Shown here: one piece after another, positions 1-64,000 of the stretch | Numbering within the stretch: position 1 is the stretch's first letter | How the letters are laid out: each line of letters begins with the position of its first letter | NCBI GenBank assembly: GCA_025517425.1 | Contig: JAOPJY010000001.1 | Span: 1,164,217-1,228,216, forward strand | Reading direction: 5' to 3' | Source of the DNA: Halobacteria archaeon AArc-dxtr1 | GTDB taxonomy: Archaea; Halobacteriota; Halobacteria; Halobacteriales; Natrialbaceae | DNA: 64,000 nt | The notes under the pieces: generated by a model | Databases searched by the model: none | The model's input: only the letters and a program-made list of their open reading frames with translations | What the model was told of the DNA's origin: nothing | Made by a program: the position numbers and the translations under genes

Positions 1-1673
1 CCCTCGCGGTACTCGACGCCCTTGCCGCCGCGGGGGTGTTCCCACTCGGTCTCGGCGACGATCGCGCAGGTGCCACACTCGATGCAGGGCTGGGTGTCCA
101 AGCTAACGACGGTCTCTTCCGTGCCGTTAGTCGAGACGGTCTCTGCCCGATAGCAGCCGCCGCCGAAGTCCTCGGCGCTGACGGGGCAGGCGGCGACGGC
201 CGCCCCGCTGGCTTCGACGGAGTCCTCAACGAGTCGGATGTGGGGGTTCCCGACGTCTGTATCGTACGTGAGGTCTCCGATCCGTTCCTCGAGGGAGGGG
301 GGTTCGACCTCGTTCTCCCAGTGGATTGTCCGGCCGTGTTGCTCGCCGATCACCGCCGGGAGTGTGACGTAGCCGGTCTGTGCGTCCGGCAGCATCGAGA
401 CGAGAAACGGCGAGTTGTACGCCCGACGAAGCAGCCGCTTCGAGAGCGGATTGCCGACCGCGAGGCCGCCGACTCGTGACTCGAGGACCGTATCAACCGC
501 CCTCGTGACGAGGTCGCGCTCGCCGACGGTCTTTGCGAGGTCGTACCGTCGCGGCCGGAGTTTCGCCATCGTCCCAGAGTCCTCGAGAGACGCCGCGTAC
601 TGGCGCCCTGCGGCCTCGGGATCGGTGTTGCCGCGGGTGCTCGCGAAGGCGTCGGCCGCGAGCGCGCCCGCGGTCACGGCGTGGTTCATCCCCTTGATGA
701 TCGGCCCCTGGGCCTGCATCTGGCCAGCGGCGTCGCCAACGAGGACGAGCCGATCCCGGTAGGGCTCGCGGTGGGCGACCTTCTTCGAGTCCGGGACGAG
801 CTTCGCGGCGTACTCGCGCTCGTCGTACTCGCCGCGGAACCACTGGGCGAGCAAGGGGTGAGTGAGCAGGGCGTCGAGCAGCTCGTGCGGTTCGGCCTCC
901 TGCTCGACGAGACTATCCAGGTGGAAGACGGTCCCGACCGACAGACTGTCCTCGTTCGTATAGAGGAAGCCGCCGCCCCGAACGTCGGAGAAGAGATCGC
1001 CCGAGAAGAGATGGGCGACGCCCTGGTCGGAGTCGACGTCGAAGCGCTCTTCGATCGCCTCGGGATCCATCTCGACGGTCGCTTTGACGCCCTGGAACCA
1101 CTCGTCTGGTTCCTCCCAATTCATCAGGCCGGCGTCGCGGGCGAGTTCGGAGTTGACCCCGTCGGCCGCGACGATCAGATCGGCCGTGATCGGGTCGAGT
1201 TCGTCGCAAGTCACGCCGACGATCTCACCGTTTTCTCTGAGCAGGCCGTTGACCCGCACCTCGGTGAGGACGCCCCCGCCCGTCTCGCTGGTTTTCTCGT
1301 GGACGCGCTTCTCGAGCCAGGAGTCCATCTGCCGGCGGAGGACGGCGTCGCACCAGTCGGTGTCGTGTTCGTGGAGATCGGTCAGATCGTACGTTTTGAC
1401 CGTGTTTCCGGCGACGTTGTGGATGTAGTAGTCGGTGACGGGGCGCTCTGCGGCCACCTCGCGGAAGTCGGGAAAGAGGTCGTCGATCGCGTACGGCGCC
1501 GACTCCTCGGCGTAGATCAGGCCGCCAGAGACGTTCTTCGAGCCGGCCTCGACGCCGCGCTCTAAGACGAGCGTCTCGACGCCGTGGTCTGCCAGGCGGG
1601 CCGCCGCCGCGGCCCCGCCGGGACCACAGCCGACGACGATCGCCTCGTAGTGCTCGTAGCCGCCATCAGTCAT
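1..1673 (-). CDS. fixC: FixC-FixX fusion: ETF-quinone oxidoreductase with C-terminal ferredoxin domain (partial, runs off left edge)
   Basis: FAD-dependent oxidoreductase that would accept electrons from the EtfAB flavoprotein encoded just upstream and pass them to membrane quinone. The N-terminus has a Rossmann FAD motif (VGCGPGGAAAAARL) and the FixC-type NVSGG segment; a second conserved FAD segment reads VGDAAGQMQ. The same frame continues past the usual FixC end into a FixX-like ferredoxin domain with PCIECGTC and, at the window edge, the FixX-type ending PRGGKGVEYR. I checked the frame at several points and it is continuous, so FixC and FixX appear to be one polypeptide. The ATG overlaps the etfA stop by 8 bp (ATGACTGA), indicating translational coupling. 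The final residues lie outside the window. Confidence 0.9.
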   Translation of the reverse strand, partial: MTDGGYEHYEAIVVGCGPGGAAAAARLADHGVETLVLERGVEAGSKNVSGGLIYAEESAPYAIDDLFPDFREVAAERPVTDYYIHNVAGNTVKTYDLTDLHEHDTDWCDAVLRRQMDSWLEKRVHEKTSETGGGVLTEVRVNGLLRENGEIVGVTCDELDPITADLIVAADGVNSELARDAGLMNWEEPDEWFQGVKATVEMDPEAIEERFDVDSDQGVAHLFSGDLFSDVRGGGFLYTNEDSLSVGTVFHLDSLVEQEAEPHELLDALLTHPLLAQWFRGEYDEREYAAKLVPDSKKVAHREPYRDRLVLVGDAAGQMQAQGPIIKGMNHAVTAGALAADAFASTRGNTDPEAAGRQYAASLEDSGTMAKLRPRRYDLAKTVGERDLVTRAVDTVLESRVGGLAVGNPLSKRLLRRAYNSPFLVSMLPDAQTGYVTLPAVIGEQHGRTIHWENEVEPPSLEERIGDLTYDTDVGNPHIRLVEDSVEASGAAVAACPVSAEDFGGGCYRAETVSTNGTEETVVSLDTQPCIECGTCAIVAETEWEHPRGGKGVEYRE

Positions 1674-3288
1674 CGTCACCACCCCCGTCGGCGGCGGCTT
1701 CGAGCTGTAACTCGCCGGATTCGACGGCCGCCGTCAGCTGCGGAAGGACCTCGAAGAGGTCGCCCTTGAGGAAGTAGTCGGAGACGTCCCGGATGCGGGC
1801 GTCGGGATCGGTGTTGATCGAGACGATGGTGTCGGACTGGTCCATACCGACCTTGTGCTGGACCGCGCCGGAGACGCCCGCGGCGATGTAGAGATCGGGT
1901 GCGACGACCTGGCCCGTCTCGCCGATCTGGCGTTCCTCCTTCGAGTACTGTTCGACGTGGCCCTCGAACTGGTAGGCAGAGGTGACGATCCCTCGGGTGA
2001 TGCCGAGCGCCGAATCGTCGAAGGCGTCGACGAGGTCGAGGCCGAGTTCCATCCCGAGCGTGGGGTCGTCGGCGATGCCCCGACCCAGACAGACGACGAC
2101 GTCGTGGCCAGTCAGGTCGACGCCCGCTTCTAGGGTGTCGTACTCCTCAATCTCGACGGCGAACCACTCGTCGTCGAGTTCCATGTCGTGTTCGACGACG
2201 AGCCCCTCGCGGTCGGGGTCCGGATCGGGGACGTCGAACGTTCCCGGAATGACGGAGGCCCCCTGCGGGTGGAAGTCCCGGTCGGGGTTGTCGAGACAGA
2301 GGATCGTCGAATACTCGAAGCCCGAGAAGTCGGGTCGCTTCATGTGGAGGACGCGCTCGAACGTCTTTTTGACGCCGGGTTCGCCCGTCTTGACCGGGTT
2401 CGAGGCCTCTTCTTCCTGGATGAAGAGGTCAGAACAGTCCGAAGCGAGCCCGGAGTCGAGTTCGGCCTGGACCATCGCGGAGAGGTCCCGACCGTTGTTC
2501 GTCGCCGGGAAGAGCACGTACCGGGGCTCGTCGTACTCGCGCCAGTCGGTGCTCTCGACGGTTCCCTCACCGCGGGCCATGTGGGCCGCGATCTGCGTGT
2601 AGGGCGTGTGGGTGAACCGCTCGAGGCGGTCGTCCTCGTGGAAGACCGCGACGTCGGCGCCGTAGGCGATCGCCTCCTCGGCGAGGTCAGCGCAGTCGTC
2701 GCCGACGACGAACGCGACGACGCGCTCTTCGTCACCGTAATCCGCCTCGTACTGATCCATCAGCTCGCGGGCCTTCCCGAGCATCTCCTTCGAGACGTCG
2801 AGCAGTTCGCCCTGCTGGGTCTCACAGAAGACCCACATATCCTCGTAGTCACCCCCGACGAGCGCGCGAACGTGGCGCTTGTCCCGCGTCTCGGCCATCT
2901 CCTCGTCGATCGCTTCGATCGCTTCGTCGGGTGTATCGGCGTCGGATTCTTCGCTCCCAGCTTCGTCCGCCTCGGGTTCGTCACCCTCGGCGTCGTCGCC
3001 GATAGTTTCAGCTGTCTCCTCGTACTCGCCTTCGGTCTCGTCGTCGGACACGGTGCTGGCGTCCGTGGCCTCGTCGTCGGTTTCAACCTCGGTCTCCTCG
3101 CCCTCGGCGCCGGCGTCGTCTTGCGCGCCGACCGAATCGAGGCGACGATTGATTGCCTCGCGAGCCGTCTTCCGGTCCTTGCCGGCACGTTCGGCCTCGA
3201 GGACGGCAGTGAGTTCGTCGACGTCGTCGATCGTGTCCAGTTCCTCGGTCAGTTCGGGAACTGTGTGTTCCTCGGGGTCGATACCCAC
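1666..3288 (-). CDS. etfA: Electron transfer flavoprotein alpha subunit with long acidic N-terminal extension
   Basis: FAD-binding alpha subunit of the ETF heterodimer that carries electrons from dehydrogenases to the FixC quinone reductase. The C-terminal half has the typical FAD domain, with CLGRGIAD, the SAYQFEGHVEQ segment and LYIAAGVSGAVQHKVGM. At 540 residues it is far longer than usual (about 320). Residues 10-50 form a charged helical module (around LEAERAGKDRKTAREAI) and residues 58-130 are a low-complexity Glu/Asp linker before the ETF domain at about residue 138. Middle gene of etfB-etfA-fixCX: 2 bp after etfB and overlapping fixC by 8 bp. Confidence 0.93.
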   Translation of the reverse strand: MGIDPEEHTVPELTEELDTIDDVDELTAVLEAERAGKDRKTAREAINRRLDSVGAQDDAGAEGEETEVETDDEATDASTVSDDETEGEYEETAETIGDDAEGDEPEADEAGSEESDADTPDEAIEAIDEEMAETRDKRHVRALVGGDYEDMWVFCETQQGELLDVSKEMLGKARELMDQYEADYGDEERVVAFVVGDDCADLAEEAIAYGADVAVFHEDDRLERFTHTPYTQIAAHMARGEGTVESTDWREYDEPRYVLFPATNNGRDLSAMVQAELDSGLASDCSDLFIQEEEASNPVKTGEPGVKKTFERVLHMKRPDFSGFEYSTILCLDNPDRDFHPQGASVIPGTFDVPDPDPDREGLVVEHDMELDDEWFAVEIEEYDTLEAGVDLTGHDVVVCLGRGIADDPTLGMELGLDLVDAFDDSALGITRGIVTSAYQFEGHVEQYSKEERQIGETGQVVAPDLYIAAGVSGAVQHKVGMDQSDTIVSINTDPDARIRDVSDYFLKGDLFEVLPQLTAAVESGELQLEAAADGGGDDD

Positions 3289-3290
3289 AG

Positions 3291-4154
3291 TTAGTCACCT
3301 CCCGCAAACGGCGTCAGTTCGTCGACGACGGTGCCCAGGCCCTCGGGATCGTCGGGGTCGATCATCGTTGCTTCGCGCTCGGCCGGCGCCTTGGGAATCG
3401 GATCGACCGAGGAGACGATCGTCGGCGAGCCGTCGAGACCGATGTAGTCGGGATCGAGGTCGAGGTCCTCGTGGTCCCACTCCGTCAGGTACTCGTCGTG
3501 TTCGGCTGCCCGGGCCTGTGTCTCTGCGCGAAGTTGCTTGTGCGTCAGTCGGTGAGAGGCCTTCCGATAGGTCGGGGCGAACTCCGGATCTGCGATGACC
3601 ATACACGGCAGGGGCGCCTCGACGGTCTCGATTTCGTCGACGTCGCCCTCGACCAGCCGCTTGGCCCGCAACACCCGCTCCTCGAGATCGATGTCTAGCG
3701 CGAGGACGTGCGTGACGATAGGCCACTCGAGCCCCCAGCAGGTCTGGGGGCCGGTGTGGCCGGTCTCGCCATCCGCCGTTTTGAAGCCGGCGAAAACGAG
3801 GTCGACGTCGGCGACCTCGTCTTGATACTTCTCGACTGCCGAACAGAGCGTGATCGCGGTCGCCCAGGTGTCCGAGGCGGCGAACTCGCGGTCGGAGAGG
3901 AGATAGCTGTCGTCTGTGTAGACCGAGGCCATCGCCTCCTCTAAGACGCTCGTGTAGGATGGTGGACCCATACACATCCCGCTGACGTGGCCGCCGTGGC
4001 GGACCTTCGTCTGGAGGGCGGCCTCCAGCGCAAAGGCGTCGTTCGGATTCATCACCGTCGGCGTCTTGCCCCGCTCTAAGTGGCCGTCCTCGTCGAAGGA
4101 GACGGCACCCTCCGAGAAGTCCGGCACGCCCTTGGTCAGGACGAGAGATCGCAT
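3291..4154 (-). CDS. etfB: Electron transfer flavoprotein beta subunit
   Basis: AMP-binding beta subunit of the ETF dimer. It shows the family features: N-terminal VLTKGVPDF, the MNPNDAFALEAAL segment, the conserved DRxFAxSDTWATA region (here DREFAASDTWATA) and FAGFKTADGETGHTGPQ. The length of 287 residues is close to the family norm. First gene of the minus-strand operon; the 160 bp upstream (4155-4314) must hold the promoter. The FixA/FixB/FixC/FixX arrangement suggests electron delivery to quinone from beta-oxidation or amino-acid catabolism. Whether this copy takes part in bifurcation cannot be judged from the sequence. Confidence 0.93.
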   Translation of the reverse strand: MRSLVLTKGVPDFSEGAVSFDEDGHLERGKTPTVMNPNDAFALEAALQTKVRHGGHVSGMCMGPPSYTSVLEEAMASVYTDDSYLLSDREFAASDTWATAITLCSAVEKYQDEVADVDLVFAGFKTADGETGHTGPQTCWGLEWPIVTHVLALDIDLEERVLRAKRLVEGDVDEIETVEAPLPCMVIADPEFAPTYRKASHRLTHKQLRAETQARAAEHDEYLTEWDHEDLDLDPDYIGLDGSPTIVSSVDPIPKAPAEREATMIDPDDPEGLGTVVDELTPFAGGD

Positions 4155-4314
4155 CGGTCCCTCCGGTCTCGCATCGTGTGTGTGTCTCCCATGCTCACCT
4201 CATCCATCGTAGGTGTTCCTCTTAAGGATGAGGGGTGTTTCACACGGTTGAAAATGAGGATCTGGGCGACCTCACGCGATGGTGGACTCGGCGTGCACTC
4301 GTCCCGTGACCGTC

Positions 4315-5178
4315 TCACTCCCGCTCGCGTTCGGTCGTCCCCATCGTGATCTCGCCGGTCGCCCGGATCGAGCCGTCGATCTCGACGTCCGGGTGGAGGT
4401 CGAGATCGCGACAGGAGACGTCGCCGAGTACGCGGGCGCTCTCGCGGACCGTCACGTCGCCGTCACGGGTGGTCAGGTCGCCGTGAATCCGCGTTCGCTC
4501 ACCGACCGTCACGTCGCCGCGGGCTCGGAGACTGCCGAAGACGTTCGAGTCGGCGCCGACGTCGATCGTCTCCGCACGGACGTTGCCGTGGAGGCGACAC
4601 TCGCTGCCGATTCGGGCCGGCGTCGAGACGCGCCAGGCGTCGTCGCCGACCGTCGCGTTGCCCGGAATCACGAGCGGTTCGACGGGCGGCTCCTCGCCCT
4701 CGTCGTCGACGAGTTCGGAGACGAGCCGCTGGGCGGCGTCTTCCTCACCGAGCAACAGGAGATGTTTGAGGTAGACGAACAGGAAGACGATCGTTGGCAT
4801 CGGATTTCGAATGACGATCCAGCCGTTGGCCTCGAACCCCTCCTCGATCTCGACGTCGTCGCCGATGTCTAGATCGCCGGCGACCTTGAGTTGGCCGTCG
4901 ACGGTGACCCGTTCGCCGACGTACGCGTCCTCGCCGACGAGCACGTCGCCACCGACCGTACACCACATATCGAGCCGGCAGTCGCCCGCCGCTTCGATGC
5001 TTCCGTCGACGTCGACGCTTTCGCCGACGAGCACGTTTCGCCCGCGGATGCCGAAGTCGACGGTCGACCGGGTGCCGACGAGGACGTCGCCGTCGGTCAC
5101 CAGATCGACCTCTTTGGCTTCGGTTCCGTCGGGAACCACGAGTTCGTCGAGGGGGTCCCTGCTGAACGCCACACTCAC
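4315..5178 (-). CDS. Bactofilin-like polymer-forming protein
   Basis: 287-residue protein made mostly of short beta-helix repeats in which V, G, D and E recur about every six residues (for example GDVLVGE, ARVLGDVS, GSIRATGEI). This is the pattern of polymer-forming bactofilin-type proteins. Two beta-helix blocks (about residues 15-125 and 170-280) flank a different segment: a hydrophobic stretch near residues 128-145 (PTIVFLFVYLKHLLLL), then an acidic linker. The hydrophobic patch could anchor it to the membrane. It stands alone on the minus strand with its own upstream region; an AT-rich TATA-like stretch lies about 20 nt upstream of the start. The exact role is unknown. Confidence 0.65.
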   Translation of the reverse strand: MSVAFSRDPLDELVVPDGTEAKEVDLVTDGDVLVGTRSTVDFGIRGRNVLVGESVDVDGSIEAAGDCRLDMWCTVGGDVLVGEDAYVGERVTVDGQLKVAGDLDIGDDVEIEEGFEANGWIVIRNPMPTIVFLFVYLKHLLLLGEEDAAQRLVSELVDDEGEEPPVEPLVIPGNATVGDDAWRVSTPARIGSECRLHGNVRAETIDVGADSNVFGSLRARGDVTVGERTRIHGDLTTRDGDVTVRESARVLGDVSCRDLDLHPDVEIDGSIRATGEITMGTTERERE

Positions 5179-5322
5179 AGCCAGTCGACCAGCCCATAAA
5201 TATATTCACGAGATGTCCGCCGCGCGTCTGACGAATCGATTGGGTCAGTCCCACCGCTGGCGGCTGGTTGGCCCCGGCCCCAACCCGTCCCGTTTTTGTC
5301 TGCCAGTCGCATATCCCCGAGC

Positions 5323-5520
5323 ATGACTACACTTGCGTTCGACGAGGAGGGCGTCGACGTCGTCTACGAGGGCACGGAGTTTCGACTCGACAGCGACCTC
5401 ATCGAGGAGGCGACCGAGAAGTCCTACTACGACGTGACCGACCACGAAGTCCTGAAGATCGTCGCCGAGCAGCCGAACCTGCAGGGCGAACCGCGGCGCG
5501 TCGGGGATATTCTGGACTGA
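5323..5520 (+). CDS. DUF5800 family protein
   Basis: 65-residue acidic protein starting MTTLAFDEEGVDVVYEG and ending RRVGDILD. Start placed at 5323 because the upstream in-frame ATG at 5296 would add residues unlike the rest of the protein. I recognise it as the small haloarchaeal DUF5800 family. No catalytic motif is visible. It is divergent from the bactofilin-like gene and convergent with the small zinc-finger gene. Confidence 0.7.
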   Translation: MTTLAFDEEGVDVVYEGTEFRLDSDLIEEATEKSYYDVTDHEVLKIVAEQPNLQGEPRRVGDILD

Positions 5521-5554
5521 TAGACAGGTTCGAGCACGCGGCGACCGGTCGCAG

Positions 5555-5725
5555 TCACTCCCCGCCGAGTAGCCGCTCCGTACTGTCGGGCAGGGGATCG
5601 GGAACGACGCCGTCGCGCTGCCCGAGCGTTCGGGCGTGGGGCGCACAGACGAGCCGATTGTCGGCCCACGGCACGTGAAGTTCCACGGCCGCCTCGCGTT
5701 CGCAGTCGGCCTCGACACACTCCAT
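5555..5725 (-). CDS. Small cysteine-rich (zinc finger-like) protein
   Basis: 56-residue protein beginning MECVEADCEREAAVELHVPW and continuing with LVCAPHARTLGQ. The two cysteines near the N-terminus and a later C-x2-H could form a compact metal site, as in small haloarchaeal zinc-finger proteins. The start at 5725 is the only ATG close to the conserved part. It lies immediately downstream of, and in the same direction as, the DUF456 gene. Confidence 0.55.
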   Translation of the reverse strand: MECVEADCEREAAVELHVPWADNRLVCAPHARTLGQRDGVVPDPLPDSTERLLGGE

Positions 5726-5796
5726 GTCGATCGGTACCTCGGCCCATGACCTGAGTGTTTCGGCCGGGCGTGTCGCGGCGTCGCCTCCGGTGTGGC

Positions 5797-6279
5797 TCAG
5801 ATGAAGACGGCGACGAGAAAGCCAAGCAGGATTGCGGTCGTCAACAGCACCTGAACCGCCGTCGAGGCCAGTATCCCGAGGGTCGCGTAGAGAGCGGTTC
5901 GCGTGCCGCCCGCGACGTCGCCGTGGCGAGCAAATTCGAGCGCGAACACCGTCCCGAACAGCCCGACGAGAAGCCCGAGAGGACCGAGAACGAACATGAG
6001 CGCGAGACCCACGACGGCCGCGACGGCAGTCGTTCCCCACGAGGCGCCGCCCGCGCGGGCGGCGATCGCCCCGCCGAGAAACTCCGCGATCAGGGTGAGC
6101 ACTCCGAGCGTAGTGAGCACCGCGAGCGCGAGCGTTCCCGGCTCGGCGAAGCCGGAACTCCACCAGTAGAGGTAGACGCCCGACAGCGAGAGCAGTCCGC
6201 CGGGCACCAGCGGAACGAGCGTGCCGGCGATACCCGCCAATAAGAGACCCACCGCCAGCACCGTTATCGCGTCGACCAT
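5797..6279 (-). CDS. DUF456 family membrane protein
   Basis: 160-residue integral membrane protein with four or five hydrophobic helices and the DUF456 features: P-rich first loop (GTLVPLVPG), a GG-rich middle (FLGGAIAARAGGASWGTTA) and LGPLGLLVGLFGTVFALEF. Start at 6279 (MVDAITVLAV) because upstream sequence in this frame is not protein-like. Function unknown. Confidence 0.75.
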   Translation of the reverse strand: MVDAITVLAVGLLLAGIAGTLVPLVPGGLLSLSGVYLYWWSSGFAEPGTLALAVLTTLGVLTLIAEFLGGAIAARAGGASWGTTAVAAVVGLALMFVLGPLGLLVGLFGTVFALEFARHGDVAGGTRTALYATLGILASTAVQVLLTTAILLGFLVAVFI

Positions 6280-6417
6280 ATCGGAGGGTTTGTCGGCGGG
6301 TCCAAAACCGTGTCGTAGCGCAGTGGAGCGGTGCGTGATCGACGCCAGACTGCGAGGCGCGAACGCACACTCGCCGGCTCCCGCAGGATTAGGTGTTGGG
6401 AGACCGAGCGTACGGTT

Positions 6418-7194
6418 ATGAGCGAGCCACGCGGGGCGATCGTCATCGGCGCCTCCTCCGGAATCGGCGAGGCGCTCGCGCGGGAACTCGCCGCCGAGGG
6501 GTATCGAGTCGGACTGGCGGCCCGGCGGACCGAGCGCCTGAAATCGATCGGCGAGGAACTGCCGACGAAGGCGTACGTGGCGACGATGGACGTGACCGAC
6601 GCCGAGACCGCCCGCGAGCGCTTTTTCGGGTTGGCCGAGGCGATGGGGCGGGTAGAGCTGGTCGTGATCAGCGCCGGGATCGGCCGGGTCAACCGCGAGT
6701 TGGAGTGGGAGCGCCAGCGTCAGGTTATCGAGACGAACGTGACGGGGTTTGCGGCGCTCGCGAGCGCCGCGGTGGCGTACTTCGAGGAGCGGGCAGGCGC
6801 GGGGGGAGAGGCGAGCGACGGACACGAGTCCAGTACCGAGGCGCCGGCCGGCCACCTCGTCGGCATCTCGTCGATCGCCGCCCACGTCGGCATCGGCGCC
6901 CTCCCAGCCTACGGCGCCTCGAAGGCGTTCGTCTCGAACTATCTAGAAGGGCTGCGGTATCGGCAATCGGGACGGGGCGCGGACGTGACGATCACCACCG
7001 TCGAGCCGGGCTACGTCGATACGCGGCTCTCGGTGGGGGAGTTCTGGCGAGCCTCACCCGAATCGACGGCGAAACAGATCGCACGCGCGATCCGGAGAGA
7101 GCGCCGCCACGTTTACGTCACCCGGCGTTGGCGGCTGGTTGCGTGGTGGCTGAAGGCGATGCCTGAGCGCGTCTTACAGTGGCTGCTTCGGTGA
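6418..7194 (+). CDS. Short-chain dehydrogenase/reductase with C-terminal membrane-associated helix
   Basis: Classical SDR of 258 residues. The NAD(P) motif is GASSGIGE near residue 9, the active site contains a serine in GISSIAAH and the YGASK catalytic tetrad segment, and the PG motif is VEPGYVDT. The C-terminus (RRWRLVAWWLKAMPERVLQW) is amphipathic and aromatic, which suggests association with the membrane and a lipid-like substrate. Start at 6418 (MSEPRGAIVIG) because the cofactor motif should lie near the N-terminus. The substrate is not predictable. Confidence 0.85.
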   Translation: MSEPRGAIVIGASSGIGEALARELAAEGYRVGLAARRTERLKSIGEELPTKAYVATMDVTDAETARERFFGLAEAMGRVELVVISAGIGRVNRELEWERQRQVIETNVTGFAALASAAVAYFEERAGAGGEASDGHESSTEAPAGHLVGISSIAAHVGIGALPAYGASKAFVSNYLEGLRYRQSGRGADVTITTVEPGYVDTRLSVGEFWRASPESTAKQIARAIRRERRHVYVTRRWRLVAWWLKAMPERVLQWLLR

Positions 7195-7217
7195 GGATGA
7201 GCCAGTCCAGCTCGAAT

Positions 7218-9506
7218 CTATCCCCCATTGAATCGCTCGCGAACCGCAGCGGCCGCCTCGCCGCCGTACCGATCGACCAGCGGGGCGAACGCGTCGCCGA
7301 GCGCCCGCATGCACTGCCCGACGGAGTGATAGCCAAGCTCGTCAGCGACGGACTCGACGTCCCGTGCCTGGAGCACCCGACGGACGAGCAGCCGCTCCTC
7401 ACGGCCGGAGAGGTCGAGATCCGACGGCTGCGCGACGAAGTACCGGACCGCGAGGCGTCGGAAGGGGCCAGGGTCGACGTCGAAGAGACCGGGGCCGTAG
7501 GCGGCGCCGGCGACCAGGCGCCACTCGTGAGCAGAGAGGTCGGGATCGGGGACTGCGTCGGCGTCGACGCTTTTCAAAGCAGCGCGAAGGACGTCGGGCG
7601 CTACCTCTGCGAGGGTATCCGAGCAGACAGCGGGGATACGCCGCGCGAACCGGGCGGCGTGACCAGTGGCGAGTTCGTGGCCGGCGTCGCTCGTGGGAAG
7701 GAGCACGATCGCGGAGTGTTCGCCGCTCGTGTCGTTTCGCGTCGTCGAGAGATGGACGGCGCCGTAGCCGTTTTCCGCCCAGAAGGCGAGCAGTCCGGGC
7801 GTCGCACCGAAGCCGGCACCGAGCCAGTCGATCTGCCGTTCGAACTCGCTTCGAACGCGCTCGAGCAGGTGCGAGCCGAGCCCCCGCGAGCGGGCGGCGT
7901 GGTGGACCGCGATGCGGACGACGCGCAGCCCCGAGGGGTCGCCCGCGGACTCGTCTCGCAGCTGGCTCGTGAGGATATCGGGGATCATGTTTCCGGGAAT
8001 GCGCTGGCCCTCGTAGATGGTCGCTTGCGTCTCCGCAGAGAGCCCACCCTCGCGGGCGAGCAGGGCGACGCCGACGACGTGGCCGTCGAAGACGAGCGCC
8101 CGGGCTGTCAGATTTGGTGCGTCGAGCAGACGGGCCAGGTCGTTGGGCTCGGTCCGATAGTGAGCGAGCACCAGCAGGCCGAACGCTTCGCGAAGCAGGC
8201 GCTCGTCCGAACGGAGCGTCTCGGGGTCGAGTGCACGATACGTGACTGTCTCCGGAGTCGCCGCCGCGACCAGCGGTTCGACCGGCGGCCGTGCGTCCAG
8301 ACAGAGCGCCCGGAACGCCCAGACCTCCACGGGGTCACCCGCGGCGTACCGGATCGGTTCGACCAGTCGGCGCTCGATCACCTCGTGGTCGCTCTCTGCG
8401 AGCCGATCTCGAAACCGGACCGAGAAGCCGCGACCGGCACCCTCGTAGCCGTGGATCGTCGTCGCGAAGGCGACGCGGTCGGCGGCGAGAAGCGCCTCCA
8501 GCCGAGCGACGGGGAGCGCGGCGGCCTCGTCGACAATCAGGACGTCAACGTTCTCGCAGCTGTCGACAGCGTCTGTGGGTGACCGATAGCTAATCTGGCC
8601 GCCGGCGCGCGTGTGGATCTGCCGGTCGTCGTCTGCCGGGTGGCTAGTCTCGGATACCGGCTCGTCTGTGCCCTCAGTCAGCTCTCTGGCGCGGGCGAAC
8701 AGTTCCTCAGCGTTGCGGAAGGCGGGCGCTGTGACGAGAACATCCGCGCCAGAGCGAGCGAGTGCCCCCGCGGCCAGCCCCGCTGCACTCGACTTGCCGC
8801 GGCCGCGGTCAGCCTCCAGAACGACAGCACGCTCGCCGTCGTCGAGCAGTGACTCGAAGGCGGCGACAGCCGCGGCCTGATCGTCGGTTCGACAGCGTTC
8901 GTACGTCGCGTCCAGAAACCGGCGCTCGCCGGGTGGCTGCGGTGAAGGAGCTGCCGGCGAGGAAGCCTCGATCCGCGGAGCCGGATCGGTCAGCCCGTCG
9001 TCGAGGATTCGGCCGGCGTCGACGTCGACGATCGCGATGCCGCGGTGGGTCCGCAGAAGGGTGACCAGACGGCGGGTGAACCGGCCGGTGACGTCCGAGA
9101 GGGAGAACGGCGGCACCGCCAGGGACTCGGCGAAGGCGCCGGGGCGCTCGGGCCAGGAGTCGAGTGGGGGGGCCAAGAGAACGAGCAGGCCGCCGCCGTC
9201 GACGGCGCCGACGGCCGCCCCCAGCGCGTTCGGCTGGAGGCCGCGGTGGGCGTCGACGACGACGATTTCGCGGGTGGTTCCCAGGAGTTCGCCGGCGCGG
9301 GATTGGGGTAGCTGCTCGCATCGAAGTCGATCGTCCGGGCCGAGGAGTGTGGTGGCCGTGATCGGGACCGAGAGCGCGTCGAGGACGTCAGCAAGTGTCT
9401 CGTACCCACTCGCGCGCTCGCCCGAGAGAACGAGGAGCCGGCGCTCGTTCGTTTCGGCCGCCTCTGTGGCGAGGCGGTGTGCGAGTGCGACGACGTCGGC
9501 GGTCAT
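7218..9506 (-). CDS. tmcA: tRNA(Met) cytidine acetyltransferase TmcA
   Basis: ATP-dependent enzyme that makes N4-acetylcytidine in tRNA (and, in some archaea, other RNAs). Domain order fits TmcA/NAT10: an N-terminal DUF1726-like region, a P-loop ATPase with GRGKSS (Lys near residue 238) and the DEAAALP Walker B, then a GNAT acetyltransferase with VRIAVHHAARSRGLGSHLL near residue 535 and a tRNA-binding tail. The 762-residue length is normal. Start at 9506 (MTADVVALAHRL) because in-frame sequence further upstream looks non-coding. It is divergent from the L7Ae operon. Confidence 0.93.
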   Translation of the reverse strand: MTADVVALAHRLATEAAETNERRLLVLSGERASGYETLADVLDALSVPITATTLLGPDDRLRCEQLPQSRAGELLGTTREIVVVDAHRGLQPNALGAAVGAVDGGGLLVLLAPPLDSWPERPGAFAESLAVPPFSLSDVTGRFTRRLVTLLRTHRGIAIVDVDAGRILDDGLTDPAPRIEASSPAAPSPQPPGERRFLDATYERCRTDDQAAAVAAFESLLDDGERAVVLEADRGRGKSSAAGLAAGALARSGADVLVTAPAFRNAEELFARARELTEGTDEPVSETSHPADDDRQIHTRAGGQISYRSPTDAVDSCENVDVLIVDEAAALPVARLEALLAADRVAFATTIHGYEGAGRGFSVRFRDRLAESDHEVIERRLVEPIRYAAGDPVEVWAFRALCLDARPPVEPLVAAATPETVTYRALDPETLRSDERLLREAFGLLVLAHYRTEPNDLARLLDAPNLTARALVFDGHVVGVALLAREGGLSAETQATIYEGQRIPGNMIPDILTSQLRDESAGDPSGLRVVRIAVHHAARSRGLGSHLLERVRSEFERQIDWLGAGFGATPGLLAFWAENGYGAVHLSTTRNDTSGEHSAIVLLPTSDAGHELATGHAARFARRIPAVCSDTLAEVAPDVLRAALKSVDADAVPDPDLSAHEWRLVAGAAYGPGLFDVDPGPFRRLAVRYFVAQPSDLDLSGREERLLVRRVLQARDVESVADELGYHSVGQCMRALGDAFAPLVDRYGGEAAAAVRERFNGG

Positions 9507-9603
9507 ACCGGAACGCTCGGTGACGGAGGGTAATAGACACCAGCGGTCGATCGTCCGCAACCCGCGTGCGGAGCCATCGCACGCCCTCGAGCGTTTGAAC
9601 ACG

Positions 9604-9610
9604 CTTTTAA
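9604..9610 (+). promoter_or_regulatory. TATA box for the L7Ae leader transcript
   Basis: CTTTTAA centred near 9607 would place transcription start near 9633. That leaves about 155 nt of untranslated leader before rpl7ae, unusually long for a haloarchaeal operon. Confidence 0.55.
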
Positions 9611-9632
9611 GGGGGGCTACGCTACTGAGGTG

Positions 9633-9777
9633 TACACCCTATGCGGGGTTGATGATGCTCCTAGCCCCACAGGACTTTCGCCGGATCGTCCGGCCCGGGG
9701 ATCGTGGTGGCGTCGTCGACGCCACCCGGACCCAGCCCCCGGACGGCAGGGGAGCGAGAGCCCACGCGTAGGAGACA
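9633..9777 (+). ncRNA. Structured leader / possible H/ACA-type RNA upstream of rpl7ae, with kink-turn-like loop
   Basis: Self-complementary segments can form one closed fold. P1 pairs 9638-9648 with 9761-9772 (11 pairs, one G-U, one bulged A). Next is an internal loop of UUGAUGAU (9649-9656) facing GAGAG (9756-9760), where G9654-A9655 and G9758-A9759 can form tandem sheared G-A pairs as in a kink-turn. P2 pairs 9657-9661 with 9751-9755. Hairpin 9680-9694 is a perfect 6-bp stem. Hairpin 9695-9742 has a 6-bp base, an internal loop and a perfect 9-bp distal stem (9706-9714 with 9718-9726). An ACA lies at 9775-9777, and a Shine-Dalgarno-like GGTGA at 9778-9782 precedes the rpl7ae ATG. It could be an L7Ae autoregulatory leader, a guide RNA processed from it, or both. 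Confidence 0.6.
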
Positions 9778-9789
9778 GGTGAACAACCA

Positions 9790-10152
9790 ATGGCAGTTTA
9801 CGTAACTACAGAGATCCCAGCCGACCTCGCCGACGACGCCCTCGAGGCGCTCGAGGTCGCACGAGACACAGGCAGTGTAAAGAAAGGAACCAACGAGACG
9901 ACCAAGGCCATCGAGCGCGGCAACGCCGACCTCGTTTACGTCGCCGAAGACGTCACGCCCGAGGAGATCGTGATGCACCTCCCCGAGCTGGCAGACGAGA
10001 AAGGCATTCCTGTCGTCTTCGTCGAGACCCAGGACGACGTCGGCCACGCTGCCGGCCTCGAAGTCGGCTCCGCCGCCGCGGCGATCGTCGACGCCGGCGA
10101 GGCCGACGACGACGTCGAAGATATCGCCGCGAAGGTCGAGGACCTCGACTGA
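9790..10152 (+). CDS. rpl7ae: Ribosomal protein L7Ae (kink-turn RNA-binding protein)
   Basis: 120-residue L7Ae, a component of the 50S subunit and in archaea also of C/D and H/ACA guide RNPs and RNase P. It carries the RNA-binding signature ([22 protein letters not shown]) and the hydrophobic [20 protein letters not shown] region. First gene of the rpl7ae-rps28e-rpl24e-ndk operon. The 5' leader contains a kink-turn-like loop, so feedback control by the protein on its own message is plausible. Confidence 0.96.
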
Positions 10153-10163
10153 GGTGATCAGAG

Positions 10164-10388
10164 ATGAGCGCTGAAGAGGGAGAAAGCGGCTCTACGCCCG
10201 CCGAGGTCATCGAGATCGTCGGCAAGACCGGCATGCACGGTGAAGCCATGCAGGTCAAATGCCGGATCAAGGAGGGCGAGAATCAGGGACGAATCATCAC
10301 CCGAAACTGCCTCGGGCCGGTCCGCGAGGGGGACATCCTCCAGCTGCGCGAGACCGCCCGCGAGGCCGACTCCATCGGAGGACAATAA
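10164..10388 (+). CDS. rps28e: 30S ribosomal protein S28e
   Basis: 74-residue S28e with the family core [21 protein letters not shown], ending in the RNA-binding [15 protein letters not shown] segment. The acidic N-terminal tail (SAEEGESGS) is a haloarchaeal addition. 11 bp after rpl7ae; its stop overlaps the rpl24e start by one base (TAATG), so translation is coupled. Confidence 0.96.
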
Positions 10389-10729
10389 TGGTCGAGAAGC
10401 GAACCTGCGACTACACCGGCGAAGAGATCGAGCCCGGCACGGGCATCATGTACGTTCGCAACGACGGCACCGTACTCCACTTCGTCGACTCGAAGGCGGA
10501 GAAAAACTACAAGCTCGGCCGCGAGCCCCGCGATCTGGAGTGGACCGCGGAAGGACGCGCCGGGAAAGGTCCCGTCCAAGACGAGGTCGCAGCCGACGAG
10601 GAGGCTGACCAGGACGAGGACGTCGAAGCCGAAGCGGACGTCACCGAGGACGACTCCGAGGATGTCCCCGCTGACGACGAGTCCGTCGACGAGACGGAAG
10701 CCGAGGCTGACGACGAGGACGAGGAATGA
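10388..10729 (+). CDS. rpl24e: 50S ribosomal protein L24e lacking the zinc cysteines, with acidic tail
   Basis: The first ~60 residues match L24e ([29 protein letters not shown]). Canonical L24e has four zinc-binding cysteines, CxxC and CxxxC. Here the first pair reads C-D-Y-T and the second V-D-S-K-A, so only Cys7 remains and the zinc ribbon is probably lost. After about residue 60 an extension of roughly 50 residues is almost entirely Asp, Glu, Ala and Val. Start at 10388, overlapping the rps28e stop; the stop overlaps the ndk start (ATGA). Confidence 0.92.
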
Positions 10730-11190
10730 GCGACCACGAGCGAACCTTCGTGATGGTCAAGCCCGACGCCTTCGCGCGTGGGTTAGTCGGCGAGGTCGTC
10801 TCCCGACTCGAAGAGCGTGGCCTCAAGCTGGTCGGCATCAAGGTGCTCAACATGCCCGAAGCGCGGGCCAAAGAGCACTACGCCGAACACGAGGAGAAGC
10901 CGTTTTTCGACGGCCTGATCGACTTTATCACCTCGGGCCCGGTCGTCCCGATGGTCTGGGAAGGCCAGGACGCAACTCGACAGGTCCGCCAGATGATCGG
11001 CGCGACCGATCCACTCGAGGCCGCCCCCGGAACGATCCGTGGTGACTACGCGCTCGACCTCGGTCGAAACGTCGTTCACGCAGCCGACCACGAGGACGAG
11101 GGCGCAAACGAGCGAGAGATTGCGATTCACTTCGACGAGGACGAGTTGATCGACTACGATCAACACGACGTCGAGTGGCTCTACGAGTAG
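10726..11190 (+). CDS. ndk: Nucleoside diphosphate kinase
   Basis: Exchanges gamma-phosphates between NTPs and NDPs through a phosphohistidine. The 154-residue protein has the [13 protein letters not shown] start, the substrate region GVRQMIG-like [13 protein letters not shown], and the active-site segment [18 protein letters not shown] with the catalytic His. NVVHAAD replaces the common NxxHGSD, but the catalytic His and nearby acidic residues remain. Last gene of the ribosomal operon. Confidence 0.96.
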
Positions 11191-11341
11191 CGCCGTTTCG
11201 GTTTCGACCGTACTACGTTCTCCGGGTAATATCACTGAGTAAAGACATGTGTGTATCTAGGACGCCGTAACATCTAATGTGGGGGCTGTAGTAGTCGGCG
11301 TTGGTGGTTTCGAATGGTAACGTTCGGTAGGTGGTCCGGGG

Positions 11342-11734
11342 ATGGGTGAAAGCGAACGGGGGTCAGCAGCCGTCGCGACCGGCACGGCGCCGTCGCTCGA
11401 CGAAGTGTTCGACGTACTCTCTGAGCAGCGCCGGCGGTACGCACTGTACGAGCTCTGGATGCGCGAGCCAGGAGTTGCAACGGTAACGGAACTAACAGAG
11501 CGGGTCCTCGCGCTCGAGAACCGCGCTGACGAGAGCGAGGCGTACCAGCGTACCGTCAGAACGACCCTCCAGCACAGCCATTTGCCGAAGCTCGAAGACG
11601 CCGGCGTGGTAGAACACGACGCCCGAAGCGAGACGGTCCGGTACTGGCGGCAGCCGTCGGTCGAGGAGTGGCTCGAGCACGCATACCACAAGGAGTTCTC
11701 CCGGCGGCAGCGAGCCGAGTTCGGATACGAGTAA
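11342..11734 (+). CDS. DUF7344 family winged-helix protein
   Basis: 130-residue haloarchaeal protein with the family opening LDEVFDVLSEQRRRYALYEL, a helical middle and the recognition-helix/wing part TTLQHSHLPKLEDAGVVEHDARSETVRYW. This is the usual layout of haloarchaeal winged-helix regulators (DUF7344 type). It is a likely DNA-binding regulator standing alone before sod. No effector domain is visible and its target is unknown. Confidence 0.75.
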   Translation: MGESERGSAAVATGTAPSLDEVFDVLSEQRRRYALYELWMREPGVATVTELTERVLALENRADESEAYQRTVRTTLQHSHLPKLEDAGVVEHDARSETVRYWRQPSVEEWLEHAYHKEFSRRQRAEFGYE

Positions 11735-11909
11735 TCAAACAGCGCCAACTCGACCAGCCCTTCACACCCAATTGCTGAAAGGTTTAACACGATACCCGTC
11801 GTGGCTTGGTCGGAGGGGTGGCGAACTGCCCACGAGAGTGGGACGTGATATCGTTTCACTCCTCAAAACTTAACAGGAGAGCGGACAATACACAGAATAC
11901 AGCACCACT

Positions 11910-12512
11910 ATGACTGATCACGAACTCCCACCGCTGCCGTACGACTACGATGCACTGGAACCGTCGATCTCCGAACAGGTCGTCACCTGGCACCACGATA
12001 CCCACCACCAGGGATACGTAAACGGCCTCAACAGCGCCGAGGAGACCTTAGCAGAGAACCGCGAGTCGGGCGAGTTTGGCTCGACCGCTGGCGCACTCGG
12101 AAGCGTCACCCACAACGGCTGTGGACACTATCTCCACACGCTGTTCTGGGAGAATATGTCTCCCGACGGCGGCGGCGAGCCTGAGGGCGACCTCGCCGAC
12201 CGCATCGAGGAGGACTTCGGCTCCTACGAGGGCTGGAAGGGCGAGTTCGAGGCCGCAGCGAGCGCCGCCGGCGGCTGGGCCCTGCTCGTCTACGACCCCG
12301 TCGCGAAGCAGCTTCGCAACCTGGCTGTCGACAAACACGACCAGGGTGCCCTCTGGGGCGCCCACCCGATCCTGGCGTTAGACGTCTGGGAGCACTCGTA
12401 CTACTACGACTACGGTCCCGACCGCGGCGAGTTCGTCGACAACTTCTTCGACGTGGTCAACTGGGACTCCGTCGCAGAAGAGTACGGGAAGTGCCTCGAC
12501 CACTTCGAGTGA
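11910..12512 (+). CDS. sod: Superoxide dismutase (Mn/Fe family)
   Basis: 200-residue Fe/Mn superoxide dismutase. Metal ligands are visible as the His in TWHHDTHH (about residue 28), the His in YLHTLFW, and the Asp and His of LDVWEHSYYYDYG. It is complete. A TATA-like AAACTTAACA lies about 40 nt upstream. A perfect hairpin CCCAC-GAGA-GTGGG (11829-11842) lies in the intergenic region. The right end of the TnpB element begins directly at the stop codon. Confidence 0.96.
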   Translation: MTDHELPPLPYDYDALEPSISEQVVTWHHDTHHQGYVNGLNSAEETLAENRESGEFGSTAGALGSVTHNGCGHYLHTLFWENMSPDGGGEPEGDLADRIEEDFGSYEGWKGEFEAAASAAGGWALLVYDPVAKQLRNLAVDKHDQGALWGAHPILALDVWEHSYYYDYGPDRGEFVDNFFDVVNWDSVAEEYGKCLDHFE

Positions 12513-12640
12513 ACTACCCCACACCTACTCAGCCGCTGGTGCGGCTTCGTTGAGGGTAGCGTGAGACCGAAGGCCTCACGGACCATGCGAACGGGCGCTT
12601 CGCGCCCGTGAGCAGATGGGGCTTCCTGTTTCTATGACGC
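12513..12640 (-). ncRNA. omegaRNA-like 3' end of the TnpB element
   Basis: Three strong hairpins in series overlap and follow the tnpB 3' end: 12591-12609 (8-bp stem, 3-nt loop), 12561-12579 (GTGAG/CTCAC plus two inner pairs) and 12531-12546 (perfect 6-bp stem). The tnpB stop codon sits inside the second. This matches the scaffold of TnpB guide RNAs, which extend out of the element. The guide would then be copied from the antisense of the last codons of sod. Ends of the RNA are estimates. Confidence 0.5.
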
Positions 12641-13835
12641 GCTTTGCAGACACCGAATGGGTGTCCGTAGGGAGCGCAGTCTCCACAGGCGTGTCTTCGG
12701 GCCATCCCAGCCCTAGTTCAGAAAAGCCGCGCTGCAAGACGTTCATCGCCGCATTCGCGTCCCGGTCACACTCGAACCCACATGACGGACACGAGTGTTC
12801 TCTGACCCAGATCGGTTTCGCTGTTTCCACACCGCACGACGCGCACTCCTTCGTCGTCCCAGCGGCTTCCACCTGAACGACGTGACAGCCGTACAACTCT
12901 GCCTTATATTTGAGGAGGGAGATGAACTGTCGCCACGCCGCGTCCTGCTTGTTGCGAGCGTTGTGTGACTGCTCCAACATCCCCTTCACATCCAAGTCCT
13001 CGACGAATACGGCGTCGTATTCGCGGACGAGCCACGTCGTCAACTTGTGCTGGTAGTCCAACACCTTCCGGCGGATGTGTCGCTTGACCTTCGCCACGTT
13101 TCGGCGTTGCTTCTCGTAGTTGTTCGACCCTTGCTCTTTCCGCGACAACCTGCGTTGTTCACGTCGGAGGCGGGCGTATTCGTTTTCGAGGTTGAGCCAG
13201 TCCACGATCTTGCCGTCACTAGTGTGGATGTAGTTCAGAATGCCGAGATCAACACCGACGCTGTTGGTCGTGTCGAGCGAATCTACGTCAGGCTTCTCGG
13301 GTAGATCGGCTTCACCGGTTTCGAGGCCGAAGGAAACGAACCACTCACCGGTTGTCTCTTTCTTGACCGTCACTTCTTTGATGTCGGCTTCGTCGGGGAT
13401 GTCGCGGTGGTAACGGATCGGGATGTCGCCAATTTTGGAAAGCCAGAGCGTCGCGCGTCGACCACTCGTGTTTTTGAGTTCGAAGCCAGACTGCGAGTAC
13501 GTCATACTCTGGAATTCCGTTGGTGACTTCCACTTGAGCCTCCCGACTGTACGTCCGTTTTGTTTCTGCTCGGAGAGTCCGTCGAGGTTCTGGTAGAACC
13601 GGGTGACGGTTCGTTGCAGAGCCTTCGAATTAACTTCCAAGAAGACGGGGAACTCGTCTTTCCAGTCGGGGAGTCGGTAGTGGTGTTTGTACGCGGAACC
13701 AATCTCATCGGCGTCTACGTTCTCGTACTCGTACAGGGTGTAGTTGTACGCTTGGCGATGAATGTCGATGTGATGTTGCAGTTCAACCGCTACCTCTTGT
13801 GTCGGGTATGCAGAGTAGCGGTGACTGTACTCCAT
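12576..13835 (-). CDS. tnpB: TnpB, RNA-guided nuclease of an IS200/IS605-type element
   Basis: 419-residue full-length TnpB. It has the N-terminal HRYSAYPTQE motif, the helical region, and the split RuvC fold with catalytic Asp in GVDLGILN, Glu in VFVEDLDVKG and Asp in CDRDANAAMN. A zinc ribbon (CASCG, then CPSCG) lies between the last two. No frameshift or missing catalytic residue is visible, so it may be active. TnpB proteins cut DNA guided by an RNA from the element's right end and help retain the element. No TnpA is nearby, so transposition would need one supplied in trans. Confidence 0.9.
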   Translation of the reverse strand: MEYSHRYSAYPTQEVAVELQHHIDIHRQAYNYTLYEYENVDADEIGSAYKHHYRLPDWKDEFPVFLEVNSKALQRTVTRFYQNLDGLSEQKQNGRTVGRLKWKSPTEFQSMTYSQSGFELKNTSGRRATLWLSKIGDIPIRYHRDIPDEADIKEVTVKKETTGEWFVSFGLETGEADLPEKPDVDSLDTTNSVGVDLGILNYIHTSDGKIVDWLNLENEYARLRREQRRLSRKEQGSNNYEKQRRNVAKVKRHIRRKVLDYQHKLTTWLVREYDAVFVEDLDVKGMLEQSHNARNKQDAAWRQFISLLKYKAELYGCHVVQVEAAGTTKECASCGVETAKPIWVREHSCPSCGFECDRDANAAMNVLQRGFSELGLGWPEDTPVETALPTDTHSVSAKRVIETGSPICSRARSARSHGP

Positions 13836-13884
13836 CGCGATCTCTCGATTAGAGATGTGTTCGCTTAATGGTTTGTACTACCGT

Positions 13885-13938
13885 GCAGGGATTCAACCCC
13901 TCCCTGCTCGCTCCTTGAGGGGGGCATTCTCGCCTCAA
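13885..13938. repeat. Left-end hairpins of the TnpB element
   Basis: Two inverted repeats: GCAGGG (13885-13890) with CCCTGC (13902-13907), and TTGAGG (13915-13920) with CCTCAA (13933-13938). The outer hairpin is placed as expected for the left-end foldback recognised by a TnpA-type transposase. Confidence 0.5.
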
Positions 13939-14020
13939 TTCTGGTAAACCACGTTTTTTCGTCGGCGATAGTCGATCTCGGATAGAACGATTTACCCGCC
14001 TCTCTACCGTAGCGTGGCGC

Positions 14021-14287
14021 ATGCCCGTTCCCAAATCCGAGTTCGAGAGCCTCCCACCCTGTGACTTCTACACGCCAGATGAGTTGCTCGAGAACGAACA
14101 GATGTACACCGTCTACGAGATCGCCAGGCTGCTCCAGGGGCTCGACCCGGATGCCGAGATCGATCAGGAGACCGAGGATATCCTGCTCGACTGGGCGATT
14201 CCGTGGATTATGACCAACGCCGACGATCTCGTGGTCGCCGAACCGCGAACCGACGATGAGCCCGGCTTCTACGGACTCCGGGAGTGA
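14021..14287 (+). CDS. DUF5827 family protein
   Basis: 88-residue acidic protein, MPVPKSEFESLPPCDFYTPDEL, with a helical middle (TVYEIARLLQGLDPDAEI) and WAIPWIMTNADDL. I recognise it as the haloarchaeal DUF5827 family. No catalytic motif is visible. It lies just outside the TnpB element and is convergent with the MBL hydrolase. Confidence 0.7.
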   Translation: MPVPKSEFESLPPCDFYTPDELLENEQMYTVYEIARLLQGLDPDAEIDQETEDILLDWAIPWIMTNADDLVVAEPRTDDEPGFYGLRE

Positions 14288-14328
14288 TCAACGGGCTACG
14301 GACGCGGCGTCGAGAGCTCTCGTGGCAG

Positions 14329-14907
14329 TCACTCGTTTAACGCAATCCGCGTGGCGAGTTCGACGTGGTCGTGAGGGCGATCGGTGACGCTCTCTCCGTG
14401 CCCGGTGTGGAGCTCCGAGAGATCCTCGTCGACGGCGTCTAAGAGGTCGTGGAGGCTAAGCACCAGTTCCTCTCGGTCGCCGCCAGGAAGATCGGTTCGG
14501 CCGTAGCTGCCGTTCGCAAAGAGCAGGTCGCCCGAAAAGAGGATTCCCGGCCCCTGTGCGTAGAAACAGAGGTGATCCTCCTTGTGTCCCGGCGTGTGCA
14601 TCGCCCGGTACTCGTGGTCACCGAGCTGGACGCGCTCGTCGTCTTCGATCGCGTGATCGACGCCGTCGACCGAGGGGTCCTGGCCCCAGGCGTCGACGCC
14701 GAACGCCGATTTGACGGCATCGAGATTCCCGACGTGATCGCGGTGTGTATGCGTGAGGACGACTGCATCGATGTCGTCGACGTGTTTCTCGATGGCAGCG
14801 ACCGCGTCGAAGTTCGCACCCGTATCGACCACAACGGTGCGCTCGCCGGTCACGAGGAAGGCGTTGCTCGTAAAGGCGTGAACGTCGGCTGCGAGATTCG
14901 TAATCAC
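14329..14907 (-). CDS. MBL-fold metallo-hydrolase
   Basis: 192-residue metallo-beta-lactamase-fold hydrolase with the metal motif THTHRDH, a second site in HTPGHKEDHLCFY, the bridging Asp in FSGDLLF, and a late His in HTGHGESVTD. The compact size and HTPGHxxxH resemble glyoxalase II-like or persulfide dioxygenase-like hydrolases, but the substrate cannot be assigned. It is single-gene and convergent with DUF5827. Confidence 0.85.
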   Translation of the reverse strand: MITNLAADVHAFTSNAFLVTGERTVVVDTGANFDAVAAIEKHVDDIDAVVLTHTHRDHVGNLDAVKSAFGVDAWGQDPSVDGVDHAIEDDERVQLGDHEYRAMHTPGHKEDHLCFYAQGPGILFSGDLLFANGSYGRTDLPGGDREELVLSLHDLLDAVDEDLSELHTGHGESVTDRPHDHVELATRIALNE

Positions 14908-15070
14908 ACGAGTCCGTACGGTCGGCGTCGGTTTGTGTATGTCGACACGGTCGAAACTGTACGCAACCGATCAACACCGATGCTGGCCGGAACACCGCTA
15001 GTTCTCGTCAGTAGACACGGGACCGCCGGATACCCAACGATTTTTAGGGTTGGCATCTATTCATCGCTGA

Positions 15071-16180
15071 ATGCGACGGTGGGTGCTCGTCGGACTCCTC
15101 GTGGTGCTCCTGGTAGCTGCCGGCTACGGTGGGGTCGCAGGTGGAGCCAGTGGTGAAATGGGGTCAACAAGCGACGCCAGCAACGAGGCAGGTAGCATCG
15201 CAGTTGTTCAAGACGAGAGCAACGAACAGGAGTTCGATCGGACGCAGTTCGACGTCACGGTACACGAGAACGACAGTGCGACCTGGACGTTCCGCTACGA
15301 ACAGTCACTCGACGACGGCGAGATCGACGCGTTCGAATCGTTCGCAGCCGAGTTCGAAGACGAGGAGATGGCCCGCTACGATCGGTTCGTCGAGCAAGCA
15401 GAGGGGTTGACCCAGACCGGAGCCGAACGAACCGACCGGGAGATGGAGGCGACCAGTTTTAGCCGAAGTGCGGGGGTCGAATACGGCACCGTGACCACCG
15501 GCGTCGTCGAAATGACGTTCGTGTGGGAGGGGTTCGCCGTCACCGAGGATGACACCGTCGTCGTCGGAGACGCGTTCGGTCGGTGGTTTCTCGACAGCGA
15601 TCAGCACCTCATCGTTCGTCCGGGCGACGGACTGGCGTTCGACACCGTCTCGCCGGATGGCGAGTACAGCACCGTCTCGATCGGAAACGCCAACTCGGTG
15701 ACGTGGACCGGAGAACAGGAGTTCATCGACGGCGAGCCACGGATCGTCTTCGAGCAAGAGGGTGGCGAACGCGCAAGTTGGCTCGCCAGCACCGACGTCG
15801 GGCTGTGGCAGCTAACTGCCATACTGGGCGTCGGTGCGGTACTGGCTACTGTGTTCATCTGGTGGCGCCACAGAGCGGAAGCCACAGAGCACGACGACAA
15901 AGCTGAAGACGCAGAGACATCGGCGACTCGGTCGCCGCTGCCGGAGGACGAACTCGTGACCGACGAGGACATCGTCGTCAACATTATCCGCGAGAACGGT
16001 GGGCGGATGAAACAGGTCGACATCGTCGCAGAGACCGACTGGTCGAAATCGAAGGTGAGCATGCTCCTCTCGGAGATGGAAGAGGAGGGAACGATCAGCA
16101 AGCTTCGGGTCGGCCGCGAGAACATCATCAGTCTCGACGGCTACGAACCCGAAGCGACGAAGTCGCCGTTCGAGGAGTAA
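15071..16180 (+). CDS. Membrane-anchored helix-turn-helix protein with extracellular domain
   Basis: 369 residues in an unusual topology. There is an N-terminal signal sequence (VLVGLLVVLLVAAGYGG), an exported acidic beta-rich domain (about residues 50-250), one transmembrane helix (LWQLTAILGVGAVLATVFIWW), a linker, and a cytoplasmic winged helix at the C-terminus (MKQVDIVAETDWSKSKVSMLLSEMEEEG). This matches haloarchaeal one-component membrane regulators (DUF7343/DUF7345 types). The outer domain probably senses an envelope signal and passes it to the inner DNA-binding domain. The promoter region has ATTTTTAGG about 20 nt before the ATG. Confidence 0.75.
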   Translation: MRRWVLVGLLVVLLVAAGYGGVAGGASGEMGSTSDASNEAGSIAVVQDESNEQEFDRTQFDVTVHENDSATWTFRYEQSLDDGEIDAFESFAAEFEDEEMARYDRFVEQAEGLTQTGAERTDREMEATSFSRSAGVEYGTVTTGVVEMTFVWEGFAVTEDDTVVVGDAFGRWFLDSDQHLIVRPGDGLAFDTVSPDGEYSTVSIGNANSVTWTGEQEFIDGEPRIVFEQEGGERASWLASTDVGLWQLTAILGVGAVLATVFIWWRHRAEATEHDDKAEDAETSATRSPLPEDELVTDEDIVVNIIRENGGRMKQVDIVAETDWSKSKVSMLLSEMEEEGTISKLRVGRENIISLDGYEPEATKSPFEE

Positions 16181-16258
16181 TCGAGGTGTGTCACGTCGAG
16201 GCAGTACCGCGTCGAAACGGAATCCTTAAACAACACTGCGCGCTACGATAAATCGTAC

Positions 16259-16333
16259 GCTCCGATAGTGTAGTCCGGCCAATCATATTGCCCTCTCACG
16301 GCAATGACCAGGGTTCGAATCCCTGTCGGAGCA
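16259..16333 (+). tRNA. tRNA-Glu (anticodon CTC)
   Basis: 75-nt cloverleaf: acceptor GCTCCGA pairs with TCGGAGC, anticodon stem TTGCC/GGCAA encloses loop CTCTCAC (anticodon CTC), T-arm GGTTCGAATCC, discriminator A; CCA is not encoded. A TATA-like CTTAAA at 16225-16230 fits initiation a few bases upstream. The 3' end is duplicated 110 bp downstream. Confidence 0.95.
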
Positions 16334-16348
16334 TTCTACTGCAAACAA
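16312..16348 (+). repeat. att-like direct repeat, copy 1 (inside and after tRNA-Glu)
   Basis: 37 bp covering the T-arm and 3' acceptor of tRNA-Glu plus 15 bp beyond. It matches copy 2 at 16422-16458 with two mismatches and starts with a 23-bp identical block. Confidence 0.85.
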
Positions 16349-16421
16349 TTCGCGAGCAGTAGCTGTGACTCGCAGGATTCGTATCAGGGAGTGACGCGAG
16401 CCAAGCGAGCAAAACGCCCGT

Positions 16422-16458
16422 GGTTCGAATCCCTGTCGGAGCATCCTACTGCGAACAA
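16422..16458 (+). repeat. att-like direct repeat, copy 2 (partial tRNA-Glu 3' end)
   Basis: Second copy of the tRNA-Glu 3' end, offset exactly 110 bp from the first, without a 5' half. This is the form left when an element integrates into a tRNA 3' end and most of it is later lost. Confidence 0.8.
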
Positions 16459-16630
16459 CGCAAAATCGCTAGCCACAGCGGTGATACGGCGAACTCATCG
16501 GAGAGCAAGTAGTTCTATCCAGCGGTAGCCGGATTCCGGTCGGCGCCGTCACTTCGGTCGCGAACGTGTGAAAAAAGAGATGTTTTCATCACTGATCCGA
16601 CGACAGACGTGCGTCAGACATGCCACAACG

Positions 16631-16636
16631 CTTATT
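16631..16636 (+). promoter_or_regulatory. TATA box of dacZ
   Basis: CTTATT centred 27 nt before the ATG at 16662 predicts a leaderless dacZ transcript. This is the main reason for choosing 16662 over the upstream in-frame ATG at 16620. Confidence 0.5.
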
Positions 16637-16661
16637 CGAGCGGAAACAGGTTGTAGAGACG

Positions 16662-17474
16662 ATGGCCGGATTAGACGACGTCTTCGAGGATCTCTTTGCC
16701 AGCGTGGACGCCGTGGTGCTGTTTTCCCCCAGCGGCTCCTACTACGAGCGTCTCGCCGCCGTCGACGACCTCGAGGTGATCGTCGTCGGAACCGAAAACA
16801 CGGTCGGTGCTGGCGCGTTCGTCGAGCTACCCCTGGAGTTCGAAGAGGTCGCCGAGCGCGTCAAGTTCGGACTCGAGGGCGCTCTCGAGCAGGATTTCGT
16901 CGAGGACGGCGACGAACTTGCCTGTGCGACGAGCGTCTTCGCCGACGGAATCGACACCGTCTCGCGTGTCCGGGCCAATGCGGACGACCACACCGGGATC
17001 TACGACCTGTTTGCGAAGTCCCGGGCCGATCCGGAGGTGGTCAAGGCAGTTCTGGAACTCGCAGTCGAACTCGGCAAGAAAGGACAGAAAGGGAAACCGG
17101 TCGGCGCGCTGTTCATCGTCGGCGACGCGGGGAAGGTGATGAACAAGTCCCGACCGCTGTCGTACAACCCCTTCGAGAAGTCCCACGTCCACGTCGGTGA
17201 CCAGATCGTCAACGTGATGTTAAAGGAGTTCTCCCGGCTCGACGGCGCGTTCGTCATCTCGGATTCGGGGAAGATCGTCTCCGCCTACCGCTACCTAGAG
17301 CCTTCAGCAGAGGGGGTCGACATCCCGAAGGGGCTCGGGGCCCGGCACATGGCCGGCGGAGCGATCACGCGGGATACGAACGCGATCGCGATCGTCCTCT
17401 CGGAGAGCGACGGGATGGTGCGTGCGTTCAAGGGCGGAGAGATCCTGTTGGAGGTCGACCCGGAGGCGTACTGA
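16662..17474 (+). CDS. dacZ: Diadenylate cyclase DacZ (c-di-AMP synthase)
   Basis: Archaeal diadenylate cyclase that condenses two ATP to cyclic di-AMP. The C-terminal DisA_N/DAC domain is complete: LDGAFVISDSGKIVSAYRYL carries the catalytic DGA motif and GLGARHMAGGAITRD the RHxxA-type motif. The N-terminal ~130 residues form the archaeal-specific regulatory domain. 270 residues from the chosen start. The next gene, 1 bp after the stop, is a MscS-type channel, which fits the known role of c-di-AMP in osmotic and ion balance. Confidence 0.92.
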   Translation: MAGLDDVFEDLFASVDAVVLFSPSGSYYERLAAVDDLEVIVVGTENTVGAGAFVELPLEFEEVAERVKFGLEGALEQDFVEDGDELACATSVFADGIDTVSRVRANADDHTGIYDLFAKSRADPEVVKAVLELAVELGKKGQKGKPVGALFIVGDAGKVMNKSRPLSYNPFEKSHVHVGDQIVNVMLKEFSRLDGAFVISDSGKIVSAYRYLEPSAEGVDIPKGLGARHMAGGAITRDTNAIAIVLSESDGMVRAFKGGEILLEVDPEAY

Positions 17475-17475
17475 T

Positions 17476-18240
17476 ATGGACTGGCAGACGCTCGTCGACG
17501 AACCCGCGGTGATCGCCGCAGCGGTGCTCGTCCTGGGGTTCGTCGTGGGCTATCTCGTCGGTCGATTGAACCGGGAGCTCCTCCGGGCCGCCGGCGTTCC
17601 GGAGGCCGTCGAAGGAACGCCCTTCGAGCGGACAGCCCAGAGCATCGGCACGTCGACGGTCGACATCGTTGCACGAATCAGCTCCTGGTTCATCTACGGC
17701 ATCGCGATCCTGACGGCGATCCACATCGCCCAGCTGCTCGATACGGACGCGTTCTGGCTCCGGGTAACGGAGTTCATCCCGCAGGTGTTCATCGCCGTCC
17801 TCGTGCTCATCGTCGGCTTCATCGTCGCCGACAAGGCCGAGTTGATCGTCAGCGAGTACCTTCGGGGCGTCAAGCTTCCGGAGGTAGCGATTCTCCCGAA
17901 GGTCGTCAAGTACTCCGTCCTCTACGTCGTCTTCCTCATCGCGCTCGGCCAGATCGGCGTCCAGGTGCTGGCCCTGCTCGTCCTGTTGACCGTCTACGCG
18001 GCGGGAATCGTCATCGTCGGCGCGTACGCATTTAAGGACTTTCTCGTCTCGAGTGCCGTCGGGCTGTATCTCCTGTTGAACCAGCCCTACAGCATCGGCG
18101 ACCGGATCAAAGTCGGCGATCAGGTCGGCATCGTCCAGGAGGTCGACCTCTTCGTCACCAAGATCGAAGACGACTCGGAGGAGTATATCGTCCCCAACCG
18201 GAAAATCTTCGAGGACGGCGTCGTCCGGATTCGCGACTGA
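17476..18240 (+). CDS. Mechanosensitive (MscS-type) ion channel
   Basis: 254-residue membrane protein with an N-terminal helix, four or so further transmembrane helices and the MscS pore/beta-domain region: DFLVSSAVGLYLLLNQPYSIGDRIKVGDQVGIVQEVDLFVTKIE, followed by YIVPNRKIFEDGVVR. It lacks the large cytosolic cage C-terminus of E. coli MscS and ends just after the beta domain, as many archaeal members do. It starts 1 bp after dacZ and is almost certainly co-transcribed. That links c-di-AMP synthesis to turgor release. Confidence 0.88.
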   Translation: MDWQTLVDEPAVIAAAVLVLGFVVGYLVGRLNRELLRAAGVPEAVEGTPFERTAQSIGTSTVDIVARISSWFIYGIAILTAIHIAQLLDTDAFWLRVTEFIPQVFIAVLVLIVGFIVADKAELIVSEYLRGVKLPEVAILPKVVKYSVLYVVFLIALGQIGVQVLALLVLLTVYAAGIVIVGAYAFKDFLVSSAVGLYLLLNQPYSIGDRIKVGDQVGIVQEVDLFVTKIEDDSEEYIVPNRKIFEDGVVRIRD

Positions 18241-18276
18241 GTGGAGAGTCCGTCGACGACGGCCGTTCCGTCGATC

Positions 18277-19098
18277 TCACTCGATCGAGAGGCCAGCGTG
18301 CCACCGATCGACGCCGGCCTCGCGCTTTGTCGCGTCCATCTTCGCGAGCAGGTGCGTCGCCAGTGCGGCGGTTTCGGCTGCACGGTACTCTCCTTCGGTG
18401 CGGAACTCGCCGGTCTCGCGATTGGCGTAAACCGAACACACCGCCCCTGCACGCAGTCCGTAGATCGAGGCGAGCGTCAGAATGGCGCTGGCCTCCATCT
18501 CTACGTTCGTCACGTTCGCATCTCGAAGCTGATCCAGGAGGGTGTCTGAATTTGCAGCCTCGAACCCCTCGAAACCGGGCCGGCCCTGGCCGGCATAGAA
18601 GGAATCGGTGCTCACCGTCAGCCCGGTGTGGTACTCGTAGCCGAGTCGCTCGGCGGCCGCGACGAGCGCCGAGACGACCTCGTAGTCGGCGGTTGCGGGG
18701 TAGTCCTCACGGACGTACTCGTCGCTGGTTCCCTCCTGGCGGACAGCGCCGGTGGTGATCACGAGGTCGCCGACGGAGGCCTCGGCCCGGAGCGCCCCAC
18801 ACGAGCCGACCCGGATGAAGGTGTCGGCGCCGACCCGGGCGAGTTCTTCGACAGCGATTGCGGCCGACGGCCCGCCGATCCCCGTCGAAGTGACGGAGAT
18901 CTGCGTCTCCTGGTAGGTTCCGGTCGCGGTCCGGTACTCGCGGTGGTGGGCACGCTCTTCGTGATGGTCCCAGCAGTCAACGATCTTCTCGACGCGCTCG
19001 GGGTTGCCGGGCAGCAGTACGGTGTCTGCAACGTCGCCGGCGCCGACTTCGAGATGGTACTGGACATCTGCGTTGGGATCCTCGCTGTCGCCAGTCAT
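18277..19098 (-). CDS. udp: Nucleoside phosphorylase (uridine phosphorylase type)
   Basis: Phosphorolysis of uridine or a related nucleoside in pyrimidine salvage. The 273-residue protein has LLPGNPERVEKI (phosphate loop), the TGIGGPSAAIAVEEL motif, RVGSCGALRAEASVGDLVI and VEMEASAILTLASIYGLRAG. These place it in the PNP_UDP_1 family near Udp. Start at 19098, as in-frame sequence upstream is not protein-like. A cytidine deaminase gene close by fits pyrimidine salvage. Specificity for uridine versus purine nucleosides is not certain. Confidence 0.88.
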   Translation of the reverse strand: MTGDSEDPNADVQYHLEVGAGDVADTVLLPGNPERVEKIVDCWDHHEERAHHREYRTATGTYQETQISVTSTGIGGPSAAIAVEELARVGADTFIRVGSCGALRAEASVGDLVITTGAVRQEGTSDEYVREDYPATADYEVVSALVAAAERLGYEYHTGLTVSTDSFYAGQGRPGFEGFEAANSDTLLDQLRDANVTNVEMEASAILTLASIYGLRAGAVCSVYANRETGEFRTEGEYRAAETAALATHLLAKMDATKREAGVDRWHAGLSIE

Positions 19099-19158
19099 GA
19101 GATCCGATAGGTTCGATCCGGGGCAGTATATAACTGCAGGCCGGCCGTATGACCGGCT

Positions 19159-19602
19159 ATGGCGCCAGGCCGTCTGACGGAGACGTACGTTGCGGCCCTC
19201 CAGCACGATCTGGCCGACCTCCCACCCGAAGCGTCACTGGTCGGCGTCGTCCGCGAGCCGACGACCTGGTTTCACGCCGCGGTCGACGAGAACGTCCCCG
19301 CACTGGGACCGCCCGCCGACCTGCTCGAGGAGGTTCAGGAGGCCGAGTCAGGCCTGAAGATGCGGGGTCTCTGCGCCGAGGAGGCGCACAACGCGGCCTG
19401 GGAGCAGGTCGGGTTCGAATCGCGGTATCGAACCCACCTCACGAAGTCTGGGGCGGCCAAAGAGGCGATCGAATCGCTACGAGATCGGCTCGCAGAGGGA
19501 GAGTCGATCGCGCTGGTCTGTTTCGAAAACACCGCAACGAAACGCTGTCACCGATCCGTGCTGCAAGAGCTCATCAGTCAGGGCCGCGACGCAGCCGACT
19601 GA
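19159..19602 (+). CDS. DUF488 family protein
   Basis: 147-residue protein. The C-terminal part VCFENTATKRCHRSVLQELI has the conserved C-x-E/C-H-R layout of DUF488 proteins, and WFHAAVDENVPALGPP lies near the N-terminus. Its function is not established. Divergent from udp (60 bp) and convergent with cdd (3' ends 2 bp apart). Confidence 0.75.
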   Translation: MAPGRLTETYVAALQHDLADLPPEASLVGVVREPTTWFHAAVDENVPALGPPADLLEEVQEAESGLKMRGLCAEEAHNAAWEQVGFESRYRTHLTKSGAAKEAIESLRDRLAEGESIALVCFENTATKRCHRSVLQELISQGRDAAD

Positions 19603-19604
19603 GT

Positions 19605-20006
19605 TCAGTCGTCGAGCATCTCCTCGGAGATCGTGTTCGGAAGCAACTCGCCGAGCGTGTACTCGGTGACCGAGTCGCCCTCGTCACAGATGACCGTGAG
19701 GTCGTCGTCGCAAAACTCCGCGAGCGTCTGACGGCACATTCCACAGGGAGTGACCCCGTCGCGCCGATCCGAGCTGACGGCGATCCGGGCGAACTCGCGG
19801 TGGCCCTCCTTGACCGCTTCCGCGACGGCGACCTCCTCGGCGTGGAGGCTGTTGCTGTAGTTTGCGTTCTCGAGATTACAGCCGACGTAGACCGCGCCGT
19901 CGGCGGTTTCGAGCGCCGCACCGACCCGGTACTCCGAGTAGGGAACGTGGGCGGCTGCCTGAATCTCGCGGGCGGCGTCTACAAGCGACTCCGTGTTCGT
20001 GCTCAT
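19605..20006 (-). CDS. cdd: Cytidine deaminase
   Basis: 133-residue zinc enzyme converting cytidine or deoxycytidine to uridine. Zinc site motifs are the HAEEVAV segment (Glu is the proton shuttle) and PCGMCRQTL. The start MSTNTESLVDAAREIQ gives the standard homotetrameric-type length. It follows the phosphohexomutase gene on the same strand, 59 bp downstream. Confidence 0.94.
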   Translation of the reverse strand: MSTNTESLVDAAREIQAAAHVPYSEYRVGAALETADGAVYVGCNLENANYSNSLHAEEVAVAEAVKEGHREFARIAVSSDRRDGVTPCGMCRQTLAEFCDDDLTVICDEGDSVTEYTLGELLPNTISEEMLDD

Positions 20007-20065
20007 GTCTCCTCTTTTTCGACCAGCTGCATGAACGCTGTGCCGAGCGGGAGTTCCGAGACGTG

Positions 20066-21487
20066 TTATGATCCGGTGTCGTCGATCGCCACCTCGACGA
20101 CCGCACGAGCGTCGGCGACCAACTCGTCGACGGCGTCGCTCTCGGCGTAGATCCGAACGTAGGGCTCGGTACCGCTTGGCCGAACGAGGACCCACGACGC
20201 GTCGGCGAACTCGAGGCGGACGCCGTACTCCGTCTCGACAGTCGTCGCTGGGATCGCGTCTGCGAGTGCCGTCTCGAGCGTCGCCATCACTTCCTGCTTT
20301 CGCGATTCGGGGCAGGGAACGCTCACCTTTCGGTAGGGACGTTCGGTGACCGGTGCACGCAGCGTCGCCACGTCGCCAGCGTCGGCGACCAGCGCGGCGA
20401 CGACGGCCGCGCTCGCGACGCCGTCGATCCAGCCGCCGAAAGCGGGGTGGATGTGCTTCCAGGGCTCGGCGGCGAAGACGACGTCCGTCTCGTCGTCGCC
20501 AGCGTTCAGTTCGCGGGCGATCCCCTCGTGGAGCGCCCCCAGTCGGACGCGCTCGATGCGACCGCCAGCCTCGCGAACGCGCTCGTCGATCCGGGCGGAG
20601 GCGTTCGGCGTGGTGACGACCACGGGATCCTCGCACGTGGCAGTTCGGGCGTAGTGGGCGGCGACAACCGCGAGAATCGTATCCTCGTGGACGACTTCCC
20701 CGTCGGGACCGAGGACGACCAGGCGGTCGGCGTCGCCGTCGTGGGCCAGCCCCAAATCGAAGCTGCCCGCGGCGAGAAAGGCAGAGAAGTCGGTGAGCGT
20801 CTCGGGAGTGGGTTTGCTCCCGCGGGCGGGGAAGTGGCCGTCGACGGTCGCGTTCAGTGCGACGACGTCGGCGCCGAGGCGATCCAACACCTGTGGCGTC
20901 GCGAGCGCGCCGACGCCGTTGCCGCAGTCGACGGCGACCGAGAGCCCGGAGAGGGGGCGGTCACCGGCACTCGGATTCCCGTCGCCGTCACCGAAATCTC
21001 CTCCGGCGTCGCCGTCGAACTCGTCGCGAACGTAGTCGGCGACGGCCTGGCGGTAGGTGTCGAGGACATCGATACGCTCGGTGTCGCCCCACTCGTCCCA
21101 GGCGGCGGTCGCCGAGGCGTCCGACTGGACGGCCCGGTCGACGGCGCGTTCGGCCGCCCGGTCGTACTCGATACCGTCGTCGAAGAGCTTGATGCCGTTG
21201 TCCGCGGGCGGATTGTGACTCGCGGTGAGCATGACGCCACGTCGACCCTGCGAGGCGAACGCGAGCGCCGGCGTCGGCACCTGCCCGATGCGACGGACGT
21301 CAGCGCCCGCGCTGGTGAGTCCGGCTTCGACCGCCGCGGCGAGCGCGGTTCCGGTCTCGCGGCCGTCGCAGCCGACGACGACCGTCTCACCCGAATCCCC
21401 GACGGCACGTCCTACCGCCAGCGCGAGGTCCGGCGTCACGGTCTCCGCGACGGGGCCCCGGATGCCGGCCGTCCCGAACAGTGTCAT
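20066..21487 (-). CDS. glmM: Phosphohexomutase (phosphoglucosamine/phosphomannomutase family)
   Basis: 473-residue alpha-D-phosphohexomutase. Active-site serine loop TASHNPPADNGIK, metal loop DGDADR, sugar-binding and phosphate-binding RPSGTEPYVRIYAES are all present. The N-terminus FGTAGIRGPV resembles archaeal GlmM-type enzymes. Start at 21487 (MTLFGTAGIRG). The substrate (glucosamine-6-P versus mannose/glucose-6-P) cannot be settled; a GlmU-like partner is encoded at 34183 in this window. Confidence 0.88.
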   Translation of the reverse strand: MTLFGTAGIRGPVAETVTPDLALAVGRAVGDSGETVVVGCDGRETGTALAAAVEAGLTSAGADVRRIGQVPTPALAFASQGRRGVMLTASHNPPADNGIKLFDDGIEYDRAAERAVDRAVQSDASATAAWDEWGDTERIDVLDTYRQAVADYVRDEFDGDAGGDFGDGDGNPSAGDRPLSGLSVAVDCGNGVGALATPQVLDRLGADVVALNATVDGHFPARGSKPTPETLTDFSAFLAAGSFDLGLAHDGDADRLVVLGPDGEVVHEDTILAVVAAHYARTATCEDPVVVTTPNASARIDERVREAGGRIERVRLGALHEGIARELNAGDDETDVVFAAEPWKHIHPAFGGWIDGVASAAVVAALVADAGDVATLRAPVTERPYRKVSVPCPESRKQEVMATLETALADAIPATTVETEYGVRLEFADASWVLVRPSGTEPYVRIYAESDAVDELVADARAVVEVAIDDTGS

Positions 21488-21549
21488 GGTGGGCCGTTTT
21501 GCGAGCAACTACTTATACTTCGGAGAAGGTGAAACGGGGTTCGGGACGG

Positions 21550-22089
21550 TTACTCCTCGTCCTTTTCCTTCTCTGTGACGCGCACGTTCTCGATCGCGGT
21601 CGCCGGGTACTGGCCGTTCTCATCCTTCTCGACGGCTTTCACCATGTCCCAGACGACGCTTAGACCGGTTGTAACGCCCTCTAAGGCCTCCATCTCACAG
21701 CCCGTCTTCCCGGTGGTCTCGACCGCGACCTCGAGTTCGACGCGCTCCTCTCGAAGCTCGAAGGCGGTGTCGACGTTCGTGATCGGGATCTGGTGGCACA
21801 TCGGGATCGTCTCCCAGGTGTGTTTGACGGCCTGGATCGCGCCGATCCTGGCCGTGGCGAGCACGTCTCCCTTGCCGACCTCGTCGTCCCGAATCGCGGC
21901 CACCGTCGACGGCCGGAGACGGATCTCGCCGGCCGCGACGGCCCGGCGCTCGCTGTCGGGTTTCGCGCCGACGTCGACCATCTGCACCTCGCCCTCGTCA
22001 GTGGTGTGGGTGAGCTCGTCGGCGTCGGACTCGGTTCCGTCTCTCGGATCCGGGTTTGACCCGTCAGCGGGGACGGGATCCTCAGACAT
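21550..22089 (-). CDS. moaC: Cyclic pyranopterin monophosphate synthase MoaC
   Basis: Second step of molybdenum cofactor synthesis. Family signatures: MVDVGAKPDSERRAVA, the IPMCHQIPIT motif, and KTGCEMEALEGVTTGLSVVWDMVKAVEKD. 179 residues, including an acidic ~35-residue N-terminal tail. It overlaps the end of nnr by 8 bp, so the two are translationally coupled. Confidence 0.95.
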   Translation of the reverse strand: MSEDPVPADGSNPDPRDGTESDADELTHTTDEGEVQMVDVGAKPDSERRAVAAGEIRLRPSTVAAIRDDEVGKGDVLATARIGAIQAVKHTWETIPMCHQIPITNVDTAFELREERVELEVAVETTGKTGCEMEALEGVTTGLSVVWDMVKAVEKDENGQYPATAIENVRVTEKEKDEE

Positions 22090-23533
22090 CGTCGTCACCT
22101 CTGCCCCACAGAACGGCGGGCAGTTGTGCGAGCAGTTCGGAGGCGAGAAAGCCGTACGCGTCGCGCTCGGCGAGTGCCTCGCCCGCGAGCCCGTTGACGT
22201 GAGCGCCAGCAGCGGCGGCGTCGAGGGGCTCGGCGTGTTCCAGGAGCGCCGCGACGATCCCCGCGAGCGTGTCACCGGTGCCGCCGACTCTCATGCCGGC
22301 GGTCCCGGACCGGCTGATCCGGGTGCGTTCGCCGTCGGTGATCACGTCGTTCGCCCCCTTCGCGAGGACCACGTGACCCAGCTCGGCCGCGAACGACTCG
22401 ACCTCGTCGGCGGCTGCGGCGAGATCGTCGACGTCGGGGCCGCCCATCCGTGCGAGTTCGCCCCGATTTGGCGTACAGACCAGCGTCGCGTCGGTCTCGA
22501 CTTCCGGGACGACCGCGAGCGCGTCGGCGTCGACGACCGCGAGACCGTCGTAGCCGGCGAGGAATTGTCGAGCCGCCGCGAGCGTCTCGTCGTCGGTTCC
22601 CAGTCCCGGCCCCAGAACGACGACGTTGTCGTACTGCTGGGCGGTTTCGAGCAGGTCGCCGGCTCGATCCGGCGTGAGCACGTCCTCCTCGTAGGGCTGC
22701 ACGATGAGGTCCTCGGCGTAGCTCTGAATCTCGCCGGCAACGGTTTCAGGGGCAGCAACGAAGGCGAGCTCCGCGCCGGCCCGAAGAGCCGCCTGGGCGG
22801 CGAGCGCCGGCGCGCCGGTGTAGGGGCCGCCGCCGATGACGTAGGGTCGGCCCGTCCGGCCATCGGGACGGGCCAGGCGGATGTCTCCAGGGCCGACATC
22901 GCGCTCGGCGGCGGCTGGGATGCCGATATCCGCGACCGTCACGTCTGTCGCGAGCGCGGAGAGGCCGGGTTTCGCGTCGTGAAAGGTGACGACGTGGTCG
23001 GCTTCGACGCCGTTGTCGGCGTGGTCGCCCGCGTTGGCGTCGAACCCGGAGGGGACGTCGACGGCGACGACAGTCGCGTCGGCGGCGTTGATCGCCGCGG
23101 CAGCGGTCGCCGCCGGCTCGCGGAGGTCGCCACTGATGCCGGTTCCGAGCATCGCGTCGACGACGACGTCGCAGTCCGGAAGCTCGAAGTTGCTGGAATC
23201 GGTGACCGTTTGCAGCTCGTAGCCGCCCTTTCGGAGTGCGTCCCAGTTCTCCCGGGCGATCTCGGTACCGATTCGGTCGGAGTGGCCGAGCAAGATCGTC
23301 GAAACGTCGTAGCCCGAACTCGCGCCAGCGCCGTCGAGAAATCGGGCCGCGACGAACGCGTCGCCACCGTTGTTGCCCCGGCCGGCGACGATCGCGACGG
23401 TGGCGCCCTCGGGAGCGACCTCACGGACGACGTCGGCGACGGCGCGTCCGCTCGACTCCATCAGTTGCTTGCGGGGAACTCCCAGGGCCGCAGCGTTCTC
23501 GTCGACGGCGGCCATCCGCTCACCGGTGATCAT
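22082..23533 (-). CDS. nnr: Bifunctional NAD(P)H-hydrate epimerase / ADP-dependent dehydratase
   Basis: Repairs hydrated NADH and NADPH. The N-terminal YjeF_N epimerase domain has GRGNNGGDAFVAAR and the catalytic Asp in DAMLGTGISG. The C-terminal ribokinase-like dehydratase has LGPGLG, AVVDADAL and the GTGDTLAGIVAALL anion hole. 483 residues, normal for the fusion. Start at 23533 (MITGERMAAVDENAAAL). First gene of a minus-strand run nnr-moaC-(glmM-cdd). Confidence 0.93.
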   Translation of the reverse strand: MITGERMAAVDENAAALGVPRKQLMESSGRAVADVVREVAPEGATVAIVAGRGNNGGDAFVAARFLDGAGASSGYDVSTILLGHSDRIGTEIARENWDALRKGGYELQTVTDSSNFELPDCDVVVDAMLGTGISGDLREPAATAAAAINAADATVVAVDVPSGFDANAGDHADNGVEADHVVTFHDAKPGLSALATDVTVADIGIPAAAERDVGPGDIRLARPDGRTGRPYVIGGGPYTGAPALAAQAALRAGAELAFVAAPETVAGEIQSYAEDLIVQPYEEDVLTPDRAGDLLETAQQYDNVVVLGPGLGTDDETLAAARQFLAGYDGLAVVDADALAVVPEVETDATLVCTPNRGELARMGGPDVDDLAAAADEVESFAAELGHVVLAKGANDVITDGERTRISRSGTAGMRVGGTGDTLAGIVAALLEHAEPLDAAAAGAHVNGLAGEALAERDAYGFLASELLAQLPAVLWGRGDDDV

Positions 23534-23649
23534 AGCCGGAGTTCGACCGCCCGACCGTTGAAGATTGCGGACCGATCGGGGCGGACAGGCGGTCACGTCG
23601 ACCGTGACTAGCGACACGAACTATTTGGGAGGGGTGAGTATCGAGAGCT

Positions 23650-24885
23650 ATGTCCGACCGACACGGCCTGTCGAAGTGGCTCTCAGATAGCGCGGGGCTC
23701 GCCCTCCTCGCGTTCGCGAGCGCCGTTCTGGCGGCACTCATCGTCCTGCCTTACGTCCAGTACGTGCTGCTGGGTGCGGTGCTCGCGTACATCTTCGCGC
23801 CCGCACAGCGACGCCTCGAGCGCTACGTCCGATCGGGCGTCGCAGCGCTCGTGCTCGTCGCCGTCGCGATCCTCGCGATCATCCTGCCGACGATGTACCT
23901 CCTGGCCGTCGCGCTCCGGGAGGCGCTCGAAGTGGTCGCCGCCGTCCAGGACGGACAGTTGTCGATGGGGGATATCGAGCGTCAGCTCGAGGCGATCGGC
24001 TACGCCGGCGACATGGGCGACCTGTACGACGCCTACCAGGAACCGATCTCGACCGGCATCCAAGGGCTCGCGAGCAGCGCGCTCGGGTTCATCGGCGGGC
24101 TTCCGAACATCCTCATCGGTCTCACCGTGACACTGTTCGTCCTGTTCGGGCTGTTGCGCGACCGGCGTCGGTTTCTGGCGTGGGTACGGTGGGTCCTGCC
24201 GGTCGAGGAGGAGCTCCAGCGAGAGCTGTTCGCCGAGATCGACCAGCTGATGTGGGCGTCAGTGGTCGGGAACGTCGCCGTCGCGGCGATCCAGGCGGTA
24301 CTGCTCGGAATCGGTCTCTACCTGCTCGGAGTGCCGGCCGTGGCGTTTCTCACTGTCGCAACGTTCGTCCTGGCGCTCCTCCCGCTTGTCGGCGCATTCG
24401 GCGTCTGGGTTCCAGTCACGATCTACCTGCTGATAGTCGGACGACCCGTCGCAGCCGCGATGCTCGTCGTGTACGGATCGCTCGTCAGCGCCTCAGATAC
24501 CTATCTCCGTCCTGCACTCATCGGGCGAACGAGCGCGTTCAACTCGGCGATCGTCGTCGTCGGAATCTTCGGCGGACTGGTCGTCTTCGGCGCTGTCGGA
24601 CTGTTTATCGGCCCGGTCGTCCTCGGCGGGGCGAAGGTCACGCTCGACGTGTTCGCAGAGCAGCGGGCAGCCGCGATGAACGAGGAGAGCCACGCGGATC
24701 CCCAGACGGTGGCAGATTCGAGCCGATATCTCCGAATCGGTGGAGTTCCCGGCGTCGACACCGCCTCGTCAGGAGTTCAAGACGCGGTGGAGGAGTCGGA
24801 GACGTCGGAAGACAACGGTGACGGAACCGCATCCGAGAATTCGGACATCGATTCATCACCCGAAACTGACGACGATAGACGGTGA
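23650..24885 (+). CDS. AI-2E family (PerM) transporter
   Basis: 411-residue membrane protein of the AI-2 exporter/PerM superfamily with about eight transmembrane helices, the amphipathic periplasmic-type region between helices 3 and 4, and the conserved late segments FVLALLPLVGAFGVWVPV and VSASDTYLRPALIGR. The C-terminal ~75 residues are a hydrophilic acidic tail typical of haloarchaea. The substrate is unknown; related proteins include Na+/H+ antiporters. Confidence 0.85.
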   Translation: MSDRHGLSKWLSDSAGLALLAFASAVLAALIVLPYVQYVLLGAVLAYIFAPAQRRLERYVRSGVAALVLVAVAILAIILPTMYLLAVALREALEVVAAVQDGQLSMGDIERQLEAIGYAGDMGDLYDAYQEPISTGIQGLASSALGFIGGLPNILIGLTVTLFVLFGLLRDRRRFLAWVRWVLPVEEELQRELFAEIDQLMWASVVGNVAVAAIQAVLLGIGLYLLGVPAVAFLTVATFVLALLPLVGAFGVWVPVTIYLLIVGRPVAAAMLVVYGSLVSASDTYLRPALIGRTSAFNSAIVVVGIFGGLVVFGAVGLFIGPVVLGGAKVTLDVFAEQRAAAMNEESHADPQTVADSSRYLRIGGVPGVDTASSGVQDAVEESETSEDNGDGTASENSDIDSSPETDDDRR

Positions 24886-24928
24886 CGGGGGACGGACGGA
24901 GGCAGCGGCGATTGGGGCTGACAACGCC

Positions 24929-25207
24929 TCAGTACCGGATCTCGAAGCCCTCGATTCCCTCGGGTTCCTCGTGCTCGACGTCGACGCTCGCGACGTCAGC
25001 CGCGGGCGACCCCTCGTGACACCACTCGACCACCGACTCGACCGCATCTGTGGGTCCCTCGAAGACCGCCTCGACGCGGCCGTCGGCGAGGTTTCGAACC
25101 CAGCCGTCGACGCCCGCATTGCGGGCGGTTTCGCGGGTGTTCGCACGGTAGTAAACGCCCTGAACGGTTCCCGAGACGAAGACGTGTGTGCGGACTCGAT
25201 CGGCCAT
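24929..25207 (-). CDS. acyP: Acylphosphatase
   Basis: 92-residue enzyme hydrolysing acyl phosphates. The conserved GTVQGVYYRANT (catalytic Arg) and GWVRNLADGRVEAVFEG (catalytic Asn) motifs are intact. Start at 25207 (MADRVRTHVFVSG) gives the usual length; a longer in-frame start exists at 25234. Confidence 0.93.
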   Translation of the reverse strand: MADRVRTHVFVSGTVQGVYYRANTRETARNAGVDGWVRNLADGRVEAVFEGPTDAVESVVEWCHEGSPAADVASVDVEHEEPEGIEGFEIRY

Positions 25208-25285
25208 GCAGGATGGATCGGTCGGGGACGACAAAAACCACCGACATGCGACTGAGGCGAACAGAGATACTTCTGTCCGTCCGCC

Positions 25286-26176
25286 TTACGCTTCTGTTCG
25301 CCCGGTTCTGAGGTAGTCGAAGAGATAGGTCTGGGCATACCCCGCGTACTCGCCGCCGAGGCGCTCCCGGATCGCCCGTGAGGTCGCAGCGTACGAGCCG
25401 CGATCACAGTCCGGATAGTGGTCTTCGATCGCCGATTTGATCCAGGTGTCTAAGGGGACTGCCTCGTCGAAGCCAAGCGAGAACAACAGGATGCAGTCGG
25501 CCACTTTGTCACCGACACCGACGAACTGTGTGAGGTGGTCGCGGGCTGGCTCGTACTCGAGATCCCGAGCGTCTGCCGGGTGAGCTTCGCCGTCTGCGAC
25601 CATCTCCGCCGTGCGGACGACGTAGGGGGCGCGGTATCCCAGCCCGAGGTCGCGGAGTTCCTCCTCCGTCGCGGCGGCGAGTTGGTCGGGCGTCGGGAAC
25701 GCGTGGACGGTCTCGCCGTCGAAGGCGACCGCATCGCCGTACTCGCGGGCGAGCGCGGAGACCATCTGATGGATGCGACCGACACGCATCTGGGCCGAGC
25801 AAATAAAGGAGATGAGGGTTCCAAACGGCGGATCACCGACCAGCCGTAGCCCGCGCGTGGCCTCGTAGGCCTCCCCCAAGAGAGGATCGTCTGGACACGC
25901 CGCCACGATCGCGTCGAGGTCGTCGTCGAGACGGAGTCGCCGGCGGACGATCGGTTCGACGTCCGCGGTTCCCGCCCACTCTAAGACGTCGCCGCGCTGT
26001 CTGACCGCGACGACCTCCTCGTCGGCGACGGTCCGATACCAGCGGTCAGTGACGCCGTCGTCGTCGTACATCCCACCGTCGGCGCGCCGCCACAGGTAGC
26101 TCTGGCCGCTCTCTAACGTTCGGTAGAGATCGAGGCCGCCGGCGAGATCGTCGAGTGGGATCGTCCCCGTTTCCAT
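25286..26176 (-). CDS. ogg: DNA glycosylase of the Ogg1/AlkA HhH-GPD type
   Basis: Base-excision DNA glycosylase/AP lyase. The HhH-GPD module reads LTQFVGVGDKVADCILLFSL, with the catalytic-type Lys in GDKVADC, followed by VPLDTWIKSAI with the essential Asp. The N-terminal part (LYRTLESGQSYLWRR) is the Ogg1-type antiparallel domain. Probably removes 8-oxoguanine. METGTIPLDDL at 26176 is taken as the start; an ATG three codons upstream (26185) is equally possible. Confidence 0.85.
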   Translation of the reverse strand: METGTIPLDDLAGGLDLYRTLESGQSYLWRRADGGMYDDDGVTDRWYRTVADEEVVAVRQRGDVLEWAGTADVEPIVRRRLRLDDDLDAIVAACPDDPLLGEAYEATRGLRLVGDPPFGTLISFICSAQMRVGRIHQMVSALAREYGDAVAFDGETVHAFPTPDQLAAATEEELRDLGLGYRAPYVVRTAEMVADGEAHPADARDLEYEPARDHLTQFVGVGDKVADCILLFSLGFDEAVPLDTWIKSAIEDHYPDCDRGSYAATSRAIRERLGGEYAGYAQTYLFDYLRTGRTEA

Positions 26177-26315
26177 TACCAGCATCTTCGGCGAGGTCGG
26201 CTTGGGGCTTTCGAAGTTTGGGTCCGACGGCGTCGCTCAGACATCGACGAGCGGGCAGATCGGGCGTTTTGGGGAGGGGCGAACCTTCATACTGTAGGCG
26301 ATACAATAGGAATGT

Positions 26316-26810
26316 ATGAACTGCAGGGTCGTCGTCGAGGCCGCCGTGCCGGTGTTCGATGTCGAGACCGAAGACGAGGCGATCCGCATTGCGATCTCGA
26401 AGACGGGGGACATGCTAAACCCCGACCTGAACTACGTCGAGATCAACATGGGGGAGCGAACGTCCCCCTCGGGTGAGGAGCTTCCACCGGCGTTCATCGC
26501 CGCCGACGAGGCACTGGTCGCCCTCGAACTCGAGATGACGGTGTTCAACGTCGAACGCGAGGAACACGCGTCTCGAATCGCCCGAAAAGAAATCGGTCAG
26601 CGCCTCGAGAACATTCCCCTCGAGGTGCTCCACGTCGAAGTGCTACCGGACGAAGACGAGGGTGACGAGGAACCAGAGCAGCGTGATGAGGAGCTAGAAG
26701 CAGACGAAGGGAGCGACCAGCACGCGGGCCAAGACACTGACAGTCAGGAGCCTGAAACAGTCGAAACCGACGAGGACGTGCTGCCCGAGTTCGAAGACCT
26801 GCTCGAGTGA
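26316..26810 (+). CDS. DUF555 (UPF0212) family protein
   Basis: 164 residues. The first ~115 match UPF0212: VVVEAAVPVFDVETEDEAIRIAISKTGDMLNPDLNYVEI and the repeated-looking ALELEMTVFNVEREEHASRIARKEIG. After residue ~115 the tail is almost all Asp, Glu and Gln. Function unknown. Confidence 0.85.
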   Translation: MNCRVVVEAAVPVFDVETEDEAIRIAISKTGDMLNPDLNYVEINMGERTSPSGEELPPAFIAADEALVALELEMTVFNVEREEHASRIARKEIGQRLENIPLEVLHVEVLPDEDEGDEEPEQRDEELEADEGSDQHAGQDTDSQEPETVETDEDVLPEFEDLLE

Positions 26811-26921
26811 CGACTGCGCAGCGAGTACACGAACTGTATGCGCATCATACTCTCATAAACGAGTGGATATCGGCAGCGTTGCCACTTGAGAGGCGAATGT
26901 TCTGAGGATTCGAACGAGAAC

Positions 26922-27158
26922 TTAGTCGGCGGTAGCGGCAACTGGCTCCTGCGGTTCCTCTCGCATGGGCATGGTGATTCCCCCAGCAAGAGCAAAAACG
27001 GCGGCTTTGTGGTCTGTTTTCGATTTGTGAATCGATGTCGGTCGAATGCCAAGGGACTCGTACCGCTCGAGGTCGATCGGACAATCGTCCCATTCGGCAC
27101 ACTGGTTTGATACTTCGGCGAGAAGCCCGTGAAGGTGAATGAGTTCCTGCTTCTTCAT
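26922..27158 (-). CDS. UPF0058 family protein
   Basis: 78-residue protein opening MKKQELIHLHGLLAEVSNQC, the hallmark of UPF0058, followed by GIRPTSIHKSKTDHKAAVFALAGGI. Start at 27158; an ATG two codons upstream is also possible. Role unknown. The 253 bp upstream (27159-27411) is AT-rich with no clear gene; it contains a short imperfect hairpin near 27285-27305. Confidence 0.85.
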   Translation of the reverse strand: MKKQELIHLHGLLAEVSNQCAEWDDCPIDLERYESLGIRPTSIHKSKTDHKAAVFALAGGITMPMREEPQEPVAATAD

Positions 27159-27411
27159 AACCATGCAATCCTATCCACCGCAGGGTTATATTATTATCCT
27201 GAGTCGCGTTACCACACTACTCCCCGAACTCTGCCGGGAGAACAGCGGAGACGCCACACTACCAGGAAATTAACCATAATAAAAGACCGCCGTAGGACGG
27301 TATTACTGGGTGGGTGGATCGACGCGCTCGGAATCACCAACGAGAGCGCGATTCGGTCACGTAAAATTATCACCAACGGGAGAGGTCTGACCGATCGGAT
27401 CCAACTACTCC

Positions 27412-27591
27412 TTACCCGAGTTGTTTGAGCGTCCGGAGGTCGCGGTCAGTGCGGGTAAACTCCGCCGTTCGCCGCGAAGCGTGACAGTTTGGACAGTGGA
27501 ACAGTTCAGTCGAGTCGGGAAGTTCCGCGGGTGGGAGCTGCCAGTCCTTGGTGCACTCGGGACAGAGAAGTTGGATTGTCGTTTCCTCCAT
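27412..27591 (-). CDS. Zinc-ribbon protein
   Basis: 59-residue protein starting MEETTIQLLCPECTKDWQLP, with a second knuckle FHCPNCHASRR. CPEC/CPNC spacing fits a zinc ribbon. It sits directly downstream of tfb on the same strand and may be co-transcribed. Start at 27591, since longer in-frame starts add non-typical sequence. Confidence 0.65.
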   Translation of the reverse strand: MEETTIQLLCPECTKDWQLPPAELPDSTELFHCPNCHASRRTAEFTRTDRDLRTLKQLG

Positions 27592-27673
27592 GATACCAAT
27601 ATGCACACTATCCCTCAAAAAGGTTGCTCGAGCCATGACCGACGATCACAGACGCCGAGCCGAAAGAGGCGGC

Positions 27674-28654
27674 TCAGGCGGGGGCAGCGGATTCGGAGGC
27701 CTCGAGCAGCTCCTTGTACCGGTTTCGGATCGTCACTTCCGAGATGTTGGCCACCTCGCTGACCTCGTTTTGCGTGACCTTCTCGTTGGTGAGCAAGGCG
27801 GCGGCGTAGACCGCGGCGGCGGCGAGACCAACCGGCGACTTACCCGAGTGGACGCCGTCGCTTCGGGCGTCGTCGAGGAGGCGCCGTGCGGTTCGCTCGG
27901 TCTCGTCGGAGAGGTCGAGTCCGCTCACGAACCGGGGCACGTAGTGCTCCGGGTCGGCCGGTTTGACCTCGAGGCCGAGTTCGCGGACCACGTAGCGGTA
28001 CGTGCGGGTTAACTCCATCTTGTCGACGCGGCTGACCGCCGAGATCTCGTCGAGACTGCGCGGCGTTCCGGCCTGTCGAGCCGAGGCGTACAGCGACGCG
28101 GTCGCGACGCCCTCGATCGAGCGTCCGGGGAGGAGGTCCTCCTCGAGGGCGCGGCGATAGATGACCGAGGCGGTCTCGCGGACGTTCTCTGGGAGACCGA
28201 GCGCGCTCGCCATGCGGTCGATCTCGCCGAGTGCCTGCTTCAGGTTGCGCTCTTTCGAGTCACGGGTGCGAAAGCGCTCGTTCCAGGTGCGAAGCCGCTG
28301 CATCTTCTGGCGCTGGCGGCTCGAGAGCGTCTTCCCGTAGGCGTCTTTGTCCTGCCAGCCGATGTTGGTCGACAGCCCCTGGTCGTGCATCATGTTCGTC
28401 GTCGGGGCGCCGACGCGGCTCTTTTTGTCTTTCTCGGCAGCGTCGAACGCCCGCCACTCCGGACCACGGTCGATCTCGTCTTCTTCGACGACGAGCCCAC
28501 AGTCCTGGCAGACGCTCTCGGCGTGTTCGGCGTCAGAGACGACGCGACCGCCACACTCGGGGCAGTGCTCTCGCTCGTCGGTCTGTTCGTCGGTCTGCTC
28601 GGTCGATTCTCGCTCCGTGCCACTCGCGTAGGTTCGAATTTGCGTATCAGTCAT
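27674..28654 (-). CDS. tfb: Transcription initiation factor IIB (TFB)
   Basis: 326-residue archaeal TFB. The N-terminal zinc ribbon has CPECGGRVV and CQDCGLV, followed by the B-reader/finger (RGPEWRAFD, VGAPTTNMMHDQGL), then two cyclin repeats and a recognition helix (VSEVANISEVTIRNRYKEL). It recruits RNA polymerase to TBP-bound promoters. Haloarchaea carry several TFB paralogs and this one cannot be assigned a number. The upstream region has several TATA boxes and a palindrome. Confidence 0.95.
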   Translation of the reverse strand: MTDTQIRTYASGTERESTEQTDEQTDEREHCPECGGRVVSDAEHAESVCQDCGLVVEEDEIDRGPEWRAFDAAEKDKKSRVGAPTTNMMHDQGLSTNIGWQDKDAYGKTLSSRQRQKMQRLRTWNERFRTRDSKERNLKQALGEIDRMASALGLPENVRETASVIYRRALEEDLLPGRSIEGVATASLYASARQAGTPRSLDEISAVSRVDKMELTRTYRYVVRELGLEVKPADPEHYVPRFVSGLDLSDETERTARRLLDDARSDGVHSGKSPVGLAAAAVYAAALLTNEKVTQNEVSEVANISEVTIRNRYKELLEASESAAPA

Positions 28655-28699
28655 GGTGTATCGGGATGGTTACTCGGGGCTGCCGGGTGGGGAAACCAG

Positions 28700-28773
28700 A
28701 TAAAACCCGGTCGCCTCAGCTAACATATTGTTAGTCCGGAAGCCTTATAAAGATTTCGCCTACTATATAAACA
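28700..28773 (-). promoter_or_regulatory. Multiple TATA boxes and a palindrome upstream of tfb
   Basis: On the minus strand three TATA-like boxes (28765-28773, 28744-28752, 28700-28708) could give starts near 28742, 28721 and 28677. The 13-bp palindrome TAACATATTGTTA (28721-28733) lies between the middle TATA box and its expected start, an operator position. Confidence 0.45.
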
Positions 28774-28874
28774 AGTCACGCCGCCATGTAAATACGTGTC
28801 GGTTACTAAATTATTAATAAGGATGTTTTGTCGGCGGTAAGCAGTTCATTCGGGCGGTCACGACCCAGCCGCGT

Positions 28875-29159
28875 TCAGACCGTAAACAGGTGTCCGTCGG
28901 TCGGCACGTCGAAGAGGCCGATCCGAGCGCCAGCATCGAGCCAGGCGTGGCCATAGGAGAAGGCCGCGAGGGCGTTGACGAGATCGTCTTCTGCCCGGAA
29001 GTGGCGACCGTCCGTGAGATAGGACGCTGCCATCTCGTAGCACTCGTCGGCGGCTGTGGCCATCGGCGATCCATCCGGCGGGGCGACCGTCGCCGCCTCG
29101 AGCGCCTCCGCCAGTAGCTCGCCGTAGCGGTTCGTCTTCTCCTCGAGGGAAGCTGCCAT
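28875..29159 (-). CDS. DUF357 family protein
   Basis: 94-residue helical protein, MAASLEEKTNRYGELLAEAL, with YEMAASYLTDGRHFRAEDDLVNALAAFSYGHAWLDAG, the DUF357 core. Start at 29159 because the longer frame upstream is the antisense of the neighbouring reductase. Function unknown; a four-helix bundle is expected. Confidence 0.8.
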   Translation of the reverse strand: MAASLEEKTNRYGELLAEALEAATVAPPDGSPMATAADECYEMAASYLTDGRHFRAEDDLVNALAAFSYGHAWLDAGARIGLFDVPTDGHLFTV

Positions 29160-29279
29160 GAGGGATCGGTCGTCGGTCGGCGTGGTAAGTCCACCGACGC
29201 GAAGCCGAACACCGAGCCACGTACTACATGGGAGGGTGGAACGCAAGGGGTTTAGGCCGCGTTTCCCAAGTAACGACAT

Positions 29280-30641
29280 ATGAGCGAGCAGCCTCGCGTC
29301 GAAATCTACACCAAGGAGGACTGCCCCTACTGCGAGAAGGCGAAAGACTTCTTCGACGCCAAGGGCGTCGAGTACGAGGAGTACAACGTCACGGGCGACG
29401 ACGAGCGCTTCTCGGAGATGGTCGAGCGCACCGACGGCCGCAAGACCGCCCCCGAAGTGTTCATCGACGACGAGCTCGTCGGTGGCTGGGACGACACCAG
29501 CGCACTCGAAGAGACCGGCGAACTCGACGAGAAACTCGGGATCGTCACTGACGGCGGGAGCGATGCGCCGCTGGAGCATCGAGACGAAGGCGGCCCAGCC
29601 GCCGAAGCGGTCGAACACCGAAAGCTGATCATCGCCGGCACCGGGATCGCCGGCCTCACCGCCGCGATCTACGCCGGTCGCGCGAACAACGAGCCCCTAG
29701 TAATCGAGGGCGACGAACCCGGCGGACAGCTCACCCTCACCACTGACGTCGCAAACTATCCGGGCTTCCCCGAGGGGATCAGCGGTCCCGAGCTGGTCAA
29801 CAACATGAAAGAGCAGGCCCGCCGGTTCGGCGCCGACCTGATAAACGGGATCGTGGATTCGGTCGACGCCACAGATCGTCCGTTCCGCCTCGAGCTTACG
29901 AACGGCGACGTCTACACCGCAGACGCCGTGATCGCTGCCTCGGGCGCGAGCGCTCGTACTCTGGGCATCCCCGGTGAGGACGAGCTGATGGGGTACGGGC
30001 TCTCGACCTGTGCGACGTGTGACGGCGCGTTCTTCCGCGGCGAGGACATGCTCGTCGTCGGCGGCGGCGACGCCGCGATGGAAGAGGCGACCTTCCTCAC
30101 GAAGTTCGCCGACACGGTCTACCTCGCCCACCGCCGTGAGGAGTTCCGTGCGGAGGACTACTGGGTCGACCGCGTCCACGAAAAGGTCGAGGAAGGCGAG
30201 ATCGAGATCATGAAAAACACCGAGGTGCTCGAGATCCACGGCTCCCAGGAGGCGGGTGTCGACTACGTCACGCTCGCCCAGAACGAGGCCGGTTACCCCT
30301 CGGAGAACCTGGACGATCCCAACACCGAAACGATCGAGTTCGACGTCGGCGCCGTCTTCTTCGCGATCGGTCACACGCCCAACACGGAGTATCTCGAGGG
30401 TACCGGCGTCGAGATGGACGAAGAGGGCTATCTCCGGACGCAGGGCGGCGACGGCGGCGGTCAGACCGAGACCGACGTCCCCGGCATCTTCGGTGCGGGT
30501 GACGTCGTCGACTACCACTATCAGCAGGCCGTCACCGCGGCCGGGATGGGCTCGAAGGCAGCCCTCGACGCCGACGACTACTTAGAGGGACTCGAGCGCG
30601 AGGAGGCAGCAGAAGCCGAGACGGCTGCTGCAGACGACTGA
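29280..30641 (+). CDS. Glutaredoxin-thioredoxin reductase fusion
   Basis: 453 residues. Residues 1-85 are a glutaredoxin fold with the CPYC active site and the TAPEVFIDDELVGG cis-Pro segment. A short linker leads to a full thioredoxin reductase (about 115-440) with FAD motif AGTGIAGLTAAIYAGR, redox-active CATC, NAD(P) motif VGGGDAAMEEATFL and FAIGHTPNT. The fused glutaredoxin probably receives electrons from the CATC centre and serves as a built-in substrate or adaptor for thiol repair. Haloarchaea use gamma-glutamylcysteine rather than glutathione, so the natural thiol may differ. Alternative: an electron relay to separate glutaredoxins such as the one at 41158. Confidence 0.9.
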   Translation: MSEQPRVEIYTKEDCPYCEKAKDFFDAKGVEYEEYNVTGDDERFSEMVERTDGRKTAPEVFIDDELVGGWDDTSALEETGELDEKLGIVTDGGSDAPLEHRDEGGPAAEAVEHRKLIIAGTGIAGLTAAIYAGRANNEPLVIEGDEPGGQLTLTTDVANYPGFPEGISGPELVNNMKEQARRFGADLINGIVDSVDATDRPFRLELTNGDVYTADAVIAASGASARTLGIPGEDELMGYGLSTCATCDGAFFRGEDMLVVGGGDAAMEEATFLTKFADTVYLAHRREEFRAEDYWVDRVHEKVEEGEIEIMKNTEVLEIHGSQEAGVDYVTLAQNEAGYPSENLDDPNTETIEFDVGAVFFAIGHTPNTEYLEGTGVEMDEEGYLRTQGGDGGGQTETDVPGIFGAGDVVDYHYQQAVTAAGMGSKAALDADDYLEGLEREEAAEAETAAADD

Positions 30642-30754
30642 ACCGATCGTCGGGCGTACTCGGCAGGACGTGGTGACAGATTGGTGGCGCCGATCAACGC
30701 GAAAGTCATTACTCCATTCGGTGGCTACCGACAATACAACGACCCACACACGAC

Positions 30755-31621
30755 ATGGATCCGTTCACACTCCTCGGGATCGACGTGGTGTTGTTTCTCG
30801 TCATCGGCCTGCTGGCCGGAGCCCACTGTATCGGAATGTGTGGGCCTCTCGTAACGGTCTACGCGGGAGCGATGGACGGGAGCGCGCGAACCGACGGCGG
30901 ATCGACCGGAACTGCAAGCGCAGCGCAGAGTCGGGGATCCGCCGAAAGCGGTCACCTCACCACCTACGAGGTTCGCCAACACGCGCTGTTCAACCTCGGT
31001 CGCACCGCGAGTTACACCCTGCTTGGCGCCGCCTTCGGCGCGCTCGGGAGCGTTCTCTTCGTAACGACGGCGTCGCTGACGTCTGTCGTCGATCCGATCC
31101 GAGGGGGCGCCGGTATCCTCGTCGGCGGGTTCGTCATGGCGACGGGGGGCTACTACCTGCTCGGGCGGACGACCGGTGGCGTCTCCATTCCCGGCCTCCA
31201 GCGAGTCACCGGCTGGCTCGCGGCCCACGTCGAGCGCCTCGCAAACGGGCCTGGAATCGTCGGTCTGGGCGCCCTCCACGGATTGTTGCCGTGTCCAATC
31301 CTTTATCCGGCGTTTCTGTACGCGTTCGTGCTCGGCTCGCCCGTCGGCGGCGCGCTCGCGCTTGCGGCACTCGGCATCGGCACCGTACCGGCCGTCTTCG
31401 CTTACGGCACGATTATCGACCGAATCGACGTCGCTCACCGCCGGCGCGTCCATCGGCTACTCGGAGTCGCGTTCGTCGTCCTGGGCTACGTGTTGCTGGC
31501 TCACGGACTGATGAGTTTCGGCTTGCACGTCCCCCACCCAGAGCTACCGTTCTACGACGGCATCGATATCGCAGGCGAGGGAGGTGACAGCTACGATGGG
31601 GGCGGTCACGATCACCACTAA
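30755..31621 (+). CDS. SafE/UrmD-type sulfite exporter family membrane protein
   Basis: 288-residue membrane protein with the N-terminal GAHCIGMCGPL motif and the later LHGLLPCPILYPAFLYA motif of the CcoH/SafE-like family that accompanies copper P-ATPases (CcoI/FixI). Six or so transmembrane helices and a His-rich tail (DGGGHDHH) that could bind metal. Stop and next start are 6 bp apart. The pairing with a copper-type ATPase suggests copper delivery or cytochrome oxidase assembly rather than sulfite export. Confidence 0.78.
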   Translation: MDPFTLLGIDVVLFLVIGLLAGAHCIGMCGPLVTVYAGAMDGSARTDGGSTGTASAAQSRGSAESGHLTTYEVRQHALFNLGRTASYTLLGAAFGALGSVLFVTTASLTSVVDPIRGGAGILVGGFVMATGGYYLLGRTTGGVSIPGLQRVTGWLAAHVERLANGPGIVGLGALHGLLPCPILYPAFLYAFVLGSPVGGALALAALGIGTVPAVFAYGTIIDRIDVAHRRRVHRLLGVAFVVLGYVLLAHGLMSFGLHVPHPELPFYDGIDIAGEGGDSYDGGGHDHH

Positions 31622-31627
31622 GACACC

Positions 31628-34105
31628 ATGACCGAGACCACCACCGACGCGGGTTGTACGCTCTGTGATCTCCCCGTCGAGGGGAGTTCGGTCGCGGACG
31701 AGTCGGGGAACCGTTTTTGCTGTGTTGGCTGTCGGGACGTCTTCGACGCGCTCGGCGACGTCGACGTCACGCCCGAGGACGTCCGGCAGGCGCGAGACGC
31801 AGGCGATGCCGAGCGCGAAGTTCCTGCCCATCACGAGTCGACGTACCTGGAGGTCGACGGCATGCACTGTGCGACCTGCGAGGCGTTCATCGAATCGGCC
31901 GCCCGCGACGTCTCCGGCGTCAGCGACGCCAGCTCGAGTTACGTGACCGATACGGTACGGATCGACCACGATCCCGACGCAGTCTCGCAAGCAGAGATTC
32001 GAGAGGCGATCAGCGGACTCGGCTACAGCGCCTACGACCGCGAGGACGCGTTCAGCCGCCGACAGGCCGATAACTGGGCGCTCGGTCGGATCGTCGTCGG
32101 CGTCCTCGTGGGGATGATGGTCATGCTTCAGTATCTCGTCATCATCTATCCAACCTACTTCGGCGCCTGGTTCTACGACGAGCGGACACTCGAGTTCTTC
32201 GAGGCGACACTCGCGAGCGACCTCGCGACGCCGTTTTACCTCATGATCGGGGCGCTGACGACGATCGTGCTCGGGGTCACCGGCAAACCGATCCTGCAGG
32301 GGGCGTACGTCAGCGTCCTGACCCGCCGGCCGAACATGGACCTGCTCGTGACGATCGCGGCCGTCAGCGCGTACCTCTACAGTACGCTCTCGATCGCCGT
32401 CGGCGGTCCGCACATCTACTACGACGTGACCGTCGCCATCATCGTCATCGTCTCCGTGGGGGGCTACTACGAGAACACCCTGAAACAGAAGGCGACCGAG
32501 CGGCTCTCGGAGCTGACCGCCGTCCAGGTCGACCAGGCCCGCCGCGTCGGCCGGGCCGGCGAGACGGGCGACGGCGAACCCGAGGACGTCTCCGTCGCCG
32601 ACCTCGCGGCCGGCGACCGCGTGCTCGTCCGGACAGGCGAGCGCGTCCCGATCGACGGGACCGTCGTCGAGGGTGAGGCAGCGGTCGACGAGGCGGTCGT
32701 CACCGGCGAGTCGCTGCCGGTCGGCAAGGCGGAAACGGACGCCGTCGTCGGCGGTTCGATGGTCGTCGACGGCGCGCTCACCGTCGCGGTCGGCGACGAG
32801 GCGACGAGCACCGTCGACCGGATCGCCGAACTCGTCTGGGACCTCCAGAGCGGCACCCACGGGATCCAGAAGCTCGCCGACAAGCTGGCGACGATCTTCG
32901 TTCCCCTCGTCCTCGTCCTGTCAGTGGTCGTAACGACGGTCTACCTCGCACTCGGGGCGGGGATCGCCGACGCCTTACTCGTCGGACTCACCGTCCTGAT
33001 CGTCTCCTGTCCGTGCGCGCTGGGGCTGGCGACGCCGCTTGCGGTCGCCGCGGGGATCCGCGACGCGCTCGAGAACGCGATCGTCGTCTTCGACGACAGC
33101 ATCTTCGAGCGCATCCGCGACGCCGACACCGTCGTCCTCGACAAGACGGGGACGCTGACGACGGGCGAGATGGCGGTTCTCGAGACCGACGTAGAGCCAG
33201 ATCTGGTGGCGCAGGCCGCGGCACTCGAGCAACGGTCGGCCCACCCGGTCGGGCAGGCGATCGCGGAGGCGGCTCCGGTTGCGGACGGCAAATCCGAGAC
33301 AGTCGCAGACGGTGGCGCGGTCGAAGTTACTGGCTCCAACCCCGATGGCGAGAGGGGAGACGAGGATGGCGTCGAGCGCTTCGAAAGTCACCGAAACGGC
33401 GTCTCGGGCGTCGTCGACGGCGACGAGATCATCGTCGGCCACCCGGATCTGTTCCGCGACCGCGGGTGGACGGTCCCCGAGGCGATCGTGCGGCAGGTCG
33501 CAGACGCCCGCGAGACCGGGCGCGTTCCGGTCGCCGTGGGTCGAGACGGGCGCGCGGAGGGCGTGATCGTCGTCGGCGACGACCTGCGGCCCGGCTGGGA
33601 GGAGACGCTGTCGGCGATCGCCGACACCGACGTCGAGGTCGTCGTTCTCACGGGCGACGACGCCCGGGCAGCCGAGCGCTTCCGCGAGTCCCCGGCTATC
33701 GACCGCGTCTTCGCGGGCGTCCCACCCGAAGGGAAGGCCGAGACGGTCGAACGGCTCAAGGGCCGCGGGCGGACGATCATGGTTGGCGACGGGACGAACG
33801 ACGCGCCCGCGCTCGCCGCCGCGGATCTAGGAATCGCGCTGGGCGGGGGCACGGCGATGGCCGCCGATGCGGCCGACGTCGCGCTCGTCGACGACGATCT
33901 CGACGCCGTCGAGACGGTCTTCGAGCTGGCCCGCGCGACCGATCGCCGGGTGAAGGGCAACATCGGCTGGGCCTTTTGTTACAACGCGATCGCGATTCCG
34001 CTGGCAGTGACCGGCCTGCTCAACCCGCTGTTCGCCGCGCTCGCGATGGGCGCGAGCAGCCTGCTGGTCGTGACGAACTCCTCGCGGCCGCTGTTAGACG
34101 AGTAG
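31628..34105 (+). CDS. Heavy-metal (copper-type) P-type ATPase
   Basis: 825-residue P1B-ATPase. N-terminal Cys-rich knuckle (CTLCDLP, CCVGC), then an HMA domain with MHCATCEAF, transmembrane helices carrying the SCPCALGLATP metal site, phosphorylation motif DKTGTLT, and hinge GDGTNDAPALAAAD. The combination of the N-terminal zinc-ribbon-like part and CPC resembles FixI/CcoI-type copper ATPases that supply cytochrome oxidase. It follows a SafE-like partner. Export versus assembly cannot be separated by sequence alone. Confidence 0.9.
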   Translation: MTETTTDAGCTLCDLPVEGSSVADESGNRFCCVGCRDVFDALGDVDVTPEDVRQARDAGDAEREVPAHHESTYLEVDGMHCATCEAFIESAARDVSGVSDASSSYVTDTVRIDHDPDAVSQAEIREAISGLGYSAYDREDAFSRRQADNWALGRIVVGVLVGMMVMLQYLVIIYPTYFGAWFYDERTLEFFEATLASDLATPFYLMIGALTTIVLGVTGKPILQGAYVSVLTRRPNMDLLVTIAAVSAYLYSTLSIAVGGPHIYYDVTVAIIVIVSVGGYYENTLKQKATERLSELTAVQVDQARRVGRAGETGDGEPEDVSVADLAAGDRVLVRTGERVPIDGTVVEGEAAVDEAVVTGESLPVGKAETDAVVGGSMVVDGALTVAVGDEATSTVDRIAELVWDLQSGTHGIQKLADKLATIFVPLVLVLSVVVTTVYLALGAGIADALLVGLTVLIVSCPCALGLATPLAVAAGIRDALENAIVVFDDSIFERIRDADTVVLDKTGTLTTGEMAVLETDVEPDLVAQAAALEQRSAHPVGQAIAEAAPVADGKSETVADGGAVEVTGSNPDGERGDEDGVERFESHRNGVSGVVDGDEIIVGHPDLFRDRGWTVPEAIVRQVADARETGRVPVAVGRDGRAEGVIVVGDDLRPGWEETLSAIADTDVEVVVLTGDDARAAERFRESPAIDRVFAGVPPEGKAETVERLKGRGRTIMVGDGTNDAPALAAADLGIALGGGTAMAADAADVALVDDDLDAVETVFELARATDRRVKGNIGWAFCYNAIAIPLAVTGLLNPLFAALAMGASSLLVVTNSSRPLLDE

Positions 34106-34182
34106 GCGACTGCCGGCGGCTCGTCACACGAACTGGAACGCAACCACAGCATTAACCACGACCCCGTCGTACGATCAGGGCG

Positions 34183-35364
34183 ATGAAAGCCGTCGTCCTC
34201 GCGGCCGGCGAAGGAACGCGTATGCGCCCGCTGACTGCGACCATGCCAAAGCCGATGCTCCCCGTCGGCGACCGCCCGCTGGTCGCTCACACGGTCGACC
34301 AGGCGATCGACGCCGGGGTCGACGAGGTCGTCCTCGTGGTCGGCTACGAGGCCGACGCGATCAGGGACTACTTCGGCGACGAGAGAGGCGGGGTCCCGAT
34401 CAGCTACGCGGTTCAGGCGGAACGGGCCGGGACGGCCCACGCCGTCGCGACCGCCCGCGAGCATATCGACGGACCGTTCGCGGTCTTAAACGGCGACAAC
34501 CGCTACGAGCCGGGTGCGGTTCGGAGACTGCTCGAGGCCGGGCCGGCCGTCGCGGCCGTCGAAGTCGACAATCCACAACACTACGGCGTCCTCGGGACCG
34601 ACGATGGCGTTGTGACGAGTATCGTCGAAAAGCCTGCCGATCCGCCGACGAACCTCGCGAACGCGGGCGCCTATGTCTTCCCCGAGGCGGCCGCCGACTG
34701 GCTCGAAGTCCCCGAAAGCGAGCGCGGCGAGCACGAGATCACCGACGTGCTCGCGCGGACGATCGAGGAACACAGCGTCCGACCGGTCGTCATGGACCGC
34801 TGGCTCGACGTCGGCCGCCCCTGGGAGCTGTTAGAGGCCACTGAATGGCATTTAGAGGGGGTCGAGCGCCGGCTCGACGGCGACGTCAGCGACGAAGCCG
34901 ATATCCGCGGTGACGTCGTCGTCGAGGAAGGCGCCACCGTCGAGCCGGGCGTCGTGATCGAGGGTCCCGTCCTGATCCGGTCGGGCGCCACCGTCGGACC
35001 GAACGCCTACGTCCGCGGCTCGACGGTACTCGGCGAGGGCGCGACGGTCGGCCACGCCGTCGAGGTGAAAAACAGCATCCTGATGGCCGGCGCGACCGTC
35101 CCGCACCTCTCGTACGTCGGCGACAGCGTCCTCGGCCGAGACGTCAACTTCGGCGCCAGCACCACAGTCGCGAACCTCCGCCACGATGACGAGCCAGTGC
35201 AAGCAACGGTCAAGGGCGAGCGCGTCTCGACCGGCCGGCGCAAGTACGGCGTCGTCGTCGGCGAGGGCGCGAAGACGGGGATCGACACGAACCTCTATCC
35301 GGGCGTCTCGCTGTCGGCCGGCGCGACGACGATGCCCGGCGAGAACGTGGATCGCGATCGGTAG
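34183..35364 (+). CDS. GlmU-like sugar-1-phosphate nucleotidylyltransferase/acetyltransferase
   Basis: 393 residues. The N-terminal nucleotidylyltransferase has AAGEGTRMRPLTATMPKPMLPV and the LNGDNRYEPG metal motif; the C-terminal half is a left-handed beta-helix of hexapeptide repeats (VVIEGPVLIRSGATVGPN). Archaeal bifunctional enzymes of this type make UDP-GlcNAc or dTDP-Glc. Together with the GlmM-like mutase at 20066 it fits amino-sugar nucleotide supply for glycosylation. The exact nucleotide and sugar are uncertain. Confidence 0.88.
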   Translation: MKAVVLAAGEGTRMRPLTATMPKPMLPVGDRPLVAHTVDQAIDAGVDEVVLVVGYEADAIRDYFGDERGGVPISYAVQAERAGTAHAVATAREHIDGPFAVLNGDNRYEPGAVRRLLEAGPAVAAVEVDNPQHYGVLGTDDGVVTSIVEKPADPPTNLANAGAYVFPEAAADWLEVPESERGEHEITDVLARTIEEHSVRPVVMDRWLDVGRPWELLEATEWHLEGVERRLDGDVSDEADIRGDVVVEEGATVEPGVVIEGPVLIRSGATVGPNAYVRGSTVLGEGATVGHAVEVKNSILMAGATVPHLSYVGDSVLGRDVNFGASTTVANLRHDDEPVQATVKGERVSTGRRKYGVVVGEGAKTGIDTNLYPGVSLSAGATTMPGENVDRDR

Positions 35365-35491
35365 CGCGCCGAAATCGGCGGGTCGTCGCGATCAGTGGCA
35401 CGCCAAAACTGACGTGGCGACGGACTCGCTGGGCTCGCGAGTGCGGAAATCTCCCCAGATATATTTCAACCCCCCAACAATAGTGGCAACA

Positions 35492-36130
35492 ATGACGACC
35501 CGACGAGCGTTCCTCGCGGCCGGTGGTACCGCCGGCGCGGTCGGTCTTGGCGGCTGCCTCGACGAACTATCGCTGAGAGACGGCGACCCCTCGAACGTGG
35601 AGCTGGCAGTGACGGATATCGACGACGCAGCCGACGAGCACGGGATCGCCCTCGACGTCGCCGTTTCGAACGCGCGACTGGACGGCGACGAGATACCGGA
35701 GCTGTACCTCGAAATCGAGAACGTCGGCGAGCGACTCGTGCGAATCGATAGCTGGTCGGGCTACCGGGTCGGGGAGTTCGCCTCCAGCGAGCCGTCGGGA
35801 CTGCACACGTTCACGATGGGCGAGACGGACCAGTACGACCTCCGCGCAGAGACCTGCTGGTCATTCGACGAGGAGTATCTAGAGCGGACGAGTGACTCGC
35901 AGACGACGTTTCTCGAAGCGGACGATGTCGAATCTGAGAGCCGTCACGTGCTCCGACACGGCAGGGACTTCGAGGGCGATTGTCCCGAACCGGGCGAGTA
36001 CGCGTTCGAGAGTTCGTACCAGGTCTACGACCTGGAAACCGAAGAGCAGTACCACGATTCGGAGCTGGACGTAACCGACGGCGAGCGCGTGGCGTGTCGG
36101 TTCACGCTCGACGTAACGGCGGGCGAGTGA
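35492..36130 (+). CDS. Tat-exported lipoprotein, haloarchaeal
   Basis: 212-residue protein with a clear twin-arginine signal and lipobox: TTRRAFLAAGG, then VGLGGCL with the lipidated Cys at residue 22. The mature part is acidic and beta-rich with no known domain. Start at 35492 places RR at residues 4-5. It is probably anchored on the outer face of the membrane. Function unknown. Confidence 0.8.
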   Translation: MTTRRAFLAAGGTAGAVGLGGCLDELSLRDGDPSNVELAVTDIDDAADEHGIALDVAVSNARLDGDEIPELYLEIENVGERLVRIDSWSGYRVGEFASSEPSGLHTFTMGETDQYDLRAETCWSFDEEYLERTSDSQTTFLEADDVESESRHVLRHGRDFEGDCPEPGEYAFESSYQVYDLETEEQYHDSELDVTDGERVACRFTLDVTAGE

Positions 36131-36146
36131 AACTACAAGACAACGT

Positions 36147-36938
36147 CTAGAACGGGAACAGCGACTCGGCCGCCGGATCGCGCTGGACGATCTCGATCTC
36201 GTGACCGTCCTGGTCCGTCGTGAACGCGTACATGTTGTCGTTGCTCTCCGGATCACGGTAGTCGGGGGCCTCGCGTTCTAACAGCGTCTCCCAGTCCTCC
36301 TGAAGGTCGTCGACGCGGACGCAGAGGTGGCCCCAGGCGTCGCCCTGCTCGTAGCTGCGGCCGTCGTAGTTGTAGGTGAGCTCGACGCTCATCGCCTCGC
36401 TGGCGGCGTCGCGGGGTTCGACGAAGTAGTTTGCGAAGGTGTCGGACTCCCAGCGGCCGACCTCGTCGTACTCGAACTTCCGGGTCCAGAAGCCGAGCGC
36501 TTCGTCTGCGTCCTCGACGCGGATCATCGTGTGGTCGATCGACCAGGTCGCGCCCTGGTCGCGCTGGACGATCTCGATCTCGTGGCCGTCGGGGTCCTTC
36601 ACGAAGGCGTAGCGCCCGCCACAGGACTCGGGGTTGCGGTAGTCCTCGACGCCCTCGTCCATGAGCTGTTGGTAGTGGGCCTCGAGTTCGCCCTCGGGGA
36701 CGCGCACGGCGATATGGCCCCAGGCGTCGCCGACCTCGAGCTCGTCGGCCCCCTCGTTGTGGGTGAGTTCGAGCATCGCCTCGTCCTCGTGCATCTTCTC
36801 GGGACCGAGGTAGACGATGGTGAAGCCGTCGCCCTCGTAGCGATCTTTCTCCTCGTACTCGAGGTGGGTCTGGTACCAGTCGAGCGATTCCTCGAGATCC
36901 GAGACGCGGATCATCGTGTGGTCGACTACGCCGTCCAT
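36147..36938 (-). CDS. Tandem VOC-domain (glyoxalase-like) protein
   Basis: 263 residues composed of two VOC domains, each starting DHTMIRV and ending DGHEIEIVQRD, so an internal duplication is obvious. The His/Glu metal positions are kept in both copies. It may be a glyoxalase I-like lyase or a ring-cleavage dioxygenase relative. Start at 36938 (MDGVVDHTMIRV). The two copies also share near-identical DNA around the start motif (36906-36925 and 36519-36538). Confidence 0.82.
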   Translation of the reverse strand: MDGVVDHTMIRVSDLEESLDWYQTHLEYEEKDRYEGDGFTIVYLGPEKMHEDEAMLELTHNEGADELEVGDAWGHIAVRVPEGELEAHYQQLMDEGVEDYRNPESCGGRYAFVKDPDGHEIEIVQRDQGATWSIDHTMIRVEDADEALGFWTRKFEYDEVGRWESDTFANYFVEPRDAASEAMSVELTYNYDGRSYEQGDAWGHLCVRVDDLQEDWETLLEREAPDYRDPESNDNMYAFTTDQDGHEIEIVQRDPAAESLFPF

Positions 36939-37064
36939 AGGCGAGTGGAGGGCTGCGAATCGCAAAAAGCTGTGGAAGGCGGTCGATTCGGGAGAGGGTC
37001 GTGATGACGGATCGAAGTTAGTGGCGACCGAACAGTATTGAGGGAGGGCTGTGATGGAGGCGAC

Positions 37065-37154
37065 ATGGACGAGAGACGGCTCGGGCTCATCATCGGCACC
37101 GTCGGCACCCTTCTGGGCATCGCGCTCATCCTCTGGGGTGCTGGAATTATCTGA
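37065..37154 (+). CDS. 29-residue single-helix membrane protein
   Basis: ATG at 37065 opens MDERRLGLIIGTVGTLLGI and ends WGAGII before TGA. A charged N-terminus followed by a single 20-residue hydrophobic helix looks like a genuine small membrane protein rather than random sequence. It is convergent with the drg gene. No family is recognised. Confidence 0.5.
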   Translation: MDERRLGLIIGTVGTLLGIALILWGAGII

Positions 37155-37201
37155 GGTGCCGGGAGCACGAACTGGCCGGAAACGCGGCAGAGAAACTGCG
37201 A

Positions 37202-38311
37202 TTACCGGCGCAGAATCAGCTTCAGCACGTCCTCGTCTTCGAGGACGTGCTCGGTCCCGACCTGCTGCTCGTCGTGAGTGGCGCTCGGACCCGAAACCCG
37301 GGCGAAGCGAAAGCGCTCTTCCATCTCGCCGCCGAGTTTCTCGATGGCCTCGCCGACGGTCGTTCCCCGCTGGATGACGAGGGGTTCCTCCCAGTCGACG
37401 CCGCGGCCGGGTTTGTCCATGTAGACCCGAATGAGTCCGAGATTGTCCCAGATACGGTCTTTGAGCGACGCTAAGCCCTTCTCCTCGGCGGCGCTGATGA
37501 AGGTGACCTCCTCGGGGTCGAGATCGCGCTCGCGCAGTTGCTCGTCGACGGTCTCCTTGTAGTCGGGGTTGATCAGGTCGACCTTGTTGACGCAGGTGAT
37601 CGAAGGGATGTACTCTCGGTTCTCCATCAGGCCGTCGATGAGCCGGTCGATATCGACCTGCTCCTGGAGGTTCAAGTCGGCGTTGACGAACCCGTGCTCG
37701 CGCAGGACGTCCTTGATCGTCGTCTCGTCGAGTTCCTGCTCGACGCTCGAGGTGATCTTGATCCCGTCTTTGATCTTCGGACGGACGGTCACCCGGGGTG
37801 GCTCCTTGTCGACCCGGATGTTGATGTCGTACAGTTCCTCCTGCAAGCGGTCGTACTGCTCGATCTCGAACACTGAGAGGACAAACAGGATGAGGTCGGC
37901 GTTGCGGACGACCGCGAGGACCTGCTTACCGTCACCCTTCCCGGTCGCCGCACCCTGGATCAGACCCGGAACGTCGAGCAGCTGGATGTTCGCCCCGCGG
38001 TGTTTGCACATCCCGGGGTTGACGTCGAGCGTGGTGAACTCGTACTCGCCGGTCTCGGACTCGGCGTTGGTCAACGAGTTGAGTAAGGAAGACTTGCCGA
38101 CGCTCGGGAAGCCGACCAAGGCGACCGTTGCGTCGCCGGTCTTCTCGACGGAGTAGCCGGTGCCGCCACCCGCCGAAGACTGGTTCTGAAGCTTCTCTTT
38201 TTTCTCGGCGAGTTTCGACTTGAGCCGGCCGATGTGGGCCTCCGTCGACTTGTTGTAGGGCGTGTTGGCGATCTCCTCTTCGATTGCGTCGATCTCCTCC
38301 TCGAGCCCCAT
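37202..38311 (-). CDS. drg: Developmentally regulated GTP-binding protein (Drg/Obg family)
   Basis: 369-residue ribosome-associated GTPase. G1 GFPSVGKSS, switch region EFTTLDVNPG, G3 DVPGL, G4 NKVD and a C-terminal TGS domain (VIQRGTTVGEAIEKLGG) are present. N-terminal coiled coil (EEEIDAIEEEIANTPYNK). Start at 38311 (MGLEEEIDAIEEE). Acts in translation or ribosome function in archaea and eukaryotes. Confidence 0.93.
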   Translation of the reverse strand: MGLEEEIDAIEEEIANTPYNKSTEAHIGRLKSKLAEKKEKLQNQSSAGGGTGYSVEKTGDATVALVGFPSVGKSSLLNSLTNAESETGEYEFTTLDVNPGMCKHRGANIQLLDVPGLIQGAATGKGDGKQVLAVVRNADLILFVLSVFEIEQYDRLQEELYDINIRVDKEPPRVTVRPKIKDGIKITSSVEQELDETTIKDVLREHGFVNADLNLQEQVDIDRLIDGLMENREYIPSITCVNKVDLINPDYKETVDEQLRERDLDPEEVTFISAAEEKGLASLKDRIWDNLGLIRVYMDKPGRGVDWEEPLVIQRGTTVGEAIEKLGGEMEERFRFARVSGPSATHDEQQVGTEHVLEDEDVLKLILRR

Positions 38312-38480
38312 GTACTCGTATCCTGCCGGCCGCACCGAAAAACCCTTTCGACCCGACCACGGCGCCCGGACTCGGCGTCAAAACGCCCCCGTAGCAGGAG
38401 AGTGGTCAAAGATGATTGGCAATCACCGATCCCAACGCAAGTTCGACACGCATAAACGGCGGGCGGAAAAAGCCCCGACT

Positions 38481-38684
38481 ATGCCAACTCCGACGCAGCT
38501 GCGTGAGAGTACGCAGATCGTCCTCCCGCGAGAGCGCATCCGTGGGATCGAAGCGCAGTTGCACGAGGAGGCCACGGTCTCCGTCTTCGAAGAACGGGAC
38601 GGATACTGTCGGCTCGTCGGTAGCCCCGTCGAAATCAAAGCTGCGAGCGAATTTTTAGCCAAAAACGGCATCCCACTGCAGTAA
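38481..38684 (+). CDS. Small conserved haloarchaeal protein (VNG_1110C-like)
   Basis: 67-residue protein, MPTPTQLRESTQIVLPRERI, ending in AASEFLAKNGIPLQ. The compact alpha/beta pattern and IEAQLHEEATVSVFEERDGYCRLVG recall a small RNA- or nucleotide-binding fold, but no catalytic motif is present. I associate it with the VNG_1110C family from memory; the function is unknown. Confidence 0.55.
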   Translation: MPTPTQLRESTQIVLPRERIRGIEAQLHEEATVSVFEERDGYCRLVGSPVEIKAASEFLAKNGIPLQ

Positions 38685-38714
38685 GCAGAGATCGGCAGTG
38701 ACGCCGCCGATGGA

Positions 38715-40007
38715 TCAGCGCTCGGGATGAACGGGCGCATCGAAGCCGCCCCGAACCAGGGGTTTCGCGATGTGCCGTCGGGCGCGCGGGGGGACCTCGT
38801 ACCAGCCGACGTCGAGCTCGCGCTCGATCGGTACCGACTGCTTCTCCGGTGCCGACGTCCCGCAATCGCGACACCGGTAGCCCTGATCGCGACCGGCGCT
38901 TTTCATCCGCCGGTCGCAGCCGGGACAGGTCGGTGTCACACGCTCCGTCCGGACGAGGTCGCGGACGGCGAACTTCTCGAGTTTGAGCGTGTCGCGTGAG
39001 ACTTCTCCACAGACCGTGAGCCGATCGCCCGGACGGAGCGCGCGCACGCGGTCTCGGAATCGCTTCGTTGGCTCGAAGGCGGCACACCGAAGGCGGGAGG
39101 TCGAGTCTCCTAATGCAGCGTCTCCCGGCTCGAGCTCGACGAAAACGTGCCCGCCGCGTCGCGTTTCGGGCTCGGTCGCCACCTGGCCGTCGACCCGGTA
39201 GGCGCGCCCCTCCAGAAGGTCGCCGATCGTCCCGTCCTGAAGGTGGGCGTCAGTCCCCTGGTTCGTGACGAACAGCTGCGCGTCGGCAACCGGCTCACCC
39301 TCGATACTGTCGGCGACGTACCGGACGGCGTCGGAATCATCGCCACGGATGCCGTGGAGAATGGGGCCCGGAGTGTGGGGCACACAGACGAGTTCGCCCG
39401 CGACACGATCGACGGTGTCCCACGTCGCGGGGGAGGCAGAGTCGGCGGCCTCGAAAACCGAGTCGGGATCGACGTCCCGCGAGGTGCCCCATCGGTCGGG
39501 CTCGCGGTAGCTGATCAGCTCGGCGGTCCACTCCGAAAATGTCGACCAGCTACCGACAGCCGCTAGCGCCCCGATTCGGCCACGACCGTTCCCGGTGCTC
39601 CAGTGGCGGTACTCCCACTCCTCGACCAGCGCCGTCGCGTCCGCAATCGAAAGCTGTTCGCGAACCGCGCGGCGGGCGAACGCCTGGACAGGGTCCGGAG
39701 CCGTCGCTTCGTCGGGGTCGTGGTCGGCAACGACGAGCCCCGGATGCGTCCGATCGTCGGCAGTCTCCGCGAGGGCTTCGATGCGTTCCCGGGCGATCGA
39801 AAAGGCCCGGTCGGGGTCGCAGTCAGTGTGAATCGCGAGCGCGGCGTTCCCCCGAGTCTTGTACTCGACGGCCGGGTTCAGCCGCACGAGCAAGAGCCGC
39901 GAGACGGCGGCCTCACGAGCCAGCCGCTCGGCAACCTGCGCGGCGACGTACGTCGTACACATCCCGCGCTCGCGCGAGTCGGTATCGTCGATCCCGACGA
40001 CGGTCAT
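38715..40007 (-). CDS. tiaS: tRNA(Ile2) 2-agmatinylcytidine synthetase TiaS
   Basis: Modifies C34 of tRNA-Ile2 so that it reads AUA. 430 residues with the archaeal TiaS order: N-terminal GIDDTDS kinase-like domain, central GNGRGRIGALAAVG motif, an OB-fold RNA-binding region, and a C-terminal zinc ribbon (CPGCDRRM, CRDCG). It is divergent from the HTH regulator at 40173. Confidence 0.93.
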   Translation of the reverse strand: MTVVGIDDTDSRERGMCTTYVAAQVAERLAREAAVSRLLLVRLNPAVEYKTRGNAALAIHTDCDPDRAFSIARERIEALAETADDRTHPGLVVADHDPDEATAPDPVQAFARRAVREQLSIADATALVEEWEYRHWSTGNGRGRIGALAAVGSWSTFSEWTAELISYREPDRWGTSRDVDPDSVFEAADSASPATWDTVDRVAGELVCVPHTPGPILHGIRGDDSDAVRYVADSIEGEPVADAQLFVTNQGTDAHLQDGTIGDLLEGRAYRVDGQVATEPETRRGGHVFVELEPGDAALGDSTSRLRCAAFEPTKRFRDRVRALRPGDRLTVCGEVSRDTLKLEKFAVRDLVRTERVTPTCPGCDRRMKSAGRDQGYRCRDCGTSAPEKQSVPIERELDVGWYEVPPRARRHIAKPLVRGGFDAPVHPER

Positions 40008-40143
40008 CGGCGGTGGGTTGGCCGCCGAGGCGGTAACACCTTTCGGGAGCCCGCGGCGGTGCGCTCAGAGGACGTATATAAATTATCCGGCCCTGAACCC
40101 AGCCAATCGCCGGACGTAGTCCGGACATAACCAGGGAAAGGCA

Positions 40144-40150
40144 CATATAT
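40144..40150 (+). promoter_or_regulatory. TATA box of the HTH regulator gene
   Basis: CATATAT centred 26 nt before the ATG at 40173 predicts a leaderless message and rules against the in-frame ATG at 40149. Confidence 0.5.
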
Positions 40151-40172
40151 GAGGAGTTACTTACGTCTCCCT

Positions 40173-41138
40173 ATGTCCCGATCCGCACTGGTCGGCAACG
40201 TCACCGCGATGTTAGAGGACGCGGGGTTCGCCGTCAGCGACCGGTGTGCGATCCGCCCGAAGAGCTTCGACGTGGCGGCCCGGCGCGGCGAAGACCTGCT
40301 ACTCGTAAAGATTCTCGGCAACGTCGACGCGTTCACACAGGCAACGGGCCACGAGATGCGCCGTCTGGGCGAGTACCTCCGGGCGACGCCGCTGGTGATT
40401 GGCCTGCGTAGCCGCGACGAGGACCTGAAACCGGACGTCGTCTACTTCCGCCACGGTGTCCCCGCGTTCAGCCCGGACACGGCGTACAACCTCTTTATCG
40501 AGGGGGTCCCGCCGTTGATCTACGCCGCACCCGGCGGTCTGTACGTCAATATCGACGGCGACCTGCTGGCCGACGAACGCGAAGGTCGCGAGTGGAGCCT
40601 CGGTCGCCTGGCCTCAGAGTTGGGCGTCTCGCGCCGAACCGTCTCGAAGTACGAAGACGGAATGAACGCCTCGATCGAGGTCGCGATGGCCCTAGAGGAC
40701 TTATTCGACTCCTCGCTTACCAGCCCGGTCGACGTCTTAGACGGCGCCGAAGAGGTCCACGAGAACGACACGATGCCGGACGACCCCGACGCCGATCCTG
40801 ACGACGAGGAGGTCGTCGCCGTGTTGACCCGAGCCGGTTACCGGGTCCATCCGACGCTTCGGTCGCCGTTCAAGGCGATCAGCGAGGACGAAGACGACAG
40901 CGAGGTCGTCCTCACGGGTCACTCGGAGTTTACGAAAGCCGCCGAAAAGCGTGCGCGGATTATGAGTTCGATCGGCCGCGTCACCCGGACGCGCTCGGTC
41001 TACGTCGTCGACCGGGCGAAACAGGAGTCCGTCGACGGCACCGCGCTGGTCGAACGCGACGAGCTGGCGGAGCTGCGGGAAGCGGACGATCTGCGTGCGG
41101 TGATTCGAGAGCGATCCGAACGCGAAGAGGCCGCGTAA
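40173..41138 (+). CDS. HTH (XRE-type) regulator with N-terminal nuclease-like fold
   Basis: 321 residues. The N-terminal ~110 look like a restriction-nuclease-type alpha/beta domain ([17 protein letters not shown]), followed by an XRE helix-turn-helix ([19 protein letters not shown]) and an acidic C-terminal domain. This matches the conserved archaeal family annotated as putative HTH-type transcriptional regulator. No catalytic DxK is evident, so DNA-binding regulation is favoured. Confidence 0.8.
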
Positions 41139-41157
41139 AGAGCGGTCAGAGCCGTTT

Positions 41158-41403
41158 TTAGGCGTACGTTTTGTCGAGATAGTCGACGATATCGTCGCTC
41201 TCAGGCATCCCTTCGACGCCGTTGGCCTCGTCGACAAGTACGGGGACGCCGGTCTGGCCGCTTACGGCCTCGACTTCTGTCCGGTCACCGTGATTGCGAG
41301 GCACGTCGATCGTCTCGTACTCGAGATCGAGCTCGTCGAGTTTGGTTCTGACTTTCGCACAGTACGGGCAGCCGGGGAGGTTGTACATCGTGATGTCAGC
41401 CAT
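41158..41403 (-). CDS. Glutaredoxin
   Basis: 81-residue glutaredoxin with the CPYC active site near residues 12-15, cis-Pro segment TGVPVLVDEANG and C-terminal DDIVDYLDKTY. A likely partner for thiol-disulfide exchange, possibly reduced by the fused reductase at 29280. Convergent with the HTH regulator. Confidence 0.92.
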   Translation of the reverse strand: MADITMYNLPGCPYCAKVRTKLDELDLEYETIDVPRNHGDRTEVEAVSGQTGVPVLVDEANGVEGMPESDDIVDYLDKTYA

Positions 41404-41511
41404 ACCTGACGTAGCGAGAGGAGAAGTATCAGCTCACCGGTCGGCCGGGTCCGTTGCCGCAACTGGGAAACGTGAGGAGAGAGCCGAACGCAAGAAGAAC
41501 GAGAAGAGCGG

Positions 41512-42948
41512 TTAGAACGTCACGACGCCCGCATCGACGGCGAAGAAGATAATGAAGTAAGCGACGAACGCGACTGCGAGCGTCCACTGGCCGAGCGAGA
41601 CGTCCTGACGCTCGCCCATCGCGGCCTTGATCAGCGGGTAGCTGATGATCCCAGCCGCGAGCCCGTTCGCGATCGAAGCCGTAAGCGGCATGACCGTGAT
41701 CGTCAGGCCGCCGGCAACCGCCCAGGCGGGATCCTGCCAGTCGATGTCTGCGACGCCCTGGAGCATGATGATGCCGACGACGACCAGCGCGAGGTAGGTC
41801 GCGTACTGCGGGATCAAGACCATTAGCGGAACGATGAGGAGCGCGAGGAAGAAGAGACCGCCGACGACGAGCGCGGTGAAGCCGGTTCGGCCGCCCTCCT
41901 CGAGTCCGGTCGAAGACTCAATGAACGTCGTGACGGTGGACGTACCCATCGCCGCACCGGCAGTGGTCCCGACTGCGTCGGCCATCAGCGGCTTCTCGAT
42001 CTCGGGCAGGTCACCCTGATCGTCTAAGAAGCCGCCGACCTGGGAGACGCCGATGAGCGTTCCCGCCGTGTCGAAGAAGTCGACGAAGAAGAACGTGAAG
42101 ACGACCAGTGCGAAGACGAGCGGATCGTCCGCAACCATCCCGAATCCGTCGATGAAGCCGGAGATCAGCGGTGTGATATCGTACTGTGCGGAGGCTAGCA
42201 TCGAGACGAGGCCGTCGTTGGTGGCGTCCTGATACGCGTCCTCGGGAACCAGTTCACCAGCCGAAAAGAACCCGGCAAGAGTCAACAACCAGCCCGCGAC
42301 CGCCGTGGTAACGATACCGATGACGATCGACCCCTTGATGCCACGCGCCCAGAGGATAAACGTGAGCGCCAGCCCAACCAGCGAGAGCCCGGCAACCGGA
42401 CTCGTCGCGACGTTACCGAGGTAGACCAGCGTCTCGGGATCGGCGACGACGATCTCCATCTCTTGCAGTCCCAAGAAGAGCAAGAAGACACCGATACCGG
42501 CCCCGACGGCGAACTTGACCGGTTCGGGGAAGAGTTCGATGATGTACTTCCGGGCGCCAACGGCGGTCAACAGGATGAAAATAATCCCCTCAACGAAGAC
42601 CGCGACGAGCGCGACCTCCCAGGGGACGCCGAGCCCGAGAACGACGGTGAAAGCGAAGAAGGCGTTGAGTCCCATCCCGGGTGCGAGTCCGAACGGCCGA
42701 TTCGCGTAGAACGCCATGACGAGGATTGCGACGATCGACGCGAGGATCGTCGTGACAGCGAGCATCTGGAACACCTCCGGTTGCTCGTATCCCTCGATCT
42801 GGATTGCTTCGCTCAAAATAGCCGGATTGACGACGATGATGTATGCCATCGCCAGGAACGTCGTGAGGCCGGCGAGCGATTCGGTCCGAATGTCGGTGTC
42901 GTGTTCGTCGAACCCGAAGTAGGTCGCGACGCGGTCAGTAACCCCCAT
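41512..42948 (-). CDS. NCS2 family purine permease (AzgA/PbuG type)
   Basis: 478-residue nucleobase transporter with about 13 transmembrane helices. Characteristic segments: N-terminal FGFDEHDTDIRTESLAG, AYIIVVNPAIL, LAPGMGLNAFFAFTV, and TTFIESSTGLEEGGRTG. This is the AzgA/PbuG guanine/hypoxanthine subgroup of NCS2. Likely purine uptake by H+ symport. Single gene; the upstream region holds no obvious riboswitch. Confidence 0.9.
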   Translation of the reverse strand: MGVTDRVATYFGFDEHDTDIRTESLAGLTTFLAMAYIIVVNPAILSEAIQIEGYEQPEVFQMLAVTTILASIVAILVMAFYANRPFGLAPGMGLNAFFAFTVVLGLGVPWEVALVAVFVEGIIFILLTAVGARKYIIELFPEPVKFAVGAGIGVFLLFLGLQEMEIVVADPETLVYLGNVATSPVAGLSLVGLALTFILWARGIKGSIVIGIVTTAVAGWLLTLAGFFSAGELVPEDAYQDATNDGLVSMLASAQYDITPLISGFIDGFGMVADDPLVFALVVFTFFFVDFFDTAGTLIGVSQVGGFLDDQGDLPEIEKPLMADAVGTTAGAAMGTSTVTTFIESSTGLEEGGRTGFTALVVGGLFFLALLIVPLMVLIPQYATYLALVVVGIIMLQGVADIDWQDPAWAVAGGLTITVMPLTASIANGLAAGIISYPLIKAAMGERQDVSLGQWTLAVAFVAYFIIFFAVDAGVVTF

Positions 42949-43190
42949 ATTGGACGGTCGAGCATTGAGACACCGGCTGCTTAAGTGTTCCCGTCCATCT
43001 CGACGAAAAGACGTTCACGTTCGTGGATATGGAGTGACGTGATAGCTCGTCACTCGATACCGTGTACCCCGACACGAACTGAGAGTGCTGGGAGCGAACG
43101 CACACCGTGACGCCGCCGTCAGGCGAGATCACGTTGGCTCCACCGCCAAACGGGATCAAGTATTTCACGAACGAGGGCGTATCGCCATCC

Positions 43191-43853
43191 ATGCAATTTG
43201 TTATCGTTGGGTACGGTCGGGTCGGTTCGCGAGCGGCGCAGGTTCTGGCCGAAGAGGGCCACGAGGTGGTCGTCCTCGACGTTGAACCGGACCGGGTCGA
43301 ACGCGCCGACGCGGACGGCTTCGAGACGGTGACCGGCGATGGAGCCGACGAGGACGCGCTGCTCGAGGCCGGCATCGAAACTGCCGACGCGATCGGAGCG
43401 TTCACGCCGGATCTGAACGTCAACTTCGCGGCCTGTATGGTCGGCAGCCACCACGGCTGTCGGACCGTTCTTCGGATCGACGAGGACTACCGGCAGGAAA
43501 TCTACGAAAAGTACGCCGCAGACGTCGACGAGATCGTCTACCCAGAACGCCTGGGTGCAGCAGGCGCCAAAACAGCCTTGCTCGGGGGCGACTTCAACGT
43601 GGTCGCCGACCTCGCGGCGAATCTCCAGCTCACGGTCGTCGAGATTGGGGATGGATCGCCGGCGATCGGGAAGCGAATCAGCGAGGTTGAGCTTCCCGCT
43701 GGCGCTCGAATCTACGCCCACGGGCGGGCGAAAGAGGCACTGACGATTCCGCTTCCGGGAACCCAGCTCGAAAGCGGAGACGAGGTTGCCGTCATCACCG
43801 AAACCGACCACGCCGACGCGGTTCGCTCACAGTTCGTCTCGACGAGCGTATGA
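43191..43853 (+). CDS. TrkA-like RCK potassium channel regulator
   Basis: 220 residues: an N-terminal Rossmann RCK domain (MQFVIVGYGRVGSRAAQVL, nucleotide motif GYGRVG, VLDVEPDRVERA) and a C-terminal TrkA_C domain (SPAIGKRISEVELPAGARIYA). It is a cytosolic regulatory subunit that gates a Trk/Ktr potassium transporter by NAD(H), ATP or c-di-AMP. No membrane subunit is adjacent. Start at 43191 so that the Rossmann motif is N-terminal. Confidence 0.9.
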   Translation: MQFVIVGYGRVGSRAAQVLAEEGHEVVVLDVEPDRVERADADGFETVTGDGADEDALLEAGIETADAIGAFTPDLNVNFAACMVGSHHGCRTVLRIDEDYRQEIYEKYAADVDEIVYPERLGAAGAKTALLGGDFNVVADLAANLQLTVVEIGDGSPAIGKRISEVELPAGARIYAHGRAKEALTIPLPGTQLESGDEVAVITETDHADAVRSQFVSTSV

Positions 43854-44011
43854 AACCTCTCGAGGGCACGGCTTGTCGGCTCGTCGCGTGGAATCGGGGA
43901 AAGAGGGGGATGGGGAGCAAACTGCTAGGCGCGCCAACGGAAAGGATGGGGGAATGAAACCGTCGGTGAACGCGCCTGGTTCTACCAAGCCGGCGGAATC
44001 GTATAAAGGTA

Positions 44012-44042
44012 CGTCAGACAATCGCACGACGGAAGTCTGACG
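44012..44042. repeat. 8-bp inverted repeat in TrkA-methyltransferase intergenic region
   Basis: CGTCAGAC (44012-44019) and GTCTGACG (44035-44042) are exact inverted repeats with a 15-bp spacer, next to a TATA-like GTATAAAG (44001-44008). This may be a hairpin terminator between convergent genes or a regulatory site for a small transcript. No gene is seen in 43854-44066. Confidence 0.4.
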
Positions 44043-44066
44043 GGGAACACAACCGATGCGGAGTGG

Positions 44067-45113
44067 TCAGCGATCGACCCGGAAGACGAGTACGTTCTGG
44101 TGAACCATCGACGGAACGAACGAGAAGGGGTAGCCGTAGACGTGGAGGTCCTTGGTCGGATCGTACCAGACAAGATTCGCGGCAAGGGTCACCGGTGCCC
44201 CAGCCTCGATTTCCCGGGCGAGATCAGCCGAGAGGAACTCGTAGGACTGCTCGCGGTACATGTCCCCGATGAAGACGACCAGGTGAGCGTCGTCGGTCAA
44301 CGCTCGGGTGAAGCGAGCGAACTTCTCGCCCATATCGGCGAGCCACTCGGCTTTCGTCTGTAACCCCGACCGAGAGTCGGTCGAGTCGGCAGCCGACGAT
44401 TCGTCGTCGGGCACCGCCTCGAACGAGCCGAGTTTGCTCGCCCGCGTCGCGCGCTCGTTTCGGGTCTGCTCGAGTTCGTCCATGTGCCAGTAGGGCACGT
44501 CCGTCAGGAGCAGGTCGACCGACTCGTCGGGCACGTCCGCGACGAGAGCTGCACAGTCTCCGTGACGAATGTCCTGTGCGGCAAGCGGGGACTGACCGCG
44601 GTCTCGGCGCGCGGCGTTTTCGCGCTCGAGGACGTCCCGGTAGCGGTCGATCCATCGTTCGGTTTGCTCGAAGCCGATCGCCTCGCGCAGGCCGGTCCCC
44701 TCGTGTTCACAGAGGCTCGCACCCAGAAGCGTGCCGCCGACGCCGGCGAAGGGATCGAGGACGGTATCGCCCGCCTTCGAGAAGCGCTCGATGAGATCGG
44801 CACAGAGTCGCGGTGGCTTCTGGCCGCCGTGTTCGCTTCGCAGCTCGTGTTGGAGATCCGGCGGGTAGCGTTCGGCGATCACGGACTTGGTAGCGTACTT
44901 CCACTCCCGGCCGGTGAGGTCGTTCACTCGGTTGCGTTCGTCGTAGATCCCGCGACCCTCGCGGTAGGTCTGGTAATCGGCCAGCTCGTCGGTGTCGACC
45001 ACCTCGCCGTCCTCAACCGGGAGGGAGTCCTCGCGGGCGCGCTCCGCGTCGAACCCACCGTCGTCGTCGGTCACGAGACGGCTCTGGCGGTGTCGCGGCT
45101 CCTCGTCGGCCAT
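44067..45113 (-). CDS. DNA methyltransferase (N4/N6 class, orphan)
   Basis: 348-residue SAM-dependent methylase. The SAM motif is LDPFAGVGGTLLGA; the catalytic motif reads TDVPYW where most N4/N6 enzymes have (D/S/T)-P-P-(Y/F), so the first Pro is Val. The N-terminus has the typical GREWKYATKSVIAERYPPDL region. No restriction endonuclease is adjacent, so it is an orphan methylase. It is divergent from the GST-like gene. Confidence 0.82.
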   Translation of the reverse strand: MADEEPRHRQSRLVTDDDGGFDAERAREDSLPVEDGEVVDTDELADYQTYREGRGIYDERNRVNDLTGREWKYATKSVIAERYPPDLQHELRSEHGGQKPPRLCADLIERFSKAGDTVLDPFAGVGGTLLGASLCEHEGTGLREAIGFEQTERWIDRYRDVLERENAARRDRGQSPLAAQDIRHGDCAALVADVPDESVDLLLTDVPYWHMDELEQTRNERATRASKLGSFEAVPDDESSAADSTDSRSGLQTKAEWLADMGEKFARFTRALTDDAHLVVFIGDMYREQSYEFLSADLAREIEAGAPVTLAANLVWYDPTKDLHVYGYPFSFVPSMVHQNVLVFRVDR

Positions 45114-45247
45114 ACCGTCGCGTTCGGTCGCCGCACTATAAAGGTCGTGGACGGCAGTGTGCCGCGGTGGAGGTACCCCATTCAGTCGCCCGGGGCGGTA
45201 ACACCGGTGTCAACTGTCGTTTTGTACCTCTGGTGCGTAGCCGAGGT

Positions 45248-46288
45248 ATGAACATGCTCGTCGACGGCGAGTGGCGAACCGACGCGTTCGAGACGACCGG
45301 CGAAGACGGCTCCTTCGAGCGCCAGACGACACCGTTCCGAGACGAGATCCGCGACGAGCCGGATGCACGATTCCAGCCCGAGGCCGATCGGTACCACCTC
45401 TACGTCTCGTACGCGTGCCCGTGGGCCCACCGGACGCTGATCGTCCGCGCGTTAAAGGGCCTCGAGGACGCGATTTCGGTCTCGGTCGTCGACCCATATC
45501 GTGGCGAGGACGGCTGGCAGTTCACGCCTGAGAAGGAGGGCTGTACCCGTGATCACGTCCAGGACGCCGACTACCTCCGCGAGTTGTACGTGCGCGCCGA
45601 CCCGGACGCAACCTGTCGGGTGACGGTGCCAGTCCTCTGGGACACCAAAGAGGAGACGATCGTCAACAACGAGTCCAAGGAGATCATGCGGATGCTCGAT
45701 ACCGAGTTCGACGACGTGGCGGCTCGCGACGTCGACCTCTACCCGGAGGGATACCGCGAGGAGATCGATCGGGTGATGGACGAGATCTACGAGCCGATCA
45801 ACAACGGCGTCTATCGCGCCGGGTTCGCGACGAAACAGGAACCCTACGACGAGGCGGTCGACGAACTCTTCGAAGCGTTAGCTCACTGGGACGAGGTGCT
45901 CACCGACCAGCGCTACCTCGCGGGAGAGAAACTGACCGAGGCGGACATCGCGATGTTCACCACGCTGGTCCGATTCGATCAGGTGTACCACACCCACTTC
46001 ATGTGCAACGTCCAGTTCATCCGAGAGTACGAACACCTCTGGCCGTACCTCCGTGATCTCTACCAGACAGGCGCTGGGAGTGGGTCGGCGGATCCGAGCC
46101 ACGGGAGCGTCGCCGAGACCGTGAACATGGACCACATCAAAGAACACTACTACACCACCCACCCGGACGTCACGCCGCACGGAATCGTGGCACGTGGACC
46201 GGATCTGGACTTCGAGGCGTCCCACGATCGCGACGAGCTTCCGGGAGACCCACCGGCCGCGCTCACACCGGTTGGGAGCGCCGATTGA
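45248..46288 (+). CDS. Glutathionyl-hydroquinone reductase-like (Xi-class GST) protein
   Basis: 346 residues. The thioredoxin-like domain carries CPWAHRTLIVRALKGL, the Cys active site of YqjG/EcmE-type enzymes; the C-terminal helical domain has the EKLTEADIAMFTTLVRFD segment and the YTTHPDVTPHGIVARGP ending. These enzymes reduce glutathionylated quinones. Haloarchaea lack glutathione, so a gamma-glutamylcysteine conjugate is more likely here. Start at 45248. Confidence 0.88.
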   Translation: MNMLVDGEWRTDAFETTGEDGSFERQTTPFRDEIRDEPDARFQPEADRYHLYVSYACPWAHRTLIVRALKGLEDAISVSVVDPYRGEDGWQFTPEKEGCTRDHVQDADYLRELYVRADPDATCRVTVPVLWDTKEETIVNNESKEIMRMLDTEFDDVAARDVDLYPEGYREEIDRVMDEIYEPINNGVYRAGFATKQEPYDEAVDELFEALAHWDEVLTDQRYLAGEKLTEADIAMFTTLVRFDQVYHTHFMCNVQFIREYEHLWPYLRDLYQTGAGSGSADPSHGSVAETVNMDHIKEHYYTTHPDVTPHGIVARGPDLDFEASHDRDELPGDPPAALTPVGSAD

Positions 46289-46348
46289 TGGTAGTAGTGA
46301 TTACCAGCAGCGGTGGAATTAATATCCTACCACTCACAGGTCGATGTA

Positions 46349-47008
46349 ATGGAGCAGGGGGATCGAGATCGTGGACCGATCGGCGACCAGTTGGCCGATC
46401 TGAAGGGTGACGGTTGTAATCTGCTGGTAACCGGTAACGTCACACAGGACGTGACCTACCACGCGACCCGAACGCTGTTCGGTGCGAGCCAAGAGGGACG
46501 GGACCGCATTCTCGCCTGCACGGATCTCGAACCCGGAGCAAATCACTATCTCCGAACTGGATTCGACGCAGATCCGTCCGTCGTCTCTGCCAATAGCCTC
46601 CACCGAAGCGTGACCGTGACCGATCCCACACAGCCCGGAACGCCCCCCGACCGAGCCCTCCGACCGTTTCGAGCGCGAGTGTGTGGAAGGGTCGCCGACG
46701 CGGTCGAGGCGCGGGAGTCTGTCGGTGCTGGTCAATTGCGCCTCGGCGTATTGACACTGCGACCGATCGTGGAGCGATTCGAGCGAGACGAGGGCCGGAG
46801 GTTTCTACGCGTTCTCACCACGCTGGTAGACGGCGCGAGCGGAATCGGCCACTATCACCTGCCGGTTGCCGACGACGATGCGCTGGTCGAAACCTACGAC
46901 GACCTCTTCGACGCACGGATCGAACTCCGAAATCGTGAGGGCGCGCTCCCGGAGCACCGCTGGTACCTCCCGGAGACGAACCAACCGACCGACTGGTGGC
47001 CCCTGTAA
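46349..47008 (+). CDS. DUF7504 family protein (degenerate KaiC/RecA-like)
   Basis: 219 residues. It looks like a RecA/KaiC-type core: a P-loop-like start GCNLLVTGNVTQDV without the GK(S/T), later LRLGVLTLRPIVERF, and a Walker-B-like hydrophobic segment FLRVLTTLVDG. Missing Lys and Ser/Thr argue against ATP hydrolysis. It sits 1 bp before the CHAT protease gene. Start at 46349 (MEQGDRDRG), upstream in-frame sequence being unconvincing. Confidence 0.65.
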   Translation: MEQGDRDRGPIGDQLADLKGDGCNLLVTGNVTQDVTYHATRTLFGASQEGRDRILACTDLEPGANHYLRTGFDADPSVVSANSLHRSVTVTDPTQPGTPPDRALRPFRARVCGRVADAVEARESVGAGQLRLGVLTLRPIVERFERDEGRRFLRVLTTLVDGASGIGHYHLPVADDDALVETYDDLFDARIELRNREGALPEHRWYLPETNQPTDWWPL

Positions 47009-47009
47009 G

Positions 47010-49097
47010 ATGGCCTCCGAGATCCGCCGTCCCGAGATCGACGACACGGGAGATTGCCAGATCGAAGTCCGAGATCCGGTCGAACGCTCCTCGTTGGGGT
47101 TTTCGTTCCCGGAACCGGTCGCGATCGAACCCATCGAGACGGACGACTTCCATTTCCCCGTCGAGACGGCCGTCCGGTTCGCAGCATCAGCGATCGAGTG
47201 TGAGACGATCAGAGACGTCCACGTCTGGACGGGAGACGGCGAGTTCGTCGCCGAGTCGACCAACGGCGAGGCGCTCATGCTTCCAGCCGAGGAGTACCTC
47301 ATCGACGTCGCAGGATCGATCAAATGCAACTTTCGGGTGACGGCCCCACTGCAGGTGCTCTCTGACGGGGAGCGAACCTCGATCGGCTTTGAGCGGGAGA
47401 CGACCGTCGAGCTTGGAATCCGATCGCTTCACGAGCGCCCGCGAGGAGCGATTACGGTCAGCGAGAGTCCCTACTCGTTGCTGGAGGCACTCTCGTATCT
47501 GGGCGACTCGCTACAGACGCTCTCACCAGATCGCTCGTTTCCGACGCTCCGGGGCCACCCCCCGCGATTCGAGCGCGGGGACTCCCTCGAGATTCCCGAC
47601 GGGCTCTCGAAGCCCGACACCGGGATCCAGCTGCAGCTCCCGCCGTCGCGGCGCTACCTCTATCCGGCGACGACGCTCGCGTACTACCTCGGCGCCGAGA
47701 TCGTTCCGGGGCGAGAGCCGCGGCTGGTCGCCGACCGGCAGAGCCACGATCTGGGCAGCGACGAGATTTCGTACGACCGTGCGGTGTCGCGAATCCTCCA
47801 GCACGTCTTCTTCTTGGACTGTCTGACCCGAACCGAGGGGATGGTCAAGGCGCCGTTACACGAGCGCTCGACGTTCGAACGCCGGTTGGCAGAGACCGAT
47901 CTCGGCCCGGACGCGGTCGACTTCGCAGCGCTGTACGAGGCGCCGATCGACGAGCGCGTCGCGCGCTACCTCGAGATTCCCTTCGAGGCCGTCGTCGACG
48001 ACCTCCCCGAGTGGCGTCTCACTGCGGACGTCCAGCCCGACCCCGAGTACCTCGAATCACTGCCCTACCTCGCCGCAGATCTCGCGATCGTCCGCTGTCG
48101 CGATCCGACCCCGGTCGACGACCTGCCGGAGACGCCAGAACCCGTTCGGGACTTCTTCCGCGACGGGACGCTCGAGGAGACAGACATCTCGTTCGTCGAC
48201 CTCCCGAAGGCCTGGTCGGTCGAGCAGACGTTCGTCGGCGACGCGAACCCGATCGCTGCGTCGAAGGCTACGCTGGAATCGTTCCGCAGCAAGTTCGACC
48301 GAACCGCCACGCGGTCTGACGACGTCACGGTAACCGTGATCGTTAACGACGACCGCATGGGAAAAGAGCGCGAGGCGGTCCGAGAGCGCTACCGCGCGCT
48401 CGAAGAGCAGGGTGCGACGGTGACCGTCGCGACGGACGCCAGCGTCGACCGCATCGCCGACATCCTCGGCGGAGACGACGACTTCATCCACTACATCGGC
48501 CACGTCGACCGGGAGGGGCTGGAGTGCCCCGACGGCCACTTCGACACCACGGAAAACGGCCCCTACGGCGTCGATGCCTTCATCCTGAACGGCTGCCAGT
48601 CCTACGCGCAAGGTGAGGGACTGGTCCGGGGTGGCTGCGTCGCCGGCGTCGTCACCACCTCGAAGGTGCTCAACGAGCCCGCCGTCGAAATCGGCGCCAC
48701 CTTCGCCCGCCTGCTCACCGACGGCTTCACGATGGCGGCTGCAACCGACGTCGCCAGCCGCCAGCGGCTGGTCGGCAACCAGTACCTCGTCATCGGCGAG
48801 GGTAGCTTTCGGGTTGCCGAGCGGGAGAACGGGACGCCGACAATGTGCCAGCTCGAGGATCGTGAGGACGGATCCTGGGATCTAACGATGAAGACCTACC
48901 CTGCATCAGACATGGACATGGGGACATTGATAACACCACATATCCCCGGAGTTAATGAAAGATATCTAACATCAGGAACTATTGATACACTACATGTTAA
49001 AAGAGAGGAATTGCGTGCGTTTTTAGAACCGACCTCATTCCCAGTGGAACATTGCGGCGATCTAGTGTGGAGTAATGAACTAATCACACAGATATAG
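47010..49097 (+). CDS. CHAT-domain (caspase-like) protease
   Basis: 695-residue protein with an N-terminal beta-rich region (residues ~1-180), a middle domain and a C-terminal CHAT domain. The catalytic dyad is seen as His498 in HYIGHVDREG and Cys529 in LNGCQSY, both at expected spacing. CHAT proteases (caspase HetF-associated) include Craspase and gasdermin activators. Starts 1 bp after DUF7504, so the two are one operon. The last ~65 residues are encoded by AT-rich DNA (from ~48890) unlike the preceding GC-rich part. Confidence 0.82.
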   Translation: MASEIRRPEIDDTGDCQIEVRDPVERSSLGFSFPEPVAIEPIETDDFHFPVETAVRFAASAIECETIRDVHVWTGDGEFVAESTNGEALMLPAEEYLIDVAGSIKCNFRVTAPLQVLSDGERTSIGFERETTVELGIRSLHERPRGAITVSESPYSLLEALSYLGDSLQTLSPDRSFPTLRGHPPRFERGDSLEIPDGLSKPDTGIQLQLPPSRRYLYPATTLAYYLGAEIVPGREPRLVADRQSHDLGSDEISYDRAVSRILQHVFFLDCLTRTEGMVKAPLHERSTFERRLAETDLGPDAVDFAALYEAPIDERVARYLEIPFEAVVDDLPEWRLTADVQPDPEYLESLPYLAADLAIVRCRDPTPVDDLPETPEPVRDFFRDGTLEETDISFVDLPKAWSVEQTFVGDANPIAASKATLESFRSKFDRTATRSDDVTVTVIVNDDRMGKEREAVRERYRALEEQGATVTVATDASVDRIADILGGDDDFIHYIGHVDREGLECPDGHFDTTENGPYGVDAFILNGCQSYAQGEGLVRGGCVAGVVTTSKVLNEPAVEIGATFARLLTDGFTMAAATDVASRQRLVGNQYLVIGEGSFRVAERENGTPTMCQLEDREDGSWDLTMKTYPASDMDMGTLITPHIPGVNERYLTSGTIDTLHVKREELRAFLEPTSFPVEHCGDLVWSNELITQI

Positions 49098-49100
49098 CCG

Positions 49101-49247
49101 TTAGGGACCAGGATACGAGGAGGAAGTCGCCGCCACAGAACCAACCTGTGACAGCGCCAGCATCACAGCGAACACGGCGCCAATCATGCGCGGGTTGTTT
49201 TTGAGGTACGAGACGATTCGACCGTCGGAGTTGTCCTGAGTGGACAT
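49101..49247 (-). CDS. DUF7503 family small membrane protein
   Basis: 48 residues: MSTQDNSDGRIVSYLKNNPR, then a hydrophobic helix MIGAVFAVMLALSQVGSVA and a short tail ending SSSYPGP. The NPRMIG-type start and the single helix match the haloarchaeal DUF7503 peptide family that I associate with DUF7504/CHAT genes. It is convergent with the CHAT gene, their stop codons only 3 bp apart. The AT-rich upstream region (49248-49394) can serve as its promoter. Confidence 0.7.
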   Translation of the reverse strand: MSTQDNSDGRIVSYLKNNPRMIGAVFAVMLALSQVGSVAATSSSYPGP

Positions 49248-49394
49248 ACGACAACCGAGGGCCGGGGATTATATTATATTATTTTAATACTTCGTAGTAG
49301 AATAATAAACAAGTAATTGTAAATGTGTGTGTAGGAATACCATTCAGGCAATATCAGCGGATCCCGAATCGAAGTCTCCAGGGCGGCAGTCGGG

Positions 49395-50987
49395 TTAGAA
49401 ACGACGTTCCGAGGGGATCTCGACGCCGCTGATCTCGAATCTGGCGCCGCCGTCGCGGCTTTCACAGAGGTCGACGTCCCACTCGTGGGCCTCACAGACG
49501 TGTTCGACGATGTTGAGCCCGAAGCCACCCTCTTCGTCGGTGCCGGAGTAGCCGATGTCGAAGATTTCGTCTCGCTTCTCGGGTGGGATTCCGTCGCCAT
49601 CGTCGGCAACGGCGAAGCCGGAGCGCTCAGAGAGACGGGTAACGCAAACGGTTACGTCGGAGCCACCGTGTTCGACGGCGTTGCGAAACAGGTTCTCGAA
49701 GAGGTGCTTGAGTCGGCCTCGGTCGGCCTCGAGTTCGACGCTTCGTCTGACCTCGAGTGTGGCGGTGGCGGTCTGGACGTTGTCCCAACACTCCTGGGCG
49801 ACGGTGGCGAGATCGACCTGCTCGGCGCTGCCGAGGCCGTGGCCCTGCTCGGCGAAGGCCATGACGTTCTCGATGATCTCGAACGCCCGCGAGTGGGCCG
49901 TGTCGATTTTCTCCACGTGGCGCGAGTCACCGTGTTCGGCGCGGATGAGTTCGAGGTGGCCGTTGGCAACGTTCAGGGGGCTACGCAGGTCGTGGGAAAC
50001 GATGTTGGCGATCTGGGAGAGGCGATCGACCTCGGTCTCTAAGTTTCGTTCGCGCTCGCGAAGCATGGCCTCGCGCTCGCTGCGATCCAGGGTGACGGTG
50101 AGGTTCGAGGCGAGCACCTCGACGAGCGTCCGGTCGGTGAGATCGAAGGGCGTGTCCTCCTGGGAGCCGGCGATCAGGACACCGTGATCACCGAGCGGGA
50201 TGAACATCTCGTTGCGGATCGCCGTCTCCGGATTGTAGACGTCGGGATCACTCGACACGTCCTGAACGAACGCCGAAGCGCCGTTGTCGTAGACGCGCCA
50301 GGCGATGCTCGAACCGGGCTCGAACGACGGGGCACCGTCACAGAGAACCGAGAGGGAGTCGCTGACGGCGACGGGTTCGAGGGAGTCGGTCGTCTCCTGG
50401 TAGCGGTAGATTGCGGTGAGTTCCACCCCGAGGATGTCACAGGCAGCCTCGACACCGATTTCACAGACGCGTTCGACGCTCTCGGCGGCGAGGGCAGTCC
50501 GCGTCGTCTGGTGGAGAGCGGTGAGTTGGCGCTCGCGGGCCTTCCCGCGCTTTTCTGCACGGTAGCGTTCGACGACGTTGTGGATTCGATTCGCGAGGAC
50601 GGTGTACTGATCGGTGCCGGTTTCCTTCTGTAGGTAGTCGGTGACGCCCCGAGAGATTGCCTCGCTGGCGACCTCCTCAGAGCCCTTTCCGGTAAAGAGA
50701 ATAAAGGGCAACGACGGGTACGATTCCCGTACCTCGTCTAGAAACTCGAGCCCGTCCATCCCGGGCATCTCGTAGTCGCTGACGATACAATCGATCTGAT
50801 GCTCGGCGAGCAGTTCGAGGCCCTCGTGGGCGCCGGGTGCGACGATGGTCGAGAGCGAGTCGGACTCGCGTTCGAGAAACTCGCCGACGAGCTGGCCGAG
50901 GCTCGTATCGTCGTCGACGCACAACACCCGTACCGGCGGCGGCTCGACCGACGGCGCGGTGATCGACCGTTCCGACGCATTCCCCAT
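49395..50987 (-). CDS. Hybrid response regulator-GAF-histidine kinase
   Basis: 530-residue signalling protein: receiver domain (residues ~17-135, with the phosphoacceptor Asp in IVSDYEMPGMDG and K in FTGKG), GAF domain (~155-300), and a histidine kinase with H-box SHDLRSPLNVANGHLEL, N-box LFENLFRNAVEHGG and G-boxes VADDGDGIPP and GGFGLNIVEH. A typical haloarchaeal cytosolic sensor; no transmembrane helix. The input signal and output partner are unknown. The gene stands alone on the minus strand. Confidence 0.9.
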   Translation of the reverse strand: MGNASERSITAPSVEPPPVRVLCVDDDTSLGQLVGEFLERESDSLSTIVAPGAHEGLELLAEHQIDCIVSDYEMPGMDGLEFLDEVRESYPSLPFILFTGKGSEEVASEAISRGVTDYLQKETGTDQYTVLANRIHNVVERYRAEKRGKARERQLTALHQTTRTALAAESVERVCEIGVEAACDILGVELTAIYRYQETTDSLEPVAVSDSLSVLCDGAPSFEPGSSIAWRVYDNGASAFVQDVSSDPDVYNPETAIRNEMFIPLGDHGVLIAGSQEDTPFDLTDRTLVEVLASNLTVTLDRSEREAMLRERERNLETEVDRLSQIANIVSHDLRSPLNVANGHLELIRAEHGDSRHVEKIDTAHSRAFEIIENVMAFAEQGHGLGSAEQVDLATVAQECWDNVQTATATLEVRRSVELEADRGRLKHLFENLFRNAVEHGGSDVTVCVTRLSERSGFAVADDGDGIPPEKRDEIFDIGYSGTDEEGGFGLNIVEHVCEAHEWDVDLCESRDGGARFEISGVEIPSERRF

Positions 50988-51091
50988 GTAGGAACTGGTT
51001 TGAGTGCCACAGATAATTACTTTTGGGAATTGAAAGGTAAACGGAGACGAACCGGACGCAGAGCCGTACAGCGACCAGTCGACCGGTGGAG

Positions 51092-51310
51092 TTACCGCTT
51101 GTGAGTCGGTCCGCCGACGTTTCGCCGCCAGGACCGCCGGCGCGGTTCGGCGTCGTCGTCGGTGAGTAGCCGATAGAGCACGTAGCCGACGGCGGCAAAC
51201 GGGAGCAGGGGGAGGAGTCCGATGAAGATGATCGCAGCAATGACGTACCCGATCGTAGACATCCCGCGGTTCGGACCGTACCCCGTCGAGTCAGACACCT
51301 TGACGCACAT
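51092..51310 (-). CDS. Small membrane protein (DUF7535-like)
   Basis: 72 residues with YGPNRGMSTIGYVIAAIIFIGLLPLLPF, one or two transmembrane helices, and a basic tail (PRRRSWRRNV). The pattern of a short loop, then a helix containing LLPLLPF, resembles haloarchaeal DUF7535. The start could be 51310 or the internal Met of MSTIGY. Confidence 0.5.
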   Translation of the reverse strand: MCVKVSDSTGYGPNRGMSTIGYVIAAIIFIGLLPLLPFAAVGYVLYRLLTDDDAEPRRRSWRRNVGGPTHKR

Positions 51311-51357
51311 AGTCGTCCGTTTGGCGGGCGTGACCTTCGTCCTTTCGAACCTGGAGA

Positions 51358-52158
51358 CTACCCGGTCTCGAGACCGGTTCTGTCACCCTCGCCGTCGGCG
51401 AGGACGGCCGCGGCGTCGTCCTGTGGTCGGTAGTCGAGCGCCAGTATCGTCTCCGAGAGCGAGAGGAACCGCTCGGCGTTGCGCGAAATGCCGTGGGCAA
51501 CTAGCGGAGAGGATTCGAGCGTCGTCGTTGCGGCCGCAGAGACCACGCGCCGGCAGTCCTCGGGACTGAGCCACATCGCGCGGGCAAAGCGCTCCCCGGG
51601 TCCGTCGCGCTCGTGACACTCAGTACGTAACTCGTCACGAGTGAGCAGCCAACCGATGCGGAGGCTGACGACATCGATACCGTGGCGGCGCGCGTAGTAC
51701 TCACCTAAGGCCTCGCCGAACACCTTCGAGACGCCGTAGTAGGTGTCGGGTGCGGGGGGATCGTCCGGACGGACGACCGAGGGGGTACCAACGGTCGACT
51801 CGGGTCGAGTCGGCGAGACGGTGTTCTCGGCGTTGACCGCGTGGTTCGAGCTGGCGAAGACGACTCGCTCGAGGTCGTTCTCGATCGCGGCCTCGTACGC
51901 GTTGTAGACGCCCGCGACGTTCGGTCCAGACACCGTCTCCCAGTCGGCTCGCGGCGAGGAGATCGCTGCGAGATGGATCAACACGTCCTGTCCGGAGAGT
52001 GCGTCGACGAACGCCCCCCGGTCCTCGATTTCGAGCGTCTCCGTGTCCATCTCCTCGCTCTCGCTGTGGGAGTACAGCGTCAGGGTAGCATCCGGGAAGG
52101 CGTCGGCGACGACCCTGCCGACGCGTCCCGACGCGCCGGTGACGGCGATGTTCGTCAT
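51358..52158 (-). CDS. NAD-dependent epimerase/dehydratase (Azf/uronate dehydrogenase-like)
   Basis: 266-residue extended SDR. NAD motif TGASGRVG at residue ~6, FASSNHAVN near the catalytic Ser, and the active site YGVSKVFGE. The SSNHAV segment resembles the haloarchaeal NAD-dependent glucose-6-phosphate dehydrogenase Azf and uronate dehydrogenases. Substrate is therefore suggested but not certain. Single gene, minus strand. Confidence 0.75.
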   Translation of the reverse strand: MTNIAVTGASGRVGRVVADAFPDATLTLYSHSESEEMDTETLEIEDRGAFVDALSGQDVLIHLAAISSPRADWETVSGPNVAGVYNAYEAAIENDLERVVFASSNHAVNAENTVSPTRPESTVGTPSVVRPDDPPAPDTYYGVSKVFGEALGEYYARRHGIDVVSLRIGWLLTRDELRTECHERDGPGERFARAMWLSPEDCRRVVSAAATTTLESSPLVAHGISRNAERFLSLSETILALDYRPQDDAAAVLADGEGDRTGLETG

Positions 52159-52338
52159 GTGCGAGGCGACAGGAGCCGAGGGGAAATACGCCGGGTTGGC
52201 GAGTGCCGGTCGATTTCAGGGACACGGCAAGAGGGATCGAGCGGTCGAATTTAAATACGAACACGCGGCCAGAGCGACGCGTGATGATGGACGCGACGGG
52301 AAACGGCGTCGAGAGAAACAGCGTTCGGACGCAAGACG

Positions 52339-52869
52339 ATGGGACATAGAGCGATCGTCGCCTACCGGCGCCCTGATGGCCGGTACGATCTCCGGTACAG
52401 CCACTGGGGCGGCGACGAGCTCTCGCTGCTCGAGCGCATCGATGTGGAGACGCCGCTGGCCGGTGGGCTCGTCGACCCGACGGTCCTCGAACCGAGGGTC
52501 TCGGTTGCGGAACTACTCGAACGTGTTCTCGACCCACGGACGTACGAGACGCTGTATCTCGTCTCGACGGCGTTTTCGGTCGAGGCAGAATGGGTCTGCT
52601 GGCTCGGGTGGGATGCCGACCGAACAGGGAGAGAGCCAGACGACGGACCACTGCGAAGCGAGGCACGCGGTGCTATCGTCCCCGTCGAACGATCCACAGA
52701 GGTAGTTCGGCTTCGAACGTGGCTGCGAGCGACCAAAGCCGCCCTCACCGATCTCGTGGCGGTCGGTGCGCTATCGACGGAGACGGCCCAGCAGTATTTG
52801 CAAGCACGCGTGCGTTCGACTCACAGCGGCCGGTGTTACACGTACCGAGGTGTCCGGATGGGCACGTGA
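52339..52869 (+). CDS. DUF6735 family protein
   Basis: 176-residue haloarchaeal protein starting MGHRAIVAYRRPDGRYDLRYSHWGG, the DUF6735 signature, then LERVLDPRTYETLYLVS. A TATA box (TTTAAATA, 52250-52257) points to a start near 52280, leaving a ~60-nt leader with a short upstream ORF (52285-52353) that overlaps the first codons of this gene. That may allow translational coupling. Function unknown. Confidence 0.75.
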   Translation: MGHRAIVAYRRPDGRYDLRYSHWGGDELSLLERIDVETPLAGGLVDPTVLEPRVSVAELLERVLDPRTYETLYLVSTAFSVEAEWVCWLGWDADRTGREPDDGPLRSEARGAIVPVERSTEVVRLRTWLRATKAALTDLVAVGALSTETAQQYLQARVRSTHSGRCYTYRGVRMGT

Positions 52870-52878
52870 CTGGGCCAC

Positions 52879-54657
52879 TCACGGGCACCAGCGTGCGTCC
52901 ACAAGGGTGCGCTGGACCACGTCGTTGCCGACGGCCTCGGCGAGCGTCTCGAAGCCCGCTCGCTCGGTACGATCGCCCGCGTTCGCGACGAGCCGCGAGA
53001 CGATGAACTCCGGCGTCGAGCGTCCAACGGTACCAAAGCGGGGTTGGTAGTCGACGACGAGTTCGAGTTCCGGCGAGAGCCCCTCGGCGAAAATTCCGTC
53101 GACGCGCGCCTCGCTGGGGAGGGGCTCCAGATCGTCGGCGAGGTGCGTGACGAACACGCCGAGTGCATCGCGCTGGACGGAGAGCGTCACCAGGCCGTGG
53201 AGAAGATCGGCCGCACTCCCCGGTTCGGTGATCGCCTCGAACTCGTCGACCAACATGAGCGTCCGCCCCTCGGCGGACAGCGGCGGCACGATCGATCGCA
53301 GCGTCGACTCCAGGACGCCCGCGTTGAAGCTGGCGTGTCGGCGGTGAAAGACGAGCGAGTCGACCGGCGATATCGCGGCACGGTCGGCGGGGACCGGAAG
53401 TCCCATCGATGCGAGCAAGACGACCTGACAGAGCGTCTCGAGCAGCGTCGTCTTCCCGCCGCTGTTGGCGCCCGTCAGGACCGCCACCCGTTCGTTGCCC
53501 GGAAGCGATGTAGCGTCGTCGGGATCGTCAGGGTCGGGTTCGAAGCCGTGATCACCGAGCGCGTAGGTAATCGGCTGGACGGACTCGGGCTCGCCGGCCG
53601 AAAGCGAGAGGTTGCGCGCGCTGACGACTGCGACGGTCGCCGCCTCGCCGTCGACGTAGGTCGGGCGGGTACAGTCGTAGGCGTCGGCGAATCGGGCAAG
53701 CGAGAGATGGAAGGCGATCTCGTCGACGGTCGTCACCGCCTGCTCGATCGCCGCGGACGTGTCGGCGAGCGTTTCGGAGAGATCGTCGGCGACGGCGGCC
53801 TCCCGCTCGTCGACCGCACTCGTGAGATCAGTACGGAGGGCGCGCAGCGTTCCGCCGACGAAATCGGTCGCGTCCGTGGCGTCCGTCGGCATCGCCTCGC
53901 GGGCGCGGTCGACTGTGACGCCAGTCTCGCGGAGAAGCCGATCCTCGAAGGCGTCTCGGAAGCCGGCGACGTCACGGACGCCGTCGTCACGGAGGTTCTC
54001 GACGAGGGAGAGTGCGTTCGCGTCCATGTCTTCGACGGCGCCCAGCGCCGCCCGCAAGCGATCGAGTTCCTCGTCGCCTCCCTCGCGAACGCGGCCGTCG
54101 TCGAGCGAACCGAGCGCCTCGGCAGCGGCTGCGAGCCGATCGCGCTCGAGGGCGGCGATCGCGGCGAACGGGCCGGTTTCGACGCCAGCGTCGAGCAGTG
54201 CAATCGCCGCCTCGACCGCAGCCTGATCGCTGCCATCGCGCTCGTCGTAGCGTTCGTACGCCGCGAGAACGCGCTCGCGATCGTCCGCTGCCAGGTCCGC
54301 CCAAGCGTCTCGAACCGCGAGGATGTCGTCGAGCCGACGCTCCATCTCCGTTCGGTTGTCGAGTGGAGTCAGAATCCTGATCCGGTCGGCCGCACGCCCG
54401 GTGACGGCATGCTCGACGGCCAGATCGAGCAGTTCCTTGTAGGCGGCGCGCGCGTCGCTGGTTGCGAGGATCTCCACGCCGGCGCCGCCAGTTGCCCTGC
54501 GGAGGATGCGAGTCGCACGTCCACGGGCCAGTCCGGCGTCAGCGAGCGTCCGAACGTCGCCGCTTTCGATCGCCTCGACGGCGCGCTCGTGGCCGAGTTC
54601 GTCGACGAGCGTCTCCCGCGTCTTCGGTCCGACACCCCAGTACTCCTCCAGTCGCAT
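52879..54657 (-). CDS. MutS-like ATPase with N-terminal helix-hairpin-helix
   Basis: 592-residue archaeal MutS-related protein. N-terminal HhH (YWGVGPKTRETLVDELG), long coiled-coil clamp region, then the MutS ABC ATPase: Walker A TGANSGGKTTLL, Walker B LMLVDEFEA, and an H-loop VFVTH. Mismatch-recognition domain I (FxE) is absent, so this is a clamp/ATPase-only form like MutS5/MutS2-type proteins. A role in recombination or repair is likely. Start at 54657 (MRLEEYWG). Confidence 0.82.
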   Translation of the reverse strand: MRLEEYWGVGPKTRETLVDELGHERAVEAIESGDVRTLADAGLARGRATRILRRATGGAGVEILATSDARAAYKELLDLAVEHAVTGRAADRIRILTPLDNRTEMERRLDDILAVRDAWADLAADDRERVLAAYERYDERDGSDQAAVEAAIALLDAGVETGPFAAIAALERDRLAAAAEALGSLDDGRVREGGDEELDRLRAALGAVEDMDANALSLVENLRDDGVRDVAGFRDAFEDRLLRETGVTVDRAREAMPTDATDATDFVGGTLRALRTDLTSAVDEREAAVADDLSETLADTSAAIEQAVTTVDEIAFHLSLARFADAYDCTRPTYVDGEAATVAVVSARNLSLSAGEPESVQPITYALGDHGFEPDPDDPDDATSLPGNERVAVLTGANSGGKTTLLETLCQVVLLASMGLPVPADRAAISPVDSLVFHRRHASFNAGVLESTLRSIVPPLSAEGRTLMLVDEFEAITEPGSAADLLHGLVTLSVQRDALGVFVTHLADDLEPLPSEARVDGIFAEGLSPELELVVDYQPRFGTVGRSTPEFIVSRLVANAGDRTERAGFETLAEAVGNDVVQRTLVDARWCP

Positions 54658-54791
54658 AGCCAACGGTTCGAGCGGACGCTCTTGAACGCTTGGTCCCAGA
54701 GCAATCAGTGACGGTCAGTAGGGACCACAGATGTTCAAATTCGTGTATAAGATATCGGTTCGAGAGAGAGATTCGAGCACAAACACGGGGA

Positions 54792-54799
54792 TTTTTATC
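54792..54799 (+). promoter_or_regulatory. TATA box of purF
   Basis: TTTTTATC centred ~27 nt before the ATG at 54823; predicts a leaderless transcript and supports the longer N-terminus of PurF. Confidence 0.55.
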
Positions 54800-54822
54800 G
54801 GCCCATCCCCGTAGGACCTACC

Positions 54823-56334
54823 ATGACTGAAGCGCGGGGCGAGACTCCCCGGCGAACAGGGATGACCGAAAAGTGTGGCGTCGTCGGCGTCTCACTTGCC
54901 GGTCGCAATGCAGCCCGGCCACTGTACTACGCGCTGTACGCACTCCAACACCGGGGTCAGGAGTCGGCAGGGATCGTCACCCACGACGGCTTCCAGCAGC
55001 ACAGCCACGTCTCGATGGGACTCGTCGGAGATGCCTTCGACGAGGACGATCTGGACGGACTGAAAGGCGGTGCCGGGATCGGGCACGTCCGCTACCCGAC
55101 GGCAGGGTCGGTCGACTCTTCGTGTGCACAGCCGTTTTCGGTGTCGTTCAAGAGTGGCTCGCTGGGCCTGTCACACAACGGCAACCTCGTCAACGCCGAC
55201 GAGATCCGCGACGAGCTCGCGGGACTGGGACACGCCTTTACCTCCGACGGCGACACCGAAGTGATCGCTCACGACCTCGCACGGAACTTACTGGAAGAGG
55301 ACCTCGTCAGAGCGGTAAAGCGGACGATGCAGCGCATTCACGGCTCCTACGCGCTGACGATCTCTCACGACGAGACGATTCTGGGCGTTCGGGACCCGGT
55401 CGGCAACCGCCCGCTCTGTATCGGGAAACTCGAGGGGGGCTACATCCTCGCCTCGGAGTCGGCGGCGATCGACACCTTAGACGGCGAATTCGTCCGGGAC
55501 GTCCGTCCCGGTGAGCTCGTCGTCCTGCAGGAAGACGGCGACGGCTTCGACTCGTATCAGCTCTTCGAGCGCGAGAACACGGCCCACTGCTTTTTCGAAC
55601 ACGTCTACTTCGCCCGCCCAGACTCGAAGATCGACGGGACGCTCGTCTACGAGGCCCGCCGAGAGCTCGGCCGCAAACTCTGGGAGGAAAGCGGCGTCGA
55701 GACCGACGTCGTGATGCCGGTTCCGGACTCCGGACGCGCGTTCGCCTCGGGCTACGCCGACGCGGCAACCGAGACGACCGCCGACGGCGAGCCGCGAGAC
55801 GAGGCCGACGAAGGCGTCGAGTTCGCGGAGGGACTGATGAAAAACCGGTACGTCGGCCGGACGTTCATCATGCCGACCCAAGACGAGCGCGAGCGTGCGG
55901 TGCGCCTGAAGCTGAACCCGATCAAGTCGACCGTCGAGGGCAAGACCGTCACGCTCATCGATGACTCGATCGTCCGAGGCACGACCTCCACCCAGCTCGT
56001 CCAGTTACTGAAAGACTGCGGCGCAGAGGAAGTTCACATGCGTATCGGCGCGCCGGCGATCGTCGCACCCTGTTACATGGGGATCGACATGGCCACCCGC
56101 GAGGAGCTGATCGCGGCCGGGAAGACAGTCGAGGAGATCCGCGAGACGATCGAGGCCAACAGTCTCGCGTACCTCTCGACCGACGCCGTCGCCGAGGTGC
56201 TCGACAATGAACGGATCGACCTCTGTATGGGCTGTGTTACCGGCGAGTACCCCTACGACATCGAGGGCGAGGAAACCGACCGCGACGTACGTCGCCCCGA
56301 ACTCGGCGGGACGACAGTTCACGCCGACGACTGA
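54823..56334 (+). CDS. purF: Amidophosphoribosyltransferase PurF
   Basis: First committed step of purine synthesis: PRPP plus glutamine to phosphoribosylamine. N-terminal class II glutaminase with nucleophile in CGVVGVSLAG, then LQHRGQESAGIVT and LSHNGNLVN; C-terminal phosphoribosyltransferase with the PRPP loop LIDDSIVRGTTS. Late cysteines (CYMGID, CMGC) fit an Fe-S cluster. The N-terminus is ~17 residues longer than needed (Cys18), implying removal of a propeptide, as in some PurFs; an ATG at 54862 would shorten it. Confidence 0.95.
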   Translation: MTEARGETPRRTGMTEKCGVVGVSLAGRNAARPLYYALYALQHRGQESAGIVTHDGFQQHSHVSMGLVGDAFDEDDLDGLKGGAGIGHVRYPTAGSVDSSCAQPFSVSFKSGSLGLSHNGNLVNADEIRDELAGLGHAFTSDGDTEVIAHDLARNLLEEDLVRAVKRTMQRIHGSYALTISHDETILGVRDPVGNRPLCIGKLEGGYILASESAAIDTLDGEFVRDVRPGELVVLQEDGDGFDSYQLFERENTAHCFFEHVYFARPDSKIDGTLVYEARRELGRKLWEESGVETDVVMPVPDSGRAFASGYADAATETTADGEPRDEADEGVEFAEGLMKNRYVGRTFIMPTQDERERAVRLKLNPIKSTVEGKTVTLIDDSIVRGTTSTQLVQLLKDCGAEEVHMRIGAPAIVAPCYMGIDMATREELIAAGKTVEEIRETIEANSLAYLSTDAVAEVLDNERIDLCMGCVTGEYPYDIEGEETDRDVRRPELGGTTVHADD

Positions 56335-56413
56335 CGGTGGCGAGGAGTCCGATGGCACGTCTCGGATCTCGCGGAACCGAGAGAGAGCCAATTTCGCTCG
56401 GAGGGAATCCTCG

Positions 56414-57022
56414 ATGAACCTCGGGTTTGAGCTGTTGAACGGCATCGGCCTGATCGCGTTCGCGATGGTGGGCGCACTGAAAGGATCGAACGCCGATCTG
56501 GACCTGTTCGGAATCGCCGTTCTGGGCGTCATCACGGCACTTGGTGGCGGCATGGTCCGGGACGCGCTGGTGATGGAAGTGCCGGTCGCGCTGACGTCGA
56601 CGACGGATATCGTCGTCGTCCTCGTCGGCGTCGCGGTCGCGGTGGCGGTCGCCCGGGGACGGTATCAGTCAGCGCTCAGCCACCCCGCACTACAGACTGC
56701 CGACGCCGTCGGGCTGGCAGCGTTCGCGACGACTGGCGCACTCGTGGGCTACGAGGCGGGCGTCTCCGTCTTCGGGATGATCGTCCTCGCGACGCTCACC
56801 GGCGTCGGCGGTGGAAGCATCTGTGATCTACTGCTCTCACGGGTTCCGGTCGTCCTCCGGGAGGATTTCTACGCGACGCCCGCGGTCATCGGCGGTGGGC
56901 TGTTCCCCCTGGCGCTGGCATTGGGTGTGTCGATCGACGTCGCGGCGTTCAGCGTCGCGGGCATCGTCTTTGCGCTGCGAATGGTGGCGCTGCGATTCGA
57001 CTGGCGGCTGCCGTCGATCTGA
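56414..57022 (+). CDS. Trimeric intracellular cation channel (TRIC/UPF0126) family protein
   Basis: 202-residue protein with about six or seven transmembrane helices and duplicated TRIC repeats: AFAMVGALKGSNADLDLFGIAVLG and AFATTGALVGYEAGVSVFGMIV, each followed by a glycine-rich turn (GGGMVRD, GVGGGSICD). TRIC proteins form trimeric K+ channels. Start at 56414 (MNLGFELLNGIG). It follows purF by 79 bp on the same strand. Confidence 0.88.
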   Translation: MNLGFELLNGIGLIAFAMVGALKGSNADLDLFGIAVLGVITALGGGMVRDALVMEVPVALTSTTDIVVVLVGVAVAVAVARGRYQSALSHPALQTADAVGLAAFATTGALVGYEAGVSVFGMIVLATLTGVGGGSICDLLLSRVPVVLREDFYATPAVIGGGLFPLALALGVSIDVAAFSVAGIVFALRMVALRFDWRLPSI

Positions 57023-57054
57023 CGTCGAACGAAATTTCAGATCGAGCCAACGTT

Positions 57055-57228
57055 TTAGAGTGATCGGTCCGTCATCAAAATTGGATGATAGGATCGGGCA
57101 ACGGTCGACCCGCCGAAGAAGACGATGGCGACAGCGGTGATGAGGATCGCGGCCGCTTGAGTAAGGCAAAAGACGTCGTGTTGGAACTGCTCGGAGCCCT
57201 GTAGTCCGTATCGCTCAGAGCCGGCCAC
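57055..57228 (-). CDS. Possible small single-pass membrane protein
   Basis: Minus-strand frame with a GTG start giving 57 residues: a hydrophilic start (VAGSERYGLQGSEQFQHD), one hydrophobic helix (AAAILITAVAIVFFGGS) and the tail VARSYHPILM. Composition is less biased than a random shadow, and it fills an otherwise empty 222-bp gap. No family is recognised and it may be non-coding. Confidence 0.3.
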   Translation of the reverse strand: MAGSERYGLQGSEQFQHDVFCLTQAAAILITAVAIVFFGGSTVARSYHPILMTDRSL

Positions 57229-57244
57229 GACCCCAATTCCGCAC

Positions 57245-57808
57245 TCAGTAACCGACGTGAAGCAGCAGGTAGACGACGATTCCGAGCGAGAACGAGACCA
57301 GCCACAGGCTCGCCGCGAGCCGGCCGACGCGAGCGTGGGGCGTTCGGGGGAGTTCGGCCACCGGACGCGAGGCAGCGAGCAACAGCGCGTAGTACAGAAG
57401 CGGGATGCAGACGACTGCGAGGGCGATGTGTACCGCGAGCGTCGGCAAGTAGACGAACCGGTAGACGGCGTCGGGACCAGGGAACGGCTCCGGACCACCG
57501 AGCGCGATCAGCCGGTAGAGGTAGAGCGTCAGAAAGGCCACAAAGAGGCCGAATGCAGCAAGCATGGCGATTCGGTGACGGTCGATCCGACCACGTCGGA
57601 TCGCGCGCCAGCCAAAGAGGATCGTGACGATCGCCGTCACGCTGATCGCGACGTTGATGTGCGGGATCGCCTCGAGTAGCCACGCGGGCGCGTCCGGGAC
57701 CGTCGAGGCCGGGATCCGTCCGCCGGCGGCGGCGAACACCAGCGCGAGCGAGACGACGGACAGCGCGATCGTGAGCGAACGAACGCGTGCTCTGGGGACG
57801 AGTTCCAT
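57245..57808 (-). CDS. DUF420 family membrane protein
   Basis: 187-residue membrane protein with five predicted helices, conserved histidines in IPHINVAISV and in the late VHIALAVVC, and the ending YLLLHVGY, typical of DUF420 (CtaM-like) proteins linked to cytochrome oxidase maturation. Start at 57808 (MELVPRARVR). Confidence 0.82.
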   Translation of the reverse strand: MELVPRARVRSLTIALSVVSLALVFAAAGGRIPASTVPDAPAWLLEAIPHINVAISVTAIVTILFGWRAIRRGRIDRHRIAMLAAFGLFVAFLTLYLYRLIALGGPEPFPGPDAVYRFVYLPTLAVHIALAVVCIPLLYYALLLAASRPVAELPRTPHARVGRLAASLWLVSFSLGIVVYLLLHVGY

Positions 57809-58005
57809 GCGGAAGTTGTTCGGTCGGGTCGGGAAAGCTGTTGCTCTCGGCGCCGCTACCCGCCGAGGGCGGGCGGCACCGTCGCTATAGGGTGTTGCTT
57901 CGGTAGGATTATGCGTGGGTGATGTCCGCGAAGGGAAATCACCTGCATCGTCGTGCTCGGCGGCGTCGCCGCCTCGCAATTGGTGGACATCGTCCACCCG
58001 TGCGA

Positions 58006-58090
<85 letters not shown>

Positions 58091-58284
58091 TCGCCATTCA
58101 GTTCTGCACTCGATCGTATCCAGTGTGACTATTAAAGCCCTTTCCTTTGGCTCCGACTCCGGGACGGAATGGCGGTATTGCGTGTGAGGTATCCTCACAC
58201 AGAGAGGGTGGTTCGAGTCGACGTGCGAGCGTAGTTGGTTCCTGAGAGCGGTGATTTCAAATGTGCCAGCGGCGAAAGCCCCAC

Positions 58285-58806
58285 ATGGCCAAGTACTCAA
58301 CCGGTTCCAGCTCGGGCGGGGGCGGAACCACCTGCGAACTCTGTGGCGCCAAGAGCGACTCGCTTCGGCGCGCGAACGTCGCGGGCGCAGATCTGGAGGT
58401 CTGCCCGGACTGTGCGCCCCACGACGACGCGACGCGGTCGTCGGGGTCGAGCGGCGGGAGTTCGGGCGGTGCCAGTAGCGGCCGAGATCCCGGAGAGCGA
58501 AAGCGAAAGGCGGCCCAGAACGTGGCGAAGGCGAATCCGATCTGGGACGGCGACTCCGAGCACTGGGAGCGCGAGGGGACGAACTACGACGACGATCCAC
58601 TCCCGTACCTCGTCTCGGGCTACGGCGACGTGCTCATCGAGGCGCGCCAAGAAGCGGGACTCCAGCGCGACGAACTCGCCGACGAACTCGGCGTTCCCGA
58701 ATCGGACGTGCTGGCCGTCGAGCAGGGCCGGGCGACACGGGCTGGCGTCGGCGGTGGTCTGATCGAGGCACTCGAGGAGCGACTGAACGTGACACTCGCA
58801 GAGTGA
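58285..58806 (+). CDS. Multiprotein-bridging factor aMBF1
   Basis: 173-residue archaeal MBF1-type protein: N-terminal zinc ribbon (CELCGAKSD, CPDCAPHD), Gly/Ser linker, and XRE HTH (ARQEAGLQRDELADELGVPESDVLAVEQG). It bridges TBP and regulators in eukaryotes; in archaea it binds the 30S ribosome. The region between the zinc ribbon and the HTH is a long flexible Gly/Ser stretch. Start at 58285, since the ATG at 58261 adds unusual residues. Confidence 0.88.
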   Translation: MAKYSTGSSSGGGGTTCELCGAKSDSLRRANVAGADLEVCPDCAPHDDATRSSGSSGGSSGGASSGRDPGERKRKAAQNVAKANPIWDGDSEHWEREGTNYDDDPLPYLVSGYGDVLIEARQEAGLQRDELADELGVPESDVLAVEQGRATRAGVGGGLIEALEERLNVTLAE

Positions 58807-58899
58807 GCTGACGGGACAATGGGTCGCCCTGTAGAGGGTGAGACACACAACAGAACCTGATGGGATTGTAACTCATCTGTCGGGTGACGTCGGGCACAC

Positions 58900-58907
58900 T
58901 TTTAATG
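58900..58907 (+). promoter_or_regulatory. TATA box of alaX
   Basis: TTTTTAAT-type box CTTTTAAT centred 26 nt before the ATG at 58929 indicates a leaderless transcript and fixes the start. Confidence 0.5.
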
Positions 58908-58928
58908 CCTGCGCCGAGACTGGAAGCG

Positions 58929-59810
58929 ATGAGCGGACAACGGGCAGCAGCCGAGCCGTATACGACGCGGTTCGAGAGCGAAGTGACGGCGGTCGACGGG
59001 CGAGACGTCTGGCTCGATACCAGTTACTTCTATGCGGCCGACGGTGGTCAGCCACCGGACCAGGGAACGATCGGCGACGTGGCCGTCGAAGACGTTCAAC
59101 TCGTCGACGGGACTCCGGTCCACACGCTCGCCGAAGAACCCCGGTTCAACGCCGGCCACCGCGTCCTCTGTGCAGTCGACTGGTCGTTTCGCATGTACTG
59201 CATGCGGGCCCACACCGCGGGCCACGTCCTCTACGGCGCCGGACGAGGCCTGATTGACGATCTCGGCTACGGCGGCATCGAGATCGACGAGCGGGCCGTT
59301 GGCGTCGACCTGGAGACGACGAACGATGTCGGCGACGAGACGCTGGTCGAACTGAACGAACAGGTCAATCAAACGATCTGGGAGTCGCGGCCGGTGCAGT
59401 GGGACGACGTCTCCCTCGCGGAGGCGCGCGAGCGAACGGACGTCGCGTTCGACGAGACCGAAGACCGATCGGCCATCTCGGACGGACGAGTGCGGCTCGT
59501 AACCGTCGGCGGTGCCGACGAGAACGGGCACGGGGAGTCGGCAGATCCGTGGGACGTCGCCGCCTGCGGCGGCACGCACGTCCGAAACACACGCGAAATC
59601 GGCCCCGTGACCGTTCTCGGTCGGTCACAGCCCGAGCGGGGCATCGTGCGGGTTGAGCTCGCGGTCGGTCCACGCGCGATCGAGCGCCGAGCAGCCGAGA
59701 AACGCGCGGTGTTCGGTGCCACGAACGCACTGGACGTCGCTCTCGAGGACGTACCGGAAGAGTTGGCTCGGCTCTGTGAGCGGGGAGAGGAACTTCCGTC
59801 GCGACGGTGA
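58929..59810 (+). CDS. alaX: Alanyl-tRNA editing protein AlaX
   Basis: 293-residue trans-editing factor that hydrolyses Ser-tRNA(Ala). It has the AlaRS N-terminal-like TSYFYAADGGQPPDQG segment, zinc ligands in RAHTAGHVL (HxxxH) and in the CGGTHVRNT motif. Start at 58929 is supported by the promoter. Single gene. Confidence 0.92.
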   Translation: MSGQRAAAEPYTTRFESEVTAVDGRDVWLDTSYFYAADGGQPPDQGTIGDVAVEDVQLVDGTPVHTLAEEPRFNAGHRVLCAVDWSFRMYCMRAHTAGHVLYGAGRGLIDDLGYGGIEIDERAVGVDLETTNDVGDETLVELNEQVNQTIWESRPVQWDDVSLAEARERTDVAFDETEDRSAISDGRVRLVTVGGADENGHGESADPWDVAACGGTHVRNTREIGPVTVLGRSQPERGIVRVELAVGPRAIERRAAEKRAVFGATNALDVALEDVPEELARLCERGEELPSRR

Positions 59811-59884
59811 CGGTGCGTGAGCCTCCCGTCTCCAACCGGGAGTGAGTCGTGACGAACGAACGAGCGTCAAGGGTACTGACGGAG

Positions 59885-60085
59885 TCAGTTCGGCTCGTCG
59901 GTCGCCTCGCTCGAGCGTTCGTCGATCTCGTCGTCGTCCGTGTCCGAACGAGGAGCGTTCTGGGTGCCGAGATCGCCGTCGTCGACCTCGTCAGGGTTGC
60001 GATCGATCCGCTTGAGTTCGTCTTCGATCTCGGCGTCGCGCTCGGCATCCAGTTCGTCCTCTCGGTCAGTGTCGTCTTCGGCCAT
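59885..60085 (-). CDS. Short acidic hypothetical protein
   Basis: 66-residue frame, [27 protein letters not shown]..., nearly half Asp and Glu, no recognisable domain. The composition is typical of a haloarchaeal disordered protein, but expression is unproven. Divergent from secE and convergent with alaX. Confidence 0.5.
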
Positions 60086-60214
60086 CGTCGAACAATGGTC
60101 GGACTGCCCGTTGTCGTCCCGGCCGTCGACTGCAAGCGGACGAACTGGGGGGTGGCGAGGGGAGTCCAATCGAGCGTACGCCCTCGCGATTCCGGCGCCG
60201 GTGACGAAAGACAG

Positions 60215-60221
60215 ATAAAAG
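60215..60221 (+). promoter_or_regulatory. TATA box of secE-spt5
   Basis: ATAAAAG centred 27 nt before the secE ATG at 60246, predicting a leaderless bicistronic message. Confidence 0.55.
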
Positions 60222-60245
60222 GGCGCGGAGTGAGAAGGGACAGGT

Positions 60246-60425
60246 ATGGACGTTCCGTACGATCTCACCTCGTACGTCAGGGTGTTGAAGATGGCGACGA
60301 CGCCCACGACGAACGAGTTCCTGCAGGTCTCGAAAATCGCCGGCGCCGGAATCCTCTTCGTAGGATTCATCGGCTTCATCATCGGCGCGATCATGCTGCT
60401 ACTGACCGGTTCGGGTGGCGTCTGA
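60246..60425 (+). CDS. secE: Preprotein translocase subunit SecE (Sec61 gamma)
   Basis: 59-residue tail-anchored subunit of the SecYEG channel: amphipathic start [20 protein letters not shown], then one transmembrane helix ([18 protein letters not shown]). Its TGA overlaps the spt5 ATG (TGATG), so translation is coupled. Order secE-spt5 is conserved in archaea. Confidence 0.93.
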
Positions 60426-60862
60426 TGGGCATCTTCGCAGTCAAAACCACCGCGAGTCAGGAGCAGACCGTCGCCGACATGATCATCAACCGTGAGGAGC
60501 CGGAGGTCCACGCCGCGCTCGCACCCGATTCGTTGACCTCCTACGTGATGGTCGAAGCCGACAACAACGCGGTGTTAGAGCGCGTGCTCGAGGACATCCC
60601 GCACGCACGCACCATCGTCCCCGGCGAGTCAGATATCACCGAAGTCGAGCACTTCCTCTCGCCAAAGCCAGACGTCGAGGGGATCGCCGAGGGCGACATC
60701 GTGGAGCTCATCGCCGGCCCCTTCAAGGGCGAGAAAGCCCAGGTCCAGCGCATCGACGAGGGCAAAGACCAGGTGACCGTCGAGCTATACGAGGCAACGG
60801 TGCCCATTCCGGTGACTGTTCGGGGCGACCAGATTCGCGTGCTCGATAGCGACGAGCGCTAG
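60425..60862 (+). CDS. spt5: Transcription elongation factor Spt5 (NusG)
   Basis: 145-residue archaeal Spt5: N-terminal NGN domain ([29 protein letters not shown]-like segment) and C-terminal KOW domain ([19 protein letters not shown]). It binds the RNAP clamp with Spt4 to raise processivity. Coupled to secE. Confidence 0.95.
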
Positions 60863-61061
60863 CGAGTCGTCGTTTTATAATACATTTTGCGAGGAACGGT
60901 GAGCGACACCGACGAGAAGTAGCGACACAGCAGTCACACAGGGACGTGCGGTGTTGGTCGCGCGACGAGTACGTTCGGGCCGAAGAGTGTTGTACAGTTG
61001 GGAAATATAGGGACAATCACTGCGTCAGGCCGGTATCAAACCGATATCCGATGGCAGCCTC

Positions 61062-61913
61062 TCAGATTCGACCGGGCGTCGCGGTCGACTGCTTGGTAGT
61101 GCTGTCGTCTTCTTTCGCGAGGCCGTCGAAGTCGACGTTGTCGAACTCGCCGGGCTGTAAGCCCTCAGTCGCGTACAGGTACAGCGTCGTCTTGATGATG
61201 CCCTGAAGTGTCTGGCCGACGAGGAACGCAAGCGCCAGGCCGAGCAGGATCGTTCCGATAGCGAGGACCGACTGGATGCTCGAGAGCGCAACGCCGACGA
61301 GGATGAACGGCAAGGCAACCACGAATCCGATGAGCTGGACGCCAAAGAGGCTGATCGGTGTCTCGCCCCAGGTCTTCTTGAAGGTTCGGCCACTCTCGGT
61401 GAACATTCCTTTCGCACCGGTCTTCTCGAAGATGGCAACCGGGATGACGAAGAACGTCAGGACCGTCCAGGCGAAGCCGAAGATCGTCCCGAACAGCTGT
61501 GCACCCCGCGAGTCGGAGTTCTCGAGCCCGTTGATCAAGACCCCGACCGTCGCGCTAACGAGCGCCCAGATCAGGAGCTTCCCTTTCACACCCCAGGCGG
61601 CCGCGAGGCCGTCGCGAACGGAAGGAGTCGATCCGGTCATGATCGCGTCGTGAGTCTGATGGACGAGCCCGGCGGTAAAGAACGTCGAGACGAACGTAAG
61701 CACGAGATACGCCAGGAACAGGCCGACGAGGGCGCCACCCTCAGGTGTGATTGCCATCAGGCCGAACGTGACGCCGAGGAAGAGTCCGAGGAAGGCAAGC
61801 GCAGCCGCACCGCTGATCAGCGGAAACAGCAACAGCGTCGGGTTGTGACGCATCAGTCGAAGGCTGTCCACTGTCAGGGTAATCCCCATCTTGAACCGTT
61901 CGATGACTCGCAT
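61062..61913 (-). CDS. DUF6159 family membrane protein
   Basis: 283-residue membrane protein starting MRVIERFKMGITLTVDSLRLMRHNP, with about six hydrophobic helices and the conserved VIPVAIFEKTGAKGMFTESGRTFKKTWGE loop. Function unknown. Single gene, minus strand. Confidence 0.8.
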   Translation of the reverse strand: MRVIERFKMGITLTVDSLRLMRHNPTLLLFPLISGAAALAFLGLFLGVTFGLMAITPEGGALVGLFLAYLVLTFVSTFFTAGLVHQTHDAIMTGSTPSVRDGLAAAWGVKGKLLIWALVSATVGVLINGLENSDSRGAQLFGTIFGFAWTVLTFFVIPVAIFEKTGAKGMFTESGRTFKKTWGETPISLFGVQLIGFVVALPFILVGVALSSIQSVLAIGTILLGLALAFLVGQTLQGIIKTTLYLYATEGLQPGEFDNVDFDGLAKEDDSTTKQSTATPGRI

Positions 61914-62012
61914 AACCGACCGTACCCAGTGTCAAAGCATAAACGTACGTGTCCTATTTCCAGCCCGGAAATACGTGTTCGAGTACTGGTCCGGAGAGAC
62001 ACCAGCCGTGGC

Positions 62013-62768
62013 TTACGGAAGTTTATGCCGAAAGGCACGAAGGGCGTTTTTGCCGGTTTCGGTGAGTGAAACCTGCTTCGTTCGACCGACCGACTCGATG
62101 TGGAGATAGCCGTTTTCGACGAGTGGATCGACAATCCGGTTGTTCAACAGCGCGAACTTCGCTTTCTCGTTGGCAGGCTCTGATCGTGTCATGAACGCGA
62201 GGTCCTGCTCCTCGGCGAAGGAGATGAGGTCACTCTTTTTCGGCGTATGCGTCTGGTCGTCGGCCGTCTCGATATAATCGAGGATCCGAACCTGATCTGC
62301 GGTCGGCGTTTCGAGCGGGTAAGAGGGCAGTTTTTCGGCGACGGACAGTCCTTCCGTTCGAGGAGTCTCCTCGATCGGGTGGGGCCGTGACTCGGGATGG
62401 ACGTGGTAGCCGCTGGCTTCAGTCGCCATACAGGCCAGTGCTGCCCCAATCGTCGCCAGCTTCGGCCCACTCGAGACGTTCACGCGGACGATGTCTCCCT
62501 CGGAGTGATCGACGATGGTCGTGATCTCGCCCAGGACGTCGTACATATCGCCCAGATCAACTGCACGCGTGATGACGTCGACGCCGCCATCGGTAAGTTC
62601 AGCCACCAGCGCCTCGTGGTAGGACACCTGCGGCATGGATTCATCACGGAGCAGGTAGACCACATCGGCGTCGTACCGGCGGACGGGTTCGAGGATGCGA
62701 TCGTACTCGTAGCCAAGCGGCGCGACGTGGATCTCACCGATGCGTTGTAACTCGGTTTCTCGTGTCAT
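62013..62768 (-). CDS. CARF-like/winged-helix regulator (DUF6293/HFX_2341 type)
   Basis: 251 residues. The N-terminal ~150 form a Rossmann-like CARF fold: IHVAPLGYEYDRILEPV strand-turn and, most telling, VRVNVSSGPKLATIGAALACMATEAS, the (S/T)GxK-type motif that ends CARF domains. A winged helix follows (DLISFAEEQDLAFM, ENGYLHIESVGRTKQVSLTETGKNAL). Such proteins sense cyclic oligonucleotides or related ligands. No CRISPR array or cas gene lies nearby. Start at 62768 (MTRETELQRIG). Confidence 0.78.
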   Translation of the reverse strand: MTRETELQRIGEIHVAPLGYEYDRILEPVRRYDADVVYLLRDESMPQVSYHEALVAELTDGGVDVITRAVDLGDMYDVLGEITTIVDHSEGDIVRVNVSSGPKLATIGAALACMATEASGYHVHPESRPHPIEETPRTEGLSVAEKLPSYPLETPTADQVRILDYIETADDQTHTPKKSDLISFAEEQDLAFMTRSEPANEKAKFALLNNRIVDPLVENGYLHIESVGRTKQVSLTETGKNALRAFRHKLP

Positions 62769-62790
62769 TTTTAATAGTATAGATAGTAGT

Positions 62791-62807
62791 GATACTATAA
62801 TTGTATC
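62791..62807. promoter_or_regulatory. Palindromic operator candidate between divergent regulators
   Basis: GATAC (62791-62795) and GTATC (62803-62807) form an inverted repeat in the AT-rich space between the CARF-like gene and the next winged-helix gene; a partly overlapping TAGTAT/ATACTA pair lies beside it. A TATA-like AATATTA at 62838-62844 serves the plus-strand gene. Confidence 0.45.
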
Positions 62808-62864
62808 TATTGTATCGACAGTATTGTCATAGAATTGAATATTAGTAGGAGAGATCATCGAACT

Positions 62865-63233
62865 ATGGCAATTGATCGACCATGGATGGGACAGCAACAG
62901 AGCGCTCGACCGGCCGAACTACTCGAACTCCTCGGCGACGAGTACGCACGCGAGGTGCTCGAGGCGCTTCTCGCCGAACCCCGGAGCGGCAGCGACGTCG
63001 CCGCCGAAACCTCCGTCTCGAAACCGACGGCATTTCGCCGACTTAACCGGCTCGAGGAGGTCGGGCTGGTCAAGAGTCGACAAGCGATCGATCTCGAGAA
63101 CGGACAGCACTACCGGGAGTTTCAGCCGGCCTTCGATCGAATCTCGGTCGAACTGGACGGAGAGACACTCACCACTGTTGTCGAGTGGTCTGAGGAGGCG
63201 TTCGGTGGCGTCGACTCGGGAGAGCAGCGGTAG
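62865..63233 (+). CDS. Winged-helix transcriptional regulator (ArsR-like)
   Basis: 122 residues with the ArsR-like core: LLELLGDEYAREVLEAL, AAETSVSKPTAFRRLNRLEEVGLV and a wing with ENGQHYREF. Start at 62865, 25 nt after a TATA-like box, so leaderless. Divergent from the CARF-like regulator, with which it may share control. Confidence 0.8.
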   Translation: MAIDRPWMGQQQSARPAELLELLGDEYAREVLEALLAEPRSGSDVAAETSVSKPTAFRRLNRLEEVGLVKSRQAIDLENGQHYREFQPAFDRISVELDGETLTTVVEWSEEAFGGVDSGEQR

Positions 63234-63251
63234 TGATCGGCAGAGGCGGAC

Positions 63252-63539
63252 TCAGCGCTTGAGTTCGTCTGCGATTCGCTCCATGTCCGCGATCTCGCGG
63301 ACGTCCTCGAGCAGTTCCTCACGCTGTCTGACGTCCTCGGAGTTGGCGCCGTAGGCACGGACGTACTCGGCACGACTGTGTTCGGAGAAGACGTGGCGGA
63401 TAGCGACGTAGCCGTCCGGAACGATCGAGCCACAGACCTTACACTCACGGCGCTCGTGCTCGGTGGCCTGATGGACGATGGCGTCCTCGACGTCGTCGAA
63501 CGCCGCCTCGCAGCTCTCGATACCGCATTCCCAGGCCAT
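63252..63539 (-). CDS. DUF7565-like C2H2 zinc-finger protein
   Basis: 95 residues with two Cys2His2 fingers: CGIESCEAAFDDVEDAIVHQATEH and CKVCGSIVPDGYVAIRHVFSEH, followed by a charged helix (REELLEDVREIADMERIADELK). Small haloarchaeal zinc-finger proteins of this kind are common, but the target is unknown. Confidence 0.7.
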   Translation of the reverse strand: MAWECGIESCEAAFDDVEDAIVHQATEHERRECKVCGSIVPDGYVAIRHVFSEHSRAEYVRAYGANSEDVRQREELLEDVREIADMERIADELKR

Positions 63540-63692
63540 TTGCTCTCAGTCGACGGGCCTCCCTAAAGGTCTTTTCGCCGTCCCGGAGAGACAGCGTCTG
63601 TGACAGCGGCCCGATCACGGCAACAACGTGAGCGTGCAAGGAACAGCTAGGGAATCAGAACCCATAACACCCCGGTGTCGAAAGAGAGCGTC

Positions 63693-64000
63693 GTGAACGC
63701 GGGACGCGAGGTTCGGATCGATCTCCACACCAAGGTGCTCGACGACCGTGTCGTCGAGCGCGCCCAGGCGGCCGGGCTCGACGTGGTTGTCTATGCCCCC
63801 CACTTCACTCGCTTGCCGGAAATCCGCAGACAGGCCGCCGCCTATTCGACCGAGGAGTTGCTGATTGTTCCGGCTCGCGAGGTGTTTACCGGGACGTGGC
63901 GCGAGCGAAAGCACGTGCTCGCGCTGGGCCTCTCGGAGCCGGTCCCGGACTTCATCCCGCTGGAGGCCGCAATGGACGAGTTCGAACGCCAGGACGCGAC
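63693..64000 (+). CDS. PHP-domain protein (partial, runs off right edge)
   Basis: Starts GTG at 63693 (VNAGREVRIDLHTKVLDDRV). The RIDLHTK strand and VYAPHFTRLPEIRRQA, then LIVPAREVFTG, are the PHP metal-dependent phosphoesterase opening motifs. An upstream GTG at 63675 is also possible. The C-terminus lies outside the window. Confidence 0.6.
   Translation, partial: MNAGREVRIDLHTKVLDDRVVERAQAAGLDVVVYAPHFTRLPEIRRQAAAYSTEELLIVPAREVFTGTWRERKHVLALGLSEPVPDFIPLEAAMDEFERQDA

Follow-up and report, generated by a model that had tools for sequence, protein, structure and literature searches.

Tail to tail with the gene of a putative CHAT protease, the window (the whole stretch of 64,000 nucleotides of Halobacteria archaeon AArc-dxtr1 analysed here) carries the gene of a peptide of only 48 residues, and a third small gene lies directly upstream of the protease gene. 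What ties such a peptide to the protease, and what could the two do together? The features of the locus are as follows.

46349..47008, + strand: DUF7504 ORF, 219 aa (Pfam PF24336), probable accessory, upstream of the CHAT gene by 1 bp
47010..49097, + strand: ORF of the CHAT-fold cysteine peptidase, 695 aa
47010..48014, + strand: N-terminal region of the CHAT protein, residues 1-335, predicted beta-sandwich (about 5-141) plus alpha/beta part
48012..48827, + strand: CHAT / clan CD peptidase domain, residues 335-606, from structural matches
48501..48503, + strand: codon of the catalytic His498, motif HYIGH, invariant in 145/145 sequences
48594..48596, + strand: codon of the catalytic Cys529, motif LNGCQSY, invariant in 145/145 sequences
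49101..49247, - strand: ORF of the 48-aa DUF7503 peptide, tail to tail with the CHAT gene, stop codons 3 bp apart
49125..49190, - strand: likely transmembrane or signal-peptide-like h-region of DUF7503, about residues 20-41, from a reading of the sequence and the family alignment
49104..49109, - strand: Gly-Pro codons at the C-terminal end of the DUF7503 peptide (...TSSSYPGP, then stop); GP is found at 101/111 partner C-termini
49248..49310, - strand: AT-rich stretch directly upstream of the DUF7503 start codon, presumed to be its own promoter

The arrangement described in the initial annotation, DUF7504, CHAT and a small convergent ORF separated by gaps of 1 bp and 3 bp, was confirmed, and the two family numbers that it had given proved right, as both proteins matched their Pfam families above the curated cut-offs (DUF7504: PF24336, E 1.5e-34, 120.5 bits versus a cut-off of 27; DUF7503: PF24335, E 2.9e-17, 62.4 bits versus 27). 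Read directly from the sequence, the likely h-region of the DUF7503 peptide ends in an A-x-A-like c-region. At the 144 CHAT loci among the matches listed, mean GC drops to 0.47-0.50 at 120-240 bp beyond the CHAT stop. The locus is flanked by genes for a GST, a histidine kinase and a methyltransferase.

Searched with its sequence alone against Pfam, NCBIfam, PADLOC, PHROGs and PDB, the 695-aa protein gave nothing useful: there was no Pfam match up to E 1, none of the DUF7504, CHAT and DUF7503 proteins matched NCBIfam or PADLOC, and the single PHROGs match, to the 695-aa protein, was at chance level. The fold search was informative. An AlphaFold2 model built from a 32-sequence alignment (mean pLDDT 84) had SAVED-CHAT, separase and gingipain as its top PDB matches in Foldseek, and in a second alignment residues 335-606 superimposed on SAVED-CHAT with a Z of 18.8 (rmsd 2.3 over 171 residues), on RgpB with 16.4, on separase with 15.9 and on the TPR-CHAT of Craspase with 14.2. 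As judged from this model, residues 335-606 have the caspase-hemoglobinase (clan CD/CHAT) fold. The proposal that the protein is a CHAT protease is thus upheld by the fold and by its relatives, 18/32 of which match Pfam CHAT (PF12770; best 2.1e-5). The N-terminal 335 residues, considered as a possible sensor domain of a known kind, reach a Z of 7.6 at best against PDB structures, and no obvious signal peptide or helix is apparent in the protein. The dyad lies at the residues first proposed, with H498 after strand 492-496 and C529 after strand 523-527 of the model, as expected for clan CD. Among the matches listed, both residues are invariant in 145/145 haloarchaeal sequences, paralogues included, which indicates that catalysis is under selection.

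In order to see whether the small gene goes with the peptidase elsewhere, as had been suggested, we used 61 genomes from 58 genera, hand-picked for spread over genera, with the CHAT genes taken from among the matches listed. 87/88 DUF7503 copies lie 280 bp or less from a CHAT match, versus a chance expectation of about 0.0007 per copy, and the CHAT and DUF7503 genes are convergent in every pair analysed. The single unlinked copy has no CHAT gene in the surrounding 9 kb. Given this linkage and the invariant dyad, the locus is most naturally read as an active protease and a small partner of its own.

A tree of the 144 CHAT proteins among the matches listed (FastTree, local support; the deep order is approximate) separates a clade A of 96 from a clade B of 48. 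DUF7503 is found at 84/96 clade A genes, and 2/48 clade B genes have a neighbour that matches the DUF7503 profile. Clade B genes have a fixed setting, upstream of a TbsP-like regulator at nearly all loci, and folD is among their common neighbours. When a partner was called as a profile match or a GP ending at -60 to +300 bp, so that clade B partners are partly GP-selected, a convergent partner was present at 111/144 CHAT genes among the matches listed, with a stop-to-stop offset mostly of -4 to +20 bp. At about 32/144 of them no partner is visible and the dyad is retained, so that the peptidase can evidently function with no client encoded beside it; among the 145 sequences, dyad loss was found neither in CHAT genes without a partner nor in those whose partner lacks the GP ending. 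Three of the partnerless clade A genes lie in tandem with a CHAT gene that does have a partner. Partner loss in clade B is clean: where a partner is present, the next gene mostly begins about 330-560 bp away, and where there is none the space is mostly 60-260 bp. There are exceptions to this spacing both ways. One locus counted as partnerless, L195, has a frame for a membrane peptide ending DPGPEPIRD.

What the partners share was found at their C-terminus. Among the matches listed, GP ends 101/111 partner ORFs, and it is written with all four GGN and all four CCN codons, followed by any of the three stops; since all Gly and Pro codons are used, the constraint is on the protein. A DNA-level role for DUF7503 was considered and rejected, since its codons for Gly, Pro and stop are free to vary and variation is greatest at third codon positions. 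The enrichment was tested on all small ORFs, counted independently of the GP choice, with the rest of the same loci as background. In clade A, 76/225 small ORFs at the convergent tail end in GP versus 35/5348 elsewhere (Fisher p 4e-84), and in clade B 23/103 versus 5/2432 (Fisher p 7e-29), while for same-strand ORFs at the tail the counts are 1/205 (clade A) and 1/86 (clade B). Position -4 favours Y, T, I or V, that is, beta-branched or aromatic residues. Ten partners lack GP, seven of them from one CHAT subclade; they end in tails such as GTIR, TTIV, STIG and TID, which may be the same tail minus the last dipeptide. Position 338 is the only CHAT residue that distinguishes GP from GP-less partners, and it does so weakly.

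The bodies that carry this tail are of several kinds. The helix of DUF7503 is strongly conserved, with invariant or near-invariant G, F, L, Q, G and A, and in membrane-type partners an A-x-A-like c-region with small residues is followed by a variable stretch and the fixed GP end. Some of them are missed by the Pfam DUF7503 model, and other membrane peptides in the convergent slot also end in GP (for example ...GASTGP and ...VIEPGP). In clade B there are soluble, often basic partners, 38-66 aa long, that end in [V/I]STY[G/S]GP. In Haloplanus, the genus given by the names of loci L243 and L252, the partners are soluble and consist of a 13-residue unit, x[N/T]ADGN[G/S][G/S][G/A][I/V]SGP, in 2 to 13 copies between species, ending in ISGP. 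Judging by these sequences, the feature common to most partners is the C-terminal Gly-Pro tail and not the membrane helix. The GP tail as a conserved feature and the varied partners in one convergent slot are new here.

DUF7504 is tied to the pair more loosely. It is a neighbour of roughly half of the 96 clade A CHAT genes and of 0/48 in clade B, and in 25 genomes it is present in 3-15 copies per genome, mostly away from CHAT. Being multi-copy and mostly elsewhere, it would be an accessory of the module that is not specific to it, and an optional one as far as gene order tells. The initial annotation had described this protein as KaiC-like with a lost P-loop Lys. It is correct that no P-loop is present in the sequence, but the KaiC-likeness was not confirmed: comparison with the KaiC/RecA-type proteins of the same genome gave hhalign probabilities of 0.2-22%, so that a lost P-loop Lys cannot be asserted. 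A 217-aa protein of this genome gave weak scores with both Pfam families.

With the window protein as query and the matches ranked by similarity to it, a class-wide search found a CHAT homologue in 223/242 haloarchaeal genomes (92%) and 66/74 genera, usually in 1-7 copies per genome; the window genome has three. In a phylum-wide sample, homologues beyond Halobacteria were found in one family only (4 genomes, E about 1e-70), and one of these four has apparently lost the dyad, as judged by eye. No small GP-ended partner like the haloarchaeal ones was found at the CHAT tail in these 4 genomes. One of their CHAT loci has a convergent ORF of 151 aa that by chance ends in GP. DUF7503 is restricted to haloarchaea among the genomes searched. 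The peptidase is present on 25 haloarchaeal plasmid records, where public annotation mostly calls it 'hypothetical protein', and no match was found in phage records. A mobile or viral cassette as the main habitat was rejected on these grounds, namely the lack of a phage match, 25 plasmid records and near-universal presence. Haloferax species have the CHAT + DUF7503 pair, with a peptide end of ...VIYGP or near it, and the H. volcanii genome, used as a control, contains DUF7503. Among the papers searched, none on DUF7503, DUF7504 or haloarchaeal CHAT proteins was found.

The reading that we prefer, and to which we would give an even chance of being right, is that the GP tail labels the peptide as a client, be it substrate or ligand, that is reserved for the CHAT peptidase, and that the two form a proteolytic module of two parts. 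The CHAT-fold cysteine peptidase and its small client would be made from opposite strands, and their convergent, nearly touching 3' ends may help to separate the transcripts and could make them mutually antisense. The peptidase would recognise a client tail of about [S/T/G]-[Y/T/I/V]-x-Gly-Pro-COOH, and the client body, be it a helix in the membrane, a soluble basic peptide or an array of tandem repeats, would be interchangeable cargo. Once triggered, the peptidase would cut the client and free or remove its body, with DUF7504, where present, as a putative co-expressed accessory or regulator. We infer cleavage from the invariance of the dyad and by analogy with Craspase, where Csx30 is no longer cut by the CHAT peptidase once its 20 C-terminal residues are removed (PMC10028731). 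Against this reading, the positive-inside rule would put the tail of DUF7503 outside the cell, away from a CHAT protein with no obvious export signal, about 32 CHAT genes have no visible partner beside them, and ten partners lack GP. The earlier suggestion that the short membrane peptide is a substrate or effector survives in part: the peptide is a linked and probably dedicated partner of a protease with an invariant dyad, but its helix is not the common feature.

The main rival to a client is a secreted signal. The small genes would then encode precursors of pheromone-like signalling peptides and CHAT would be their intracellular receptor or processing peptidase, the membrane body being a signal peptide that is cut after the A-x-A-like site, leaving 6-25 residues ending in GP. 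We regard this as rather doubtful, although the succession of A-x-A-like c-region, variable stretch and fixed GP end in membrane-type partners speaks for it, the Haloplanus 13-residue arrays, each unit ending in SGP, resemble multi-copy pheromone precursors, and RRNPP systems likewise have a propeptide gene beside the gene of their intracellular receptor (PMC10075063). The DUF7503 helix is, however, conserved beyond what a signal peptide needs, there is no signal peptide in the soluble or the repeat partners, the N-terminal region of CHAT is in the model not a TPR receptor, and an invariant dyad calls for catalysis. Taken further, the same reading would have GP-ending peptides, carried on signal-peptide-like, soluble or repeat precursors, made or read by CHAT peptidases throughout the haloarchaea, which we advance only tentatively; that they form an archaeal peptide-hormone-like or peptide-triggered protease pathway is part of it and equally speculative. 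The partner might also be an inhibitor or membrane anchor of CHAT, with the tail lying in the active-site groove as a pseudosubstrate, in the pattern of securin for separase, and with tandem repeats raising avidity. In its favour, separase ranks with the nearest structural matches, the beta-branched or aromatic residue often seen at position -4 would fit a tail that adds to the groove as a strand, and repeats make sense for an inhibitor, but where the partner is lost and the dyad kept the protease would be left uninhibited, and we think this reading unlikely.

Least probable, and quite improbable in our estimate, is a gasdermin-like or toxin module for defence or programmed death, in which the membrane peptide kills and is activated by CHAT cutting. 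A small single-helix peptide does adjoin a CHAT protease, a short C-terminal peptide holds bacterial gasdermin inactive (PMC10989679), and a caspase-like activity with no assigned gene is reported in Haloferax (PMC3615174). This reading fits membrane-type partners only, as many partners have no helix; with soluble and repeat partners in the same slot, a pore-forming membrane effector does not cover the whole set. Presence in 92% of haloarchaeal genomes and the synteny of one branch are unlike defence cassettes, and the three proteins have no PADLOC match. The defence role once proposed for the locus therefore finds no support in a near-universal family whose clade B sits in synteny beside TbsP-like regulators, and the expected neighbourhood of defence genes did not appear either, as among the six flanking genes of the window locus the methyltransferase alone matches PADLOC. 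Near-universal presence together with the fixed synteny of one branch points to physiology.

With the client reading still preferred, CHAT and its GP-tailed peptide look like an undescribed system of a protease and a dedicated peptide that comes in membrane, soluble and tandem-repeat versions. Caspase-like activity has been reported in Haloferax volcanii, at a time, more than a decade ago, when archaea were said to be without gene homologues (PMC3615174). The CHAT family, present in 92% of sampled genomes including Haloferax, is a candidate source for this orphan activity, which becomes genetically approachable in a tractable archaeon; as Haloferax species have the pair and H. volcanii has DUF7503, a gene test is within reach. 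If the GP peptides are clients, this would be a protease family that retains one short tail while client bodies are swapped; if they are secreted signals, archaea would have peptide signalling, in a domain whose communication between cells is still largely unexplored.

Compared with known systems, the activity in Haloferax is of the clan-CD type that these CHAT genes could supply, but it is biochemical and has no assigned gene, whereas the CHAT proteins are known here from sequence and models. Separase, likewise a clan-CD peptidase (Z 15.9), has a small regulator of its own in securin, although there is no sequence relation and the haloarchaeal partner is far smaller. RRNPP systems also set a tiny gene beside a large one, with a short conserved C-terminal segment and possibly precursor repeats; their large protein, however, is a TPR receptor in Firmicutes, and here it is a catalytic CHAT peptidase in haloarchaea whose models have no TPR receptor. 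In bacterial gasdermin systems, too, a protease stands next to a protein that acts on membranes and has a short C-terminal tail, but DUF7503 has 48 aa and one helix, matches no family other than DUF7503 (no gasdermin pore-forming domain was found in the 48-aa peptide with Pfam), and other partners have no membrane helix. SAVED-CHAT and the Craspase TPR-CHAT (Csx29) share with the window protein the clan-CD fold and the His/Cys dyad. Unlike them, the window system has no SAVED, TPR or Cas7-11 partner, and in place of the TPR of Craspase (type III-E) the N-terminal half is a predicted beta-sandwich plus an alpha/beta part. In Craspase the substrate Csx30 is recognised through its C-terminal part, a feature that the GP-tailed client would share. 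Craspase is a CRISPR cassette, whereas the window system combines a tiny convergent client that would be marked by its GP tail with a near-universal peptidase gene.

Two genes that flank the DUF7504-CHAT-DUF7503 locus are the following.

44067-45113, minus strand: Type II DNA methyltransferase (PADLOC PDLC03284, E = 1.5e-191)
49395-50987, minus strand: hybrid response regulator-GAF-histidine kinase, adjoining the DUF7503 peptide gene

The methyltransferase gene lies two genes upstream of the DUF7504 gene. At the other end of the locus, an abrupt AT-rich turn in GC content and codon usage was observed from the final 200 bp of the CHAT gene onward (window 48900-49300), and this stretch is possibly a promoter or recombination region. 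Averaged over 144 loci, mean GC also drops towards the CHAT stop.

The small partner genes convergent with CHAT vary among the loci fetched for comparison. In partners of the Haloplanus type (loci L216, L009, L013, L015, L020, L025, L243 and L252), a 13-residue unit closed by ISGP or VSGP is repeated in tandem, with 2 to 13 copies, and the partner gene overlaps the CHAT gene by 4 bp. The final Gly-Pro is missing from partners in one CHAT subclade (L102, L115, L117, L121, L133, L134 and L140). Two DUF7503 copies in tandem adjoin a single CHAT gene in one genome (G012:C1:486534-486796), and an orphan DUF7503-like peptide ending in GIGP is encoded at L322 (4024-4215), where no CHAT gene was found in the 9 kb fetched.

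CHAT genes occur as tandem pairs at L109, L112, L209, L273, L292 and L310, and in the first three of these the partner is present at one CHAT gene of each pair. As judged by eye from the sequence, both residues of the catalytic dyad are apparently replaced in the non-haloarchaeal homologue L320 (3764-5824, minus strand), while three other non-haloarchaeal homologues, unlike L320, keep the dyad.
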